Positions 1 through 64,000 of a DNA stretch of 64,000 bases are shown one piece after another (position 1 is the first letter of the stretch; every line of letters starts with the position of its first letter). The notes below the pieces were generated by a model. The model did no database searches. It saw only the letters and a program-made list of their open reading frames with translations, and was not told the origin of the DNA. The translations under genes and the position numbers were made by a program. This DNA is from Deinococcota bacterium (GTDB taxonomy: Bacteria; Deinococcota; Deinococci; Deinococcales; Trueperaceae): the NCBI GenBank assembly GCA_963170125.1, contig CAUJFI010000025.1, positions 1 to 64,000 on the forward strand. The letters are read 5' to 3'.

Positions 1-255
1 CGGTACCACTACAAGTACGAGAGCGGACACGAGGGCGACGCCCCGTTGGCAGGCTTCGCGCCGCGCAAGGGCAACACGGTCGTCTACCTGACGCCGGGGT
101 TCGCGGAAGGCAACGCCGACCTGCAGCGACTCGGAAAGCACAACGCCGGCAAGGGGTGCCTCTACATCAAGCGTCTCTCCGACGTCGACGTGGCGGTCCT
201 CGAGGAGCTGGTGCGCACCTCGATCGAGGCGACGCGGCAGTGCTACGGGGGATGA
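1..255 (+). CDS. DUF1801 family protein, 5' truncated by window edge
   Basis: The open frame runs in from base 1 without a start codon, so the N terminus lies outside the window. The visible 84 residues contain the Y-H-Y-K-Y-E-S-G-H-E stretch, then GFAPRKGNTVVYL and a C-terminal KGCLYIKRLSDVD segment. These are typical of the C-terminal half of DUF1801 (YdhG/iron-chaperone-like) domains. Function is not firmly established for most members. The stop codon overlaps the start of the next gene as ATGA, so the two are probably co-translated. Confidence 0.7.
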   Translation, partial: RYHYKYESGHEGDAPLAGFAPRKGNTVVYLTPGFAEGNADLQRLGKHNAGKGCLYIKRLSDVDVAVLEELVRTSIEATRQCYGG

Positions 256-842
256 GACCGCCGAAGGAGCCGCTGCGCTACGCGGACCAGCGCTTCGTCG
301 GGCTCTCCCCGGCCGAGCTCCCCCTGACGGGCGCCATCGTCATCGGCTGCGAGTTCGCCTCGTGCGACCTCACCGAGGTCTCCCTGAAGGGCGCCAACCT
401 CTCGGACTGCCGCTTCGTCGGTTGCGAGCTCGCGCTCTGCGACCTCACCGACGCGGTCTTCCAGTCCCTCGAGTTCTCCACCTGCCGGCTGACGGGCGCC
501 CACTTCGAGACGCTGAGCCAGCTGCCCATCGTGCCTAGCGCCAGGTTCGACGAGTGCGACCTGAGCTACACCTCTTTCCAACGCATGGACCTCAGGGAGT
601 TCGCCTTCACGTCGTGCCGCTTCCTCGAAGCCGAGTTCGTCGGCTGCGATCTGCGCGCCGTGGACTTCAGCGGCTCGGACCTGGCCAGGTGCGTCCTCAC
701 GCGCAACGACCTGCGCGCCACCGACCTGCGCACGGCGCGCAACTACGTCTTCTCGCTCCAAGGGAACGAGGTGCGGGGCTTGCGGGCGCGGTTGCCGGAG
801 GCGGCGGCGCTGCTCGCGGCGGGCGGGGTCGAGCTGGACTGA
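252..842 (+). CDS. Pentapeptide-repeat protein
   Basis: 196 residues dominated by tandem five-residue repeats of the A(D/N)Lxx type, for example CDLTEVSLKGANLSDCRF and CDLRAVDFSGSDLARC, from about residue 30 to 165. Such repeats fold as a right-handed quadrilateral beta helix. The start at 252 is chosen because it gives an ATGA overlap with the preceding gene and drops an unrelated N-terminal stretch read from that gene's sequence. Some family members mimic DNA and protect gyrase (Qnr, MfpA), but this sequence does not show whether it does so. The repeats contain unusually many cysteines. Confidence 0.8.
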   Translation: MRPPKEPLRYADQRFVGLSPAELPLTGAIVIGCEFASCDLTEVSLKGANLSDCRFVGCELALCDLTDAVFQSLEFSTCRLTGAHFETLSQLPIVPSARFDECDLSYTSFQRMDLREFAFTSCRFLEAEFVGCDLRAVDFSGSDLARCVLTRNDLRATDLRTARNYVFSLQGNEVRGLRARLPEAAALLAAGGVELD

Positions 843-937
843 GTGGCGCGCCCATCACCCGGGAACCGGTTGGTGCCGTCCTAAGGCGACGCATCATCCG
901 CGAGGCAAGAGAACCGGGGCCGCATGCTCGTATCACC

Positions 938-967
938 TTGACACCCGCCGGCCCGGGTTAGTACACT
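938..967 (+). promoter_or_regulatory. Promoter of the initiator tRNA gene
   Basis: A perfect -35 TTGACA (938-943) is followed after 18 bases by a -10 TACACT (962-967). Transcription would start near 974, leaving a roughly 44-base 5' leader before the tRNA. Confidence 0.7.
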
Positions 968-1017
968 TGCTTTTGCGTCGCCGACGGCCCCGAGGCCGGG
1001 AGGACGCCCGCTTTCGA

Positions 1018-1094
<77 letters not shown>

Positions 1095-1102
1095 ACACCG
1101 TT

Positions 1103-1137
1103 CACAGGGTCACCCGCCGGTGGCCCTGTGTTCTTCT
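1103..1137 (+). terminator. Intrinsic terminator of the tRNA gene
   Basis: CACAGGG/CCCTGTG and CACC/GGTG arms with a T-G apposition between them form a stable hairpin around a CGCC loop. TTCTTCT follows directly. Confidence 0.75.
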
Positions 1138-1240
1138 ACGAAGTGTCCTACTGCCGTAAGCGTCCAGGTTACCTACGCGCCTACGGTTGAGAAGCAGCTC
1201 GTGCACCGTTAGTCAGCCCGCCGTGGGAGGCGACAAGGCC

Positions 1241-2551
1241 TTGAACGACACCGCAGCGCGATCGACCGCACCCACCGCCTCCCGACCCGAGCCCGCGTCG
1301 GCACGGGCTGCCGTCCGGGGCTCTAAGCGTGCCGCGGCCGACCCCGACGCCTCGCGCAGCGGTCGCAAGGGCATAGCCCCGCTCACCCTCCTCGTCGTGG
1401 TCGGCGCCCTCATGACCGTCAGCGCCCTGGCGACCGACGCCATGCTGCCGGCCTTCCCCGCCATGGCGGCACACTTCGGCGTCTCGGACGCCGCCATCCA
1501 GAGCGTCGTCAGCGTCTTCATGCTCGGCTACGCCCTCCCCCACCTCATCGTCGGCTCGTTCGCCGACCGCTTCGGCAGGCGCCCCGTGCTGCTCATCGGC
1601 CTGGGCGTCTACCTCCTTGGCGGCCTGATCGCCTGGGTGGCCCCGTCGCTCACCGCCCTCCTCCTCGGCCGCTTCGTGCAGGGCCTCGGAGCGTCCGCCG
1701 GCCCGATCCTCTCGCGCGCCGTGCTCCGCGACCTCTACCAGGGGCGGGAGCTCGGGCGCATGCTGTCGTTCGCCATGATCTTCTTCGGGGCGGCCCCGCT
1801 CCTGGCCCCCGCCGTCGGCGCCATGCTCCTCAGGCTCGGACACTGGCAGGCCATCTTCGCCTTCCTCGTGCTCGTGGCGGTCGTGCTGGCACTCCTCGTG
1901 TGGCTGGTCCTGCCGGAGACCGCGCCCCGCAAGGACGCGGGCGCGCTCAGCCTCCCGGGCATCTGGCGCAACGCCAAGTCGATCTTCACCGACCCGGTCT
2001 CGGCCTGGACGGTCGTGGTGCTCGCCCTGGTCTACGGCGGCCTCATGGCCTACCTGCTCTCCGCGCCGACGCTCTTCATCAACCACTTCGGCCTGGACGA
2101 GGGCGGCTTCGCTCTCGTCTTCGCCGTGATCGCCTCGATGACCTTCCTCGTTCAGCCGCTCAACGTGAGGCTCCTGCGCATGGCCTCCCCCGAGCGCATC
2201 CTGCGCTTCTCCGTGCCGCTGTTCGTCGTCGTGAGCGCGGTGCTCGTCGCCCAGGTCGGGCTGGGCGTGGCGACCCTGCCCCTGTTCACGCTCAACCTCA
2301 TGGCCTTCTTCATGTCGTTCTCCCTCACTCTCGCCAACGGCACCACGGTGGCCCTCGACCCGCACCGGGAGCGGGCGGGCATGGCGTCCGGGCTGATGGG
2401 GTTCGCCCAGCTCTCGCTCGGCACCGCGCTCGGCAGCCTCATAGCGGCGTTCGCCGACCGCGGGCCCCTGCCGTTCGCGCTCGGGCTCCTGGTCCTGTCG
2501 CTGCTCAGCTACCCGGCCCTGCGACTGGCGTTCCGCCTGCGCGCGGCGTGA
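1241..2551 (+). CDS. MFS multidrug efflux transporter, Bcr/CflA type
   Basis: A twelve-helix major facilitator protein in the inner membrane, probably a proton-driven drug exporter. Visible features are the loop 2-3 motif [12 protein letters not shown], the motif in helix 5 after [12 protein letters not shown], and LPETAPRKD after helix 6, all typical of the Bcr/CflA (DHA1) group. The TTG at 1241 is preferred because GGAGG lies ten bases upstream (1226-1230). An in-frame TTG at 1187 would add 18 residues but has no ribosome binding site. Either start leaves an unusual 40-60 residue alanine/arginine-rich cytoplasmic N terminus. The substrate cannot be read from the sequence. Confidence 0.85.
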
Positions 2552-2655
2552 GGGCGGGATCGCCGGCGGCTGGCGGCGCCGCCATGACGTGCGCTCGGCC
2601 GAGTTACGCACTAACATCGAGTCAGGCTGCAGAAGCCACGAGAGGAACCACGCGT

Positions 2656-3612
2656 TTGAGCGACACCACGAACCACGAGACCGCTGGCGACGCGCCGGGC
2701 GCCGAGGGGCCGGTCACGCGCTCCGGCTTCATCGCCATCGTCGGCAAGCCGAACGTCGGCAAGTCGACTCTCCTCAACACGCTGCTCGGGGTCAAGGTGG
2801 CGCCCATAACGCCCAAGCCGCAGACCACCCGGCGCGGCGTCCGCGGCATCTACACGTCCGAGGACCGCCAGCTCGTGTTCGTCGACACCCCGGGCTTCCA
2901 CAAGGGCGGCGGCAGCGCGCTCGACCAGGCCATGCACCGCGAGGTGCGCGACGCCATCGTCGACGTCGACGCGGTCCTCTGGGTCGTCGACCTCCGCAGG
3001 CCGCCCAACGACGAGGACAAGTCGGTCGCGCGCCTGCTCGGCAGCTCGCTCGGGCCGGCCACGCCCCTGATCATCGTCGGCAACAAGGTGGACGCGGCCA
3101 AGTACCCGGAGGAGGCGCTCCAGCTCTACAAGGACCTGGCGCCGCAGGCGCGCCGCGCGCTGGCGATCTCGGCCCTCAACGACCCCAAGGCCGTGTACGC
3201 TTTGCGCGAGGACCTCCTCGACGCCATCCAGGAGGGGCCCTTCTACTTCCCGACCGACATCCGCTCCGACCAGTCGCGCGAGCAGTGGGCCGCCGAGCTC
3301 ATCCGCGAGGCCGCCATGATCCACCTGCGCGAGGAGCTCCCGTACAGCGTCGCGGTGCAGGTCGTGGCGTGGGAGGACGCCGAGGAAGGGCGGCCCAGCG
3401 TGATCGCGGCCGAGATCTGGGTCGAGAAGGTCGGGCACCGCCGCATCGTCATCGGCAAGGGCGGCGCCATGATCAAGGAGATAGGCAAGATGGCGCGCAA
3501 GCAGCTCGAGATCTTCCTTCAGGAGAAGCTCTACCTGGAGCTCGAGGTCGTGGTGCGCGCGTCGTGGCGCGAGGACCGCGAGGCCCTGCGCGAACTCGGC
3601 TACGAGCCGTGA
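2656..3612 (+). CDS. era: GTPase Era
   Basis: Era is an essential GTPase that binds the 3' end of 16S rRNA and helps 30S assembly. The G1 motif GKPNVGKST is near residue 30, followed by the PQTTRRGV switch region, G3 DTPGFH and G4 NKVD. A C-terminal KH domain carries the [11 protein letters not shown] loop near residue 268. At 318 residues it is slightly longer than usual (about 300) because of an acidic, low-complexity N terminus. The TTG at 2656 follows AGAGGA; an ATG at 2584 would add 24 residues that look like leader sequence. A GIY-YIG-like gene follows eight bases later. Confidence 0.93.
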
Positions 3613-3619
3613 GGAGCGC

Positions 3620-3985
3620 TTGGCGCTAGCCGCCCGCTGGCGGTCACTCGAGCGGCTCCCGGCCCCGCGCGGCCGGGACGCCATGCCCGGCGTCTACGAG
3701 CTGGCCGACGCCACCAAACGCACCCTCTACATCGGCCAGTCGGCGCGCGACGTGCCGAACCGCATCAGGCAGCACCTGGCGAAGGGCGGCTGCGTCGCGC
3801 AGCACGCCTGCTACTGGCGCTACGAGTACAGCCGCGTGCCCCAGGCCGAGGAAGCGCGCCTCCTGGACGAGTACCGCGCCGAGCACGGCGGCGAGCTCCC
3901 TGCGTGCAACGCGGCCACTCCTCTCGTTCGGGACGCGAGGCGCAGGGCCGCGGAGCGCTTCGGCGGCGGCGACCGCGAGCCCTAG
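3620..3985 (+). CDS. Small GIY-YIG-like domain protein
   Basis: 121 residues. The core GVYELAD...TLYIGQS (about residues 24-41), a following conserved-type arginine in NRIRQHL and a late glutamate/asparagine (ELPACN) match the GIY-YIG nuclease fold in compact form. The family cleaves DNA in repair or mobility contexts, but short stand-alone versions are mostly uncharacterised. The TTG start has GAGGAG only three bases upstream. The ATG at 3683 (MPGVYE) is an attractive alternative that removes an arginine-rich leader. Probably cotranscribed with era. Confidence 0.6.
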   Translation: MALAARWRSLERLPAPRGRDAMPGVYELADATKRTLYIGQSARDVPNRIRQHLAKGGCVAQHACYWRYEYSRVPQAEEARLLDEYRAEHGGELPACNAATPLVRDARRRAAERFGGGDREP

Positions 3986-3989
3986 CCGC

Positions 3990-4012
3990 CCGCCGGCGCT
4001 ACGCACCGGCGG
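3990..4012 (+). terminator. Possible terminator hairpin after the era operon
   Basis: Arms CCGCCGG (3990-3996) and CCGGCGG (4006-4012) flank a nine-base loop. GAAAACC follows, with no T tract, so termination is only plausible. Confidence 0.35.
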
Positions 4013-4052
4013 AAAACCCGATTGCCATCGGATTGTGAGTGAAAACCCCGAC

Positions 4053-4081
4053 TTGTCGCTCTCACAGACCCGTGATATAAC
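4053..4081 (+). promoter_or_regulatory. Strong promoter of the beta-barrel-like gene
   Basis: TTGTCG (4053-4058), a 17-base spacer and TATAAC (4076-4081) form a near-consensus sigma-70-type promoter, among the best in the window. It leaves a leader of about 50 bases before the start at 4138. Confidence 0.75.
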
Positions 4082-4137
4082 CGGTCAGGCGAGGAGAACG
4101 TAATCCTAGTCTTCTCAGATCGGTTTGGAGGGTTCGA

Positions 4138-4596
4138 ATGCGCAAGTTCTTGGTCAGCCTGATCGCCGTCGCCGCCCTGGGTGCCGGTGCAGCCTTCGCG
4201 CAAGGCGGTATGTGGGCCGGCGTCAGCGCCGGGTACCCAGGTGCCGCGCTGCATTTCGGTGTCGACGACATCGCACCGAACTTGGCTGTCCGCCTCAACG
4301 CGGGCTACAACTACATCGGCACGGCCGGCTTCGCCATCGGCGCCGATGTCCTTTACGACCTCGATGTCGACATGGGTGACACGCCCATCCAGGTCTACGT
4401 CGGCGGCGGTGTCGGCCTCGGCGTGGGCTCGGGCTTGGCCCTCGGCATCAACGCCTTCGTCGGCGGCGAGTTCAGCCTGGCCAGCGCCGGCCTCCCGCAG
4501 GGCGGCGTCTTCCTCGAAGTCGGCCCCGCCATCGGCATCATCCCGACCTTCGGCTTCGGCGTCACGGGCCGCCTCGGCTTCAACTACCACTTCTAA
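4138..4596 (+). CDS. Secreted beta-barrel-like envelope protein
   Basis: 152 residues with a clear signal peptide: MRKF, hydrophobic core LVSLIAVAALGAGAA and cleavage after AFA (about residue 21). The mature part alternates glycine and hydrophobic residues in strand-length runs (AGVSAGYPGAALHFGV, VYVGGGVGLGVGSGLAL) and ends in a strand with C-terminal phenylalanine (GFNYHF). That pattern is typical of outer-membrane beta barrels. No enzyme motif is visible. A near-consensus promoter, an isolated monocistronic arrangement and a perfect terminator suggest high expression. It is probably structural or a small porin-like protein; the exact family is unrecognised. Confidence 0.7.
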   Translation: MRKFLVSLIAVAALGAGAAFAQGGMWAGVSAGYPGAALHFGVDDIAPNLAVRLNAGYNYIGTAGFAIGADVLYDLDVDMGDTPIQVYVGGGVGLGVGSGLALGINAFVGGEFSLASAGLPQGGVFLEVGPAIGIIPTFGFGVTGRLGFNYHF

Positions 4597-4620
4597 GCAC
4601 CAGCTCGACGCTTAGCACTA

Positions 4621-4650
4621 GGCGCCCCGCGGTCAAGGCCGCGGGGCGCC
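4621..4650. terminator. Bidirectional terminator
   Basis: A perfect 12-bp stem (GGCGCCCCGCGG with its complement) has a six-base loop and sits between two convergent genes. TCCTT follows on the plus strand. Confidence 0.75.
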
Positions 4651-4668
4651 TCCTTGTGGGCCTCGTCG

Positions 4669-7600
4669 CTAGCCGACCAGGTACAAGAGCTCGAGGAGCG
4701 CCCCCGGCACCTCGACGTCCTTCAGGCCCCGCTTCTTCACGCTGAAACCGGGCGGGTAGCGCGTTGGCTCGACCTGGAACGGCAGCGCCTTGAGGCGCTT
4801 GGCGTCGTAGTCGATGGCCTCCACGTCCGCGGCGAACGCGACCTGCACGTCCGTCATGTGCTCCTTGATGGTGACGACGCCCTTGGCCCCCGCCAACAGG
4901 CGGAGGCGCGTGAGCTCGATGAAGGAGCGCACCTCGGGCGGGAAGGGCCCGTACGCCTCCCGCAGCTCCTTGGCGATGCGGTTGACCTCGGCGAGGCCGC
5001 CAGTGCTGGCCAGCCGCCCATAGTAGTTGATGCGCACGGCGTCGTCCTGGATGTAGGCGGGGCTGAGGCGCGCGTCGACGCTCAGGTCCACGGTCACTTG
5101 GGGCACCTCGGCCGCACGCAGCTCCCCCTTGAGCTTGGCGACCTCCTCGGCGAGCATCTCCGTGTACACCTCGAGGGACACGGCGCTGATGTGGCCGTGT
5201 TGCTCCGGCCCGAGCAGGTTGCCGACGCCCCTGATCTCCATGTCCTTCTCGGCCAGGAGGTGACCGGAGCCGAGGTCGTTGAGCTCGGCGATGGCGTACA
5301 ACCGCCGTTGGGCCTGCTCGGTCAGCCTGCCGGGGTAGAGCATGTAGGCCCACGCCTCGGTCTGCCGCCGCCCGACGCGCCCCCTGAGCTGGTAGAGCTG
5401 GGCGAGACCCAGGCGGTCGGCGCGCTCGATGACGAGCGTGTTGGCGCCCGCGATGTCCAGGCCGGACTCCACGATGGTCGTCGAGAGGAGCACGTCGTAG
5501 GCGCCCTCCTCGAAACCGAGCATTATCTCTTCTAACTCAGTCTCCCCCATCTGCCCGTGGGCGACGCCGATGCGCGCCTCGGGCACGAGCTGCCCGAGCG
5601 TGCGCGCGCGCATGCTCATGGAGCCGATGCGGTCGTGGATATAGAACACCTTGCCGCCGCGCTCGAGCTCGAAGACGACCGCCTCTCGAACCACCATCGG
5701 GTCGTACGGCTGCAGCACCGTCTGGATCGGCTTGCGCCCCTCGGGCGGCGTCATGATCTGCGACACGTCGCGCAGGCCGACCAGGCTCATGTAGAGCGTG
5801 CGCGGGATGGGCGTGGCGGAGAGCGAGAGGACATCGAGGTTCGCCTTGAGGTTCTTGAGGCGCTCCTTCTGCCCGACGCCGAAGCGGTGCTCCTCGTCCA
5901 CCACCAGGAGCCCGAGGTTCTTGTACTCGATGGCCTCGTTGAGGAGCCGGTGGGTACCGACGACGACGTCGACGCTGCCGTCCTTGAGGCCGGCCAGCGT
6001 GGCCCGCGCGCCCGCGTCGGTGGAGAAGCGCGAGAGCATCTCGACCCGCACGGGCAGGCCCCTGAAACGCTCGCTGAACGTCTCGAAGTGTTGGCGCGCG
6101 AGCACCGTGGTCGGAACGAGGACGGCGACCTGCGCCGAGTTGCCGACGGCACGGTGCGCCGCCCGGATCGCGACCTCCGTCTTGCCGAAGCCGACGTCGC
6201 CCGAGACGAGCCGCTCCATGGGCACCTCGCGCGCCATGTCCGCGAACACGGCCTCGACGGCCTCGGCCTGATCGGGCGTGAGCGTGAACGGGCAGTTGCG
6301 CTCGATGAGGAAGTCCCACTCGGGCTGGGCCGGGAACACCGTGCCCTTGCTCACCTGGCGCTTGGCGTAGGTCTTGATGAGCTCGGCCGCCAACACCTCC
6401 GCGCTCGCGCGCGCCTTCTCCCTGGCGCGCGCCCACTCGTTGGTCCCGAGGGTGGAGAGCCGCGGCGGGTCGTCGGTCGTGCCTGGGTGGCGCCTGAGGA
6501 GCGGCAGCAGCTCGACCGGCAAGTAGAGCTTGCCCTCGCCGGCGTACTGGAGCTGGAGGTAGTCGCGCACGACGCCCACGACCTGCCGCGCCTCGAGGGC
6601 GACGAAGCGGCCGACGCCGTGGTCGGGGTGGATCAGGTAGTCGCCGACGGTCAGCTGGGAGGCGTCGCCGACGCGCTTGCCGGCGAGCTTCGTCGCCTTG
6701 CGACCGCCCTGGTAGCCGTACAGGAGCTCCTCGGTGAGGACGACCTCGCGCCGCCCCTCGTCCTTGTAGCCGCCCTGGACGCCTGGCGCGATCGCCAGCG
6801 ACACCTGGCCCGGGTGATGCTCGACGCGGTTGCGCCAGTGCGACTCGTAGGCGTCGATGACGCGCTCGCGCAGGTAGCGGCCGCTCCGCTCGAACTTCAG
6901 CAGGAGCTGCACGGAGTAGCCGTCGCGCAGCCAGACGTGGAGGTCGCTCGTGAAGTCGCTCAGCTTGCCGCGGTAGTAGGGCAGCGCCTCCGCCCCGGCG
7001 CGGCGCTCCTCCAGGGCCAGCGGGTCGCGGCCGAACGACACGACGTCGCGGCCAGCCAGGTGGCCCCAGAGCCACTCGTTGGTGGCGCCAGGCAGGTCGC
7101 CGGGGTAGAGCTCCGGCGCGTCGAGGAACACGGTGCCGGGCAGCGTGGCGAGCAGGCGCGTGGTGAAGCCGCCCGCGCTCACCTCGTCGAGGGCGCGGGG
7201 CGCGATCACCACGCGCTGTGCCCGCTCGCCGGCGAGGAAGAGCGCGTCGAGTTCGGCGCCGAAGAACTCGAGCCGCACGCTGCCGGGAGGCGCCTCCGGG
7301 AAGACGACGTCATCGTCGTCGCCCTCCGCAGCGGCCCCGGTGGGCTCCGCCAGCGGCTCGCGGTAGACCGTCAGGGTGTCGCCCCTGACGGTGAAGCCGG
7401 GTGCGGCGTCCCTGACGTAACCGTAGTCGACGAGGCGCGTGAGCAGCTCCTCGCGCGGGTAGCTGCGCCCCTCGACGAGCTCGAGCGCGAACGACTCCGG
7501 CCGCTCGGGGAACGGCATCACCGCGTGACCGAGCGTCATGACGACCTTCTCCCGGCGCTCGAGCCAGTCGCTCAAGGTCGGGTCGACGGTGCGCAGGGCT

Positions 7601-7770
7601 CCGAAGACGTGCGTGTCGTCGAACACGGCCGCGCGGTCGCTCGTGGTCAGGAGCACGGCCGGGCCGGGCGAGCGCGCGAAGAGCATGAGCCTGGCGACGG
7701 CGCTGAGGCCGAGGTAGCGTCCGCCTACCTCGACGGTTGAGGCGTGAGGCTGCGTGGTGGTGTCGTTCAC
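4669..7770 (-). CDS. mfd: Transcription-repair coupling factor Mfd
   Basis: Mfd removes RNA polymerase stalled at DNA lesions and recruits UvrA. The 1033-residue protein has a UvrB-homology N-terminal region, an RNA-polymerase-interacting CarD-like domain starting about residue 373 ([16 protein letters not shown]), and a RecG-like translocase. The translocase carries Walker [10 protein letters not shown] near residue 523, DEEH near 624 and [11 protein letters not shown]-terminal TRCF domain follows. It is about 100 residues shorter than E. coli Mfd, mainly in the N-terminal third. The start is GTG with AAGGT seven bases upstream. It lies 50 bases downstream of rsmI and is probably in the same transcript. 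Confidence 0.95.
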
Positions 7771-7820
7771 TACGTGACCTTCCGGTGGCTAGGCATGCCC
7801 GAACTCCCGGAGCGGCCTGT

Positions 7821-8660
7821 TCAAGGGTCGGTGTCCGGGTAGGCGAGGGCCGAGCGGTACGCTTCGTTCCTAGGCACGCCCAGGGCGAGCAGCGCTTCTC
7901 GCAACAGCCTACCGCGAACCCCGGCGCCGGCCAGGGCGGCGGCCTGCGCGGACGCGCCGGGCGCGTCCGCTTCGGGTTCCGGCGCCGGCCCGACGACCAC
8001 GACGACCTCGCCGCGGGCGGGGTTGCCGCGGTAATGCGCCAGGAGCTCGACCAGGTTGCCCCTGCGCGTCTCCTCGTGGAGCTTCGTCAGCTCCCGGCTC
8101 ACGCTCGCCTGGCGGTCGGAACCGCACGCTTCGGCCAGGTCGGCGAGGGTGGCACCGAGGCGCTGGGGCGCCTCATACAGTACGGAGGTGGCGCTGGAAC
8201 CCGCGATGGCCTCCAGCCTGCTACCGCGCTCGCCGCCCTTGCGGGGCAGGAACCCCTCGAAGGTGAAGCGCACCGTGGGGAGCCCCGAGAGGACGAGGGC
8301 GGGGACGAACGCCGTCGGGCCGGGAAGCGCCTCGACGGCCATGCCCAGCTCGATGGCGAGCCGCACCAGCTCCGCCCCGGGGTCGGAGATGCCCGGCGTG
8401 CCGGCGTCGGTCACGAACGCGACGCGCTCGAAGCGCTCCAGAAGTGCTGGCGCCCGGCTCGCGATGGTGTGGGTGTCGAGCCGTTCGAGTGGCGTCGTGA
8501 TGCCGTAGCGGTCCAGTAGCACGCGGCTCCTGCGGGTGTCCTCGGCCGCCACGACCTGCGCGGCCCGCAGGACGTCGAGGGCGCGCTGTGTGACGTCGGC
8601 CAGGTTGCCGATGGGCGTCGGTACGAGCGTCAGCCGCGCGCCCGTGGCGGCGGCGTTCAC
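7821..8660 (-). CDS. rsmI: 16S rRNA (cytidine-1402-2'-O)-methyltransferase RsmI
   Basis: RsmI methylates the ribose of C1402 in the ribosomal decoding centre. The 279 residues show the family landmarks in order: LVPTPIGNLADVT, AEDTRRSRVLL, VTDAGTPGISDPG, ALPGPTAFVPAL and FEGFLPRKGGER, then KLHEETRRG. The GTG start overlaps the upstream stop as GTGA, so translation is coupled to the small membrane protein. Confidence 0.95.
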   Translation of the reverse strand: MNAAATGARLTLVPTPIGNLADVTQRALDVLRAAQVVAAEDTRRSRVLLDRYGITTPLERLDTHTIASRAPALLERFERVAFVTDAGTPGISDPGAELVRLAIELGMAVEALPGPTAFVPALVLSGLPTVRFTFEGFLPRKGGERGSRLEAIAGSSATSVLYEAPQRLGATLADLAEACGSDRQASVSRELTKLHEETRRGNLVELLAHYRGNPARGEVVVVVGPAPEPEADAPGASAQAAALAGAGVRGRLLREALLALGVPRNEAYRSALAYPDTDP

Positions 8661-8923
8661 GCGTCCCGCTCTCCGGCACGCTTGCGGGCTGCGGCGCGGG
8701 CGCGGGCGAACCAGCCGAGCGCCGCGAGCAGCGCGACGGCGAGGCTGACCACCACGCCGGCGTCGCGATGGAGCCCGAGAGACACGGCCAAGCGCGCGAG
8801 CATGGGCAGGGCGAACGTTACGGCCACCAGCAGGCCGAGGAGGGCCGCGTAGTTCAAGACCGTGCCACCGTCGGGCGTCGCGTCGGCGCTGCCGCTCGCA
8901 AGCTCATCCGTCAAGGGTACCAA
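8657..8923 (-). CDS. Small two-helix membrane protein, unknown function
   Basis: 88 residues with two hydrophobic segments (about 24-48 and 54-70) and a strongly basic tail (RARAAARKRAGER), so an inner-membrane protein with a positive cytoplasmic C terminus is likely. I do not recognise a family. The start is uncertain: TTG at 8923 or TTG at 8914 (MTDELASG), neither with a Shine-Dalgarno sequence. Its stop overlaps the rsmI start. A 14-bp triple tandem repeat lies immediately upstream. Confidence 0.5.
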   Translation of the reverse strand: MVPLTDELASGSADATPDGGTVLNYAALLGLLVAVTFALPMLARLAVSLGLHRDAGVVVSLAVALLAALGWFARARAAARKRAGERDA

Positions 8924-8965
8924 GTAGCGGCTCAGGAGTAGCGGCTCAGGAGTAGCGGCTCAGGG
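8924..8965. repeat. Three tandem copies of a 14-bp unit
   Basis: The unit GTAGCGGCTCAGGA occurs at 8924-8937 and 8938-8951, and with one change (final A to G) at 8952-8965. The array covers the stop of the SpoIID-domain gene and the space before the next gene. Confidence 0.9.
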
Positions 8966-10120
8966 GGTCTGCGCTACGAAGCGCGTCAACGTCGTCGTCG
9001 GGTAGAAGTACGCCAGGATGCGGCCGTAGTCGTAGCCGGCCTGGGCGAGAGCCCTGGCGCCGTACTGGCTCATGCCCACGCCGTGGCCCCACCCGTCGCC
9101 GCGCACGCTCAACGGCCCCTGCATCGAGAAGCGCATGGACTTCAGCCCCCAGCCGCGCGCCAGGCTCGTCAGCTGGCTGCCGCGGATGACCGCCGTGCCA
9201 CCGGTGCCGGCGACCTCGAGCGCGGCGACGCGACCCGACTCGCTCGTCTCGAGCACGCGCAGCGCGGTGACCGTCCCGACGCCGCGGCCGGCGGCCGTTA
9301 GGCTGGCGGAGACCGCGGCGCCGTCGAGTCGCGCCGTCCAGGCCCGGTGCGGCGTGCTGGAGGCCGCGTCCCGCACGGCCACGAGGTAGGGGTAGCTCGT
9401 GCCCCACACCTCCCTGCTCGAGGCGCCCATGCCGCCAGAGTCCGAATAGTAGTAGGTGCGGGCCGTGGCGCCGTCGTACGTGACGACGACGCCCGTCGTC
9501 GCCGCGACGGCGTCGTCCGTACGCGGCTGCTCGGCCTCGACGCCGCCGTACACCTGGCAGTCCGTAGTGGCGCATAGGTCGTAGCGGGCCTCCGGGTCGA
9601 GCGAGACGAGGGTGTACGAGCGCGACGCCACGGCCTGCGCCTTGAGCGCCTCCATGGGCCACGACGCGGCCATCTCCGCCGGCACGACGCCCCGCAAGTA
9701 CGCCTCCAGATCGAGGACGTTGACGACCTCTACCTCGTCGCCGACGGCGCTGAGGTGGATCGCGCCCCGGTAGTGGGTCCCGGACACCTCGAGGGTGCCA
9801 CCCTCGGCGGCGAGGACGAGCGACGTGCCGATCTCTCGATCGTCGACGACGAGATGGCCGTCCCGGGCGCCGACGGGCCAGGCCAGCGGCCCGGGCGTGA
9901 AGAACCCTCCCCTGTCGTCGACCACGCCGGAGTGCGCACCCCCCATGTTCACCGTGACGCTCTCCGTCACGGCCAGCAGGACCCGCACGGGCGTCGGCGC
10001 CGCCACGTAGGTCTGCGCCGCGGCGGAAGAGCCGCCGGACCACGCCAGGAGCGCCGCCAGGCAGACGCAGAGCACGGAGGCGGGAGGCGGTCGCCGGGCA
10101 GTGAGGTAGTGAAGGGGCAT
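8960..10120 (-). CDS. SpoIID/LytB-domain secreted protein
   Basis: 386 residues with an N-terminal export signal (hydrophobic SVLCVCLAALLAWSGG, small residues before AQTY). The SpoIID/LytB domain follows: EAYLRGVVPAEM near residue 138, EALKAQAVASRSYTL, TDCQVYGG, YYSDSGGM, and C-terminal GWGHGVGMSQYGARA near 340. Characterised members are lytic transglycosylases or amidase enhancers acting on peptidoglycan; outside spore formers the role is probably cell-wall remodelling. The ATG at 10120 is chosen because the frame further upstream is antisense to the neighbouring SDR gene. CATACT nine bases before the ATG could be its -10 box. Confidence 0.85.
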   Translation of the reverse strand: MPLHYLTARRPPPASVLCVCLAALLAWSGGSSAAAQTYVAAPTPVRVLLAVTESVTVNMGGAHSGVVDDRGGFFTPGPLAWPVGARDGHLVVDDREIGTSLVLAAEGGTLEVSGTHYRGAIHLSAVGDEVEVVNVLDLEAYLRGVVPAEMAASWPMEALKAQAVASRSYTLVSLDPEARYDLCATTDCQVYGGVEAEQPRTDDAVAATTGVVVTYDGATARTYYYSDSGGMGASSREVWGTSYPYLVAVRDAASSTPHRAWTARLDGAAVSASLTAAGRGVGTVTALRVLETSESGRVAALEVAGTGGTAVIRGSQLTSLARGWGLKSMRFSMQGPLSVRGDGWGHGVGMSQYGARALAQAGYDYGRILAYFYPTTTLTRFVAQTP

Positions 10121-10265
10121 CGCTCGCCAAGTATGACCCCTGCGCCCCCGGGCGCCGCAAGGGATAGCCCACACCGCCCCGGCGTGCCCGGTTCCGCGCC
10201 GCCGCATCTCCCGCCGGCCAGGCGTCATGGCGCCATCCGGCGGGTGAAGCGTGCGACCATAGGGC

Positions 10266-11117
10266 ATGTTCAGGCCTGACTTGCTGTTGGACAAGGTCGT
10301 GTTCGTAACGGGTGGGGGCAGCGGGCTCGGTCTCGCGATGACCCGCCGCTTCCTCGAGCTGGGCGCGAACGCCGTGATCGCGAGCCGCCGCCTGGAGCTC
10401 CTCGAAGAGCAAGCCGAGCGGCTCGCGGCCGAGTTCGGGCGCGCCGTGCTCCCCGTCGCCCTCGACGTCAGGGACCCGGAGGCCGTCGGAGCCGCGCTCG
10501 ACGCCGCGTTCGCGCGGTTCGGCAAGGTGGACGCGCTCGTGAACAACGCCGCCGGGAACTTCATCTCCCCCACCGAGTCCCTGTCGCATCGCGCGTTCGA
10601 CGCCGTCCTCGGCATCGTGCTGCACGGTAGCGTATACACGACGCTCGAGCTCGGCAAGCGCTGGATAGCGACCGGGGCGAAGGGAGCCGTCCTCTCGATC
10701 GCGGCCACCTACGCCGAGCGGGGCTCTGGCTACGTCGTGCCGTCGGCAGTCGCCAAGGCGGGCGTCGTCTCGCTCACGCGCTCACTGGCGGGAGAGTGGG
10801 GCAAGTACGGCATCCGCCTCAACGCCATCGCGCCGGGGCCGTTCCCCACCGAGGGGGCCTGGAGTCGCCTGATGCCGACGCCGGAGATCGAACGCCTCTT
10901 CGCGGACCAAGTGCCGCTAGGGCGCGTCGGGAACCATACGGAACTCGCCAACCTCGCGAGCTTCCTGCTCTCCGACGAGGCCGGCTTCATCACGGGCGAC
11001 CTCGTCTACATCGACGGCGGGGAGAGCGTGTACAACGCGGGCGAGTTCAACGTCCTCGACGCCGTGACGCGCGAACAGTGGGCGCAGCTGGCCGCCGAGC
11101 GCGCCAAGACGCGCTAG
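10266..11117 (+). CDS. SDR oxidoreductase, 2,4-dienoyl-CoA reductase-like
   Basis: 283-residue short-chain dehydrogenase. The nucleotide motif TGGGSGLG is at about residues 15-22, followed by ASRRLE (NADPH-type), DVRDPEAV and NNAAGNF. The sequence TYAERGSGYVVPSAVAKAGV around residue 150 matches the dienoyl-CoA reductase branch. There the classical YxxxK tyrosine is a serine (SAVAK) and the working tyrosine sits about ten residues earlier. The expected role is NADPH reduction of 2,4-dienoyl-CoA in beta-oxidation of unsaturated fatty acids. It overlaps the convergent minus-strand gene by four bases. Confidence 0.85.
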   Translation: MFRPDLLLDKVVFVTGGGSGLGLAMTRRFLELGANAVIASRRLELLEEQAERLAAEFGRAVLPVALDVRDPEAVGAALDAAFARFGKVDALVNNAAGNFISPTESLSHRAFDAVLGIVLHGSVYTTLELGKRWIATGAKGAVLSIAATYAERGSGYVVPSAVAKAGVVSLTRSLAGEWGKYGIRLNAIAPGPFPTEGAWSRLMPTPEIERLFADQVPLGRVGNHTELANLASFLLSDEAGFITGDLVYIDGGESVYNAGEFNVLDAVTREQWAQLAAERAKTR

Positions 11118-11533
11118 AGGTCGGTGCCCCCCGGCAGCGTGAGCGTGAAGAGGCCAGTCGCGTCCTGGTAGCGGACCAAGACCGTGTAGACCCCGCCGCC
11201 GTTCTCGAAGACGCGGTCGAGCGCCGCCCTCTGGCCGGCCGAGTAGGTCACCTCGTAGACCTTCGTCTCCGGGCCCGCCGCCTGGGAGGTCTGGAAGCTC
11301 GTCGGGCGTTGGTAGCGCACCTCGATGGTCACGGAGCCGCGCTTGACGTCGCCCGTGAAGCGCACGGGCATGTCGGTCCTCTGTGTCGTCCTGCGCGACG
11401 TCGTGGACGTGAAGTCCTTCTTGTACACGAACACGGGCGTCTGGCTCGGGATGCCCAGGTACCAACCCCGCGTCTCCCCAACGGCGAAGAAGACGATGGC
11501 GAGGACGACGATGAACCCGATGAAACCGCGCAT
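11114..11533 (-). CDS. Membrane-anchored hypothetical protein
   Basis: 139 residues: one N-terminal transmembrane segment (GFIGFIVVLAIVFFAVG), then an exported beta-rich domain with no recognised motif. The ATG at 11533 is favoured because GGTATACT, a good -10 box (11540-11545), ends exactly six bases before it, implying a leaderless transcript. The longer frame to 11578 has no such support. Function unknown. Confidence 0.65.
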   Translation of the reverse strand: MRGFIGFIVVLAIVFFAVGETRGWYLGIPSQTPVFVYKKDFTSTTSRRTTQRTDMPVRFTGDVKRGSVTIEVRYQRPTSFQTSQAAGPETKVYEVTYSAGQRAALDRVFENGGGVYTVLVRYQDATGLFTLTLPGGTDL

Positions 11534-11539
11534 GGTGGG

Positions 11540-11545
11540 AGTATA
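11540..11545 (-). promoter_or_regulatory. Leaderless-type -10 box
   Basis: TATACT on the minus strand, preceded by GG, ends six bases before the ATG of the membrane-anchored hypothetical gene. Confidence 0.6.
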
Positions 11546-11647
11546 CCGGCCCTCGGGCGGCGGCGCGGCGGGTTTCACCCCAACGCGCCGCCGTCCGGCG
11601 GCCGGTTCCGGTCGCCCCCAAGTAGGGCTAGGCCGGCGCGCCGGCGC

Positions 11648-14380
<2,733 letters not shown>

Positions 14381-14468
14381 GTCGTGCTCCCTAGCGGTGG
14401 TCACGGCTTCAGGTGGCGCGCTGCTCACGCGCGCTCGCTGAACCAAGTTTGGCGCTAGTCTATGTGAT
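14381..14468. promoter_or_regulatory. Divergent promoter region of acnA and its neighbour
   Basis: This 88-base gap must hold both promoters. For the plus-strand regulator, TAGTCT (14456-14461) ends seven bases before the ATG, fitting a leaderless start. I see no clean -35 or -10 for acnA. Operators, if any, would be shared. Confidence 0.4.
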
Positions 14469-15185
14469 ATGACAGCCTTACCTTCACATAGGAACCCGGC
14501 CACGTCCACCTACGACGACGCCCCACCGGCAAGGCATGGCGGTACGGCGCGCACGCTGATCGTCACGGACGAGCGCGCGGCCGAAGCCCTCACGGACCCG
14601 ACTACCCTGCGTCAGGTCGCCCCGTTCCTCGGGCGGACGCTCAGCGTCAGCGAGGCGGCCAAGGAGGTCGGCGAGAAGGCCAACACCACGCTGCGGCGCG
14701 TGCAGCGCTTCGAGCGGCTCGGCCTCCTCGAGGTGGCGGAGGTGGTCCCGAGGGCCGGGCGCGCCGTCAAGCGTTACCGCGCCACCGCGGACGTCTTCTT
14801 CGTGCCGTTCGAGGCGACGCACGCCGAGTCGCTCGAAGCGGCGCTGGCCGAGCGCGACACCTACTGGGAGCGCCTGCTCAGGCGCAACGTCGTGCGCGGC
14901 CGGCGCGAGGCCCTCGGCGACTGGGGCACGCGCTTCTACCGGGACGAGCGCGGCCACCTGCAGGTCCAGACGGCCGTGACCCCAGACGCCAACGCCACCA
15001 CGCTGGAGCCAGACGCCCCGGCCACCCTGTCGCTCTGGCGCGACCAGCTTCAACTCGACTTCGCCGACGCCAAGGAGCTCCAACGGGAGATGTTCGCCCT
15101 CGTCCAGCGCTACCAGCGGCGCGCGGGCTCGCAACGCTACCTGGTGCGCATGGGTCTCGCCCCCGTCCTCGACTCGCGCGTCTGA
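14469..15185 (+). CDS. Winged-helix transcriptional regulator (ArsR-like HTH)
   Basis: 238 residues. Residues about 40-105 form a helix-turn-helix: [22 protein letters not shown] then the recognition-type helix [16 protein letters not shown] and a basic wing [11 protein letters not shown]. The C-terminal part has no ligand-binding signature I recognise. The gene is divergent from acnA across 88 bases, so regulation of acnA or of itself is the simplest guess. There is no Shine-Dalgarno sequence, consistent with a leaderless mRNA. Confidence 0.65.
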
Positions 15186-15199
15186 GGGCCCGGTGCTAT

Positions 15200-15278
15200 C
15201 GCGCGCAGCGCTGGCCCACTCGCGCGGAGCGTGGGCCTACCCGCGCGGAGCGCGGGCGCTCACCCGCATCCCACCCGC
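15200..15278. repeat. GC-rich imperfect repeats with hairpin potential
   Basis: Two near-copies of a CGCGCGGAGCG-containing unit occur, each inside a short inverted repeat (GCCCAC/GTGGGC and CCCGCG/CGCGGG). They fill the gap after the winged-helix gene and could serve as its terminator, although there is no T tract. Confidence 0.4.
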
Positions 15279-15283
15279 GCCGG

Positions 15284-15289
15284 TAACAT
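15284..15289 (+). promoter_or_regulatory. Leaderless-type -10 box
   Basis: TAACAT preceded by GG ends six bases before the ATG at 15296. Confidence 0.55.
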
Positions 15290-15295
15290 GAGGCC

Positions 15296-15724
15296 ATGGG
15301 AGCGCGAACTGCAACATCGGGAGCAAGCGGGGCAGGGGGCCCCGGCACGGCGGTACGGCGGACCCGGGCGGCGCCCGGCACCGGCGGCTGGGCGAGGTCG
15401 CTACTCTTCCTGACGCTCGTGGCGCTGCTGGGCGCTTGCGCTCCGACCGCCTTCGGACCGGGCGCCTCCACGGACCCCGTGGCGGCGGAGTTGGAACGCA
15501 CCGCCCAGGTCCTCTACCACCGCATGGAGCTCGGGCACCTGGAGACGGGCGTCTACACCACCAACGCCCTGATCGACGTCAAGCTGCCCGAGGGGGCCAG
15601 GTGGACGCTGCAGGAGTTCGCCACCGACGGCTCCAGCTACGTGCTCGTGCTGCGTTCGTCGCGCCTGGCGAGCACGGCCTGGCGGGTGTCGCCAAGGGGT
15701 GTGAGCCGCTTCACCCCCGGATGA
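15296..15724 (+). CDS. Putative lipoprotein, unknown function
   Basis: 142 residues. A basic N terminus of about 30 residues precedes a hydrophobic stretch and lipobox (LFLTLVALLGAC), so lipidation at the cysteine near residue 50 and membrane anchoring are likely. The mature domain (LYHRMELGHLETGVYTTNALIDVKLPEG and following) somewhat resembles the globular part of minor pilin-like proteins, but I cannot assign a family. The N-terminal region is longer than usual for a lipoprotein signal, so the true start may be further in. TAACAT six bases before this ATG favours the annotated start. Confidence 0.55.
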   Translation: MGARTATSGASGAGGPGTAVRRTRAAPGTGGWARSLLFLTLVALLGACAPTAFGPGASTDPVAAELERTAQVLYHRMELGHLETGVYTTNALIDVKLPEGARWTLQEFATDGSSYVLVLRSSRLASTAWRVSPRGVSRFTPG

Positions 15725-15750
15725 GGGCGCCGACCTAGTGAGCCAAGACG

Positions 15751-15776
15751 GCGGGCCCGGAGCGCGCCGGGCCCGC
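15751..15776. terminator. Hairpin between convergent genes
   Basis: A perfect 10-bp stem GCGGGCCCGG/CCGGGCCCGC with a six-base loop lies between the lipoprotein and trxA ends. No T tract is present on either side. Confidence 0.55.
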
Positions 15777-15812
15777 CCGCGGCACGTCGCCAACGCAAGG
15801 ACGCTGGCGCGT

Positions 15813-16142
15813 TCAGGCGGTGACGGGCACGTGCTTCTTGAGCCGCGCCTCGTAGTTGGCCTTCGATTGGGCGCCGACCATGACCTCGACAGGCTTGCCG
15901 TCCTTGAAGAGCATGACCGTCGGGATGCTCATGACGCGGTACTCCTGCGCCACTCGCATGTTGTCGTCGACGTTGAGTTTGCCCACTTTCACTTTGCCGG
16001 CGTAGTCGGAAGCGAGCTCCTCGATGACCGGTCCCACCATGCGGCACGGCCCGCACCACGGGGCCCAGAAGTCCACTAGGACGAGGCCGGAGCCGGTCTC
16101 GGAAGCGAAGTTGCCGTCGGTGAGTTCGAGCGAGTTGGCCAT
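15813..16142 (-). CDS. trxA: Thioredoxin
   Basis: 109 residues, full thioredoxin length. The active site WCGPC is at residues 29-33, preceded by VDFWA, and the cis-proline loop SIPTVMLF follows near residue 74. It is the general cytoplasmic disulfide reductant, recycled by thioredoxin reductase (not in this window). GGAGGAG lies about nine bases before the ATG. A small open frame just upstream is described separately. Confidence 0.96.
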   Translation of the reverse strand: MANSLELTDGNFASETGSGLVLVDFWAPWCGPCRMVGPVIEELASDYAGKVKVGKLNVDDNMRVAQEYRVMSIPTVMLFKDGKPVEVMVGAQSKANYEARLKKHVPVTA

Positions 16143-16160
16143 GTTCTCTGTTCTCCTCCC

Positions 16161-16220
16161 TCAAGCGTGCTCGCGGGTGCACACCACTTGAGTGCCCCTG
16201 CGGCGGCGCGCCGAGGGCAT
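16161..16220 (-). CDS. Possible 19-codon leader ORF before trxA
   Basis: An ATG at 16220 sits seven bases after a TAACCT -10-like box (16228-16233) and opens a 19-codon frame. It is arginine-rich, with one cysteine. The TGA stop runs directly into the trxA Shine-Dalgarno sequence (TGAGGGAGGAG). If the box is real, the transcript would begin at or near this ATG. It could be an upstream coupling peptide or chance. Confidence 0.3.
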   Translation of the reverse strand: MPSARRRRGTQVVCTREHA

Positions 16221-16274
16221 GCCGCTTAGGTTACTTGCCGCGGCCGCCCCGCGCATGTAGCCGGCTGGACACGC

Positions 16275-17459
16275 TCAACCCCACGCCACGAGGTCGGCGG
16301 CCGGAGCGCCGCGCACCACGCGCGGGGGCAACATACCGAGGGCCTTGTACCCCCCCTTGACCGCGGCGCGCAACGCGGCGCGGGGGTTGAGCTTCTTGCC
16401 CTGGACGGCGAGCGCCTCCGCCACGTCGTGGGTGACGTCGAGGTCGGGGCTCGACCCGCGCGAGTCCGTGCCGAACGCGACCTCCACGCCGTGCTTCGCG
16501 TAGAGGGTCCAGGGGAAGGTGCCGCACTCGAGCGCGGCGTTGGAGCGCGGGCAGTGCACGACCACGGCGCCTACCCGCACCAGCAGGCGCGCGTCGTCGT
16601 CGTCGACGTGGACGCCGTGGACCAGCGTCGGCCCGGCCGCGAGGACGCCGAGGTCGTGGAGGTAGCGCACGGGGCGTACGCCCGTGGCGGCGAACGCGAA
16701 GCCCGCCCGGGCGAGCGACTCCGCCAGCGCCCCGCTGCCCCGCAAGTGGAGCTCGAGCTCGGCCGGGCTCTCCGCGACGTGGATGGCGAGGGGTAGCCGC
16801 TCCGCGGCGGCGTACGCGGCGAGCCTGCCCAGCAGGGGGGCGCTCACGGTGTGCGGCGTGTGGGGCGAGAGGCCGACGCGCATGCCGCCGCGGCGCTCGA
16901 GCGCCCTGAAGCGGGCCAACGTCTGGACGGTGGTGGCGAACACCGCGTCAGCGTCCTCCGGGCGCGGGGCGAAGACCTCCCAGTAGGCGACGCCCGTCAA
17001 CGCGTCCTGGCCGAGCAGGTACTCCATGGTGGCAGCATCAGTCACGATGTCGCCTATCACGCGGGTGCCGGCCGCGCTCAGCTCGGCCACCCCCAGCTTG
17101 GCGGCCGTCACACCCCGGTGGCCGCCGCGCGCGTGGGCTACGACGGCCCCGATGAAGCCGGTGTACGGGCCGGGCGTGTGCGACATGGTCGTCAGGTCGA
17201 GGTGGGTGTGAGCGTTGACGACGGGCGGCGACACGGCGAAGCCGCACTCGACGACCTGGGCGTCCGGGTAGGTCGAGCGCGCCTCGGTCATGGTGCTCGT
17301 TCGCACGACGCTCGCGACGCCCGGGGCCAGCTGCACCGTCACGGCGCCGTCCTCGCGCGGCAGCCCGAGCCCGTCGTACACGACCTGGGCGTGGGCCACC
17401 ATGCGTCCGTAACCCCGTCCGGCGCCCCCGATGACCTCGGGCAGGGGGCGTACGGCCAT
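16275..17459 (-). CDS. mqnX: Amidohydrolase, probable aminodeoxyfutalosine deaminase
   Basis: 394-residue metal-dependent hydrolase of the cytosine-deaminase-like group. Metal ligands are visible: HTH at residues 84-86 (VNAHTHLDLT), a histidine in AIHVAESPAE, the histidines of VHGVH and the aspartate of FGTDSRGSSPDLD. Its ATG overlaps the mqnC stop as TGATG, so the two are translationally coupled. In the futalosine pathway an amidohydrolase can deaminate 6-amino-6-deoxyfutalosine to futalosine (MqnX). The coupling to mqnC makes that role likely, but the family also deaminates other purine-like substrates. Confidence 0.7.
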   Translation of the reverse strand: MAVRPLPEVIGGAGRGYGRMVAHAQVVYDGLGLPREDGAVTVQLAPGVASVVRTSTMTEARSTYPDAQVVECGFAVSPPVVNAHTHLDLTTMSHTPGPYTGFIGAVVAHARGGHRGVTAAKLGVAELSAAGTRVIGDIVTDAATMEYLLGQDALTGVAYWEVFAPRPEDADAVFATTVQTLARFRALERRGGMRVGLSPHTPHTVSAPLLGRLAAYAAAERLPLAIHVAESPAELELHLRGSGALAESLARAGFAFAATGVRPVRYLHDLGVLAAGPTLVHGVHVDDDDARLLVRVGAVVVHCPRSNAALECGTFPWTLYAKHGVEVAFGTDSRGSSPDLDVTHDVAEALAVQGKKLNPRAALRAAVKGGYKALGMLPPRVVRGAPAADLVAWG

Positions 17460-18625
17460 CAGCGCGCGGTCAGGGCCTCGGCGACGCGGGGTTGGCCGGA
17501 GGGCGTGCTCGGGAGCGCCGGCAGGTCGAACTCGCTCGGGTCGACGCGCCGGAGGACGTTGTAGAGCGAGTCGCGTTGGGCCGGCCGGTAGCCGGCGTCG
17601 ACGATCTGCCTCACGATCTCGCTCTCGGGCGTGTTGCTGTGCTTGGCTCCGGCCTGCGAGACGACGTTCTCCTCGAGCATGGTCGAGCCGAAGTCGTTGC
17701 AGCCGAAGTAGAGGGCCGTCTGCGCCACCTTGTAGCCCATGGTGGGCCAGGACGCCTGGAAGTTGACCACGTTGTCGAGGAGCAGCCGGCTGACCGCGAC
17801 GTTCTGCAAGTACTCGTGCGCCCCGGCGCCCGGCGCCTTGCCGTGGATGCGCACACCCTCCGTCTGGAGCGTCCAGGAGATGAAGGCCGAGAAGCCGTTG
17901 CCGTGCGTGGCGGCGGCGCGGTCCTGCTGGTCGCGCACGCGCATGAGGCTGGCGACGCGCTGGGCGTGCGTCTCGCCGAAGCCGATGACCATCGTGGCTG
18001 TCGTGTACAGCCCCAGCTCCTGGGCCTCGCTCATGACGCGGATCCACTCGTCGGCCGAGATGCGCCCCGGGGAGACGTGCTTGGCGTGGCGCACCTCGTC
18101 GACCAGCATCTCGCCGCCGCCGCCCGGCAGGCCGTCCAAGCCGGCGGCCTGGAGCGCGACGAGCACCTCCCGAGTGTCCATGCCGGTGAGGCCCGCCATG
18201 CCCTTGATCTCCTCGGGGCTGAACGCCTCGACGCGGATGGTCGGGTGCCGCTCCTTGAGGTGGCGCATGAGGTCGAGGTACCAGTCGAACGGCAGGTAGC
18301 GGTTCACCCCGCCCTGCATGAGGATGCGGCTCCCGCCGACGGCCTCCAGCTCGACGATCTTCTGCGAGATCTCGTCGAAGCTCAACGTGTAGGCGTCCGC
18401 CTGGCGCCGCGTGCGGTAGAAGCCGCAGAAGGCGCAGCCGACGGAGCAGACGTTGGAGTAGTTGATGTTGCGGTCGATCAGGTACGTGACGGTCTCGGGG
18501 TCGGTGCGCAGCGCGCGGGCGGAGTCGGCCGCCGCGGCCAGGTCGAAGAGCGGCAACGAGTAGAGCTCGAGCGCCTCGTCCGGTGTCAGGCGCGCGCCGG
18601 AAGCGGCCTTGCTCAAGAGGCTCAT
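17459..18625 (-). CDS. mqnC: Cyclic dehypoxanthinyl futalosine synthase MqnC
   Basis: 388-residue radical-SAM enzyme that cyclises dehypoxanthine futalosine in futalosine-dependent menaquinone synthesis. The radical cluster cysteines are C60, C64 and C67 (CSVGCAFCGFYR). NINYSNVC, LMQGGVNRYLPF, EAFSPEEIKGM, LPGGGGEML and FSAFISWTLQTEG are diagnostic. CofH of F420 synthesis and MqnE are relatives, but the GGGGEML/SWTLQ combination and coupling to a nucleoside-deaminase-like gene support MqnC. Menaquinone is implied as respiratory quinone. Confidence 0.92.
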   Translation of the reverse strand: MSLLSKAASGARLTPDEALELYSLPLFDLAAAADSARALRTDPETVTYLIDRNINYSNVCSVGCAFCGFYRTRRQADAYTLSFDEISQKIVELEAVGGSRILMQGGVNRYLPFDWYLDLMRHLKERHPTIRVEAFSPEEIKGMAGLTGMDTREVLVALQAAGLDGLPGGGGEMLVDEVRHAKHVSPGRISADEWIRVMSEAQELGLYTTATMVIGFGETHAQRVASLMRVRDQQDRAAATHGNGFSAFISWTLQTEGVRIHGKAPGAGAHEYLQNVAVSRLLLDNVVNFQASWPTMGYKVAQTALYFGCNDFGSTMLEENVVSQAGAKHSNTPESEIVRQIVDAGYRPAQRDSLYNVLRRVDPSEFDLPALPSTPSGQPRVAEALTAR

Positions 18626-18723
18626 GGGCGAGAGTCTAACACCGGCCGCGCGGGACGCCGGTCCCGGCGGTGACGCTAGGTGCGGCCGCCGCGGAGCTGT
18701 GTACTCGGATGTCGACGGCCAGG

Positions 18724-18729
18724 TAAACT
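18724..18729 (+). promoter_or_regulatory. Leaderless-type -10 box
   Basis: TAAACT preceded by GG ends six bases before the ATG at 18736. There is no clear -35. Confidence 0.55.
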
Positions 18730-18735
18730 AGTCAC

Positions 18736-21700
18736 ATGCGGACCGCGTCGCCGACAGAGCCGGTCAGCCCCTGGCGCCCACTGTTCGAGAACGTCCGGCA
18801 GGCCGTCGGCCACCGGCGGGACGAGCACGGCGTCGTCGGGAGCATCAACTGGCTGCGTAGCGCCATGGAGGCCCACGGCGCCAACCCGAACGTCGTGAGG
18901 AACATCATCTACCGCGACAAGGGCAGGCTGCCGGACAAGCGCGCCCTCTTCGTGATCCTGGATGGGCTCTGGCGCGAGGCAGGCAACGCGCCGCTCGACC
19001 TGCCGGAACTCCAGGCCGCGCTCTCCCCGACCGCTGGTACGGAGCAGGAGGTCCTCCAGCTCCTCGGGCGCGACAAGCGCAGGGCGTACCGCGCGATGAT
19101 CGGCGGCATCAGGGCCGGCGAGATGCCCAAAGTGCTCGTGACCGGGCGGCCCGGCTCCGGCAAGACGCTCCTGACCGACTACGTCCGGCAGGGCGTAGAG
19201 CCCCTGTTCGACGGCGGGCTCGACGTGGTCCGCCTCGAGTTCGGCGGGACGGACCTCGCCGGCTCCCTCGTCCGCCTCGCCACCGAGTTGGGGGTGCCGA
19301 CCGACGTCATGGAGTCGCGTCTCGTGCGCATCGCGACCGCCAGCGCCTTCGCCGTGCAGGCCGACGCGCAGGCCGAGCTCGCCCGCGTCGTCCTCGAGGC
19401 GGTGCGCCAGCGCCAGGCCCCGATCCTGTTCCTGTTACACGTGTCGCAGTCCCTCGCCAACCAGGACAGCCTCGGGCTCGTGCCCTTACGCCTCGCCAAC
19501 CCCGACGTGCCGCGCGTGAGCGCCGTCGAGTGGCTGTGGGTCACGCTCTTCGAGCCGTTGGCGCGGTTGCAGCGCGTCATGCTGTTCGTGACCATCACGG
19601 ACCTCCCGGCCCGCGCCATGCAGCGCCTCGGCAACTTCGCCGACCCCATCCGCCTCACCCCCCCGACGGTCACCGAGGCGCGCCGCTTCGTCAAGGCGCG
19701 CGTGCCGGACCTGAGCGCCGGGCGCCAGGAAGAGATCGTGCAGCGCGCCGGCCGGTCGTTCGAGGAGCTGCGGACGTTGACGCTCCTCGCGCAGGCCCGC
19801 GCCCCGCAGGAAGTCGGGCTGCAGCCCGACGAGCGCTACATCGAGCAGCTCTCCGGTCTCGTCACGGCGGGCGACTCCGACCTGCGCGCCTTCCTCGCCG
19901 CCATCGCCGTGCTCTCGCCGCCCGAGCAGCCGGCGTTCGCCGCCGGCACGCTGCAGCGACTCCGGGACGTGACCAGGCCCCTCGGGTCGTTCGAGCTCTC
20001 GTTCCTCGACCCGGTGCCGGGGCAGCCGGACCACTACCGCGTCTTCTCGCGCCAGCTCGCTCGCGCACTGCAGACGCGGCTGGCGACGGACGAGCCGGCG
20101 GTGCACCGCCGCATGCAGCTCGCCGCGGCCGCCCTGTATGCGCCTGCCGCCGGGCAGGACCCCACGAGCGCCGCCCGGCACTTACATCACCTCTTCGAGG
20201 CCCGCGACTGGCGCGCGCTCACCGAACGGCTGGCCACGCACGTCGTCTCGCACGCCCAGGTTCGCCAGGTCTGGCAGGCCGCCGTCACGGAGCTGAGCGC
20301 GGGGCCGGAGTTCGACGCCGTGGCGAAGCAGGTGGCGGCGCACTACGTGCGCCTCGGCGCCTACGGACACCCGGAGGCGCTCAAGGCGTTCGAGGCGGCC
20401 GCCGCCTCCGACGACCCTGCACTGCGAGCCTGGACCCTTGTCAAGCGCGCGGAAGGCGAGGCCCTCGCCGGCCGCTTCGAACGCGCGGAGGTGCTCCTCG
20501 ACACCGCGCCGGACACAGGCGACCCGTTGGCGCGCGCGGAGAGCGCACTGGCGCGCGCGAGCATCGCCAGATGGCGCGGCGACCTGGCCACAGCGGCCGA
20601 GCTGATCACCGCCACGGTGCGGGGCGAACTCGCCCGCGTCACCTCGACCGGCCGCGAGGCGCGCTTGGCGGCCGTCAAAGCCGGCGTATGGGAGGGCATG
20701 ATCGCGAAGGACCGCGGCGACCTGAAGGGCGCCTTGGCGCGCCTCGACGCGGTGGAGGGCACGGATGACCTCGTGCGCGCCCGCGTCCAGTACCAGCGCG
20801 GCGACATCGCCATGCGCCTTGGACGGTTCGACACCGCCAAGGCCGCCCTCGACCTCGCCGTGGAGCTGGCCCACCGTTCCGAGGCCCTGGCGCAGGAGCA
20901 GGCGCGCTACCTCACCCGCCGCGCGTCCCTGTCGAGGGTGCGCGGCGACCTGATCGGATCGGTCACCGACTTCAAGGCGGCGCGGGCGCGCTTGCACGGC
21001 GCCGAGCTGACCGAGGCGGAGACGGCCGTCCGGCTCGCGAAGGTGGACGCCGAGTGGGCGTTGACCGCCCTCGCCCTCGGCGACTTCGAGGAGGGCACTT
21101 ACGCCGTCACGCGGGCGCTGGCCGGCTTCCGTGAGCACGCCGGAGGGAGCGACTCCCGCCCGTACCGGGCGCTGCGGGGCACGCTGACCTTGGCGATCGC
21201 CTACGCCTGCCGCGGCCTGGCCGTCCCCTACCGCCGACCATTCCCCGTAGTGCGCGACGGGCTCGACGGACCCGACCTGCGCCACGCGCGCCAGCGCATA
21301 GACGAGGTCCTGGCGGCCAGCGACGACCAGGCCTCCCACCGCGGGCTCCGCCTGGACGCGCGACTCCTCGCCAGCCAGTTCGCCGTCGACGGCGCGACCG
21401 CCCTCCGGGTCGCCGAAGAGGGGTTGCGCGACGCCGACCACGAGCACTCGCGCGCGCGGGTCCTCGGCGCCAGGGCGGCGGCGCACTTGCGGCTGCTGGA
21501 AGCGAAGGCGGTCCTCGCCGACGTGCAGGCCGCCGCGGACGCGCTAAGCGCCGCGCCGGCCGCGGACGCGCCCTTCGAGGGAGGCGACCCCGGGCTGCGC
21601 GCCCAGCTGGCGAGCTACGCCGTCGACGCCCACTTGGCGCTCGGCGACGCGAAAGGGGCGGCAGCGACCTTGTCCGCCAGCCTGGACGACGCCACGCTGA

Positions 21701-21912
21701 GTCCGTACCACGAGGGTCTGCTCCGGGCCTTCGGCGAGTCCGCCGACGAACGGGGCATAGGCGACGGCTGGAAGTCCCACCGGCGCCTGCGCGCGCTCCT
21801 CGGCGTCGACGGCACCGGGCCGTCAACGCCGGCGCGTCTGCCCGACGCGCTCGTCGCCGCCTGGCGCAGCAAGGCGCGGGCGCTCGCGGGCGCGCCGGGC
21901 GCGTCGGCCTGA
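18736..21912 (+). CDS. Large STAND-like P-loop ATPase with TPR-type C terminus
   Basis: 1058 residues. The first about 100 contain a compact helical domain (VRQAVGHRRDE...VVRNIIYRDKGRLPDKR) I do not recognise. A P-loop NTPase follows with Walker A VTGRPGSGKTLL near residue 136. The usual acidic Walker B is not obvious: the candidate strand PILFLLHVSQ lacks an aspartate. From about residue 520 to the end there are helical hairpins of TPR character (LARAESALARASIARWRGDLATAAELI and similar). This is the layout of STAND signalling ATPases (MalT, AfsR class), where the repeats sense and the N terminus is the output. No DNA-binding domain is recognised. The gene directly precedes acuABC by eight bases. 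Confidence 0.65.
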   Translation: MRTASPTEPVSPWRPLFENVRQAVGHRRDEHGVVGSINWLRSAMEAHGANPNVVRNIIYRDKGRLPDKRALFVILDGLWREAGNAPLDLPELQAALSPTAGTEQEVLQLLGRDKRRAYRAMIGGIRAGEMPKVLVTGRPGSGKTLLTDYVRQGVEPLFDGGLDVVRLEFGGTDLAGSLVRLATELGVPTDVMESRLVRIATASAFAVQADAQAELARVVLEAVRQRQAPILFLLHVSQSLANQDSLGLVPLRLANPDVPRVSAVEWLWVTLFEPLARLQRVMLFVTITDLPARAMQRLGNFADPIRLTPPTVTEARRFVKARVPDLSAGRQEEIVQRAGRSFEELRTLTLLAQARAPQEVGLQPDERYIEQLSGLVTAGDSDLRAFLAAIAVLSPPEQPAFAAGTLQRLRDVTRPLGSFELSFLDPVPGQPDHYRVFSRQLARALQTRLATDEPAVHRRMQLAAAALYAPAAGQDPTSAARHLHHLFEARDWRALTERLATHVVSHAQVRQVWQAAVTELSAGPEFDAVAKQVAAHYVRLGAYGHPEALKAFEAAAASDDPALRAWTLVKRAEGEALAGRFERAEVLLDTAPDTGDPLARAESALARASIARWRGDLATAAELITATVRGELARVTSTGREARLAAVKAGVWEGMIAKDRGDLKGALARLDAVEGTDDLVRARVQYQRGDIAMRLGRFDTAKAALDLAVELAHRSEALAQEQARYLTRRASLSRVRGDLIGSVTDFKAARARLHGAELTEAETAVRLAKVDAEWALTALALGDFEEGTYAVTRALAGFREHAGGSDSRPYRALRGTLTLAIAYACRGLAVPYRRPFPVVRDGLDGPDLRHARQRIDEVLAASDDQASHRGLRLDARLLASQFAVDGATALRVAEEGLRDADHEHSRARVLGARAAAHLRLLEAKAVLADVQAAADALSAAPAADAPFEGGDPGLRAQLASYAVDAHLALGDAKGAAATLSASLDDATLSPYHEGLLRAFGESADERGIGDGWKSHRRLRALLGVDGTGPSTPARLPDALVAAWRSKARALAGAPGASA

Positions 21913-21919
21913 ACCGCGC

Positions 21920-22531
21920 ATGCAGCGTGCTGACGGGCCGGTTCGGATCGTGGCGTGCGTCCCGCCGACGGAGCTTGGCGGCCTGCGCGCCCACCCGGGC
22001 CTCGACCGCTTCCGCTCGCCCGACGCGCAGCTGGCGGCCCTCGTCGACATCGCCGCGGACCCGAAGGGGTGCGTCGTCGCGGCGCTCGCGGACGCGACGC
22101 TCGTCGGCTACGTCGCCTTCCACCCGCCCACGGAGATCGAGTCGTGGGGCGCCGACGCGACTGGCGAGCTGATCGAGCTCGGCGCCATCGAGGTCGCTCC
22201 GGCGTACCGCGGCCACCGCCTCGCGCCAAGGTTGCTGGAAGCCAGCTTCGCCGGCGGCCGCTTCGACGCGACGGTCGTCTTCGCGACCCTCTACGTCTGG
22301 CATTACGACCTCGCCAGGAGCGGCCTGACAGACCTCGCCTACCGCCGGATGCTCGAGAGCCTCTACCGCTCCGTCGGGCTAGAGACCTTCACAACGAGCG
22401 ACGAGGAGATCCGCAGCAGCGCCGCCAACGCCCTCATGGCGCGCGTCGGCCCGCGAGTCGACGAACGCGTCGCGGCCGAGTTTCATCGCCTGCGCAAGGG
22501 CATCCCCGGCCTCTCACGAACCCCCTGGTAG
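21920..22531 (+). CDS. acuA: GNAT acetyltransferase, AcuA-like
   Basis: 203 residues. A GNAT fold is suggested by LVGYVAFHPP, the strand LIELGAIEVAPAYRGHRLAPRLLEAS (acetyl-CoA binding region with R-G-H-R-L-A) and a C-terminal helical part. In Bacillus, AcuA acetylates and inactivates acetyl-CoA synthetase. The assignment here rests on similarity of layout plus the gene order acuA-acuB-acuC, which matches the classical acetoin-utilisation cluster. No acetyl-CoA synthetase gene is in the window. Confidence 0.8.
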   Translation: MQRADGPVRIVACVPPTELGGLRAHPGLDRFRSPDAQLAALVDIAADPKGCVVAALADATLVGYVAFHPPTEIESWGADATGELIELGAIEVAPAYRGHRLAPRLLEASFAGGRFDATVVFATLYVWHYDLARSGLTDLAYRRMLESLYRSVGLETFTTSDEEIRSSAANALMARVGPRVDERVAAEFHRLRKGIPGLSRTPW

Positions 22532-22534
22532 CAT
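22529..22534 (+). promoter_or_regulatory. Possible internal promoter before acuB
   Basis: TGGTAGCAT, an extended -10-like element, overlaps the acuA stop codon. It would start transcription just before AAGGAG (22544-22549), the acuB ribosome binding site. Confidence 0.4.
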
Positions 22535-22556
22535 CCCATGATGAAGGAGCCAGCCG

Positions 22557-23213
22557 ATGCTCGTTAACGAGATCATGTCCCACAAGGTCGTTGCCATCGG
22601 CCCTGACACGCCCATCAAGGACGTCCAGGCCCTGATGGAGCTCCGCAACATCCGCCACTTCCCCATCCTGGCCGAGCCGAGCGGCGGCGCCTCCGACCGT
22701 CTGGTCGGCATCGTCTCCGATCGCGACGTGCGCCTCGTCGGCGCCGACCACCCGAAGGCGCCCCCGGGCGTGCGGGCGAGCGACCCCGTCAGGCTCCTCA
22801 TGGTCCATCCGGTCCTGACGGCGGACCCTAACGACCCGATCGAGGAGGCGGCCAAGGTCCTGCGGGACAACAAGATCGGCGCCATGCCCGTCATGGAGGA
22901 CGGGCGCCTCGTCGGCATCGTCACGGGCATCGACATGCTCGACGCGCTCATCAGGATGTCCGGCGTGCGCGGGGCCTCGAGCCGCCTCGAGGTCGAGCTG
23001 GTCGACCGGCCGGGCGCGCTGGCCGGGCTCCTCGACCGGGTGGCGAGCCGCAACGTGAACGTCTCCAGCGTCATGACCTCGCGTTCCGATCCCGACGCCG
23101 ACACGGTCGCGTTCGTGATGCGCATAGCGACCGTCGACGGCCACGGCCTCGCGGCCCACCTGCGCGGGCTCGGGTACAACGTGCTGTGGCCGCCGGAGGC
23201 GCCGGAAGCGTGA
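22557..23213 (+). CDS. acuB: CBS-ACT protein AcuB
   Basis: 218 residues: two CBS motifs (about 1-62 with IMSHKVVAI, and 75-135 with LMVHPVLTADPNDPIEEAAKVL) followed by an ACT domain (about 142-210, SRLEVELVDRPGALAGLLDRV). CBS pairs bind adenosine nucleotides and ACT domains bind small metabolites, so this is probably the regulatory sensor of the AcuA/AcuC acetylation switch. Its exact role is unknown even in Bacillus. The acuC GTG overlaps its stop (GTGA). Confidence 0.88.
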   Translation: MLVNEIMSHKVVAIGPDTPIKDVQALMELRNIRHFPILAEPSGGASDRLVGIVSDRDVRLVGADHPKAPPGVRASDPVRLLMVHPVLTADPNDPIEEAAKVLRDNKIGAMPVMEDGRLVGIVTGIDMLDALIRMSGVRGASSRLEVELVDRPGALAGLLDRVASRNVNVSSVMTSRSDPDADTVAFVMRIATVDGHGLAAHLRGLGYNVLWPPEAPEA

Positions 23214-24409
23214 GCTCCCCGGGGCCCGGCGTCCTGCTCGTGCACGACCAGCGCACGGCGCGCTTCGAGCTCGCCCCCGACCATCCGTTCAAGCCCGTGA
23301 GGATGGAGCTGACCCGCTCCCTGCTCGAGCACGCCGGGGTCCTGGCGCCGTCCGAGGTCGTGCCGCCCGCGGACTTCGAGGAGGCCGAGCTGCTCACCGT
23401 ACACGACCCGGAGTACATGGCCGACGTGGCGGCCCTGTCCAGAGGCGAGACCGTAGCGCGGGCCAGGCAGCGCGGCCTCGGCACGGCCGACAACCCCGTC
23501 TTCCGCGGCATGCACGAGCTCGTCTCGCTCGTCTGCGCCGGCACCGCGACGGCGATGGAGCTCGTCGCGACGGGCAAGGCGCACCGCGCCGTAAACCTGG
23601 GCGGCGGCCTCCACCACGCGCTGCGCGACCGGGCGTCCGGCTTCTGCATCTACAACGATCTCGCCGTGGCCATCCGGCGCGCGGTCGACCGCCACGGGTT
23701 AAGGGTCGCCTACGTCGACCTGGACGCGCACCACGGCGACGGGGTCCAGTGGCTGCTCTACGAGGACCCGAACGTGCTGAAGGTCAGCCTCCACGAGTCC
23801 GGCCACTACCTCTTCCCCGGTACCGGGCACCCGTACGAGACGGGCAAGGGCGCCGGGCGGGGGCTCTCCGTCAACGTCCCGCTCGAGCCCTTCACGGAGG
23901 ACGCTTCGTACCTCGAGGCGTTCGACGTCGTCGTCCCGACCGCGTTGCGGGCGTTCAAGCCGGACGTCATCCTCCTGCAGGCCGGTGCCGACCCCCACCG
24001 CTACGACCCCCTGGCCGACCTCTCGCTGACGCTCACCGGCATGCGGGCAGCCTACGACAGGGTCGTGGCGCTCTCCGACGAGCTGACCGGTGGGCGCATC
24101 GTCGCGACGGGCGGCGGCGGGTACGACCCCTACCGCACGGTCCCGCGCGCGTGGGCGCAGCTCTGGAGCGCGCTGACGGGGCGTGAGCTGCCCGCCGAGC
24201 TGCCAGGCGCCTGGCAGGCGCAGTGGCGCTCGCGGCTGCCGGAGGCCCCCATCCCTGATCGGTGGACGGACGGACCGAGCGACTTCAAGCCGCACCCGAA
24301 GCGCGAGCAGGTGGCGCGGCGCAACCGCGTCGTCGCCGGCAGGACGGCGGAGGCGCTACAAGCCATCTGGCGGGACACCGGGCTCGTGAGCGAGGTAACC
24401 TCGTCCTGA
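23210..24409 (+). CDS. acuC: Class I histone-deacetylase-like protein deacetylase AcuC
   Basis: 399-residue zinc-dependent deacetylase. Catalytic features are visible: GGGLHHAL near residue 131 (tandem histidines), GFCIYNDLAVAI, zinc ligands in DLDAHHGDGVQ near 169 and in LQAGADPH, and GGGGYDPYRTVPRAW. The family removes acetyl groups from acetyl-CoA synthetase, opposing AcuA. GTG at 23210 is chosen because GGAGG lies ten bases upstream and it overlaps the acuB stop; GTG at 23186 would add eight residues. Confidence 0.93.
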   Translation: MSSPGPGVLLVHDQRTARFELAPDHPFKPVRMELTRSLLEHAGVLAPSEVVPPADFEEAELLTVHDPEYMADVAALSRGETVARARQRGLGTADNPVFRGMHELVSLVCAGTATAMELVATGKAHRAVNLGGGLHHALRDRASGFCIYNDLAVAIRRAVDRHGLRVAYVDLDAHHGDGVQWLLYEDPNVLKVSLHESGHYLFPGTGHPYETGKGAGRGLSVNVPLEPFTEDASYLEAFDVVVPTALRAFKPDVILLQAGADPHRYDPLADLSLTLTGMRAAYDRVVALSDELTGGRIVATGGGGYDPYRTVPRAWAQLWSALTGRELPAELPGAWQAQWRSRLPEAPIPDRWTDGPSDFKPHPKREQVARRNRVVAGRTAEALQAIWRDTGLVSEVTSS

Positions 24410-24455
24410 ACGCCGCGAGCGCCCGTCGGGGCCGGCGGCTTTGGAGGACGACGAC

Positions 24456-25331
24456 ATGCGCATCGGCTTCATCGGACTCGGCACCATGGGCGCGCCCATG
24501 GCCGCCAGGCTCCTGGCGGCGGGCTTCGAGGTCACGGTCCACAACCGCACGCGCGAGCGCGAGGAGCCGCTGGCCGCGCTCGGCGCCAAGCGGGCCGCGA
24601 GCCCGAAGGCGTGCGCGCAGGAGCGCGACGTCGTGTTCACGATGGTGTCCGACACCCCGGACGTGCAGGCCGTCGTGATAGGCGACCACGGCGCGCTCGA
24701 GGGGTTGGCTGACGGGGCCGTGCTCGTCGACATGAGCACCATCAGCCCGGCCACCACGCGGCGCATGGCCGCCGCCCTCGCCCAGCGGGGCGTGCAGATG
24801 CTCGACGCCCCCGTCTCCGGCGGCAGCGAGGGGGCCAAGAACGGCACCCTGTCGATCATGGTGGGCGGCGAGGCGGCCGCGCTCGAGCTCGTGCTGCCGG
24901 CCCTCGAGCACCTGGGCCGCACGATCACGCACGTCGGCCCCGTCGGCAGTGGGCAGGTCGCCAAGGCCGTCAACCAGGTCATCATCGCAGGCACGTACGC
25001 CGCCGTCGCCGAGGGCATGGCGTTGGCGATGGCGGCCGGCATCGACACGGAGGCGGCGCTCAAGGCGCTCGGTGGCGGCGCGGCCGGCTCGTGGGTGCTC
25101 GCGAACCGGGCCAGGAACATGCTCGCCGGCGACTACCCCCTCGGGTTCAGGACCCGCTTGCACCGCAAGGACCTCGGCATCGCGCTGGCGTCCGCGCGCG
25201 ACCTGGGCGTGAGCATGCCGGTGGCCGCCTACGTCGAGCAGCTGGAGACGAGCCTGGTGGCCCGCGGCTTCGGCGACGAGGACATGTCGAACGTCGCCCG
25301 CATCGTGCGCGAGCAGGCCGGTCTGAAGTGA
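24456..25331 (+). CDS. 3-hydroxyisobutyrate dehydrogenase-like reductase
   Basis: 291-residue beta-hydroxyacid dehydrogenase. The NAD(P) motif GLGTMGAPMA is at residues 6-15. HNRTRER, the substrate loop DAPVSGGSEGAKNGTL and the catalytic lysine in GQVAKAVNQ near residue 170 follow. Candidates are 3-hydroxyisobutyrate dehydrogenase (valine breakdown) or tartronate semialdehyde reductase; the sequence alone does not decide. The ATG at 24456 follows GGAGG by nine bases. It lies 46 bases after acuC and may be cotranscribed. Confidence 0.85.
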   Translation: MRIGFIGLGTMGAPMAARLLAAGFEVTVHNRTREREEPLAALGAKRAASPKACAQERDVVFTMVSDTPDVQAVVIGDHGALEGLADGAVLVDMSTISPATTRRMAAALAQRGVQMLDAPVSGGSEGAKNGTLSIMVGGEAAALELVLPALEHLGRTITHVGPVGSGQVAKAVNQVIIAGTYAAVAEGMALAMAAGIDTEAALKALGGGAAGSWVLANRARNMLAGDYPLGFRTRLHRKDLGIALASARDLGVSMPVAAYVEQLETSLVARGFGDEDMSNVARIVREQAGLK

Positions 25332-25334
25332 GGC

Positions 25335-26129
25335 CTAGGGCGAGCCGGCGACGGCCCAGACGCGCTCCGCGTCTAGGCTCGCCGGCTCGCCATCCGGGTA
25401 CTCGATGACCGCGACGTCCTCGAAGCCGGCCGCCGCGAGCAGGCGCACGAGGTCCGCAGCGGCGTAGCCCCGCTCCTGGTGTACTTCCGTGAACCCGCTC
25501 TGGGCCGACGCGTCGGCGCTCGTGTCGCAGTAGGCCTCGACCGTCGCGAGCCCCGTCGCCTCGTCGTAGGAGTGCGTCCAGCGGTAATAGACGTCGTCCG
25601 CCCAGCCTTCCGAGACGCCACCCTGCCACAGTTCTCGCAGGCCGGCCGGGGTGTTCACGTCGAACATGAAGACCCCGCCCGGCACCAGGTGCTCGCGCAC
25701 CCTGGTCAGGCAACGCGAGAAGGCCGCCTCGTCCAGCAAGTTGTTGAGGGCGTCGAACACGGAGTACACGAGGTCGAAGCGCCGCGGCAGGGTGAACTCC
25801 TCGAACGTGTCGTGATGGAACGCGATGCCAGGCAGCTTCCGGCGGGCGACGGCCAGCATCGCCGGGCTGGCGTCGAGCCCCTCGACCTCGTACCCGAGCT
25901 CCCACATGGGCAACGTGGCGTTGCCCGTACCGCAGCCAAGGTCGAGGAGCGCGCCGCCGGCGAAGCCGCGGCGCTCGGCGGTGCGGAGGATGAAGGCCGC
26001 CCAGTCGTCGTACTCGATGTCCGCCATCAGGCGGTCGTAGACGCTCGCGAGGTCGGTGTACGGCGCGGCCGGGCGCGGGCCCGACGCCGCGGGTCGCAGG
26101 CGCGACGCTGGAAGCGGCAGGCGCGGCAC
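25335..26129 (-). CDS. Class I SAM-dependent methyltransferase
   Basis: 264 residues. The SAM-binding motif I LLDLGCGTGNATLPM is near residue 68, motif II acidic loop VEGLDASPAML follows, then VYSVFDALNNLLD and HLVPGGVFMFDVN. The substrate is not predictable. The start is GTG at 26129, two bases after the stop of the upstream quinone oxidoreductase, so the pair is an operon. The first roughly 25 residues are proline/arginine-rich and may not be translated if a later start is used. Confidence 0.8.
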   Translation of the reverse strand: MPRLPLPASRLRPAASGPRPAAPYTDLASVYDRLMADIEYDDWAAFILRTAERRGFAGGALLDLGCGTGNATLPMWELGYEVEGLDASPAMLAVARRKLPGIAFHHDTFEEFTLPRRFDLVYSVFDALNNLLDEAAFSRCLTRVREHLVPGGVFMFDVNTPAGLRELWQGGVSEGWADDVYYRWTHSYDEATGLATVEAYCDTSADASAQSGFTEVHQERGYAAADLVRLLAAAGFEDVAVIEYPDGEPASLDAERVWAVAGSP

Positions 26130-26131
26130 GG

Positions 26132-27184
26132 CTAATCCAGCTCCAGGACGAGCTTGCCCGCGTTGCGGTTCGCCCGCATGCGCTCGTGCGCCACGTCGGC
26201 GTCGCGCCACGGATGGACCTGATCGAGCACCGGCTTCAGGCCGCCGGCGGCGAGCTGCCGCCCGAACCGGTTCCAGAGCGCGCGCCGCACCGCGACCTTC
26301 TCGGCCACCGGGCGGCCCCGCAACGTCGAGCCGATAACGTGCAGGCGTTTGGCCATGAGCCGCCGCAGGTCCAGCTCCACCTCGGCGCCACTGAGGGTAG
26401 AGATCACGACCAGCCGCCCTCCCGGCCTCAACACCTTGAGGTTGTCGGCGAAGTACCCGCGCCCAACCATGTCGAGAACGACGTCGACCCCCGGGGGGAC
26501 GCAGGCGTCGACGACGGCCGCGAACGCCTCCTTGTGCCTGTCGACGGCCACCTCGGCCCCGAGTCGCAAGCAGAGGCCGGTCTTCTCCGGACCGCCGGCC
26601 GTGGCGAACACGGACGCGCCCGTCGCCACAGCCATGGCGATGGCCATCGTACCGACGCCGCTCGCCCCGCCGTGGACGAGGAGGCGTTCGCCGGGGCGGA
26701 GACGCGCCTCCATGAACAGGTTGAGGAACGCGGTGAACGCCGCCTCCGGCCATGCCGCGGCCTCCACCAGGCTCCAGCCGGCCGGCACAGGCATGAGGAG
26801 CGCCGCGGGGACGACGGCGTACTCGGCGTAGCCGCCGCCGGGCAGCAAGGCGCACACCCGCTCGCCGGGCCGCAGGACGACGGCTCCGGCGACCCCCGCG
26901 CCGGTCGCCCCCTCGACGTCCGCCGGTTCACCCCAGCTCATCCCTGGGCCGATCTCGGCGATCTCGCCAGAGACTTCGAGACCCAGGATGTCCGTGACCC
27001 CGGGCGGCGGCGGGTACATGCCGGCGCGCTGCGCGAGGTCGGCGCGGTTGACGCCGGCGCACCGCACGCGCACTAGTACCTCACCTGGACCGGGGACGGG
27101 GCGTGCGACGTCGGCGATGGCGAGCACGCCGCCGGCACCCGGGACGAGCGCCGCCATCGCGCCTGCGTACGACCCCTCGTTCAC
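26132..27184 (-). CDS. Zinc-independent quinone oxidoreductase (MDR family)
   Basis: 350-residue medium-chain reductase of the PIG3/QOR branch. GEVLVRVRCAGVNRADLAQRAGMYPPPPG and the NADPH-binding HGGASGVGTMAIAMA are typical, and the structural and catalytic zinc cysteines of alcohol dehydrogenases are absent. It probably reduces quinones or enones with NADPH. An insertion-like segment WGEPADVEGATGAGVAGAV lies near residue 90. GTG start; TAGCAT ends six bases upstream, so the mRNA is probably leaderless. Confidence 0.87.
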   Translation of the reverse strand: MNEGSYAGAMAALVPGAGGVLAIADVARPVPGPGEVLVRVRCAGVNRADLAQRAGMYPPPPGVTDILGLEVSGEIAEIGPGMSWGEPADVEGATGAGVAGAVVLRPGERVCALLPGGGYAEYAVVPAALLMPVPAGWSLVEAAAWPEAAFTAFLNLFMEARLRPGERLLVHGGASGVGTMAIAMAVATGASVFATAGGPEKTGLCLRLGAEVAVDRHKEAFAAVVDACVPPGVDVVLDMVGRGYFADNLKVLRPGGRLVVISTLSGAEVELDLRRLMAKRLHVIGSTLRGRPVAEKVAVRRALWNRFGRQLAAGGLKPVLDQVHPWRDADVAHERMRANRNAGKLVLELD

Positions 27185-27190
27185 ATAGCC

Positions 27191-27196
27191 ATGCTA
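27191..27196 (-). promoter_or_regulatory. Leaderless-type -10 box
   Basis: TAGCAT on the minus strand ends six bases before the GTG of the quinone oxidoreductase. Confidence 0.6.
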
Positions 27197-27228
27197 GCCG
27201 ACTCGGCCACGGGCCTCGGGCTACCTGG

Positions 27229-27234
27229 TAGCGT
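27229..27234 (+). promoter_or_regulatory. Leaderless-type extended -10 box
   Basis: TGGTAGCGT gives an extended -10 element whose hexamer ends six bases before the mreB ATG. Confidence 0.6.
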
Positions 27235-27240
27235 GGGCCC

Positions 27241-28248
27241 ATGATCGGGGTCGACCTCGGCACCACGAACGTACGCATCCACGTCAAGGGCAAGGGCGTG
27301 CTCCTGCGCGAGCCGGCGGTGATCGCCGTAGTGAAAGGCACCACGGAGGTGAAGGCCGTTGGGCAGGAAGCCTACCGGATGCTCGGCCGCACCCCGGGGA
27401 ACATCACGGCCGTCAGACCGATGGCCGACGGCGTGATCGCCGACTACACGCTCACGGAGAAGATGCTGCAGGCGTTCATCCGGAAGGTCCTCACCGGACC
27501 GGCACGCTTCCTGCGCCCGAACATCATGGTGTGCATCCCGTCCGGCATCACGGACGTCGAGCGGCGGGCGGTGGTCCAGGCCGTCCACGAGGTCGGGGCG
27601 CGCAAGGCGTTCCTCATCGAGGAACCCGTGGCCGGCGCCATCGGCGCGGGCATCGCCATCGCCGAGCCCATCGGCTCGATGGTGATCGACATCGGCGGCG
27701 GCACTACCGACCTGGCCATCATCAGCCTCGGCGGAATCGTCGTCTCCCAGAGCCTGCGCATCGCCGGCAACACCTTCGACCGCGACATCATGGCGTACGT
27801 GAGGGCCAAGTACAACCTGCTCATCGGCGACCGCACGGCCGAGGAGATCAAGCGCACGATCGGAGCGGCGAAGATCGTCACGGAGAGCGACCGGCAGAGC
27901 ATGGAGGTGCGCGGCCGCGACCTCATCGACGGCATGCCGAAGAGCGTCACCGTCACCACGGAGGACGTCGTGGCGGCGCTCAAGTCGTCGCTGGAGCGCA
28001 TCGCGGACGGCATGCGCAAGGTCCTCGAGCAGGCACCGCCCGAACTCATCTCGGACGTGATCGAGCGCGGGATCGTCCTCACCGGCGGCGGGGCGCTGCT
28101 GCGGCACCTCGACGACTACCTATCCAGCATCACGTCCATCCCGGTCGGCGTCGCAGCCAACGCCGCGGACTGCGTGGTGCTCGGCACCGCGCAAGCGCTC
28201 GACATGGTGCATGTGCTCAAGGACGCGCACTTCGAGCGGGCGCGCTGA
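27241..28248 (+). CDS. mreB: Rod-shape actin homologue MreB/Mbl
   Basis: 335 residues. The actin-family phosphate loops GVDLGTTN (residues 3-10) and DIGGGTTD, LIEEPVAGAIGAG, and the adenosine motif GIVLTGGGALL are all present. MreB filaments organise lateral cell-wall synthesis. No mreC/mreD follow, so this copy stands alone, and a rod shape cannot be inferred safely. The ATG follows a -10 box by six bases, with no ribosome binding site. Confidence 0.93.
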   Translation: MIGVDLGTTNVRIHVKGKGVLLREPAVIAVVKGTTEVKAVGQEAYRMLGRTPGNITAVRPMADGVIADYTLTEKMLQAFIRKVLTGPARFLRPNIMVCIPSGITDVERRAVVQAVHEVGARKAFLIEEPVAGAIGAGIAIAEPIGSMVIDIGGGTTDLAIISLGGIVVSQSLRIAGNTFDRDIMAYVRAKYNLLIGDRTAEEIKRTIGAAKIVTESDRQSMEVRGRDLIDGMPKSVTVTTEDVVAALKSSLERIADGMRKVLEQAPPELISDVIERGIVLTGGGALLRHLDDYLSSITSIPVGVAANAADCVVLGTAQALDMVHVLKDAHFERAR

Positions 28249-28251
28249 AGC

Positions 28252-28788
28252 TCAGCTCTCCGCGGTGACGTCGTGCCCGTGGCCGTCCGGCGCGAGGGCG
28301 TCGTTACCAGGGGCGTCCGGCGCTGGGCCCGGGGGCCTCACTGCCGCCTTGGCCAGCGTGCCGGTGGTCAGGAAGCCAAGCGCGTACGCCACGCTCACGA
28401 GGAGCAGGAGCGCGTACAGTCCCACCCCGCGCTGCTCGGTGGCGAAGGCCAGCGCGAGGAACCAGGTGACGGAGCCATAGAGGGTGGCCAGCACGAGCGT
28501 CGCCGTGAGCGCCGGTCGCCTACCCCCGACCGAGGTGAGGCGCAGGCCGGCGAAGGCCGCGAACACGGTCTCGAGGATCGCGAAGCCGACGAGGACCCAC
28601 ATGAGCACGGAGCTCTGGTGGACGGCGACGCCGGCGGTCAGCAGCCGCACGACGATGGCGACGAGGAACGCGAGGACCACCTGCGCCATGAACCCGACGA
28701 CGAACGCCGGGCGCAGCACGGCGGCGGCACCGAACTCGTCGAGCCTCGGCGCGTCCAGGTACCGGCGCAAGGGGGCGATCACGCCCAC
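28252..28788 (-). CDS. Four-helix membrane protein, unknown function
   Basis: 178 residues with four predicted transmembrane segments (about 25-48, 59-80, 90-112, 119-140) and a proline/aspartate-rich C-terminal tail ending HGHDVTAES. No family is recognised. GTG at 28788 has GAGGGAGG shortly upstream; GTG at 28782 is an alternative. It ends three bases after the convergent mreB. Confidence 0.6.
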   Translation of the reverse strand: MGVIAPLRRYLDAPRLDEFGAAAVLRPAFVVGFMAQVVLAFLVAIVVRLLTAGVAVHQSSVLMWVLVGFAILETVFAAFAGLRLTSVGGRRPALTATLVLATLYGSVTWFLALAFATEQRGVGLYALLLLVSVAYALGFLTTGTLAKAAVRPPGPAPDAPGNDALAPDGHGHDVTAES

Positions 28789-28812
28789 CCGCCCTCCCTC
28801 GTGACGGCGGGG

Positions 28813-28941
28813 CTAGTGCTTCTCAGGCTCGACCGTGTTGCGTGCGACCCACACGCTGGTCACGACGAAGAAGGACGAGAACAACCCGATGGCGATCATG
28901 ATGATGATCGCGTTGCGGGCGATGACCAAGAACTCGTTCAT
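28813..28941 (-). CDS. 42-residue single-span membrane miniprotein
   Basis: The frame is preceded by a near-perfect ribosome binding site (AGGAGG, five bases before ATG). It encodes a short N terminus, one hydrophobic helix (about residues 8-32, IIIMIAIGLFSSFFVV) and a charged tail (VEPEKH). It lies 20 bases after the MATE gene end on the same strand and 24 bases before the four-helix membrane protein. Function unknown; it could be a small partner subunit of a neighbouring membrane protein. Confidence 0.65.
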   Translation of the reverse strand: MNEFLVIARNAIIIMIAIGLFSSFFVVTSVWVARNTVEPEKH

Positions 28942-28961
28942 CCCTACCTCCTGGGCCGAGT

Positions 28962-30317
28962 CTACCGAGTTCCGGGTCCGGGCGCTCGCGAACGCCTGGC
29001 GAAGCGCGCGCTCATGAGCGCAGCGGCCGTCGCCAGGCCGGCCACCATGCCGTACCAGAGCCCCTTGGCACCGACTCCGAACCCGAAGGCCAGGAGCAAC
29101 CCGACGGGCATGGCCACGATCCAGTAGGAGACGAGTGTCAGGAGCATGGGCACGCGGGTGTCCTTCAAGCCCCGCAGGGCGCCGATGGCCGTGACCTGCA
29201 CGCCGTCGAAGAGCTGGAAGAGGGCGGCGATGCTCAAGAAACCGACGGCCGCCGCGACCATGGCGGCGTTCTCCGGAGCCGCCACATCCGTGTAGAGGCC
29301 GATCACGAAGCGCGGCGCAACGAGGAAGAGCGTGGCGGAGCACGCCATGAACCCGACGGCGACGCCGATGCCCATGAACCCCGTCCGCCTCACCTTCGCC
29401 ACATCGCCAGCGCCGACCGCCTGTCCGACGATGACGCTCGTGGCTATGGCCATGCCGAGCGGCACCATGAACGTCATCGAGGCGGACTGCATGGCCACCT
29501 GATGCGCGGCGAGGACGGAGTCGCCGAAGCGGGCGATGAGCAGGCCGGAGAGGCTGAAGAGGCCGACCTCCATGCCGGTCGTGAAGGCGATCGGCCAACC
29601 GATCCTGACGAGCTCCCCCATCACGCGCAGGCGCAACTGGGCCATGCCGGCCAGGACGCGCTGTTGGGGGTAGCGCCAGGCGACTAGCGCCGCCGCCAGC
29701 AGGAACATGATCGTGTACACGCCGGCCGTCGCGAAGCCGGTGCCGACGACACCGAGCGCGGGGAAGCCCAGGTGGCCGAAGATCAGCACCTCGCAGAGCA
29801 GGACGTTGAGCGCGACGCCGAAGAACGCGATGTACATGATGGGCCGCGCGTCGCCGTGGCCCTCCAGGAAGCCTCGGAGCGCCGTGAAGCCCAAGTAGAA
29901 CGGGAAGCCGAACGAGATCGCCCTGAGATAACCCCCGGCCAGACGCGCGGTCTCCTCCTCGAGACCGAGGCGCAGCAGGACGGGCCCGACCGCGTAGAAG
30001 ACGACGATGCCGGGGATGGCCAGCACGAGGGCGAGCCATAAGGCCTGCGAGGCAGCGTGGCCGGCCTCCGAGCGCCTCCCGCCCCCGAGCGCCTGCGCCA
30101 CCGTCGGGCCGACAGCGAACAGCACCGAGGACATGACGATCCCGGTAGTGAAGTAGAAGCCGCCGCCGAGCGCCATGGCCGCGAGGGCTCCCGCGCCGAG
30201 GCGACCGACCATCAGGGTGTCCACGAAACCGAGGCCGTTCTGGGCCAGCTGCGCCAGCACCAGCGGCGCCGCCAAGCGCAGTAGGCCGAAGAACTCGCTT
30301 CTGCGCGTGGCGACCAC
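28962..30317 (-). CDS. MATE-family multidrug/sodium antiporter
   Basis: 451 residues, the normal MATE length, with twelve hydrophobic segments in two homologous halves. Typical elements are QNGLGFVDTLMVGRLG in helix 1-2 and GMEVGLFSLSGLLIARFG at the start of the second half. It exports cationic drugs using Na+ or H+ gradients. The start at GTG 30317 is inferred: TATCCT (30325-30330) ends seven bases upstream. The longer frame overlaps the divergent peptidase gene and adds low-complexity sequence. Confidence 0.88.
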   Translation of the reverse strand: MVATRRSEFFGLLRLAAPLVLAQLAQNGLGFVDTLMVGRLGAGALAAMALGGGFYFTTGIVMSSVLFAVGPTVAQALGGGRRSEAGHAASQALWLALVLAIPGIVVFYAVGPVLLRLGLEEETARLAGGYLRAISFGFPFYLGFTALRGFLEGHGDARPIMYIAFFGVALNVLLCEVLIFGHLGFPALGVVGTGFATAGVYTIMFLLAAALVAWRYPQQRVLAGMAQLRLRVMGELVRIGWPIAFTTGMEVGLFSLSGLLIARFGDSVLAAHQVAMQSASMTFMVPLGMAIATSVIVGQAVGAGDVAKVRRTGFMGIGVAVGFMACSATLFLVAPRFVIGLYTDVAAPENAAMVAAAVGFLSIAALFQLFDGVQVTAIGALRGLKDTRVPMLLTLVSYWIVAMPVGLLLAFGFGVGAKGLWYGMVAGLATAAALMSARFARRSRAPGPGTR

Positions 30318-30324
30318 GCCCACC

Positions 30325-30330
30325 AGGATA
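30325..30330 (-). promoter_or_regulatory. Leaderless-type -10 box
   Basis: TATCCT on the minus strand ends seven bases before the inferred GTG start of the MATE gene. Confidence 0.45.
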
Positions 30331-30362
30331 ACCACAGCGGGCAACCCCGCAGCAGGCCGCGG

Positions 30363-30368
30363 TAGCAT
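30363..30368 (+). promoter_or_regulatory. Leaderless-type -10 box
   Basis: TAGCAT preceded by GG ends seven bases before the ATG at 30376. Confidence 0.55.
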
Positions 30369-30375
30369 GGCGGGC

Positions 30376-31467
30376 ATGCGGATCGTCGTTGCACTGCTCG
30401 TGGTCCTGTTGCTGGTGGCGGGCGGCCTCTGGGCCCTCGGCCTGCCACCTTTCAAGGGCCGCACGCGCGAGCCGGCGAAGCCCGACCTGTTCGCCGCCAT
30501 CGCGTCGCCAGACCCCGGCGCGGTCACCGCCGCGCTGGAAGGGGGCGCCGACATGCACGCCCGCGACCTCAGCGGCTACACGGCGCTCATGGTCGCCGTG
30601 CGCGAGAGCGCCCCGACCACCGTCCTCGACACGCTCCTCGCCGCCGGCGCGGCGCTCGACGACGTGACGGAGAACGGGTCCAGCGCCCTCATGCTCGCGG
30701 CCGCGGCGGGCACGCCCGCCCAGGTCATCCACCTGATGAACGCCGGCGCCGACCCGACGCTGCGCGACACGGAAGGGCGCAACGCCGCCGACCTGGCGCG
30801 CCAGAACGCGGCCGTGCGCACCTCCGGGGTCTTCCCGAGGCTCCAGGAACTCGGCGCGCGCCCGTTCGTGCGCGGCTGGCCGAGCGGTTACGTCGTGCCC
30901 GTCGAGCACGCGACCATCAGCTCGCGCCGCAGCCACCTACCCGGCGCCCTGCGCGCCTACCGCAACGGCTATCACGAGGGGTTCGACTTCTACAACGGCA
31001 CGGTGAGCGTGAGCATCGGCTACGGCACGCCCATCGTGGCAGTGGCTGATGGCGTCGTCATACGAGCGGACAAGGACTACGTCGAGAACAGCCAGGCGGA
31101 GTACGACGCCCTGATCGCCGAGGCGCTACGCGGCCTCGACACGCCGCCCGAAGTCCTCGACCGCCTGCGCGGGCGGCAGGTCTGGATCCACCACGCCGGC
31201 GGCTTCGTGACGCGCTACGCGCACCTCGCAGCCGTGGCGGAGGGCGTGGCCGTAGGCAGCGTCGTTCGGCAAGGCGACGTCATCGCCACGACCGGCAACT
31301 CCGGCACGGCCGAGGCCGCCCAGGGCACGCAGGACGACCCGCACCCGCACGTCGAGGTGTGGCGCGACGAAACGACGTTCCTAGGCGCGGCCCTGGAGCC
31401 GGAGGAGATCTGGAGCCTGGCGGCGCAAGTCTTCGGCGTCGCCGCCCTGCCCCCGTTCCACGACTGA
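30376..31467 (+). CDS. Ankyrin-repeat M23 (LytM) peptidase fusion
   Basis: 363 residues. An N-terminal signal anchor (residues 1-22) exports the rest. Residues about 38-165 are ankyrin repeats (GGADMHARDLSGYTALMVAV, GSSALMLAAAAG, GADPTLRDTEGRNAADLA). The C-terminal half is an M23 metallopeptidase: zinc ligands HxxxD in YHEGFDFY near residue 198 and HxH in PHPHVEVW near 322, with WIHHAGGFVTRYAHL between them. M23 enzymes cut peptidoglycan cross-links or act as amidase activators. An ankyrin module on the exported side of the same chain is unusual. Confidence 0.85.
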   Translation: MRIVVALLVVLLLVAGGLWALGLPPFKGRTREPAKPDLFAAIASPDPGAVTAALEGGADMHARDLSGYTALMVAVRESAPTTVLDTLLAAGAALDDVTENGSSALMLAAAAGTPAQVIHLMNAGADPTLRDTEGRNAADLARQNAAVRTSGVFPRLQELGARPFVRGWPSGYVVPVEHATISSRRSHLPGALRAYRNGYHEGFDFYNGTVSVSIGYGTPIVAVADGVVIRADKDYVENSQAEYDALIAEALRGLDTPPEVLDRLRGRQVWIHHAGGFVTRYAHLAAVAEGVAVGSVVRQGDVIATTGNSGTAEAAQGTQDDPHPHVEVWRDETTFLGAALEPEEIWSLAAQVFGVAALPPFHD

Positions 31468-31479
31468 CCCCAGGACGAC

Positions 31480-32166
31480 CTACCAGGGCAGGTTGAAGCC
31501 AGCCTGCGTCGAGTTGCGGTAGTAGGCCTCGATCTCGGCCGGTATGGTGCTCACGTCGTCGACGACCTTGAAGAGGTGCAGGTCGCCCTCGGAGATCGTG
31601 CCGGCGCGCTGCAGCGTGCCCTGGAGCCACTGCAGCAGCCCGCGCCAGAACTCCACGCCGACCAGGTAGACGGGGAACGGCTTGATCTTGCGGGTCTGGA
31701 CGAGCGTCAGGGCCTCGAACAGCTCGTCGATGGTGCCGAAGCCGCCGGGGAACACCACGAACGCCGTCGAGTACTTCACGAGCATGACCTTGCGCACGAA
31801 GAAGTACTTGAACTGCAGCGTGTCCGTCTGGTACTGGTTCGGCGACTGCTCGTGCGGCAGGTCGATGTTAAGGCCCATGCTGCGCCCGCCGGCCTCCATC
31901 GCGCCGCGGTTGGCCGCCTCCATGATGCCCGGTCCGCCCCCCGTCAGAACCGTGTACCCCTCGCGCACGAGCGCGCCGCCTAGCTGCTGGGCCTTGGCGT
32001 AGATCTCGGTGTCCTCCTTGAGGCGGGCCGAGCCGAAGACCGTGACGGCCTTCCCCACGTCCGCCATCTCCTCAAACCCCTGGACGAACTCGCCCATGAT
32101 CCTGAACATGCGCCACGAGTCCTCCGCGAGGGCGTCGATGACGTACTGCTTCTCGATACCGTTCAT
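31480..32166 (-). CDS. LOG-family protein (TIGR00730 type)
   Basis: 228 residues with the diagnostic motifs GGGPGIMEAANRGA and PGGFGTIDELFEALTLVQTRKI. Family members are nucleoside 5'-monophosphate phosphoribohydrolases, some releasing cytokinins; many are simply annotated as putative decarboxylase. The ATG follows TAACCT (32173-32178) by six bases, so it is probably leaderless. Confidence 0.9.
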   Translation of the reverse strand: MNGIEKQYVIDALAEDSWRMFRIMGEFVQGFEEMADVGKAVTVFGSARLKEDTEIYAKAQQLGGALVREGYTVLTGGGPGIMEAANRGAMEAGGRSMGLNIDLPHEQSPNQYQTDTLQFKYFFVRKVMLVKYSTAFVVFPGGFGTIDELFEALTLVQTRKIKPFPVYLVGVEFWRGLLQWLQGTLQRAGTISEGDLHLFKVVDDVSTIPAEIEAYYRNSTQAGFNLPW

Positions 32167-32172
32167 CCGCCT

Positions 32173-32178
32173 AGGTTA
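32173..32178 (-). promoter_or_regulatory. Leaderless-type -10 box
   Basis: TAACCT on the minus strand, preceded by GG, ends six bases before the ATG of the LOG-family gene. Confidence 0.6.
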
Positions 32179-32270
32179 CCCGCACGGGCCCGCCCACGGC
32201 AGCGCGAACGGCGCCGCAGGGGCCCGCGCCGCCGGACGCCGCCAAGCTCACCGGCGGTCGCGCGAACCGC

Positions 32271-32900
32271 TCACAGCAGGCCGAGGAGCGGGCCGATGGT
32301 CGGCGCGACGGCGTCCGGTCCGGCGGACGCCAACGTGGCGGCGTCGTGCGTGCCCCACGTGACCCCGAACGTCCTGAGGCCGGCGGCGCGGCCCGCCACG
32401 ATGTCGCTGGTCGTGTCGCCGACCATCCACGCGCCCTGCGCCCCAGCGGCGTCGAGCGCGCGCAGGATCACGTCGGGCGCCGGCTTGTGTGGGAACCCGT
32501 CGGTACCCTGGACGTGGTCGACGTGATCGGTCAGGCCGACGGCCGCGACGAGGTCTCGGGCCGTGGCCGAGCCCTTGGTGGTCGCCACGAGCCGCGCGTA
32601 GCCGCGCTCACCCAACTCGCTCAGGACGTCGACGACGCCCGGGTACGGCCTGGACTTGTCGCCCAGGTGGCGCCGGTAGCGCTCGCGGTACGCCGCGACG
32701 AAGGCCTCGAGCCGGTCGGGGCGGACGAAATCCGCGTACATCTCCGCGAGCGGCCTGCCGATGAGCGCGCGCACGGTAGCGCGCTCAGGGCCGGCCTCAC
32801 CGAGCTCGGCGAACGTGGCGAGGAACGTGTCGAGGATGTCGTCGAGCGAGTCCACGAGCGTGCCGTCCAGGTCGAAGACGATCGCGAGCCTTGGGCGCAT
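32271..32900 (-). CDS. HAD-superfamily phosphatase, phosphoglycolate-phosphatase-like
   Basis: 209 residues. HAD motif I DLDGTLVDS begins near residue 10, motif II threonine in VATTKGSA, the motif III lysine in HKPAPDVI and motif IV MVGDTTSDI follow. The helical cap between motifs I and II marks a subclass I enzyme of the Gph/PGMB type. The substrate may be phosphoglycolate, pyrophosphate or a sugar phosphate. The ATG at 32900 follows GATACT by six bases; the upstream extension to 32975 overlaps the mutS2 end and is rejected. Confidence 0.85.
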   Translation of the reverse strand: MRPRLAIVFDLDGTLVDSLDDILDTFLATFAELGEAGPERATVRALIGRPLAEMYADFVRPDRLEAFVAAYRERYRRHLGDKSRPYPGVVDVLSELGERGYARLVATTKGSATARDLVAAVGLTDHVDHVQGTDGFPHKPAPDVILRALDAAGAQGAWMVGDTTSDIVAGRAAGLRTFGVTWGTHDAATLASAGPDAVAPTIGPLLGLL

Positions 32901-32906
32901 GGGCCG

Positions 32907-32912
32907 AGTATC
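32907..32912 (-). promoter_or_regulatory. Leaderless-type -10 box
   Basis: GATACT on the minus strand ends six bases before the ATG of the HAD phosphatase. Confidence 0.5.
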
Positions 32913-32937
32913 GCAGATGGGGCGGGCGCCGCCGCGC

Positions 32938-35277
32938 TCAGTAGCGCAGGTAGGCCACTGTGACGCCGTGGCCACCCTCGTACGGCACGGCGTCCTCGAA
33001 GCGCTCGACGAGCTTCTCGCCCTTGAGGTACGAGCGCACGGCGTCGCGCAGAGCGCCCGTGCCCTTGCCGTGCAGCACCCGTACCGACTCCGTCTTCAAG
33101 GCGTGCGCCTCCATGATGAAGTCGCGCAGGAGCTCCAGGCCGGCCTCGACGCGCTCGCCCCGCAGGTTGAGCTCGCGGGGGGCGCTCGACTGTCCGAGGG
33201 CGACCGGACTGCGGCGGGTGGTCGGCTGGGCCGCCTTGACCGTAGCCTTCTTCACCGGGTCGACGTCGTGCGCCGGCACCTCGACCTTGATGAGGCCGAG
33301 CTGCACGACCACCTGGTCCCCCCTACGCTCGAGCACCGGGCCTTCGGCGTCGTAGCTGGCGACGCGCACGCGCATGCCGACACCCAGGGGGTCGCCGACC
33401 TCCACGGGATCGCTGTGCGCCGCGGCCGCCGGGCGGCGCGCGTCGCGGCCGGCCAGCTTGCGCGCCTGCTGCCGCAGCGCGCCGATCTCCTCGAGCGCCT
33501 TCGAGCGCAGCTCCGGCTCCTCGCGCGCGCTGCGCTTGAGCCGGGCGGCGTGCTGCATGGTGTCCTTCAAGAGCGCCTCGGCCCGCGCCGCGGCCGCGGC
33601 CATCACCTCGCCCTCGCGACCTCGCAGCATGGCGATCTGGTCGCGCAGCTGCCCGGCCTCGCGCACGGCCGTCTCGCTCGCCACGCGCGCCTCGGCGAGT
33701 TGTTCCTCCAGCTCCTCGCGCCGGTCCTCCAAGGCGAGGAGCAGGCCCTCGAGCCGGCCGCCCTCCGGGCCGAGTAGCTCGGCGGCGCGCGCCAGCAGCT
33801 CCCTCCCGAGGCCGAGGCGCTCGGCGATGGCCAAGGCGTAGCTCCGGCCCGGCTGGCCCATGACGAGCTGGTAGGCGGGCCTGAGCGCCTCGACGTCGAA
33901 GCGCATGGCCGCGTTGGTCACGCCCGGCGTCTCCGAGGCGAAGACCTTGAGGGGCGCCAGGTGCGTCGTCACGAGTCCGCGGGCGCCTGACGCCACCACG
34001 GCCTCGAGGATGGCCTGCGAGATCGCGGCGCCCTCGTCCGGGTCCGTGCCGGAGCCGAGCTCGTCGATCAGCACGAGCGCGTGCTCGTCGGCGCTGTCCA
34101 CGATGGCGCGCAGGTTACGCAGGTGACCGGCGTACGTACTGAGGCTCGCCTCGATGCTCTGCTCGTCGCCGATGTCGCAGAGGAGCTCCCGCGTGTAAGG
34201 GAGGAGCGGCTGCCTGGCGCCGTCCGCCGCCACGAACAGCCCGGAGTAGGCCATGAGCGCGGCGAGGCCGACGGTCTTGATGAGCACCGTCTTGCCGCCG
34301 GCGTTCGGGCCGGTGATGACGAGCAGACGGGTGCCGCCGTCCAGGAGGATGTCGTTCGGGACGCAGTCGGTCACGAGCGGATGCCGGGCGCCGGCCAGGC
34401 GCACCCGTCCGGCCGGGTCGAACGCCGGCCGCGTGAGGCGCCAGTCGGACGCGAGGCGGGCCGAGGCGTTGACGACGTCCAGCTTGGCCACGACCTCGAG
34501 GCTGGCGTCGAGGAGCGGCTCGTCGGCGAGGCGCCGCCCCAACGCCAGGAGGATGCGCCTGACCTCGTCGCGCTCCTCCATCTCCAGGAGCGCGAGCTCG
34601 TTGTTCAGGTCGACGACGCCGGCCGGCTCGATGAACACGGTGGCGCCGGAGTCGGAGCGGTCGAGGGCTAGGCCGGGCACGCGCGCCTGATGGTTGGCCT
34701 TGATCGGGATGACGTAACGCTCGCGCCTGAGCGTGATGATCGGGTCCTGCACGTACTCCGAGTACTGCTCGAGCAGGCGGGTGAGCCGGTCGCGGATGCG
34801 GCCGCGGAGCGGGTTGAGGCGGCGCCTGATGTCGTAGAGCTTCGGGGTGGCGTCGTCGCGGACGTTACCGTCGGGGTCGAGCTGCTCCCTAACCAGGCGC
34901 AGCACGCCGTCGAACGTGCCTATCTCCAGCGCGAGCTCGCCCAGCGCGGGGCGCTCGCTATGGAGGATGGCGCGGCGCAGGGTAGCGGCGCCGTCGAGCG
35001 TGTACGCGATCGACAGGATGTCGGTGCCGTCGAGCAGGTTGCCATCGCGCACCCGCCGCACCAGCCCGCGCACGTCCTCGATGCCGCCAAGGGCAAGGAA
35101 GCCGCCATCGACCACCTCCTGGACGCGCTCCAGCGCCCGTTCGGCGGCGGCCTCGTCGTGCAGCGGCGCCAGGGCGTTGGCCAGCTCGACGCCCATGAAG
35201 GTGCCTGCACGCTCGGCGAGGGCCGCGCGCACGCGCTCGAAGGAGAGCTTGGCGAGCGTGTTGTCTGAGACCTGCAC
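32938..35277 (-). CDS. mutS2: Endonuclease MutS2
   Basis: 779 residues. The MutS core and ATPase carry Walker A TGPNAGGKT near residue 322 and IDELGSGTDPDEG, followed by a coiled-coil region (about 500-620) and a C-terminal Smr nuclease domain (LNLRGERVEAGLELL, VLHGKGTGALRDAV; about 697-779). MutS2 lacks the mismatch-recognition domain; it suppresses recombination or rescues collided ribosomes. GTG at 35277 is preferred because TATACT (35286-35291) ends eight bases upstream; TTG at 35286 would start inside that box. Divergent from a DNA glycosylase gene. Confidence 0.94.
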   Translation of the reverse strand: MQVSDNTLAKLSFERVRAALAERAGTFMGVELANALAPLHDEAAAERALERVQEVVDGGFLALGGIEDVRGLVRRVRDGNLLDGTDILSIAYTLDGAATLRRAILHSERPALGELALEIGTFDGVLRLVREQLDPDGNVRDDATPKLYDIRRRLNPLRGRIRDRLTRLLEQYSEYVQDPIITLRRERYVIPIKANHQARVPGLALDRSDSGATVFIEPAGVVDLNNELALLEMEERDEVRRILLALGRRLADEPLLDASLEVVAKLDVVNASARLASDWRLTRPAFDPAGRVRLAGARHPLVTDCVPNDILLDGGTRLLVITGPNAGGKTVLIKTVGLAALMAYSGLFVAADGARQPLLPYTRELLCDIGDEQSIEASLSTYAGHLRNLRAIVDSADEHALVLIDELGSGTDPDEGAAISQAILEAVVASGARGLVTTHLAPLKVFASETPGVTNAAMRFDVEALRPAYQLVMGQPGRSYALAIAERLGLGRELLARAAELLGPEGGRLEGLLLALEDRREELEEQLAEARVASETAVREAGQLRDQIAMLRGREGEVMAAAAARAEALLKDTMQHAARLKRSAREEPELRSKALEEIGALRQQARKLAGRDARRPAAAAHSDPVEVGDPLGVGMRVRVASYDAEGPVLERRGDQVVVQLGLIKVEVPAHDVDPVKKATVKAAQPTTRRSPVALGQSSAPRELNLRGERVEAGLELLRDFIMEAHALKTESVRVLHGKGTGALRDAVRSYLKGEKLVERFEDAVPYEGGHGVTVAYLRY

Positions 35278-35285
35278 AGCGCACA

Positions 35286-35291
35286 AGTATA
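35286..35291 (-). promoter_or_regulatory. mutS2 -10 box
   Basis: TATACT on the minus strand ends eight bases before the GTG at 35277. Confidence 0.5.
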
Positions 35292-35305
35292 CGTGCCCGG
35301 TCGGT

Positions 35306-35311
35306 TACGCT
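35306..35311 (+). promoter_or_regulatory. Leaderless-type -10 box
   Basis: TACGCT, preceded by GGT, ends six bases before the ATG at 35318. It is divergent from and only 14 bases away from the mutS2 -10 box. Confidence 0.55.
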
Positions 35312-35317
35312 CCGTCC

Positions 35318-36415
35318 ATGAGCGAGGACCGCCGCGCGCCCATGACGACGCAGGCCCCCGGAGCGGCCGAACGTCGCGCGACCGAGCCGCGCCACGCCGC
35401 GGTGGCGAGCGCGGAGGTGACGGCCTCGCCCCTCTTCGCCTTGGATCACACGCTCGCGGCGCTGAACGACTGGACGGCGGCGCCGGACCGCGGCCGGCCA
35501 ACGGCGGACGGCGCCGGCTGGCTCATGGCCCTGCGGGTCGGCGCGGCGCCAGGCAGGGTGGTGGTCGTCGAGCTCAGGGAGGGCGGGGCGGAAGGCCGCC
35601 TAGCGGCGCGCGTCGGCGCGGAGCAGGCCCTGACGGCCGCCGACGTCACGGCGACGACGGAACAGCTGAGGTGGCGCCTCGCCCTCGACCTCGACACGCG
35701 AGCGCTCCACGCGGCCGCGGAGCGCGACCCCGCGTTCCAACCCGTGGCCGCCGCGCTCGCCGGCTTCCACCCGCCGCTCTTCGCCAGCGCCTTCCAGGCG
35801 GCGTGCTGGACGGTCGTCAGGCAGAGGACGCCACCTGCGTTCGCGGCGGCGAGCTTCGGGCGCATCGTCGAGTACTTGGGAGAGGCCGTCGCCGTGCCGC
35901 CCGGCCTGCTCGCCTCCACCACGCCGTCCGGAACGGCGCTCCGCGAGCCGGTCGGGGAGCCGCCTCGTTCGACCGGCGACTCCCCGACCGCCACACGGCT
36001 GAGCGTCTTCCCGTCCGCGGCCGCCCTCGGCGAGGAGGCCCGACCGGCGCTCCTCGCCGCGACGAACAACCTCCGCAAGGTTGACCGCCTCCGCGGCCTC
36101 GCCGACGCCTTCCTGGGCCTTGACGAGGGCTGGTTGCGCGCGGCGCCTTACGACGAGGTCTTCGCGTGGCTGGCGAGGCTCCCCGGCCTCGGGCCGTGGT
36201 CGGCCGAGCAGGTGGCCTGGCGCGGCCTCGGCCGCTACGAGCGCACCCCCAGGCGCGACACGGGCGCCTTGACGGCCGTCGGCGACGTGTACGCCGGCGG
36301 GCTGACCTTGGCGCTCGGCAGCGCCAGGGAGCTTGCCGAGCGTTACGGCTGGCTGCAAGGCCTCTGGTTGCGGTACCTGAAGGCGTACCCGCGGGTCCGC
36401 CCTCGGAGCGGCTGA
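35318..36415 (+). CDS. AlkA-like HhH-GPD DNA glycosylase
   Basis: 365 residues. The C-terminal domain (about 247-340) has the helix-hairpin-helix LARLPGLGPWSAEQVAWRG. Counting from the hairpin glycines as in AlkA, the catalytic aspartate aligns with D314 in RRDTGAL. The N-terminal half resembles AlkA's mixed domain (FHPPLFASAFQAACWTVVRQRTPP). It should excise alkylated bases in base-excision repair. There is a low-complexity insertion (about 206-235, GEPPRSTGDSPTATR) and an acidic, alanine-rich N terminus. It shares a promoter region with mutS2, a fitting repair pairing. Confidence 0.8.
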   Translation: MSEDRRAPMTTQAPGAAERRATEPRHAAVASAEVTASPLFALDHTLAALNDWTAAPDRGRPTADGAGWLMALRVGAAPGRVVVVELREGGAEGRLAARVGAEQALTAADVTATTEQLRWRLALDLDTRALHAAAERDPAFQPVAAALAGFHPPLFASAFQAACWTVVRQRTPPAFAAASFGRIVEYLGEAVAVPPGLLASTTPSGTALREPVGEPPRSTGDSPTATRLSVFPSAAALGEEARPALLAATNNLRKVDRLRGLADAFLGLDEGWLRAAPYDEVFAWLARLPGLGPWSAEQVAWRGLGRYERTPRRDTGALTAVGDVYAGGLTLALGSARELAERYGWLQGLWLRYLKAYPRVRPRSG

Positions 36416-36500
36416 GCCGTTACCGCGAAGCCGGCGCCTCCTCACGCCGCTCGGCGACCGTCGCCCTAGCGCGCTTCACGGCGCCCCCGAGGCGGCGGGG

Positions 36501-38651
36501 TCAGTCGGGGCCCTCGCCGACCTGCGTCGCCTGCACGGCGGTGAGCGCGATCGTGTAGACGATGTCGTCGACCAGGGCGCCTCGCGACAGGTCGTTCACG
36601 GGCCGCCGCAAGCCTTGCAGCATGGGCCCCACCGACACCACGCCCGCGGAGCGCTGCACGGCCTTGTAGGTCGCGTTCCCGCTGTTGAGGTCAGGGAACA
36701 CGAGGACGGTCGCCCTGCCCGCCACCGGGCTGTCCGGGGCCTTGCTGCTGGCCACGCTCGGCACCGCCGCGGCGTCGTACTGCAGCGGGCCGTCGATGCG
36801 GAGGTCGGGGCGCCGCTCCCGCGCGATGCGGGTCGCCTCGCGCACCTTGTCGACGTCGGCGCCCGCGCCCGAGGTGCCCGTCGAATAGCTGAGGAGCGCA
36901 ACGCGCGGCTCGATGCCGAAGGCCGCGGCGGAAGCGGCTGACTGCACGGCGATGTCGGCCAACTCCTCGGCGTCGGGGTCGGGGTTGACGGCGCAGTCGC
37001 CGTACACGAGGACCTGGTCGGGTAGGCACATGAAGAAGACGGACGAGACGAGCCTGGCGCCCTTGTGGGTCTTGATGAGCTGCAGCGCGGGGCGGATGGT
37101 GCTGGCGGTCGTGTGGACGGCGCCGGACACGAGGCCGTCCACCTCGCCCAGCGCCAGCATCATCGTACCGAGCACGACGTTGTCGCGGAGCTGGTTGCGG
37201 GCGCCGTCGTCGGTGAGGCCCTTGTGCTTGCGCAGCTCGACCATGCCCGCCACGTACCGCTCGCGTAGAGCGTCCGTCGGCTCGACGACCTCGACGCCGC
37301 GGCCGAGGACGACGCCCTGGACCTCGGCGACCCTCTGGACCTCGACCGGGTCGCCGATCAGGACGCACTTAGCGATGCCGCGCTCACCGCACTCCGCGGC
37401 CGCCTTGACGGTGCGGGGCTCCTCGCCTTCCGGGAGGACGATGCGCTTGCCGGCGGCCCGCGCGAGCTCGACGATGCGGTAGAGGAACGCGGGCGGCGAC
37501 AAGCGCAGCACGCGGAGGGCGCCGATACGCGCCTTGAGCGCGCCGACGTCGAGATGCTCGGCGGCGACCTTCATGACGCGCTCCATGCGCTCGACGTCGT
37601 CGCTCGGCACCTCGAGGTTCATGGCCGCCGCGCGGGCGGCCGTGACGTAGGAGTCGCTCTTGACCGCCAGCACCGGCAGGCCGGTCGCGATCGCCTTCTC
37701 GCAGAGCTTCATGACGTCGGCGTTCGGCTCCATGTCGCCGGTGAGGACGAGGCCGGCGAGCGGCACGCCGTTGAGGGCGGCCATGCATACGGCCAGGATG
37801 ACGTCGTCGCGGTCGGCCGGCGTTATCAGGAGCGCGTCGGGGCGGAGGCGGTGGGTCATGTGCGCCACGGAGCGGGCGACGAGCGAGACGTCTATCACGC
37901 GCCGCGTCGCCAGGTCGCCCTCGTGCAGGACCGCTGCCCCCAGGTGCTTCGCCACGTCCAGGGTCCTTGGCGAGACCATGGCGGGGCTGAAGGGGATCGC
38001 GCCGACCAACGCGAAGCCCGGGTGCCTGAAGACGCGCAGCCTGGCGCGCACCGCGTCGGCGGTCAGCTCGACCTCGGGCGTCTGCAAGCCGGTGCGCGTC
38101 GCGCCCATGACCTCCATCGGCGGGGCGTTGAGCTGGTTCACCACCACGCCGAGGACGTGCTCGCTAGCCGCGCCGCCGAACGGCTGGGCGGCCAGCTCGA
38201 GGCGGTCGTCGACCGCTTGGAGGCTGGGCTGGGGGGTCGTGACGAACAGGACCTGGCAGTCGAGGGCCTGGGCTATGTCCGCGTTGAGCGCGTCGAGGTT
38301 GGGGTGCTCCGCCGTGGCGGCGAGGCCTTCCACGATGACGACGTCGGCGCCGGCCGCGGCGGTCGCGTAGCGGCCCACCAGGGCCTGGAGGAGCTCCGAG
38401 TGCCGGCCGGCGGCCAGCATGCCCTCGGCCGCGTCGTAGCGCATGGGCTCGCCGGGAACGATGGTGGTGGTGCGGCGCACGAACTCCGTCGACCGTTCCG
38501 GTCCGGAGTCGTCGCCCGGCTGGCGGATCGGCTTGATGAAGCCGACGCGCAGCCCTTCCCGCTCGAGGACCCTGACGAGGCCAAGGCACACCGAGGTGAG
38601 GCCCACTCCGGGGCCGGTTGGAACTACGTAGAAGCCGTGCGCAGCTGCCAT
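36501..38651 (-). CDS. pta: Phosphate acetyltransferase
   Basis: 716 residues, the long Pta form. An N-terminal P-loop-like BioD/CobQ-type domain (PTGPGVGLTSV, residues 11-21), a central DRTGG domain (about 200-330, LLITPADRDDVILAV) and the C-terminal transacetylase domain (about 400-716, IVLPEGEEPRTVKAA, PDPDAEELADIAVQSA, FPDLNSGNATYKAVQRSA) are present. It interconverts acetyl-CoA and acetyl phosphate. No ackA is adjacent. ATG at 38651 follows GAGG by five bases; the longer frame upstream is arginine-rich and unsupported. Confidence 0.95.
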   Translation of the reverse strand: MAAAHGFYVVPTGPGVGLTSVCLGLVRVLEREGLRVGFIKPIRQPGDDSGPERSTEFVRRTTTIVPGEPMRYDAAEGMLAAGRHSELLQALVGRYATAAAGADVVIVEGLAATAEHPNLDALNADIAQALDCQVLFVTTPQPSLQAVDDRLELAAQPFGGAASEHVLGVVVNQLNAPPMEVMGATRTGLQTPEVELTADAVRARLRVFRHPGFALVGAIPFSPAMVSPRTLDVAKHLGAAVLHEGDLATRRVIDVSLVARSVAHMTHRLRPDALLITPADRDDVILAVCMAALNGVPLAGLVLTGDMEPNADVMKLCEKAIATGLPVLAVKSDSYVTAARAAAMNLEVPSDDVERMERVMKVAAEHLDVGALKARIGALRVLRLSPPAFLYRIVELARAAGKRIVLPEGEEPRTVKAAAECGERGIAKCVLIGDPVEVQRVAEVQGVVLGRGVEVVEPTDALRERYVAGMVELRKHKGLTDDGARNQLRDNVVLGTMMLALGEVDGLVSGAVHTTASTIRPALQLIKTHKGARLVSSVFFMCLPDQVLVYGDCAVNPDPDAEELADIAVQSAASAAAFGIEPRVALLSYSTGTSGAGADVDKVREATRIARERRPDLRIDGPLQYDAAAVPSVASSKAPDSPVAGRATVLVFPDLNSGNATYKAVQRSAGVVSVGPMLQGLRRPVNDLSRGALVDDIVYTIALTAVQATQVGEGPD

Positions 38652-38867
38652 GCGACCTCGTCCGCCGCGCGCCTTGGCGGGGCGCGGCGCCTTCCGCAAC
38701 ACCTTACGCCGCCCGGCGCGCGGCGGTCGCAGGTCATGCGTCCCGCCGCCTGGGCAGCGGGCCTCGCGAGCTAGGCACCACATACCCTGCGCCGACGCGT
38801 GCCCTAGACTGTGGTGGTCGGACGCCTTGAAACGTGTAGACCTCACCGCGTCCTGGAAGGAGCGGGC

Positions 38868-39425
38868 ATGACGGACAACGGGTCAGCAAGCGGCACCCAG
38901 GAGGTCCAGAGCGGCGCACCGACGGGCGGCGCCCCCCTGCCACCCAGCGACCAAGGAGCGCCGACTCCCGATCACCCGGTCACGACCGGGACCAAGCCCG
39001 ACGTCGGCAAGCGGGCGATCGCCTGGATAATCGACGCGGTGGTGGCCGCGATCTTGAGCTACGTCCCCGTCATAGGCAGTCTGCTCGGTGCGGCGTACAT
39101 CCTCACGCGCGACGGCTTCGCCTTCGACTTCATGGACGGCCGCTCCATCGGCAAGAAGCTCATGAAGCTGAGGCCGGTCCGCGACGACGGCCGCAAGATG
39201 GACCTGGAGACTTCCATCAAGCGCAACTGGACGCTGGCCCTCGGCATGCTGGGGACCGTCGCCGTGTACGCTCCGTTCCTCGGAATCATCGGCCTGACGC
39301 TCCTCCTCACCCTGATCGGCGCCATCCTCGGCCTCATGGAGATCTACTTCGTGCTGACCTCCCCCGACGGCCGCCGCTTCGGCGACCGGTTCGCCGGCAC
39401 GCGCGTCGTGGAGACGGAGAGCTAG
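38868..39425 (+). CDS. RDD-family membrane protein
   Basis: 185 residues. A disordered N terminus (about 1-45, glycine/proline/serine-rich) precedes an RDD domain: VGKRAIAWIIDAVVAAIL, RSIGKKLMKLRPV between helices, and a final GDRFAGTRVVE. There are three hydrophobic segments. RDD proteins are poorly characterised; some function as Na+/H+ antiporters. The ATG follows GGAAGGAG. A weak hairpin (39464-39478, CAGGCC/GGCCTG) follows the gene. Confidence 0.8.
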   Translation: MTDNGSASGTQEVQSGAPTGGAPLPPSDQGAPTPDHPVTTGTKPDVGKRAIAWIIDAVVAAILSYVPVIGSLLGAAYILTRDGFAFDFMDGRSIGKKLMKLRPVRDDGRKMDLETSIKRNWTLALGMLGTVAVYAPFLGIIGLTLLLTLIGAILGLMEIYFVLTSPDGRRFGDRFAGTRVVETES

Positions 39426-39511
39426 GAACGTTGGGGAGGGAGCCGGCGCGGCGAACCGTCGGGCAGGCCGGCGGCCTGACGGGCGGCGCCTAGGGCGAGG
39501 ACGGGCGGCGC

Positions 39512-39997
39512 TCAGGCGCCGCTCTCGTCATCGGGCGCGGCGGGAGCGGTCTTCTTGGGCGCTGCGCCCCCGCGGCGCCCAAGGCCTTTCGCGCGGAGCG
39601 TCTCGAGCGTTACGACCCTGCGGCTCATGGCGAGCGCGAAGGCTACCATCGCCGCCAGCACCAGCACGCCGCTCGCCACGAAGGCGGCGTGCCAATCGCG
39701 CGCGAGCGTCATGCGCCAAGCCGGCTCGCTCACCACGCGCAGGACGAGCCCGGCCTGCAGCAGGAGGAAGGTCACGCGCTCCCACGCCGTCTGCTTGATG
39801 CCGCCTGGCCTCGGCAGCATCCAGAAGGCCACCCCCATGACCATGCCGAGGAAGAAGCCGACCACGCCCATGTGGGCGTGAGTCGTCCGGAACGGGCCGG
39901 CCAGACTCGGCCAGATGCCGACAGTCACACCGAGCAACCCGGTGGCGACCAGCCACCCGAGGGCGGCCCGCAGGAAAGCGACCTGCCAGCTGCTCAC
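39512..39997 (-). CDS. Small heme-copper-oxidase-like membrane protein
   Basis: 161 residues with about four transmembrane helices and a charged alanine/proline C-terminal tail. TTHAHMGVVGFFLGMVMGVAFWMLPR contains an HxH in a helix of the kind seen in heme-copper oxidase subunit I and NnrS proteins, suggesting heme or copper binding. It is far shorter than a catalytic subunit I (about 450-550). It is the last gene of a four-gene minus-strand operon (13 bases after the ferredoxin-DUF2249 gene). Precise family uncertain. Confidence 0.6.
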   Translation of the reverse strand: MSSWQVAFLRAALGWLVATGLLGVTVGIWPSLAGPFRTTHAHMGVVGFFLGMVMGVAFWMLPRPGGIKQTAWERVTFLLLQAGLVLRVVSEPAWRMTLARDWHAAFVASGVLVLAAMVAFALAMSRRVVTLETLRAKGLGRRGGAAPKKTAPAAPDDESGA

Positions 39998-40010
39998 GCG
40001 CTACGGGAGC

Positions 40011-40235
40011 TCAGGCGACCTTGCCTATGCGCACCCGCCACGTCTGAGGACCCTGCTCGAGGTACTCCCACTCGACGGTGCCGGCCCGCTCGACCTGGAA
40101 CTGATAGTAGAGGGGCTTCGGGTCGTGGTCGTTGACCAGCTCGAACGACTGGCCCGCCTCCAGGTCGTCGAACGTCCTGAACAGGAGCGGGTGGCGCTCA
40201 CGCGGCGGGATGGTCCTTACGTCGACTCTCTTCAT
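40011..40235 (-). CDS. Alternative internal product: DUF2249 domain alone
   Basis: Inside the fusion gene, AAGGAGG is followed after five bases by an in-frame ATG at 40235. Initiation there would give a 74-residue DUF2249 protein without the ferredoxin. The similarly short stand-alone DUF2249 gene at 41134 shows that this length is viable. Whether both products are made cannot be told from sequence. Confidence 0.5.
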   Translation of the reverse strand: MKRVDVRTIPPRERHPLLFRTFDDLEAGQSFELVNDHDPKPLYYQFQVERAGTVEWEYLEQGPQTWRVRIGKVA

Positions 40236-40415
40236 GGTTCCTCCTTCGGCCCACTTGATGGCTCCCGTTGGGCAACTGGCCATGGCGTCGAGCGTGAGGC
40301 TCATGGCCGGCACGTGCCCGACATCGTCGCGGATGCCGGGCGCTATCTCGTCGCAGATGCCGCACTCGATGCATACGGCCATGTCCACGTACATCTCTTG
40401 CGGCCTAAGTGACAT
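40011..40415 (-). CDS. Ferredoxin-DUF2249 fusion protein
   Basis: 134 residues. Residues 1-58 are a single-cluster ferredoxin: C15, C18 and C21 (CIECGIC) plus C48 in ASCPTGAIKW can ligate one [4Fe-4S]. Residues 61-134 are a DUF2249 domain (MKRVDVRTIPPRERH, FDDLEAGQSFELVNDHDPKPL), a family often found beside NO- and Fe-S-related genes. A strong Shine-Dalgarno sequence and in-frame ATG occur exactly at the junction (see the internal-start feature). The start overlaps the cupin stop by 11 bases. Confidence 0.85.
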   Translation of the reverse strand: MSLRPQEMYVDMAVCIECGICDEIAPGIRDDVGHVPAMSLTLDAMASCPTGAIKWAEGGTMKRVDVRTIPPRERHPLLFRTFDDLEAGQSFELVNDHDPKPLYYQFQVERAGTVEWEYLEQGPQTWRVRIGKVA

Positions 40416-40731
40416 GCTTCGCCCCCAACTGCCTCACCCCGATCACGGTGAACGCGCCTTCCCCAGCCCGCAGCGCCTTGCGGGTGCCCGGCGGCAGGTA
40501 CACGACGTCGCCCGGCCCCACCTCGTGCTCCACGTCGTTCTCGCGCACGGTCCCGGAGCCGCTCACGACCGTGAACACGGTCTCGGCGAGGTCGTTCTCC
40601 GGCGCCTTGATCTCCTGGTGCTTCTGGAGGCACAGGAGCATCACGGCCATGTTGTCGCCGACGATCAGGGGGCGCGGCACCGGACCGCGCTCCGAGAAGC
40701 GCGCGAGCCCCTCCGTCTTGAAGAGCGCCAC
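40405..40731 (-). CDS. Small cupin-domain protein
   Basis: 108 residues, a single beta-barrel cupin. VMLLCLQKHQEIKAPENDLAETVFTVVSGSGTV and VGPGDVVYLPPGTRKALRAGEG carry the two cupin motifs. The usual metal-binding histidines are partly replaced (H at the KHQ position, E in AETVF), so metal binding is uncertain. GTG at 40731 follows GGAGG by six bases and comes one base after the upstream stop; the longer frame is rejected. Confidence 0.78.
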   Translation of the reverse strand: MALFKTEGLARFSERGPVPRPLIVGDNMAVMLLCLQKHQEIKAPENDLAETVFTVVSGSGTVRENDVEHEVGPGDVVYLPPGTRKALRAGEGAFTVIGVRQLGAKHVT

Positions 40732-40732
40732 T

Positions 40733-41050
40733 TCAGTCCTCCTCCTCGACCGCGCCGGCGCCGGGCGCGAGCAGTGCCGGCAGCCCCATGGCCGCGAGGG
40801 CGCCAAGGAGCGCGGCCACCTCCGGCTCGCCCAACCCCCGCAGGCGGATGGCCTGCCCCAGGTTCACGGTGTGCGCCAGCGCGAAGCGCATGGGCGCTTG
40901 TGCCAAAGGCGTGAACCCGTGGCCGACGAGCGCGTCCAGGGCGCCGGGGTGCGCGTCGAGGATGCGCGAGACGCGCGCCTCCAGGAGGGTCTTGCGACCA
41001 GCGACCGTCAAGCCGCCGTGCCCCTCGTGCCGTTCCTCGGACCCTGCCAC
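40733..41050 (-). CDS. DUF1858 domain protein
   Basis: 105 residues. LLEARVSRILDAHPGALDALVGHGFTPLAQAPMRFALAHTVNLGQAIRLRGL matches the DUF1858 / ScdA-N-like domain found with Fe-S repair and redox genes. There is no cysteine in the domain, so the CP-type variant motif is absent. It is the first gene of the minus-strand operon. GTG at 41050 has no ribosome binding site; a degenerate -10 (GACGCT) ends seven bases upstream. The palindrome at 41086-41099 is centred 42.5 bases upstream. Confidence 0.72.
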   Translation of the reverse strand: MAGSEERHEGHGGLTVAGRKTLLEARVSRILDAHPGALDALVGHGFTPLAQAPMRFALAHTVNLGQAIRLRGLGEPEVAALLGALAAMGLPALLAPGAGAVEEED

Positions 41051-41085
41051 GCTACGTAGCGTCGCAGGCGCCCACCGGCACGACC

Positions 41086-41099
41086 ATGACGTAGGTCAT
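41086..41099. promoter_or_regulatory. Palindromic operator candidate, ATGAC-N4-GTCAT
   Basis: A perfect 5-4-5 dyad lies in the 83-base gap between the two divergent operons. It has the same geometry as FNR-family sites (TTGAT-N4-ATCAA) and keeps the TGA core. Its centre (41092.5) is 41.5 bases from the plus-strand start at 41134 and 42.5 from the minus-strand start at 41050. Position -41.5 is the classical activating position for FNR-type regulators. A Crp/Fnr gene lies 2 kb away. Confidence 0.55.
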
Positions 41100-41133
41100 T
41101 GGAGGCACGGGTGCGCCGGGCGGAAGCTAGGGC

Positions 41134-41355
41134 ATGGCCGAGAAGTTCCTCGACAACCGGGGTATGGAGCCGCCCAACCCCATGATCCGTACCCTCGAGA
41201 CCCTCGAAGCGATGGCGCCGGGCGACGTGCTCGTCATCCACAACGACCGCGTGCCCATCTACCTGCTGCCGCAGCTGGCGGACGCGGGCGCCACCTACGA
41301 CGTGGAGGAGCAGAGCGACGGCAGCGCCAGGGTCCGGATCACCAAGGGGGCGTGA
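41134..41355 (+). CDS. DUF2249 domain protein
   Basis: 73 residues, essentially one DUF2249 domain: MIRTLETLEAMAPGDVLVIHNDRVPIYLLPQLADAG and a C-terminal strand (ARVRITKG). It is homologous to the C-terminal half of the ferredoxin fusion in the divergent operon. It is the first gene of a three-gene plus-strand operon with the membrane protein (six bases later) and the DUF59 protein. Confidence 0.8.
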   Translation: MAEKFLDNRGMEPPNPMIRTLETLEAMAPGDVLVIHNDRVPIYLLPQLADAGATYDVEEQSDGSARVRITKGA

Positions 41356-41361
41356 GCGGCC

Positions 41362-42744
41362 GTGATGCCGCGCCTCGGCGCGGACGGCGCCCCGCCCCCG
41401 CTGCCGATCTCCGCGCTCCTCGTCGGCGCGCTCGCCGTGGCGCTCGGCGGGGCGGCGCTCCTGCTCTCCCCCGCCGCCTTCACGAGTTACCTCGGCGCGC
41501 CGCGCGTCGTGGCCCTCAACCACCTCTTCACGCTCCTGTGCGTAGGGCTCGTTTTCGCCGGCACGTTGCAGCAGCTCCCGGCGGTCATGTTCGTCACCAA
41601 GCTCGTGTGGCCGCGCCTCGGCTGGCTCACGCTCCCCGTGCTGGCAGCGGGCAGCGCCGCGGTGGTGGTCGGCTTCCTGCGCGGCTTCGACGCGCGCTGG
41701 CTCGTGCCGGGCGCCGCCGCGGTGAGCGCCGCGTGGCTCGCCCTGCTGGTCCAGCTCCTGGCCACGGCCACGCGCCGCTGGCCGAAGGACGCCGGCAGTC
41801 ACGCCCTCATCCTCTCCGTCGTCTGCCTGACCCTCGCGGTGACGCTCGGTTTCGCACTCTCGGGCGCGCGCTCCTCGCCGCAGGTCGCGGCGCAGCTCGG
41901 CTACCCGGTGAGGCTCCACTTCACGGTCGGGCTGTTCGGGGCGTTCCTGTTGGGCATCGTCGGCTCCGGCCAGAAGCTCCTCTCCATGTTCGCCCTGTCG
42001 AAGGGCGGCCCCCGTTGGCGGGTGCGCTACGCCTACCTGGCGGTCTGCGCCGCCGTGGTCGCCGAGGGCCTGGCGGCGTTCGCACGCCTGCCGTTAGGCC
42101 ATGCGGCCGAGGTCATGCTGGCGGTGGCCTGCGCGCTCCAGGTCTGGGAAGTGCTCGGCATCCTCGGGCGGCGGCTGCGTAAGAAGCTCGAGGCGCCCAT
42201 AATGCGCTACGTGGTCGCGCACGCGTTCCTGCCGCTCGCGGGCGTCGCGCTGCTGGCCGGCCAAGGCGGGGCGGCCGTCGTCCTCTTCCTCGTCGGCTTC
42301 GTCGGCCTGGCCGTGAGCGGGATGCTGGTCAAGATCCTCTCGTTCCTGACCTGGACGTGGCAGTTCGCCGGCGCGGCGACCGGCGGCGTGTCGGGCGGTG
42401 CACCCCTCCTACGCGACCTGGTGAAAGACGAACTCGAGCCGGTCATCACGTGGGGTCTGGCCGTCGGGGCATTGAGCCTCGCGGCCGGGGTGACTTGGCG
42501 GACGGAGGCGCTCGTGCTGGTGGCCGGGGCCGCCACCCTCGCGGGTGGGGCGGCGCTCTTCGCCCAGGCGTGCCACGTGGTGCTCACGACCGTCGGCGCC
42601 AAACGGCGCCTGGCGAGAGCGGCCGCCGAGCGGGCGAGCGCGCAGGGCAGCGTCGGCCACACCAAGGTACCTGGTGGAACGGCAGGCGGCGAGGCCCCCG
42701 GCGTAGCGAAGGTCCGTGGCGCCCTGGAGGACACGGGAGCATGA
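41362..42744 (+). CDS. Large NnrS/heme-copper-oxidase-like membrane protein
   Basis: 460 residues with about twelve transmembrane helices. Histidines lie in several helices: VALNHLFTLLCVGLVFAGTLQQL, VRLHFTVGLFGAFLLGIVGSG, YVVAHAFLPLAGV. This resembles heme-copper oxidase subunit I-like and NnrS proteins of NO metabolism, but the full catalytic ligand set is not evident. The C-terminal tail is cytoplasmic and low-complexity. GTG or the adjacent ATG can start it. Its stop overlaps the DUF59 start as ATGA. Confidence 0.65.
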   Translation: MMPRLGADGAPPPLPISALLVGALAVALGGAALLLSPAAFTSYLGAPRVVALNHLFTLLCVGLVFAGTLQQLPAVMFVTKLVWPRLGWLTLPVLAAGSAAVVVGFLRGFDARWLVPGAAAVSAAWLALLVQLLATATRRWPKDAGSHALILSVVCLTLAVTLGFALSGARSSPQVAAQLGYPVRLHFTVGLFGAFLLGIVGSGQKLLSMFALSKGGPRWRVRYAYLAVCAAVVAEGLAAFARLPLGHAAEVMLAVACALQVWEVLGILGRRLRKKLEAPIMRYVVAHAFLPLAGVALLAGQGGAAVVLFLVGFVGLAVSGMLVKILSFLTWTWQFAGAATGGVSGGAPLLRDLVKDELEPVITWGLAVGALSLAAGVTWRTEALVLVAGAATLAGGAALFAQACHVVLTTVGAKRRLARAAAERASAQGSVGHTKVPGGTAGGEAPGVAKVRGALEDTGA

Positions 42745-43073
42745 CCCAGACAGAACTCACGGAGATCAACGCCGCCACGCCCGCCCGCAACGTCCTGGAG
42801 GCCCTGCGCGCCGTGATAGACCCGGAGCTGGGCCTCGACATCGTTAGCCTCGGCATGGTCTACGCCGTGGCGGTCGTGGACGCGAACGTCGCGATCGAGA
42901 TGACCCTGACGACCCCCGGTTGCCCGCTACACGGGAGCATCGAGGCGGACGTCAAGCACTGCCTCGGCAACGTGCCCGGCGTGGACGACGTGACCGTCGA
43001 CCTGGTGTGGGACCCCCCGTGGACGCCTGATTCCATGAGCGACGAGGCGAAGAGGTCGCTCGGCTTCTACTGA
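42741..43073 (+). CDS. DUF59/MIP18 metal-sulfur cluster assembly protein
   Basis: 110 residues. VLEALRAVIDPELGLDIVSLGMVYAVAV, MTLTTPGCPLHGSIEADV (conserved cysteine in TPGCP) and DLVWDPPWTPDSMSDEAKRSLGF are diagnostic of the PaaD/SufT/MIP18 family, which helps insert Fe-S clusters. The ATGA overlap with the membrane protein gene implies a joint function. Maturation of a cluster in the ferredoxin of the divergent operon is one possibility. Confidence 0.88.
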   Translation: MTQTELTEINAATPARNVLEALRAVIDPELGLDIVSLGMVYAVAVVDANVAIEMTLTTPGCPLHGSIEADVKHCLGNVPGVDDVTVDLVWDPPWTPDSMSDEAKRSLGFY

Positions 43074-43129
43074 GCGCGCGGCGCGTGCGGGCGGAACCGC
43101 GCAGGGGGCCGACCCCGCGGCCCCCGAGC

Positions 43130-43807
43130 TCATCGGCCCGCGGCGTTGGCCATCTCGCCTAGCTGCTTGCGGTCCACCTTGGCGACTGTGCGGCCTTGCA
43201 TGGTGATGGCGCCGCCGGCGTGCAGCCGCGACAGGTTGCGGCTCACGAGTTCCGGCACCGTGCCGAGCTGAGCGGCGATGGCACCGTTCGTGTCGAGGAC
43301 GAACGGCACGCCCTCGTCGGCGACGCTGAGCAGGTAGGCGGCGAGGCGATGGACGACCTCCTGGAACGAGATCTGCTCGACGAGCGCCACCAGCCGCCGG
43401 AGCCTGCGGCCGAGCATGGTCATCAGGTGCAGGGCTATCTCGGGTCGGGCCTTGAGGAGCCGCTGGAAGCCCTCCTGTTCCAACCACAGGACTTCGGAGT
43501 CCTCGGCCGCCTCGGCGCTGGCGGGGTACGGGCCCCCGTCGAGCGACACGAGCTCGGCCACCGTGTTGTAGGGGTGCTCCATGGCCAGCACGACCTCGCG
43601 GCCGCTGGCGGGCGAGATGACGTACACCTTCACCTTACCGCTCACCACGACGGCGAGCCCTTGGGCCGGTTCGCCGGCCATGAACAGGGGTTGACCCGCC
43701 TCGAGCCGCCGCCGGTGCGCCACCCCCGCGAGGGCCTCCAGGTCGGCCTCCGATAACTCGGCGAAGAGGGGGCAGCGGGCGAGGACCTGGGCGGTGGTGA
43801 ACTGCAC
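43130..43807 (-). CDS. Crp/Fnr-family transcriptional regulator
   Basis: 225 residues. Residues about 10-125 form a cyclic-nucleotide-type beta roll (GEPAQGLAVVVSGKVKVYVISPASGREVVL); a dimerisation helix follows, then a winged HTH (AIAAQLGTVPELVSRNLSRLHAGG). The recognition helix has E-x-x-S-R, the FNR-type combination that reads TGA half-sites. There are no N-terminal Fe-S cysteines as in FNR (one cysteine near residue 12), so it is more like the DNR/NnrR or heme/ligand-sensing branch. It is probably the regulator of the neighbouring divergent operons. The GTG follows TAGCGT by six bases. Confidence 0.85.
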   Translation of the reverse strand: MQFTTAQVLARCPLFAELSEADLEALAGVAHRRRLEAGQPLFMAGEPAQGLAVVVSGKVKVYVISPASGREVVLAMEHPYNTVAELVSLDGGPYPASAEAAEDSEVLWLEQEGFQRLLKARPEIALHLMTMLGRRLRRLVALVEQISFQEVVHRLAAYLLSVADEGVPFVLDTNGAIAAQLGTVPELVSRNLSRLHAGGAITMQGRTVAKVDRKQLGEMANAAGR

Positions 43808-43813
43808 GTCACT

Positions 43814-43819
43814 ACGCTA
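43814..43819 (-). promoter_or_regulatory. Leaderless-type -10 box
   Basis: TAGCGT on the minus strand ends six bases before the GTG of the Crp/Fnr gene. Confidence 0.6.
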
Positions 43820-43820
43820 A

Positions 43821-43842
43821 CCGGTGGCGCTCTCGGCACCGG
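43821..43842. promoter_or_regulatory. Inverted repeat between divergent promoters
   Basis: CCGGTG and CACCGG flank ten bases between the Crp/Fnr and MFS -10 boxes. It could be an operator, but it does not match the ATGAC palindrome. Confidence 0.25.
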
Positions 43843-43859
43843 GCCAAAGTGAACGGGGG

Positions 43860-43865
43860 TAACAT
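43860..43865 (+). promoter_or_regulatory. Leaderless-type -10 box
   Basis: TAACAT preceded by GG ends six bases before the GTG of the MFS gene at 43872. Confidence 0.6.
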
Positions 43866-43871
43866 GCGCCG

Positions 43872-45107
43872 GTGGCGCGGACGAGCTGGCAACGCATCCT
43901 CTTCGTGATGTTCTTCGCCCAGCTCCTCGCCTCGATCGGCTTCTCCACCATCTTCCCTTTCCTCCCCAACTACGTCGAGTTCCTCGGCGTGCGCGGCTCG
44001 GGCTCGATCATCTTCTGGGTGTCGGCCGTGTTCAGCGTGCAGGCGGTGGCCATGATGATCGCATCGCCGATCTGGGGCGCCATGTCGGACCGGATGGGCC
44101 GCAAGCTCATGGTCGAGCGCGCACTGTTCGGCGGCGCGATCACCGTCCTCCTCATGGCGTTCGTGCACTCGGCCGAGGAGCTGACGTTCCTACGCCTCAT
44201 CCAGGGCCTGACCACGGGCGTCGCCTCGGCGGCCTCCTCGATGGTCGCGTCCTCCGCTCCGCGCAACCGCCTCGGCTACGCGATGGGGATGATGCAGACG
44301 GCGAGCTGGGCCGGCGCTTCCATCGGTCCGATGATCGGCGGGGTGCTCCAGTACTTCTTCGGCTTCCGGTTCTCGTTCGTGCTGACGGCCGTACTGATGC
44401 TGGCGGGTGGGCTCCTCGTGTACTTCGGGGTGAAGGAGGAGTTCACGCCGCCCGCGGGGCGCAGGGGCGGGGTGGGCGGCATCGTCGGCGCCTGGCGCGA
44501 CGTGCTGCGCACGGCCGGCGTGCCCCTCGCCTACTTCCTGCGGTTCAGCGCCTGGCTGGGCCGCACGATGCTCGTGCCGTTCCTGCCGCTGTTCATCGCC
44601 ACCATCACCGTCGACCGTGACCTGGCTGGCATGTACACGGGCCTGGCCATCGGCCTCGCCGCCGGCTCCTCGACCCTGAGCGGGGTCGTCCTCGGGCGCC
44701 TGAGCGACCGCATCGGCTACAAGCCGGTGCTGGTCGCATCGACCTTCGCGTGCGCGCTCTTCTACGTGCCGATGGCGTACGTCGGCAACGTCTTCCAGCT
44801 CATCGCCGTGAACGTGCTGATCGGCTTCGCCATCGGTGGGGTGTTGCCGGCGATCAGCGCCATGCTCGCGCGCCTCACTCCGCCGCAGGTGGCCGGCGCC
44901 GTCTACGGCATCGACAACTCCGTCTCGGCGGCCTCGCGGGCGCTAGCGCCCATCGTCTCCGGCGCCATCGTCACTTTCACGAGTCTGCCGGGCGAGACGA
45001 ACTACCGCACCATCTTCCTCGTCACCGCCGCGCTGTTCCTGGTCACGGCCGTCGTGGCGGCGTGGTTCCTGCCCAAACGTGGGGCAGAGCCGGAACCCTC
45101 CGTCTAG
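43872..45107 (+). CDS. MFS efflux transporter, DHA1 type
   Basis: 411 residues with twelve helices. ASPIWGAMSDRMGRKLMVERA is the loop 2-3 motif and LRLIQGLTTGVASAASSM the helix 4 motif, as in MdtG/TetA-type exporters. The second-half motif GRLSDRIGYKPVLV is also present. The substrate is unknown. It is divergent from the Crp/Fnr gene across 64 bases, so it may be controlled by it. GTG start without ribosome binding site. Confidence 0.85.
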   Translation: MARTSWQRILFVMFFAQLLASIGFSTIFPFLPNYVEFLGVRGSGSIIFWVSAVFSVQAVAMMIASPIWGAMSDRMGRKLMVERALFGGAITVLLMAFVHSAEELTFLRLIQGLTTGVASAASSMVASSAPRNRLGYAMGMMQTASWAGASIGPMIGGVLQYFFGFRFSFVLTAVLMLAGGLLVYFGVKEEFTPPAGRRGGVGGIVGAWRDVLRTAGVPLAYFLRFSAWLGRTMLVPFLPLFIATITVDRDLAGMYTGLAIGLAAGSSTLSGVVLGRLSDRIGYKPVLVASTFACALFYVPMAYVGNVFQLIAVNVLIGFAIGGVLPAISAMLARLTPPQVAGAVYGIDNSVSAASRALAPIVSGAIVTFTSLPGETNYRTIFLVTAALFLVTAVVAAWFLPKRGAEPEPSV

Positions 45108-45131
45108 AGCCTTACCGCGCGTCAGAAGCCA

Positions 45132-45160
45132 TTGACCGGCATGACCCATGCGGGTAGCGT
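45132..45160 (+). promoter_or_regulatory. Promoter of the thiB riboswitch transcript
   Basis: TTGACC (45132-45137), a 17-base spacer and TAGCGT (45155-45160). Transcription would begin about 45167, exactly at the first base of riboswitch helix P1. Confidence 0.75.
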
Positions 45161-45166
45161 GGCTAT

Positions 45167-45254
45167 GTCACCAGGGGTGTCCGGCGCCACGAGCGCCGGG
45201 CTGAGATCACACCCTAGAACCTGACCCCGGTCATGCGGGCGGAGGGAGAGTGAC
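45167..45254 (+). ncRNA. TPP (THI-box) riboswitch
   Basis: All conserved THI elements are in order: P1 strand GTCAC (45167-45171), GGGGTG, a variable GC hairpin (CCGGCGC/GCGCCGG), CTGAGAT, ACACCCT, AACCTGACC, GGTCATGCGGGCGGAGGGA, and P1 return strand GTGAC (45250-45254). Downstream, CCGTC/GACGG and CGTCC/GGACG pairings place a hairpin just before the GAGG ribosome binding site, suggesting control of translation. It governs thiB. Confidence 0.94.
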
Positions 45255-45305
45255 GCAGAGCGCCAAGCGCCGCGCGTCCGTCGGTGACGGTTAGGACGTG
45301 AGGCC

Positions 45306-46412
45306 ATGCGCAGGTCGTCGACCGTACTCTTCTCATCGGTACTCTTCTCGTTGGCGCTGTCGCTGTTCGCCCTCGGCGCGGCTCAGCGCATCACCGTGCT
45401 CACGCATGACTCGTTCGCCCTGCCGAGCGAGCTCCTCGCGGAGTTCACCGAGCGCACCGGCATCCAGGTCACGTTCCTGCAGGGCGGCGACGCCGGCGAG
45501 GTCGTCAACCGCGCCGTGCTCACCAAGGCGCGTCCGCTCGCCGACCTGCTCTTCGGGGTCGACGACAGCCTACTGGAGCGCGCGCGGAGCGAGGGGATCT
45601 TCGAGCCTTACGTGAGCGGCGAGCTCGGCAGGGTGAACGGCACGCTCCTGTTGAGCGCGGACGGCCTGGTGACCCCGGTGGACGTCGGCTACGTGCTGCC
45701 GAACGTCGACACGGCCTGGTTCGCCGACCGCGGCCTTGCCCTCCCCACGGCGCTCGAGGACCTCGCGGCCGACGAGTACCGCGGTCTGACGGTGGTCGAG
45801 AACCCGGCCAGCTCGAGCCCCGGGCTGGCGTTCCTCCTCGCCACCGTGGTCCGCTTCGGCGACGCCGAGGCGGGCATCGCCGCCACCCACGGCGGCTACG
45901 CCGACTGGCTCGACTACTGGGCCGCCCTCGTGAGGAACGACGTCGCCGTGGCCGACGGCTGGTCCGACGCCTACTACACGCTGTTCACGCGCTACGGCGG
46001 CGATCGCCCCGTGGTCGTCAGTTACGCCACGAGCCCCGCCGCCGAGGTCATCTTCGCGGACGCGCCGCTCGCCGAGGCCCCGACCGCCAACCTGCAGTGC
46101 GCGGGCTGCGGCTACCGCCAGGTGGAGGGGATCGGCATCCTCGCGGGCACCGCCAACCACGCGGCGGCGGAGGCGTTCGTCGACTTCATGCTGAGCCGCG
46201 CCGTGCAGTCCGCCATCCCGCTCGCCATGTTCGTCGACCCGGTAGTGGCCGACGCGACCCTGCCGCCCGAGTTCGAGCTCTACGGCCGGGTGGAGGACGG
46301 CGTGGTGGCCTCGGCCCTGCCGGCAGCCGTCGTGCAGGCGCACCAGGCACGCTGGCTGCGGCAGTGGACCGCGGTCGTGCTACAGGGCAGGGACCCCGCC
46401 GGCGTGCGCTGA
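45306..46412 (+). CDS. thiB: Thiamine ABC transporter substrate-binding protein
   Basis: 368 residues. A signal peptide (residues 1-26, FSLALSLFALGAAQ) precedes an Fe/thiamine-type periplasmic-binding fold: ITVLTHDSFALPSELLAEFTERTG, LLFGVDDSLLERARSEGIFEPY, VDVGYVLPNVDTAWF, YADWLDYWAALVRNDVAVADGWSDAYYTLF. It captures thiamine, TPP or HMP outside the membrane. The TPP riboswitch directly upstream confirms the assignment. Its permease and ATPase are not adjacent but lie at 58-61 kb. Confidence 0.93.
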   Translation: MRRSSTVLFSSVLFSLALSLFALGAAQRITVLTHDSFALPSELLAEFTERTGIQVTFLQGGDAGEVVNRAVLTKARPLADLLFGVDDSLLERARSEGIFEPYVSGELGRVNGTLLLSADGLVTPVDVGYVLPNVDTAWFADRGLALPTALEDLAADEYRGLTVVENPASSSPGLAFLLATVVRFGDAEAGIAATHGGYADWLDYWAALVRNDVAVADGWSDAYYTLFTRYGGDRPVVVSYATSPAAEVIFADAPLAEAPTANLQCAGCGYRQVEGIGILAGTANHAAAEAFVDFMLSRAVQSAIPLAMFVDPVVADATLPPEFELYGRVEDGVVASALPAAVVQAHQARWLRQWTAVVLQGRDPAGVR

Positions 46413-46423
46413 ACGGGAGCGGC

Positions 46424-48241
46424 TCAGCCGACCGCGGCGGCATCGCCAACCGCGACCCCGTCGGCGCGCGCCGACTCCCCGTGTTCGCCGCGGAGCAGGG
46501 CGCCGAGCTCGGGCGCCTCGTCGAGGACGTCGGCGAGCCTGCCCTGCGCCACCACCCTCCCCTCCTCGAGGACGATCACGCGGTCGGCCCGCTCGAGGGC
46601 GGCGCGGCGGTGCGAGACGACGAGGCAGGTCGTCCCGCCGGCCACGAAGAGTCCGTCCCACAACCGTCGCTCGGTCTCGACGTCGAGGGCGCTGGAGATG
46701 TCGTCGAACACGAGCAGCTCCGCGCCGCGCAGCAGCATGCGGGCGGCGGCGGCCCGCTGCACCTGGCCGCCGGAGAGCCGCACGCCGCGGGTACCGACCT
46801 CCGTGTCCAGACCGCCTCGCATGTTCGCGAGGTCGGGCCCGAGCACGGCCAGCTCGAGGGCGGCCGTCACGTCGGCGTCGCTGACATCGGCGCCCATCAC
46901 GACGTTCTCGCGCAAGGTGTCGGAGAACAGGCGCGGCACCTGGGAAGTGTAGGCGGCGCGCGGCGGCACGAAGAACGAGGCGGGGTCGGTCACGAGGGCG
47001 CCGTTCCACGCGACGCTCCCGGCGTCGCGCGGCAGCAGCCCGAGCAGCGCCCTCAGCAACGTCGTCTTCCCCGACCCGACGCGGCCGGTGACCACCACGA
47101 ACTCGCCGCGCCGCACCGATAAGGTGACGTCCTCGACGCCCCTGGCCCCGCCCGGATGGTGGGCGGTTAGGCCGACGACGTCGAGGCGTTCGAAGGGTGC
47201 GACGCGCGGGAGGCTCCTGACGAACGGGGCCTGCGGGTGCTCGAGGTCGTAGGACCGCGGCGTCACGAGCGCGTCGACCGGGGCGTCGACGAGCAGGCGC
47301 CCGAGGCGCTCGAAGGCCACGCCCGTGCGCTTGTGCTGCACGACCATCAGGCCCATGAACGACAGGGACTGCGTGAGGCGCGGCAGGTACGTGACGAACA
47401 GCGCGAAGTCGCCCACGGTGAACGAGCCGTCCTTGAGCGCGGCCGCCCCGAGCAGCAGGATGATGCCCGTGGCGATGTTGACCATGTTATCGGTCACGCT
47501 CCTGAACAGCTCGGTCAGGAGCGTGTCGGTGAGGGCGCGCTTCTTGCGCACCGAGTTCAGGGTGGCGAAGTGGCGCAGCACGAACGGCTCGCGCCCCGAC
47601 GCCTTGACGGCCTGGACGCTGCCGAACGTCTCCCCCAGGAAGTCCGTGACGCGGCTGGTGGCCTCGCGGCTCAGCCGCCGCGCGTTGCGGATGTGGGGCC
47701 GCAGGAGCCGCGTCAGGAGGACGGTTAGGGCGAGCGGGACGCTCGCCAGGACCGTCATCACCGGGTTGATCGTGAGCATAGTGGCGAGGGCGGCGAGGGC
47801 GAAGGCGGCGAAGCCCCAGAAGTCGCACCAGTACTCGTAGTACTCGCCGATGTCGTTCACGTCGTCGCGGAAGCGCGTCACGGCCTCGCTCGGCGAGTCT
47901 GGCAGCCGGCGGGAGCCGCTCGCCTCGACGAGGTAGCGCAGGAGCGAGCTGCGCACGTGCAGCGTGATCTCGAGCCACCAGGTCGCCCAGGTGTAGATGC
48001 CGCCGACGAACATGAGGATGCGCAGCGCGTCCGTGCCGAGCCCGAGGGCCAGGTAGCTCCAGGCGTTGGCACCGGCGCCCGCCGCCCCCGAGAGGGCGTC
48101 GAACACGCCGCGCATGGCCAGGCCGAAGATGATGGGCGAGGAGTGGATCAGCGCCCAGAGGATGGCGGTGAACACGAAGTACGTGCGCCGCTGGCGCCCG
48201 AGCGCCATCACCAGCCGCAACGGGTTGGTCGAGAAGGTCAT
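46424..48241 (-). CDS. ABC exporter subunit with degenerate Walker B
   Basis: 605 residues: a six-helix exporter membrane domain (about 1-310) and an ATPase domain. Walker A GRVGSGKTT is near residue 387, the intact signature LSGGQVQR near 489, and Walker B LLVFDDISSALD near 509. The catalytic glutamate after the Walker B aspartate is replaced by aspartate (DD instead of DE). Its start overlaps the stop of the partner gene as ATGA. This subunit would supply the Walker half of the non-hydrolytic site in a heterodimeric exporter. Confidence 0.9.
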   Translation of the reverse strand: MTFSTNPLRLVMALGRQRRTYFVFTAILWALIHSSPIIFGLAMRGVFDALSGAAGAGANAWSYLALGLGTDALRILMFVGGIYTWATWWLEITLHVRSSLLRYLVEASGSRRLPDSPSEAVTRFRDDVNDIGEYYEYWCDFWGFAAFALAALATMLTINPVMTVLASVPLALTVLLTRLLRPHIRNARRLSREATSRVTDFLGETFGSVQAVKASGREPFVLRHFATLNSVRKKRALTDTLLTELFRSVTDNMVNIATGIILLLGAAALKDGSFTVGDFALFVTYLPRLTQSLSFMGLMVVQHKRTGVAFERLGRLLVDAPVDALVTPRSYDLEHPQAPFVRSLPRVAPFERLDVVGLTAHHPGGARGVEDVTLSVRRGEFVVVTGRVGSGKTTLLRALLGLLPRDAGSVAWNGALVTDPASFFVPPRAAYTSQVPRLFSDTLRENVVMGADVSDADVTAALELAVLGPDLANMRGGLDTEVGTRGVRLSGGQVQRAAAARMLLRGAELLVFDDISSALDVETERRLWDGLFVAGGTTCLVVSHRRAALERADRVIVLEEGRVVAQGRLADVLDEAPELGALLRGEHGESARADGVAVGDAAAVG

Positions 48242-50142
48242 GCGAGTTCCTCCAGCGCTTCGTCACGCGCGGCGCGCGAAGCGAACTCTTCGCCGGGGGC
48301 GAGGGCCTCGCCGGGGGCGAGGAGTTCGCCACCTGCGCTGCTCTCCCCCGGCGCGAGGTTGAGGTCGAGGCTGAGCGCCGCCCTGCGCAGCCGCGCGTAG
48401 CGCGAGCCCGGGTCCTGCGCCAGGCGGTCGCGCCGACCGTGCTCAACCAGGCGGCCGCGGTCCATGACGAGGATCTCGTCGACGCGCTCGACGGTCTCGA
48501 GGCGGTGCGCGATCACGATGGCCGTGCGGCCCGCGAGGAGACGCTCCATCGCGGCCTCCAGGCGGCGCTCCGTGGCCGGGTCGAGGCGCGAGGAGGGCTC
48601 GTCGAGCACGATGAGCCCGGGGTCGGCGAGGAAGACGCGCGCGAAGGCGATGAGCTGAGCCTCGCCAGCCGAGAGGTTGCGGCCGCCGGAGTCGATGAGC
48701 GTGTCGAGGCCGTCGTCCTGCCGCTCGAGCCAGTCGGTCATGCCGAGCTCGCTCAGCACGGCGAGGATGCGCTCGTCGCTCACGCTGTCGTCAAAGAACG
48801 AGAGGTTGTGCCTCAGGGTGCCACGGAAGAGCTGGACCTCCTGCGACACGAGGCCGACCCTCGAGCGCAGGCCGTCGAGGTCCGCGGCCTTGGCGTCCGT
48901 GCCGCCGAGCCTCACGACGCCGGCGGTCGGGTCGTAGAGGCGGAAGAGGAGGCGCGTGAGGGTGGTCTTGCCGGAGCCCGTGCGTCCGAGCAGGCCGACG
49001 CGCGTGCCGGGCGCCAGGCGGAAGCTCACGCCGTCCAAGGTGAGCTGGTCCGGGCCGACGTCGGGGTAGTGGAAGCTCACGTCGTCGAACTCCACGGCCA
49101 GCGGACCTCTCGGCAGCAGCGCGGTGCCATCGCGCCGCAGGGCCGAGGTCATGCTCATCAGCTCGCCGATGCGCTGCACGCCCGCACCGGCCTTCTGGAG
49201 CTCCTGGAGCTGCTGCGTGATCTGCTCGATGGGGTTCTGCAGCATGAGGAGGTACTGGAACACCATGTACGCCGTGCCGACGGTCAGGGCGCCCTGCCGG
49301 ACGAGGCTGATGGACGAGCCGACGGTGACGGCCATGCCCACGACGAACAGCGCGTAGCTCGAGAGCCACACGATGGAGCGCAGCATCCAGGCCCTGCGCG
49401 TGTCGTGGTAGACCTTGCGCATCACGCCGCCGAAACGGTGCATGGTGTAGGCGCCGGCGCCGTTGCCGCGCAGGTCGTCGAGCCCCTGCAGGCGCTCCTC
49501 GATGAAGCCGAAGAGCTTGGCGTTCGCCTCACGCTCTAGCTGCGTGGCGGGCACGCCGGCGCGGCGGGTGCGGGAGAGCACGACCCACTCGAGGACGACG
49601 AACCCGGTGAGGACGGCGCCCATCAGGCGGTTCTCGAACCAGAGCGCCGCGAGGATGCCGACGAGGAGCAGGGCCCCTCCGAACACCCTCACGGAGAAGA
49701 CGGAGAGGAAGTTGGTGAGCGACGTGACGTCGCCGTCGATGCGCTCGATCATCTCGCCGGACGTGCGCGCGTTGTGGAACGCCATGTCGAGCCCGAGCGT
49801 GTGCGCCGCGAGGTCCTCGCGCAGGAGGTTGGTGGCCGTCCAGCCGACGGCGGCGGCCACGTAGGTCGCGACGGCGTTCATCACCTGCGTCAGGAGCGCC
49901 ACGACGAGGAACGTGAGGGCGATGCGCGTGAGCTCCGCGCCGGGCGCCGCGCCCAGCGCACCGTCTATGAAGCGCCGCAGGAGCTGCGGCACGAGGAGCT
50001 GCAAGCCGGTAGCGGCGAGGAGCAGGAAGGCCATCGCCACCGCCCAGCCGCGCTGAGGGGCGAGGTAGCGCACGAGGATCGACGAGAGCGACGGGGCGCC
50101 GCTCGCGGGACGTCTACTGGTTGGGGCCGTGCTGGTGGTCAT
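48238..50142 (-). CDS. ABC exporter subunit with degenerate signature
   Basis: 634 residues: six-helix membrane domain, then an ATPase domain with Walker A GRTGSGKTT near residue 382, signature LSAGEAQ (instead of LSGGQ) near 487 and a normal Walker B LIVLDEPSS near 510. The tail has LAPGE-type repeats. With its partner it forms the asymmetric pair typical of BmrCD- and TM287/288-type multidrug exporters. It is the first structural gene downstream of the leader ORF and hairpin described below. Confidence 0.9.
   Translation of the reverse strand: MTTSTAPTSRRPASGAPSLSSILVRYLAPQRGWAVAMAFLLLAATGLQLLVPQLLRRFIDGALGAAPGAELTRIALTFLVVALLTQVMNAVATYVAAAVGWTATNLLREDLAAHTLGLDMAFHNARTSGEMIERIDGDVTSLTNFLSVFSVRVFGGALLLVGILAALWFENRLMGAVLTGFVVLEWVVLSRTRRAGVPATQLEREANAKLFGFIEERLQGLDDLRGNGAGAYTMHRFGGVMRKVYHDTRRAWMLRSIVWLSSYALFVVGMAVTVGSSISLVRQGALTVGTAYMVFQYLLMLQNPIEQITQQLQELQKAGAGVQRIGELMSMTSALRRDGTALLPRGPLAVEFDDVSFHYPDVGPDQLTLDGVSFRLAPGTRVGLLGRTGSGKTTLTRLLFRLYDPTAGVVRLGGTDAKAADLDGLRSRVGLVSQEVQLFRGTLRHNLSFFDDSVSDERILAVLSELGMTDWLERQDDGLDTLIDSGGRNLSAGEAQLIAFARVFLADPGLIVLDEPSSRLDPATERRLEAAMERLLAGRTAIVIAHRLETVERVDEILVMDRGRLVEHGRRDRLAQDPGSRYARLRRAALSLDLNLAPGESSAGGELLAPGEALAPGEEFASRAARDEALEELA
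48288..48360 (-). repeat. LAPGE-type repeats in the exporter tail
   Basis: CGCCGGGGGCGAGG-like units recur in the 3' end of the exporter gene and encode LAPGE, repeated three times (one copy as LAPGEA-LAPGEE in tandem) in the last about 40 residues. Confidence 0.7.
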
Positions 50143-50238
50143 TCTCGCCTCGAAGGTCTCAGATGCTCGATCTGGTGAGGGTCTGTCGTTCCGTTAGCGC
50201 GGTTCTTGCTTCTTGCGATCGACCCACACGACGAGAAA

Positions 50239-50277
50239 GCGACCGTGGGGCCTCGTTCGGGGGCTGCCCACGGTCGC
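50239..50277 (-). terminator. Terminator-like attenuator hairpin before the ABC exporter
   Basis: On the minus strand, GCGACCGTGGG and CCCACGGTCGC form a perfect 11-bp stem with a 17-base loop, followed by TTTCTC. It lies 19 bases after the leader ORF and about 96 bases before the exporter ATG. As an intrinsic terminator inside the leader it would reduce exporter transcription unless it is prevented from forming. Confidence 0.6.
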
Positions 50278-50296
50278 GTCGGTTACTAAACTCTGT

Positions 50297-50392
50297 TCAG
50301 CGAGCGACGAGCAGGCAGTCCTCTCCCGTAAGCGGCTTGCCGGCACCCAGGTGCCGACGCACGCGTACGTTGAGGAAGAAGACGCCTGCCAT
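50297..50392 (-). CDS. 31-residue leader peptide ORF of the ABC exporter
   Basis: ATG at 50392 begins about three bases after the predicted transcription start. The frame encodes 31 residues starting MAGVFFLNVRVRR and ending LLVAR before TGA. A hairpin (CGGCAC/GTGCCG) lies inside the frame and the terminator-like hairpin follows. Placement is that of a regulatory leader peptide, as in bmrB upstream of bmrCD in Bacillus subtilis. The GTCGC of the last codons could pair with the GCGAC of the terminator's left arm, offering an alternative fold. Confidence 0.6.
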   Translation of the reverse strand: MAGVFFLNVRVRRHLGAGKPLTGEDCLLVAR

Positions 50393-50401
50393 GACGCTGG
50401 A

Positions 50402-50431
50402 ACTTTAGCGGCAAGGCCCAGGGGTTGTCAA
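50402..50431 (-). promoter_or_regulatory. Promoter of the exporter leader
   Basis: Minus-strand TTGACA (50431-50426), an 18-base spacer and TAAAGT (50407-50402). The perfect -35 is one of only two in the window. The start is predicted near 50395. Confidence 0.75.
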
Positions 50432-50508
50432 GCGCAGGAAGAACTCACGGGGCCGCTCTCTCCGATCTGGTGGCGGCGCTCCGCGCCCAGCGCGTCGCCC
50501 GTCGGGCC

Positions 50509-51513
50509 TCAGGCGAACGCCTCCGCGAGCAACGCGTAAGACCGCATGCGCTCCTCGTGCGCCGCGATGTGGGTGGTGACGATGAGCTCGTCGACCTCGA
50601 GCCGCTCCGCCAGCTCCAGGAGCCGAGAGCGCACGCGGTCCGGCGTGCCCCACACGAGCATGCGGCGCGAGTGCTCGGCCATCGCGGCCTCCTCCGGCGT
50701 GAACCGGTAGGCCGCGACCTCCTCGGCCGTCGGTAGGGGCCCTCGCTCGTTGCGCCTTATCCGCAGCCACATGAGGTCGTGCCCACGCGCCAACTCCTCG
50801 GCCCGCTCGGCCGTGCCGGCGCAGATGACGGAGACGCCGAGGATCGCGTACGGCGCGGCCAGCTCGGCCGAGGGCCGGAAGCCGTCGCGGTAGGCACGTA
50901 GAGCGGGGACGGCGTGATCGGGACTGAAGTGGAAGGCGAAGGAGTAGCCGCGCCCGGTCTGGGCCGCGTACCGAGCGCCGTACATGCTCGATCCCAGGAT
51001 CCAGAGGGGCGGGAGCTTCACGCCAGGCAGCGCGGCGCTCACACGACCCAACGGGTGGCCCCCCAGGAAGTCCGACTCGCCCGCGTAGGCTCGAAGCATC
51101 TCGACCTGCTCCGGGAAGTCGTCCGCGGCGAGGTGGTCGGCGCTGCGTCGCAGCGCGAGCGCCGTGACCTGGTCGGTCCCCGGGGCGCGCCCAAGGCCAA
51201 GGTCGATACGGCCCGGGTACAACGCCTCGAGCGTGAGGAAGTCCTCGGCCACCTTCAGCGGCGAGTGGTTCGGCAGCATGACGCCGCCGGAGCCGACGCG
51301 GATGCTCGTAGTCTCGCGGGCCAGGACGGCGATCAGGGTGGCAGTGGACATCGAGGCGAACGCCGGGGTGTTGTGATGCTCGGCGACCCAGACCCGGCGG
51401 TAGCCCGCCGCTTCCGCAAGGCGGGCGAGCTCGACGCTGTTGCGGAACGCATCCGTGGCGCTGCCGTCGGGTGGGACGGGCACGAGGTCCAAGACGGAGA
51501 GTGGGATGCTCAT
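50509..51513 (-). CDS. Luciferase-like flavin-dependent monooxygenase
   Basis: 334-residue LLM-class TIM-barrel protein. RVWVAEHHNTPAFASMSTATLIAVLA, IRVGSGGVMLPNHSPLKVAEDFLTLEALYPGRIDLGLGRAPGTD and PPLWILGSSMYGARYAA are characteristic of the MsnO8 branch of bacterial-luciferase-like oxidoreductases, which use FMN (or rarely F420). The substrate is unknown. TAACGT ends six bases before the ATG. The gene is separated from the exporter by the attenuator region. Confidence 0.88.
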   Translation of the reverse strand: MSIPLSVLDLVPVPPDGSATDAFRNSVELARLAEAAGYRRVWVAEHHNTPAFASMSTATLIAVLARETTSIRVGSGGVMLPNHSPLKVAEDFLTLEALYPGRIDLGLGRAPGTDQVTALALRRSADHLAADDFPEQVEMLRAYAGESDFLGGHPLGRVSAALPGVKLPPLWILGSSMYGARYAAQTGRGYSFAFHFSPDHAVPALRAYRDGFRPSAELAAPYAILGVSVICAGTAERAEELARGHDLMWLRIRRNERGPLPTAEEVAAYRFTPEEAAMAEHSRRMLVWGTPDRVRSRLLELAERLEVDELIVTTHIAAHEERMRSYALLAEAFA

Positions 51514-51519
51514 GCGACG

Positions 51520-51525
51520 ACGTTA
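51520..51525 (-). promoter_or_regulatory. Leaderless-type -10 box
   Basis: TAACGT on the minus strand ends six bases before the ATG of the monooxygenase. Confidence 0.6.
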
Positions 51526-51588
51526 ACCGGCCTCCGATCGGCCCTAGGTATCCGCCATCCGGACACCCCCCATGAGTCAGAATGGCGC

Positions 51589-52392
51589 ATGCCTGCAAGG
51601 GCCGGCGCACCGTCCGGCACTCGATCCGTCACCTACCGCGGAACGGTCCTGGACCTGCTGGTCGTGGCCTTGAACCTGGTGGCGGGCCCCCGAGCCACCG
51701 ACTGGGTGACGGACCTCATCAGTTACGCGCCGGACGAGAGGACGCAGGGGCTGATCGTCGGCATCGGGACGGGCGCCATGCTCCTGCTGCCCGCGCTCGC
51801 GGCCGTGTTGAAGCGCCGCCGCACGCAGGCGCGCCTGGCGGCTCTGGCCGAGCAGGAGGGCGTGGAGCGGATCCAGCTCCGCACGGGCTGCCTCTTCAAC
51901 CCGATCTTCTACCTCTCGGTCAACCTGATCCTCGGCTGCGCCGTGGTGGCCGGCATCGGACCGCTGGTCTTCGGCTCCGATCTCATGGACCGCGGCGAGG
52001 TGTTCGTCCCGCTAATCCTCGGCGTCATAGTGGCGAGCGTCTGGCAGACGGTCATCGTCTACCGCTACTTCGAGCCGCTGCCGGCCAAGGCGCGCCCGTC
52101 AAGGTTCCTCGAGTCGCGCGCCGCGGAGTTCCTTGGCGACGCCTGCATCTACGTCAACACCATGCTCTTCCAGGTCGTGTGGCTGACGGTCGCCACGACC
52201 CAGTTCGAGCCCGTCACGAGCGTCCAGGACGCCTTCGGGCGCCTGTTCTACATCTTCTTCGCGGCGCTGCTCGCCTACTTCCCACCGCGCATGCTCTACC
52301 TGGTCGAGGAGCTGCGCCGGCCGCGCGGGTACCTGACGCTCCTGCTGGCCAACGCCGCCATGCTCTACCGGCTGTTCGTGGGCGGGGGCTGA
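51589..52392 (+). CDS. Multi-helix membrane protein, unknown function
   Basis: 267 residues with about six hydrophobic segments. A cytoplasmic arginine-rich loop (KRRRTQARLAALAEQEGVERIQLRTG) follows the second. NPIFYLSVNLILGCAVV, EFLGDACIYVNTMLFQVVWL and YIFFAALLAYFPPRMLYLVEEL are further helices. I do not recognise a family. CAGAAT ends five bases before the ATG at 51589, and upstream sequence in this frame is antisense to the monooxygenase. Confidence 0.65.
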   Translation: MPARAGAPSGTRSVTYRGTVLDLLVVALNLVAGPRATDWVTDLISYAPDERTQGLIVGIGTGAMLLLPALAAVLKRRRTQARLAALAEQEGVERIQLRTGCLFNPIFYLSVNLILGCAVVAGIGPLVFGSDLMDRGEVFVPLILGVIVASVWQTVIVYRYFEPLPAKARPSRFLESRAAEFLGDACIYVNTMLFQVVWLTVATTQFEPVTSVQDAFGRLFYIFFAALLAYFPPRMLYLVEELRRPRGYLTLLLANAAMLYRLFVGGG

Positions 52393-52446
52393 GCGGCCGC
52401 CATCGCGTGTAGGGTCCCCAGGTCGTTCGTGGCGGGGGTCGAGGAG

Positions 52447-54201
52447 CTAGTCGGTCACCTGTGACAACCGGCGCTTGAAGGCGCCCATCGAGTCCTCGGT
52501 CGCCACGACCGTCAGCCTGTCGCCCGCGTGCAGCTCGGTGGAGCCGTCCGGGATGATCGCCTGGTCGCCCCTTAGCACGCTCATGAGCAGTACCTCGGCC
52601 GGGAGCGCGAGGGCGCGCAGCGGCACGCCCGCCAGGCCGCTCCCCTCGGGGACCTGCGCCATGAAGACGAGCTCCTGACCGCCCGCCAACGGCACGCTGT
52701 CACCTTGCTGCAGGCGCTTCACGAGTTCGCTGTCGACGACCGCGGGGTCGAGCGTGACGGCGCGTTGCTTGAGGAGCCTGACCACGGTCTGCAGGTACTC
52801 GGCCTGATGGACGGGGCTGTCGCCGGGGTGAGCCACCGCGTCTTCGTGCAGGGTGGGGTACTTCATGCCGCGGCTGATGCGCTCCTGGACCATGAAGCTG
52901 ATGGCGACCGCCATCATGGTCGGCAGGATGAGCTGGTAACCGCCCGTCATCTCGGCGACCATGATGAGCGTGGCCAGGGGAACCCTCGCGGCCCCGGCGA
53001 ACACGGCCGCCATGCCCACCACCGCGAACGTCTGCGGGGGTGGCGCCGACGGCGTGATGGCGCCGAGACCAGCGGCCATGAAGCCCCCTAGCATCACGCC
53101 GACGTACAGGCTCGGGGCGAACGTGCCCCCGGACCCTCCCGAGCCGATGGTGAGGGCCATCGTGACGAGCTTGCCGACCGCCAACGCGAGCATCAGCCAT
53201 AGCCCCAAATGGCCGTCGAGGGCGAGCTGCATCCACCCGTAACCGCTGCCGAGGAGCTGCGGGAACACCATCCCGATCAGCCCCATGGCGAGGCCGCCGA
53301 GCGCAGGCTTGAGGAAGGCGCGCAGCTTGAGCGCGGAGAACCAATCGCGCACGGCGTAGTAGACGAGCGGAACGAGCACGGCGAGGAGCCCGGCGGCCAC
53401 GCCGAGGAGGGCGTACCACCCCAGTTCGCGCACGCCGGTGAAGCTGATGCCTGCGCTCAGCTCGAACAGGGGCGCGAAGCCCGTGAACGTGCCGCTGACG
53501 GCGTAGGCGGTGGCCGCGCCGATGAACGTGAACACGAGGGCGGCGCTCTCGAAGGCGAGGCTGCTGTAGAGCACCTCGACTGCGAAGATAGCCGTGCCGA
53601 GCGGGCTGCGGAAGATGGCGGACAGCCCGGCAGCCATGCCCGCCAGCATGAGCGTGCGCCGTTCGTCGTCCGGGAGCTTCAACCAAGTAGCGGTGATGGC
53701 GCCGAAACCGGAGGCGATCTGCGCCGTTGGGCCCTCGCGACCGGCGGAGCCGCCGGAGCCGATGGTGATGGCGCTCGCGACGGTCTTGACGATGGGGATG
53801 CGCGTCCGGACATAGCCGCCGAGGCGGTGGAACGAGCGGATAGCGGCGTCCGTGCCGTGCCCCTCTGCCTCCGGCGCCACGGCGGCGATCAGCAGCCCGA
53901 CCAGCAGGCCCCCCAAGGTCGTGGACACGGGGATCAACCAGTTGAGCACCGGTTGTGCCGGCGAGGCCCCGAGCGCCACCGCCTGTTCGGGCTCGAGGGC
54001 CGGCATGCCCGCGATGCCCACGATGAACAGGTCGCTGGCGACGTTGACCATCCACAGGAAGAGATGGGCCCCGCCGGCGCCTACGAAGCCGACGATGACG
54101 CTGAGGAGCACCAGCCTTGAGGTCTTGTCGAGTCTGAGGAGCCAGGTCACGTACGCCCTTCGGAACGGCATACGGTAACCCGTTCGCGGTCGGGTGGGCA
54201 C
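52447..54201 (-). CDS. ClC-type chloride channel/antiporter with C-terminal RCK_C domain
   Basis: 584 residues. The ClC selectivity segments are present: GSGGSAGREGP (containing the gating glutamate) near residue 150, and GSGGSGGTFAPSLYVG near 360. About residue 500 to the end is a TrkA-C/RCK_C-like domain (VPLRALALPAEVLLMSVLRGDQAIIPDGSTELHAGDRLTVVA), probably a regulatory ligand site. It exchanges chloride for protons or conducts anions. GTG at 54201 gives this length; ATG at 54171 (MPFRRAYV) would shorten it by ten residues and is equally plausible. Confidence 0.9.
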   Translation of the reverse strand: MPTRPRTGYRMPFRRAYVTWLLRLDKTSRLVLLSVIVGFVGAGGAHLFLWMVNVASDLFIVGIAGMPALEPEQAVALGASPAQPVLNWLIPVSTTLGGLLVGLLIAAVAPEAEGHGTDAAIRSFHRLGGYVRTRIPIVKTVASAITIGSGGSAGREGPTAQIASGFGAITATWLKLPDDERRTLMLAGMAAGLSAIFRSPLGTAIFAVEVLYSSLAFESAALVFTFIGAATAYAVSGTFTGFAPLFELSAGISFTGVRELGWYALLGVAAGLLAVLVPLVYYAVRDWFSALKLRAFLKPALGGLAMGLIGMVFPQLLGSGYGWMQLALDGHLGLWLMLALAVGKLVTMALTIGSGGSGGTFAPSLYVGVMLGGFMAAGLGAITPSAPPPQTFAVVGMAAVFAGAARVPLATLIMVAEMTGGYQLILPTMMAVAISFMVQERISRGMKYPTLHEDAVAHPGDSPVHQAEYLQTVVRLLKQRAVTLDPAVVDSELVKRLQQGDSVPLAGGQELVFMAQVPEGSGLAGVPLRALALPAEVLLMSVLRGDQAIIPDGSTELHAGDRLTVVATEDSMGAFKRRLSQVTD

Positions 54202-54266
54202 CGATCCGTTCGGCTACCGCGACATAGACCCATGATCGAGGCCCGCCTCCGATGCCGGCTACGCCG

Positions 54267-55067
54267 CTAGCCCACCACCGGCCTGACCGTGAGCGCCTGC
54301 GCCAGGGCGCCGAACGGCCCGGACTCGTCGTGGAGGACGCTGCGTGTCATGCCGAGGCCCGTCGGCCCGAACGCGACGGTCGTGTCGAGCCCGAGCCAAC
54401 CCGCTGCCGGCGCGCGGAAGAGGTGCACCGTCAGGTCGAGGTTCGGGAAGGCGGCCTCGTCCATGGCCACGCGCGGCGACATGCCGTTGGCGACGTCGAT
54501 CAGGCCGAGGACCGTGGCGGTCGGGCTGACGCGCTCGCCCGCGATGAGCTCGAGGCCCGTGCGCACCCAGCCGGTCGCGCGACCCGGTTCGCTCTGCGAG
54601 CGTCGGAGCTCGACCGAGCGCACGAACTCGCCGTACCAGTAGTCGCCGAGCTCCGCCGGGGGCGTGTCGGCCGGACCCGGTATGCGGGGCAGCGCCGTGC
54701 CCGCCATGTGGGCCGTCGCGTAGGCCGCGGCCAGCCAGGCGCGGGCGACGACGGCGGGCCTGCCCGCGTGGCTGAGGCGCGCGCTCACGAGCTCGATCGT
54801 CCTACCGGGCCGCACGAGCTCGACCTCGATCTCGACGGGCTCGACGGGCACGGTGCCCAGGATGTCGTAGGTCACGCGCGCGACCTGCAGGTCGCCGCGT
54901 CCGCGTGCGGCGGCGTCCACCTCGATGGCGTGGGCCAGCGCACCGAAGAGCGGCGCGACGTGGTACTCGGCGGGGTTCCAGGCCCCGCCCACGTACCTGG
55001 TGGGCCGGAGGCGCGTGGTCGATTCGCGGACGAAGTAGGCGTTCGGCGTCGTCTCGCCTTCACTCAT
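54267..55067 (-). CDS. Acyl-CoA thioesterase family protein
   Basis: 266 residues, a double hot-dog fold of the TesB-like/4HBT_3 type: YVGGAWNPAEYHVAPLFGALAHAIE at the first domain, LGTVPVEPVEIEVELVRPGRTIELVSARLSHAG, and FPNLDLTVHLFRAPAAGWLGLDTTVAFGPTGLGMTRSVLHDESGPFG in the second. It presumably hydrolyses acyl-CoA. ATG at 55067 follows a GATGAT element by six bases; the frame above it overlaps the transporter gene and is rejected. Confidence 0.82.
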   Translation of the reverse strand: MSEGETTPNAYFVRESTTRLRPTRYVGGAWNPAEYHVAPLFGALAHAIEVDAAARGRGDLQVARVTYDILGTVPVEPVEIEVELVRPGRTIELVSARLSHAGRPAVVARAWLAAAYATAHMAGTALPRIPGPADTPPAELGDYWYGEFVRSVELRRSQSEPGRATGWVRTGLELIAGERVSPTATVLGLIDVANGMSPRVAMDEAAFPNLDLTVHLFRAPAAGWLGLDTTVAFGPTGLGMTRSVLHDESGPFGALAQALTVRPVVG

Positions 55068-55074
55068 TGGGGCA

Positions 55075-56016
55075 TCATCGCACCCCTGCGCGCCGCAACT
55101 GCACGACGAGCGTCCCGACGACGACCAGCCCGAAAGCCACGACCTGCCTGATTCCGAGCGGCTCACCCAGGAAGAAGTAGGCGAGCACGGCGACCTGCAC
55201 CAGCATCGTGTTGTTGATGACGCTCGATTCGGTGGCCGAGAGCCTACGCAACGTGAGGTTCCACAGCGTGAACGCGAAGGCGGTGTTGACGAGCGCCAGC
55301 CACACCACGATCAGCCAGCCGCGCGCCGAGAGCGCCGGCAGGCCTTGCACGAACGCCCCGGCCCCTAGCAGCACCAAGGCCCCGGCTCCCATGCTCACCG
55401 CGGTCACGACGAGCGGCCCGAGCTTGCCGCCGCGGTTGACGGCCCTGCCGAGCAGCGCGGAGGCGGCGTTCGCCAGGGCGCCTAGCCCGGCTACCGCCCA
55501 ACCGACCGCCGCGCCCGCCGCTGCGCCGGTCGCGCCCGCGCCCGGCGCTCCCGCTCCCGGTAGGAAGTACACGAGCGCCCCGACGAGCACCAGCCCGACG
55601 CCGACCCACTGCGCCGGTCTGAGCCCCTCGGCGAGCAAGAAGGTGCCGAGCAGCGCCACGAGCACGGGCGTGAGCGAGAGGGCCAGGCTCACGGACTGGG
55701 CCGGCAAGTAGGCGAGCGCGACGAACTGCGCGCCCTGGGTGAGGCTGTACATGACGAGCCCGAGGAGCACCAGGGCGAGCCATGCGCGCGCGCCGAGCGC
55801 CGCGACGGCCGCGCGGCGCGCCGGGCCGGCCAGCAGCGCCGCCCACAGCACCGTGGCCGCGAGCGTGTAGCGCAAGCCCGCGAACGTGAGGGGCGGGATC
55901 TCGCCCAACCCTTGCTTGATGAGCACCCATGAGCTCGACCAGAGCAGGGTGACGAACAACGCCTGCAGGACCGCGACGAAGTGGTTGCCTTGGGGTGGGA
56001 CCTGTTCTCGAGCCAT
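55075..56016 (-). CDS. EamA/DMT-family transporter
   Basis: 313 residues with ten hydrophobic helices in two EamA repeats. LWSSSWVLIKQGLGEIPPLTFAGLRYTLAA and ALAYLPAQSVSLALSLTPVLVALLGTFLLAEGLRPAQWVGVGLVLVGALVYF mark the first repeat and NTMLVQVAVLAYFFLGEPLGIRQVVAFGLVVVGTLVV the second. It probably exports or imports a small metabolite; the substrate is unknown. ATG at 56016 has GGAG seven bases upstream. The thioesterase follows eight bases after the stop. Confidence 0.87.
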   Translation of the reverse strand: MAREQVPPQGNHFVAVLQALFVTLLWSSSWVLIKQGLGEIPPLTFAGLRYTLAATVLWAALLAGPARRAAVAALGARAWLALVLLGLVMYSLTQGAQFVALAYLPAQSVSLALSLTPVLVALLGTFLLAEGLRPAQWVGVGLVLVGALVYFLPGAGAPGAGATGAAAGAAVGWAVAGLGALANAASALLGRAVNRGGKLGPLVVTAVSMGAGALVLLGAGAFVQGLPALSARGWLIVVWLALVNTAFAFTLWNLTLRRLSATESSVINNTMLVQVAVLAYFFLGEPLGIRQVVAFGLVVVGTLVVQLRRAGVR

Positions 56017-56322
56017 ACGGCGTCTCCGGCTGGTTCGCGCGGCCCCGGCCGGTCCGGTGCGGGACCCAGCTAGCGCCTGCGCGAGACCTACCCCCTCGAG
56101 GCTTCTATCCGGTGAGGTGCCTGCCGTTTCGCGCCCGCCGCTTGCCTGTCTCGGCCGCCGCTTGCGCAGCGTTCGCTTAGGCGCGACCCGGCGTTACGTG
56201 GCGCTCGGTCCTGGCCCGGTGCTTGATCGGCGGAACCCTAGCCACCCCTTGGTCGCGAGGCCAGCGTAACCCGCGATGGCTACCTTTGCCGAACCCGCCT
56301 GTCATGAAGGCAGGCACGTCGT
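56017..56322. other. Intergenic region without recognised gene
   Basis: 306 bases between the EamA gene start and the DHA2 gene end, both on the minus strand. The end near 56302-56312 contains a weak GCCTG/CAGGC hairpin that could terminate the DHA2 transcript. I see no RNA gene, repeat or convincing open frame. Confidence 0.5.
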
Positions 56323-58143
56323 TCACTCCCCCGCCACGACCCCGTGCGTCTTGCGCAGCGGCTTCTCCGGCAGGAACCAGGTGACGAGCCAGCCGGCGAG
56401 GACGATGAACCCGACGATGAAGTAGATGTGCGTCACGGCGGTCGCGAACGACACGCGCACCGCCCGTACGACCTGGGCGGTGAGCGTCTGCACCTGGCTC
56501 GTGAACTCCTCGCGCAGACGCTCGAGGAAGGCGGTCCGTCCAGCCTCGCTGCTCTTCGTCGCCGAGTAGCCGGCCAGGATGCCGGTCACCGCCGCGTCCG
56601 GCAGGGCCGACTCGTTGAGCGCGCGCGAGACCGCCCCGTCGTCACCGGAACTCACCGCCGCGGCCAACTCCTCGTAGGTCGCCTCGAACTGATCCGCGAT
56701 GCCCTGGGCTATCGCGTCCGCGCCCCCGGAGGTGGAGCCCTCGGCCGCTATGCCGCCCTGCCCACCCAGGCCCCCGCCCGCCGCGGCGCCGGCCGGCATG
56801 TTGGTGGCGAAGGCGTTCACGAGCCCGGTGGTGAGCACGGTGCCGAGGAGCGCGGTGCCGAGGGCGCCGCCTATCTGCCTGAAGAACTGGACGGCGCTGG
56901 TCGCCTGGCCGATCTTCCGGAAGTCGACCGAGTTCTGGACGGCCAGCGTGTAGAGGGGCATGGACGGCCCGAGGCCGAGGCCGACTATCACCATGAAGAG
57001 CGTGACGCGCCAGTAGGGCACGTCCGGGCCCATCCGCGAGAGGAGGTAGATGCCTACCAGCAGCAGGACGCCAGCGACGAGGAGGATGCGCCGGTAGTGC
57101 CCGAGGCGCGAGACGAGCTGGCCCGCGATCGTCGAGCCGACCGTCACGCCGAGCGACAGCGGCACGAGGCTCAGGCCGGCGCGCGTGGCGGACACGCCGA
57201 GCACGTTGACCATGAACAGCGGCAGGAACGCGACCAAGCTGAGGAAGGCCGCGCCAAGGAAGAACACTGCGATGTTGGCCGTGCGGAAGACCGAGTCCTT
57301 GAAGAGGGTCAGATCGAGGATCGGGCTCCTCGCGAAGAAGGAGCGCAGGACGAACAGGGCGAGGACGACCACGCCGACGCCGAGGAGGACCAGCGTGGTC
57401 GGCGAGCCCCACGGGTGCTCGGTCTTGTCGAGCTGCAGCCCGAGCACCATCGGCCCGAGCCCGCCGAACAGGAGCACGACGGAGAGCAGGTCGAGGCTCC
57501 CCCTCTCCCCTCTCGGGACCAGGCGCGGCATGCGCGTGGTGACGAACCAGAGAGCCAGGATGCCGAACGGCAGGTTCACGTAGAAGACCCAGCGCCAGCC
57601 GGCGATGCCGGGGATCAGGCCGCCGCCGTGGTCCGTCAGGAAGCCACCGATGAGCGGTCCGAGCACGCTCGCGATCCCGAACACGCTGCCGACCAGGCCC
57701 TGGTACTTGCCGCGCTCGGCGGGCGGGAAGAGGTCGGCGATGATGATGAACGCGAGCCCGAGCAGCCCGGCGCCGCCGAGCCCCTGGAAGGCGCGGAAGA
57801 CGATGAGTTGCGTCATGCCGTCGCCGAGCAGCGGCAGCGTGCCGAACTCACCGGCCAGCCCGCACAGGAACGAGCCGCTCAGGAACAGGCCGATGGCCCA
57901 GAGCTCGACCTTCTTCCGGTCGAACATGTCCGCGAGCTTGCCGTAGATCGGCACCAGCACCGTCGAGACCATCAGGTACGCGGTGAACACCCACGCGTAG
58001 CGGTCGAGGCCGCCGAGGTCCTCGACGATCTTGGGGAGTGCCGTGGAGACGATCGTCTGGTCGATGGCCGCGAGGAACATGGCCAGGAGGATGCCGGCGA
58101 GGATGTAGTTCCGGTCGCGTGTCGAGATGGTGGCACTGCTCAC
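56323..58143 (-). CDS. MFS drug transporter, DHA2 (14-helix) type
   Basis: 606 residues. [25 protein letters not shown] is the helix 1 signature of DHA2 drug:H+ antiporters, followed by [15 protein letters not shown] and [17 protein letters not shown] large extracytoplasmic loop before the last helix (about 470-570, [13 protein letters not shown] and [17 protein letters not shown]) is longer than typical. GTG at 58143 is chosen because TAGCAT ends seven bases upstream; the frame above adds arginine-rich sequence overlapping the thiP promoter. Confidence 0.9.
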
Positions 58144-58150
58144 GCGGCGA

Positions 58151-58156
58151 ATGCTA
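58151..58156 (-). promoter_or_regulatory. Leaderless-type -10 box
   Basis: TAGCAT on the minus strand ends seven bases before the GTG of the DHA2 transporter. Confidence 0.55.
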
Positions 58157-58221
58157 TCGCAAGGCGCGGGCGGCCGACCGTAACACGACACGCGGACCCG
58201 GTCCGCGCCCCGCCCCCGTCC

Positions 58222-58227
58222 TACACT
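58222..58227 (+). promoter_or_regulatory. Leaderless-type -10 box
   Basis: TACACT ends seven bases before the ATG of thiP at 58235. No riboswitch precedes it. Confidence 0.5.
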
Positions 58228-58234
58228 GGACCGC

Positions 58235-59830
58235 ATGCGGCCGAGCCCGACCCCACGCCTGGCCGGCGCCATCGCCACGCTCTTCCTGGCGGCGTTCCTC
58301 GCCGTGCCGCTTGCCGTGATCCTCGCGCGCAGCCTCGCCCCGAGCGCCGGCGAGCCGTTCGGCGCGGGGTTCCTGGCGGCGCTGACCGACCCTTACTACT
58401 TGGGGCGCCTAGGCTTCACGCTCGGCCAGGCGCTGCTCTCGACGGCGCTCACGGTGGTCGTCGGCCTGCCGACCGCCCTCCTCCTCGCCCGCTACCGCTT
58501 CCGGGGCAAGCGGGTCCTGACGGCCGCTTTCACGGTGCCGTTCGTGATGCCGACGGTCGTGGCCGGCATCGGGTTCCTCGCTCTCGTCGGTCCGCGCGGG
58601 GTGCTGGGGGTCGACCTGCGGAACACGCTCGCCATCGTCCTCCTCGCGCACGTCTTCTACAACTTCGCCGTCGTGGCGCGCACGGTCTCCGGCTTCCTCG
58701 AGGGCGTCGCCCCACGGCTGGAGGCGGCGGCGGCCACCCTCGGCGCGACGCCCTGGCGCGTCGTGGCGCGCGTCACCCTCCCCCTTGCGCTGCCGGCCAC
58801 GTTCGCGTCCGCGCTGCTCGTCTTCCTGTTCTGCTTCACGAGCTTCGGCGTCGTGCTCATCCTGGCGCCTGCGCCGGCCTTCGCGACGTTGGAGGTCGAG
58901 ATCTACCGCCTGACCGCCCGACTCCTCGCGCTGGACGCCGCCGCCGCGCTTGCCCTCGTGCAACTCATCCTCATGGTGGCGGTCGGCTTCATCTACACGC
59001 GGCTGCAGGAACGGCTAGCCGTGAGCGTGGTGCCCGGCGACGCCACGCGCGCACCGCGCGGCAGCGCCCACCTGCTGCTCGGCGGCACGCTCCTAGTGAC
59101 GAGCGCCTTGGTGCTCGCGCCCCTGCTCGCTTTGAGCGTTCAATCGTTCGGCAGCCCTGGCTCGCCTTGGCCGACGGCGCGCAACTACCTCGGGCTCCTC
59201 ACCCAGTCGCACACGGTTGGCTTCACGGACTTGTGGCATGCGCTGCGCAACTCGCTTGGCTTCGCTTTCAGCAGTGCGGCGCTGGCGCTCGTCGTCGGCT
59301 TCCTCTTCGCCTACGCGATCGCGCGCGGCGGCTGGCGCTGGCTCGATCAGGCCAGCCTCCTGCCGCTGGCCACCAGTCCAATCACGCTCGCCTTCGGTTA
59401 CCTACTCGCCTACCCTGCCCTCGTCGGTTCAGTTTGGGGCGTGCCTCTCGCGCACGCACTGCTGGCCTTCCCCTTCGTGACGCGCACGCTGCTACCTGCG
59501 TACCGCGCCCAACCACCCGCCTTGGCTGCCGCTGCCAGCACCCTAGGAGCGGGGCAGCTCCGTGTACTCCTGCGCGTAGAGCTCCCGCTATTGCGGCCAG
59601 CGTTCCTCACCGCTGCGGCCTTCGCTTTCGCTGTATCCATGGGCGAGTTCGGCGCCACGCTCCTCCTCGTCAGACCGGAGTTCGCCACGTTGCCGGTAGC
59701 CATCTTCGACCGCCTTGGCAGGCCAGGCGCGAGCAATTACGGGGAGGCCCTAGCGCTTGGCGTGGTGCTCATGGCCCTCACTGCTGCCGTCATGTTGGTC
59801 CTGCAGCGCCGTGGCCGCAGCGAGTTCTGA
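58235..59830 (+). CDS. thiP: ABC transporter permease, probable thiamine permease ThiP
   Basis: 531 residues, a duplicated binding-protein-dependent permease with about twelve helices. The two EAA loops are [24 protein letters not shown] and [24 protein letters not shown]. Double-length permeases of this kind are typical of ThiP and Fe3+ (SfuB-like) systems. The adjacent ATPase and thiamine pyrophosphokinase favour thiamine. Its binding protein is most likely the riboswitch-controlled thiB 13 kb away. No TPP riboswitch precedes this gene. Confidence 0.82.
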
Positions 59831-59848
59831 GCCGCCAGGCCGCGCCGG

Positions 59849-59854
59849 TATGAT
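59849..59854 (+). promoter_or_regulatory. Possible internal promoter before thiQ
   Basis: TATGAT lies in the 69-base gap between thiP and thiQ. The -35 candidate (TTCTGA, 18 bases upstream) is poor. Confidence 0.3.
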
Positions 59855-59899
59855 GCCGGAGACCATGCCAGCCGCCATTCTCGCCGTCGAGGCCACAGC

Positions 59900-60904
59900 G
59901 TGAACCTGCGCCTCACCGGGCTGGCGAAACGCTACGGGGCGGTAACCGCCGTCGACCGCGTGACGCTCGAGCTCGTAGCAGGCACGACGCTCGCGCTGCT
60001 CGGCCCGAGCGGTTGCGGCAAGAGCACCTTGCTGCGCTTGGTCGCTGGGCTCGAGGCGCCAGATGCGGGCGGCGTCGCCATCGGCGACCAGGACTTGACG
60101 CGCACGCCGACCGCGCGGCGCGGTTTCGGGATGGTCTTCCAGGACTTCGCGCTATTCCCTCACCTGGACGTTGGCGCCAACGCGGCGTTCGGGTTGGTCG
60201 AGGCGCGCGTGCCAGCTGCAACGCGTGCAGCGCGCGTGAGGGAACTCCTTGCACTCGTGGGGCTAGCTGGACTGGAGCGGCGCAAGGTCACCGAGCTAAG
60301 CGGCGGGCAGCAACAGCGGGTGGCGTTAGCGCGCGCGTTGGCGCCCGAACCGCGGCTCCTCCTCCTCGACGAGCCGCTCTCGAACCTCGACGCCAGCCTG
60401 CGAGAGAGCTTGAAGCTCGAGCTGCGCAGCATCCTGACTGGCCTACCTGCCGGCGCCATCTACGTCACGCACGATCAGGGTGAAGCGTTCACGGTCGCAG
60501 ACACCGTCGCGCTCATGCGCGCTGGCCGCATCGTGCAGGTGGGAACTAGCGAGGAGCTGCTCGCCAAACCAGCCGGGCCCTGGGCGGCGCGCTTCCTAGG
60601 GCACGACAACGTGTACGACACCGCGCCGCAAGGCGCGCACCTGCCAGTTAGCGACGGCGCGCTGCTGCTCCGCGCCGACCTGACGCGCTTAGGTGAGCCA
60701 GGCACGGGCGCCACGGACGTGTCCGTGGCGACCGCCGCGCGTGAGGGGCTGGCCTGGCGCCTTACGCTGACGGCGGAGGCGTGGGGCGTGACCGTCACTT
60801 GGCGCGGTTTCGACCGCGAGCTGCCAGGGCACCCGGCGCCGGGCGCGAGCTTCGGCCTGCAGGTACCGCCGGAGGCGTGGCGCAGCATAGGGAGCGACGC
60901 ATGA
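59900..60904 (+). CDS. thiQ: ABC transporter ATPase, probable ThiQ
   Basis: 334 residues. Walker A GPSGCGKST is near residue 36, the Q-loop VFQDFALFPHL, signature LSGGQQQR and Walker B LLLLDEPLSNLD are intact. A C-terminal TOBE-like extension of about 100 residues makes it longer than E. coli ThiQ (about 230) and more like Fe3+/spermidine ATPases, so specificity rests on context. GTG start; the stop overlaps the thiamine pyrophosphokinase ATG as ATGA. Confidence 0.83.
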   Translation: MNLRLTGLAKRYGAVTAVDRVTLELVAGTTLALLGPSGCGKSTLLRLVAGLEAPDAGGVAIGDQDLTRTPTARRGFGMVFQDFALFPHLDVGANAAFGLVEARVPAATRAARVRELLALVGLAGLERRKVTELSGGQQQRVALARALAPEPRLLLLDEPLSNLDASLRESLKLELRSILTGLPAGAIYVTHDQGEAFTVADTVALMRAGRIVQVGTSEELLAKPAGPWAARFLGHDNVYDTAPQGAHLPVSDGALLLRADLTRLGEPGTGATDVSVATAAREGLAWRLTLTAEAWGVTVTWRGFDRELPGHPAPGASFGLQVPPEAWRSIGSDA

Positions 60905-61893
60905 CAGCCGCAAGACGCACGGCTCTCGTACTCGCAGGTGGCACCCTGCCTGCACCGCAGCTCTGGCAGCTAGCGCTGGCAGGTCACGACCTGGTCATCG
61001 CGGCGGATGGCGGGTTGGCTCACGCTCGCATCCTCGGCGTCACCCCTGACCTGATCGTCGGCGATCTAGACAGCGTCGAGGCCCGCGACCTACAGCGCTA
61101 TGAACAGGTGCCGGTCGAGCGCCACCCGCACGCGAAGGACGAGCTCGACCTCGAGCTCGCCCTCACCGCAGCCTGGACGCGGGGCGCTTCCAGCGCGACC
61201 GTCGTCGGAGCGTTCGGCAGCCGCCTCGACCAGAGCTTCGGCGCGTTGCTCATCGCCGGCCGCCTCGCAGTTGAAGGGCGCAAGCTAGTGCTGTTCGCGG
61301 GGAACCACGAGGCGCACGTCGCTACGCCCGCCGCGGTTCTGGAGCGCGCGCTGGCGCCAGGCACGACAGTCAGCCTCCTCGCGCTGGGGCCAGGTTGCCG
61401 CGTGACGACCCAAGGCGTGAAGTTCCCGCTTAGCGACGCGCCGCTGTCCATGGGCAGCGGCTTCGGCCTGTCGAACGCCGCCAGCGACGGCAAGGTGCGC
61501 CTGACCGTGCACTCCGGCGTCGTCGCGTTCCTCGTCGAGCACCAGCAAGGCAACCCGCGCGAGGCGATCTGGGGCGCGCAGGCCGACCGCATCAGCGCCG
61601 CGTTGGCGGAAGCTGACGCCGACCTCCGCGAACTCGTCGAGCGCGTCGCTTACGGCGAGGTCTTCGCCAGAGCGGGCCTCGACCTGGCGACACGCGAGCT
61701 GATAGCCGTCGCGCTCCTCACGGCGGCGGACGGGGTGAACGAACTCCCAACGCACTTCCGCGGCGCGCTGCGGTCTGGCGCCAGCGAGCGCCAGGTGCGC
61801 GAGGCCATCATCCACAGCGCTATGTTCATCGGGTTCCCGCGGGCGCTTGCGGCCATGCGCGCGCTGCAGCGCTTCCTGGAGCGAACCAGCTAA
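60901..61893 (+). CDS. Thiamine pyrophosphokinase fused to a CMD/AhpD-like domain
   Basis: 330 residues in one frame. Residues 1 to about 215 are thiamine pyrophosphokinase: [56 protein letters not shown] and a C-terminal sandwich domain ([21 protein letters not shown]). It converts thiamine to TPP. Residues about 235-330 resemble carboxymuconolactone decarboxylase: [60 protein letters not shown]. The AhpD CxxC is absent, so it is not a peroxidase of that type. I know of no standard protein with this pairing. It is coupled to thiQ by an ATGA overlap. Confidence 0.85.
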
Positions 61894-61944
61894 CGGGGGC
61901 GCGGGTCGCCTTCCCCCGGAACACGCCACTCGCGCAAGCGATGA

Positions 61945-61950
61945 CATAAT
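61945..61950 (+). promoter_or_regulatory. Probable -10 box of the catalase gene
   Basis: CATAAT overlaps the ATG at 61949. It predicts a start near 61957 and a leader of about 80 bases, and argues against that ATG being the catalase start. There is no good -35. Confidence 0.4.
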
Positions 61951-62038
61951 GAGGGTACTTGCTCGGTCTGCCACCAGGCGCCCGGGCGCGCAAACACCGC
62001 AAGTCGAACCTACACAACGTGAGCATAGGAGGCACCCC

Positions 62039-63502
62039 ATCAACCACGATGCCAAGAAGCCACTGACGACCGCCGCTGGCGCGCCCATCGCGGACAACGA
62101 CAACGCCGTCACCGCCGGGCCGCGCGGCCCGATCTTCCTGCAGGACACCTGGTTCCTCGAGAAGCTGGCGCACTTCAGCCGCGAGGTCATCCCGGAGCGC
62201 CGCATGCACGCCAAGGGTTCAGGCGCGTGGGGCACGTTCACCGTCACCCACGACATCACCAAGTACTCGCGCGCTGCCGTCTTCTCGCAGGTCGGCAAGC
62301 AGACGGAGATGTTCGCGCGCTTCTCCACCGTCGCTGGTGAACGCGGCGCCGCGGACGCCGAGCGCGACATCCGCGGTTTCGCCCTGCGCTTCTACACGGA
62401 GGAAGGCAACTGGGACGTCGTCGGCAACAACACCCCCGTGTTCTTCCACCGCGACCCTCATCACTTCCCAGACCTGAACCGCGCCGTCAAGCGCGACCCA
62501 CGCACCAACATGCGCTCGGCGGAGAACAACTGGGACTTCTGGACGAGCCTGCCAGAGGCCCTGCACCAGGTGACGGTGCTCATGTCCGACCGCGGCATCC
62601 CTGACGGCTACCGCCACATGCACGGCTTCGGTTCGCACACTTACTCGTTCTGGAACGCGACCGGTGAACGCTTCTGGGTGAAGTTCCACTTCCGCACCCA
62701 GCAGGGCATCAAGAACCTGACTGACGCCGAGGCGGCAGCGCTCGTAGCCAACGACCGCGAATCGTCACAGCGCGACCTGCTCGAGGCCATCGACCGCGGC
62801 GACTTCCCCAAGTGGACGTTCTACATCCAGGTCATGCCTGAGGCGGCGGCGGCAGACTACCGCTTCCACCCGTTCGACGTAACGAAGGTCTGGTCGAAGA
62901 AAGACTACCCGCTCATCGAGGTCGGCGAGTTCGAACTGAACCGCAATCCGGAGAACTACTTCGCCGACGTCGAGCAGGCGGCTTTCACGCCAGCCAACCT
63001 CGTGCCTGGCATCGGGGTATCGCCAGACCGCATGCTGCAAGGGCGCCTCTTCTCGTACGGTGACGCCGCGCGTTACCGCGTGGGCATCAACCACCACCAG
63101 ATCCCGGTGAACCAGCCGCGCGGGGTCGCTCACCCGAACACCTACCACCGTGACGGCCAGATGCGCGTCGACGGCAACCACGGTGCGACCCCCGGCTACA
63201 CCCCCAACAGTTACGGTAACTGGGAAGCCCAGCCGCAGTTCGCCGAGCCGCCGCTAGCGCTGTCCGGCACGGCCGAGCGTCACGATTACCGTGCGGACGA
63301 CAGCAACTATTACGAGCAGCCAGGCAACTTGTTCAGGCTCATGAACGCGGAGCAGCAGCAGGCGCTGTTCGACAACACGGCCCGCGCCATCACTGGTGCA
63401 GCTCCCGCCACCATCGAACGGCACATCAGCCACTGCACCAAGGCCGACCCGGCGTACGGCGCAGGGGTGCGCAGAGCCATCGAGGCGCTGCAAGAGGGCT
63501 AG
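62039..63502 (+). CDS. Monofunctional heme catalase, apparent AUC start
   Basis: 487 residues, small-subunit clade 3-like length. The distal histidine is in [11 protein letters not shown] near residue 56; [28 protein letters not shown], the asparagine in [14 protein letters not shown] and the heme-ligand tyrosine in [14 protein letters not shown] near 339 are intact. It destroys hydrogen peroxide. AGGAGG (62027-62032) is followed after six bases by ATC (62039), exactly where homologues begin (next residues [13 protein letters not shown]). No ATG, GTG or TTG is in frame nearby. The only upstream in-frame ATG (61949) adds 30 basic residues and overlaps a -10 box. Confidence 0.88.
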
Positions 63503-63524
63503 TCACGACGAATCAGAACCGGAT

Positions 63525-63555
63525 CGCGGCCGGGGCGCAGTGCGCCCCGGCCGCG
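63525..63555. terminator. Bidirectional terminator hairpin
   Basis: A perfect 14-bp GC stem with an AGT loop lies between the convergent catalase and ankyrin genes. No T tract follows. Confidence 0.65.
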
Positions 63556-63557
63556 TC

Positions 63558-63935
63558 TCACTCCAGGAGTGCGCTGCGCCCGAATAGTTCCGCGGTAGCA
63601 CGGGCGCTCGGAGTGCCGACGTCAGGGTCGGCGCCAGCGGCAAGCAACGCGCGCGCGACCTCGTCCTCTCCCTTGAAGATGGCGCCTGCCAGCGGCGATT
63701 GACCGCGCGCGTTGCATAAGTTGGCGTCCGCACCACCAGCTAGCAACGCCTTCACCGTGCCGAGTTGGCCACGGTACGCCGCCAGCATCAGGGGCGAGTT
63801 CCCCTCGCCGTCGACCACGTCGATCGGCAAGCCGTGCGCCACGAGCTCCATGAGTTGCGCGGCCTCCCCCTGACGGGCGAACTCCAGCGCCATGGCGATG
63901 ACGGCCTGCGTTTGCTCCTCAGACAACTGCTCCAC
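63558..63935 (-). CDS. Small ankyrin-repeat protein
   Basis: 125 residues with three ankyrin-type repeats: MELVAHGLPIDVVDGEGNSPLMLAAYRGQ, TVKALLAGGADANLCNARGQSPLAGAI and EVARALLAAGADPDVG. Ankyrin proteins next to catalase genes are known from other bacteria, where AnkB supports KatB in Pseudomonas aeruginosa; a similar heme- or catalase-related role is inferred here. GTG at 63935 is chosen because TACGAT ends six bases upstream; TTG at 63953 would lie upstream of that box. Confidence 0.8.
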   Translation of the reverse strand: MEQLSEEQTQAVIAMALEFARQGEAAQLMELVAHGLPIDVVDGEGNSPLMLAAYRGQLGTVKALLAGGADANLCNARGQSPLAGAIFKGEDEVARALLAAGADPDVGTPSARATAELFGRSALLE

Positions 63936-63941
63936 GCGAGC

Positions 63942-63947
63942 ATCGTA
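63942..63947 (-). promoter_or_regulatory. Leaderless-type -10 box
   Basis: TACGAT on the minus strand ends six bases before the GTG of the ankyrin gene. Confidence 0.55.
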
Positions 63948-63963
63948 AGGCAAGGGAGCGGCG

Positions 63964-63969
63964 TAGACT
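63964..63969 (+). promoter_or_regulatory. Leaderless-type -10 box
   Basis: TAGACT ends five bases before a GTG at 63975 that opens a frame running off the window. Confidence 0.45.
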
Positions 63970-63974
63970 CACTC

Positions 63975-64000
63975 GTGAACGCTACCCAGATCAGCGAGAG
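63975..64000 (+). CDS. Start of a gene cut by the window end
   Basis: GTG at 63975 follows a TAGACT -10 box and opens a frame (VNATQISE) that reaches the window end without a stop. Too short to identify. Confidence 0.35.

Follow-up and report, generated by a model that had tools for sequence, protein, structure and literature searches.

The heterodimeric ABC exporter encoded in the window (the whole 64,000-nt stretch analyzed, contig 25 of a 3.08-Mb assembly) is preceded by a leader whose arrangement recurs in 13 genera, which makes it more than a chance constellation, and the locus is probably a ribosome-mediated transcription attenuator specific to Trueperaceae. This reading had been put forward for the window in a first-pass annotation and is now supported by the presence across the family of ORF, antiterminator and terminator, and by computed folds in which the latter two are mutually exclusive. 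On the minus strand the locus comprises a promoter, a leaderless or nearly leaderless ORF, a GC hairpin and the two exporter genes (Table 1).

Table 1. Features of the exporter locus in the window
Feature	Position	Strand	Remarks
-35 box TTGACA	50431-50426	-	sequence read
-10 box TAAAGT	50407-50402	-	18 nt spacer to TTGACA
Promoter TTGACA-N18-TAAAGT	50402..50431	-	most relatives with sufficient sequence have a TTGACA or similar box at the corresponding position
Leader ORF, 31 codons, MAGVFFLNVRVRRHLGAGKPLTGEDCLLVAR	50297..50392	-	leaderless or near-leaderless start
Hairpin inside the ORF, CGGCAC-CTGG-GTGCCG	50356-50341	-	
Conserved RNA motif GGGAGAGGACUGCCUGC	50311..50327	-	antiterminator 5' strand and best internal anti-Shine-Dalgarno site of the leader
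Motif partner GUGGGCAG (3' part of terminator left arm plus loop)	50264..50271	-	pairs with CUGCCUGC, 50318-50311
Inner antiterminator stem, 5' strand GUCGC	50304..50308	-	in the last ORF codons
Inner antiterminator stem, 3' strand GCGAC	50273..50277	-	shared with terminator left arm
Intrinsic-terminator hairpin GCGACCGTGGG/CCCACGGTCGC with tail TTTCTC	50233..50277	-	11 bp stem; left arm 50277-50267, right arm 50249-50239, TTTCTC 50238-50233
Second copy of terminator left arm, UCGUGUGGGUC	50221..50231	-	can pair with the right arm
ABC exporter subunit 1, 634 aa	48238..50142	-	canonical NBD
ABC exporter subunit 2, 605 aa	46424..48241	-	degenerate catalytic site (FDD replaces LDE)

The promoter of the window matched 10 of the 12 consensus letters, with one such site in 1.5 kb vs. 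0.1 expected from shuffles. The leader ATG lies nine bases past the -10 hexamer, so that the transcript would be leaderless or nearly so and start within about three bases of the ATG. Leaderless starts are common in Deinococcus-Thermus, being attributed to about 40% of genes in one computational survey (PMC3160421). Both promoter boxes, a transcription start close to the ATG (borne out by the nine-base gap), the 31-codon ORF, the 11-bp GC stem followed by TTTCTC and the two exporter genes had been read from this DNA by the first-pass annotation, and each of them was found in its place. The hairpin that it had noted inside the ORF is also present in the window and in the nearest relative, L081, but absent in L082, and was thus rejected as a conserved part of the system.

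Among solved structures, subunit 1 matched P-glycoprotein-type exporters, TM_0288 and a 611-623 aa multidrug exporter chain (5mkk, 6raf). In subunit 2 an Asp replaces the catalytic Glu after Walker B (LLVFDDISSALD vs. LIVLDEPSSRLD), and one degenerate site of this kind fits what is expected of a heterodimer. The closest matches of the window exporter among named genomes belonged to Trueperaceae (class Deinococci).

The exporter was present in 28 of the 39 Trueperaceae genomes. A covariance model detected the leader element in 27 of these 28 and in none of the 11 genomes lacking the exporter; in the lone exporter genome without the element (G006) the contig begins just before the gene. Since the model was built from 25 loci that include most of the positives, the independent evidence consists of the absences and of G018, which was found afterwards. 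Each locus with enough sequence showed the same order: the end of a short ORF, the motif described below, a spacer, the hairpin GACCGUGGGC...GCCCACGGUC with U in its tail, and finally the exporter. On contigs that extend far enough upstream, these are preceded by a start codon and in most cases by a TTGACA-type promoter. Lack of the ORF and hairpin in relatives had been named in advance as a result that would speak against attenuation, and ORF, antiterminator and terminator proved to be present wherever Trueperaceae have the exporter. More distant exporter paralogs in the same genomes (46% identity; L154 in G024:C292 and L153 in G025:C476) had no such leader.

With the same model, no convincing copy of the element appeared elsewhere in 111 genomes of class Deinococci, and the near-exact motif (0-1 mismatch) was essentially confined to the exporter locus. 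A wider regulon was rejected, as motif and covariance model gave essentially one site per genome, the exceptions being duplicate exporter contigs and weak hits. Spread outside the family was rejected as well: of the weak model hits in G052, G066 and G090, two resemble terminators after unrelated genes and one lies in a coding-like stretch. The leader was absent from the exporter orthologs outside the family (G039, G044, G045, G046, G063, and G072). Two of these orthologs, L185 (G072:C138) and L186 (G063:C7), had about 17 nt upstream in common (TTTAGGCGACCGGAAGC), a leader stretch unlike that of Trueperaceae and with no Rfam match.

The terminator hairpin of the window was not flagged by a simple terminator scan, owing to a long loop and a poor U tract. 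The same hairpin occurs in relatives, several of which carry runs of 5-7 U; the poor U tract belongs to the window's own genus. A weak U tract in the window would suit the view that the ORF is just a small gene ended by a terminator of its own, the exporter being transcribed from another promoter, and the search for other promoters consisted of a consensus scan only. This explanation is nevertheless highly improbable because the leader strictly accompanies the exporter, the competing stem covaries and a conserved peptide is lacking. A second copy of the terminator left arm follows within about 60 nt past the terminator (Fisher P = 3.6e-7 family-wide; P = 0.10 for the window locus alone). Lying so far downstream, it cannot influence termination, and a function like that proposed for vmlR, freeing the ribosome-binding site of the exporter, was rejected because folding gave a small loss of access and no gain.

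The nucleotide-level core of the leader, missed by the first-pass annotation, is the motif GGGAGwGGwCUGCC, close variants included, located where the leader ORF ends. All 24 leaders read contained an ORF, of 19-77 codons, and in every one the stop lay 17-31 nt past the start of the motif (joint null product of 2.5e-7 across 13 genera) and was separated from the terminator by 20-30 nt. In several genera (the window, L083, L087, L089, and L095 among others) the start codon comes shortly after the -10 box, and other leaders (L092, L096, L097, and L102) start with a Shine-Dalgarno sequence (SD) such as GGAGCAGG. Within genera, leader indels in pairwise protein alignments were multiples of three and pN was about equal to pS upstream of the motif, which indicates conservation of the frame but not of the peptide. 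Most genera read the motif as RE(R/W)SA(C/G/D), whereas the window's lineage (GEDCLLVAR) and L083 (GVVCPETGH) read it one base out of that frame. G018 (L152), from the window's genus, has the majority frame (GERSAV), whereas the window, L081 and L082 have the other one, with the stop re-placed.

An unconserved peptide together with a motif in two frames argues for selection on RNA plus translation, not on the peptide, and the ORF would accordingly serve as a translation gauge. Codon conservation, one of the checks suggested at the outset, was not borne out: neither codons nor peptide were conserved among the 24 leaders, which shared no run of repeated codons for one amino acid. A specific arrest peptide or amino-acid leader, in which particular residues stall the ribosome, would agree with the similar [RG]E[RW]SA[CGD] tail at the leader end in most genera; the window's lineage and L083, however, use another frame for these bases, the remaining leader residues show no relation from genus to genus, and single-amino-acid runs are lacking, all of which leaves this explanation very little probability. 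Conserved arrest peptides and regulatory codons were thus rejected on the frame differences and on pN being about equal to pS.

When RNAs ending before the right arm were folded, the left arm was captured by upstream RNA in 25 of 25 loci; the antiterminator stem is thus already complete by the time the right arm is transcribed, which makes the two folds mutually exclusive. The GTCGC:GCGAC antiterminator of the first-pass annotation held as a pairing, but it turned out to be no more than the inner section of a long, imperfect stem starting with the motif. In group A (genera g1, g2, g5, g6, g7, g9, g10, g12, g13, and g16) GGUC(U)GCCUGC pairs with GUGGGCGACC, and the stop region and the left arm are joined by an inner stem whose sequence varies; the corresponding stems of the window are CUGCCUGC:GUGGGCAG (outer) and GUCGC:GCGAC (inner). 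In group B (g4, g8, and g14) GCCCA.GG.GAGGU pairs with ACCUC..CC.UGGGC.

Compared with shuffled 5' segments, the native RNAs of 13 genera folded more stably (Fisher P = 2.8e-4), and the same comparison for left-arm capture gave P = 1.7e-3; single-locus shuffle tests were often not significant, because GC-rich left arms find partners by chance. Some values of the shuffle, chimera and covariation tests are inflated by the relatedness of the sequences. Own halves paired better than species chimeras (P = 0.0018 for outer and 0.0008 for inner stems in group A; 0.014 and 0.011 in group B). When one locus per genus was taken, the whole group A stem gave a median P of 0.0024 against chimeras (range 0.00005-0.032) and the outer stem alone a median P of about 0.05. 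The covariation that had been proposed as a check in relatives was obtained in group B, where none of 500 shuffles reached the observed score and AU, UA, GC, and UG occurred at one position, but not in the fixed columns of group A, with 80.7% paired vs. 79.8% in shuffles and hence no excess, the columns there being nearly invariant or changing register. Pairing in group A dropped to 39-45% when the partner was slid along. A 30-nt ribosome block placed at the leader stop lowered the mean left-arm capture in folding from 0.76 to 0.57 (P = 4e-6); with the ribosome at the stop, part of the left arm was still captured through other pairings, and more of it in L091, L095, and L103.

A protein- or ligand-binding RNA element, similar to a riboswitch, would have the motif as its binding site and the ORF as incidental or secondary; the motif nucleotides are indeed conserved whatever the frame, and their GGGAG part is unpaired in many group A antiterminators. 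We regard such an element as unlikely, since the start signals are kept in two forms (leaderless or with an SD of the GGAGCAGG type), the stop keeps its place at the motif, the sequences of the flanking stems are free to vary, and the leader had no Rfam family match at gathering score, corresponding to no known riboswitch. Attenuation by a ribosome agrees with the anatomy found by computation: a promoter and a short, presumably translated ORF stand ahead of an intrinsic terminator and the gene, an antiterminator that forms earlier excludes the terminator (in group A without extra column covariation), and the antiterminator strand overlaps the leader ORF, where a ribosome could mask it.

Translation of the leader is suggested by the start signals and the conserved frame. 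From the anatomy, its conservation and the exclusive folds, we infer the course of termination and read-through and the nature of the signal as follows. In a healthy cell the ribosome would reach the end of the leader and cover the motif, where the SD-like GGGAG/GAGG may keep it through pairing with the 16S tail; with the motif covered, the left arm would be free, the terminator would form and the exporter would stay off. If ribosome-targeting drugs or some other failure of translation blocked the ribosome near the beginning of the leader, the motif would be left bare, the antiterminator would form and the polymerase would continue into the exporter. Given that the peptide is unconserved, the switch should answer to blocked translation generally and not to one drug or amino acid; the natural inducers would be drugs, as we infer. 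The same attenuator might instead sense general translation capacity (initiation rate, charged tRNA, growth phase), in agreement with the lack of conserved regulatory codons and with a fold that responds to the presence or absence of a ribosome only; this version seems rather less probable to us, the controlled gene being a multidrug-type exporter, as in the antibiotic-induced bmrCD (PMC4191407).

The motif was the strongest anti-Shine-Dalgarno (anti-SD) site of the whole leader in 22 of 24 cases, and this strength was also found in drifted motifs (GAGGAGGU, GGGAGGAG, GGGAAGGAG, GGGGGGU, and CGGAGG). The distance from motif end to stop was 8-12 nt in most genera, a spacing that would let anti-SD pairing hold the ribosome with the stop codon in the A site, and 17-22 nt in the window's lineage and L083, where the hold would fall a few codons earlier. 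This regularity of the sequences suggests a parked ribosome in the off state; in group B the G-rich sequence needed for pairing explains part of the anti-SD signal. As a tentative extension, the motif might play a double role in any frame, acting when bare as the antiterminator 5' strand and, as an SD-like site paired with 16S, parking the terminating ribosome on the stop codon and so enforcing the off state. If true, the leader would be a peptide-independent gauge of translation, often starting on leaderless mRNA, and the SD-like site by the stop codon allows a direct test of anti-SD ribosome parking in attenuation.

Among the closest known systems is bmrBCD of Bacillus subtilis, in which the leader bmrB precedes the antibiotic-induced heterodimeric exporter BmrC/BmrD and, according to the published model, termination is favored by efficient leader translation (PMC4191407). 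In bmrBCD (PMC4191407) as in Trueperaceae, a heterodimeric multidrug-type ABC exporter is preceded by a short leader (translated in bmrB and presumably also in Trueperaceae), an antiterminator and an intrinsic terminator, and the window exporter shares with bmrCD the single degenerate catalytic site (FDD vs. LDE after Walker B). The bmrB terminator lies inside the leader coding region (PMC4191407), whereas that of Trueperaceae lies 20-30 nt past the stop; furthermore, many Trueperaceae leaders have a leaderless start, and their stop region overlaps with an RNA motif found across the family. Because the terminator is outside the ORF and the resemblance to bmrB is one of layout, we have not filed this leader under the bmrB system, and the evidence points to a bmrB-like sensor of blocked translation with a separate design.

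The vmlR leader of B. subtilis likewise has a uORF and a terminator that competes with an antiterminator, attenuation there depending on antibiotics, but its mechanism also involves an anti-antiterminator, pausing of RNAP and a hairpin that covers the vmlR SD (PMC9226507), whereas in Trueperaceae a stalled ribosome would affect the antiterminator strand itself and folding found no unmasking of the exporter SD. In attenuators of the trp/his/ilv type, such as the ilvB uORF of Corynebacterium (PMC10272879, as described in PMC11109978), the position of the ribosome also chooses between antiterminator and terminator; the Trueperaceae leaders differ in having neither runs of regulatory codons nor a biosynthetic gene downstream. 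Arrest-peptide leaders of the ermC type have a conserved nascent peptide, unlike those of Trueperaceae with their differing frames and similar pN and pS. The topAI/toiL uORF of Escherichia coli senses several classes of ribosome-targeting drugs, as the present one would, but toiL acts on topAI translation and thereby on Rho (PMC12121999), in contrast with the intrinsic terminator before the exporter in Trueperaceae. No description of such a leader for Truepera or Deinococcus was found in the literature, of which subscription papers were covered to a small extent.

The leader would thus achieve a bmrCD-type logic with different parts in at least 13 genera of a lineage of the Deinococcus-Thermus group and, if confirmed, would allow a role in tolerance to translation inhibitors to be assigned to the exporter. 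The occurrence of one RNA motif in two frames makes available a natural set of leaders for separating effects of the peptide from those of ribosome position, and the comparison of G018 with the window, L081 and L082 constitutes a natural experiment on whether RNA or peptide matters.

Among the individual leaders, L090 (G030:C135) has its first part tandemly duplicated, as ATGATAGA(C/G)CGGGCCCCCCTCCACCTCACCA, the first duplicate running into a stop that overlaps the second ATG.
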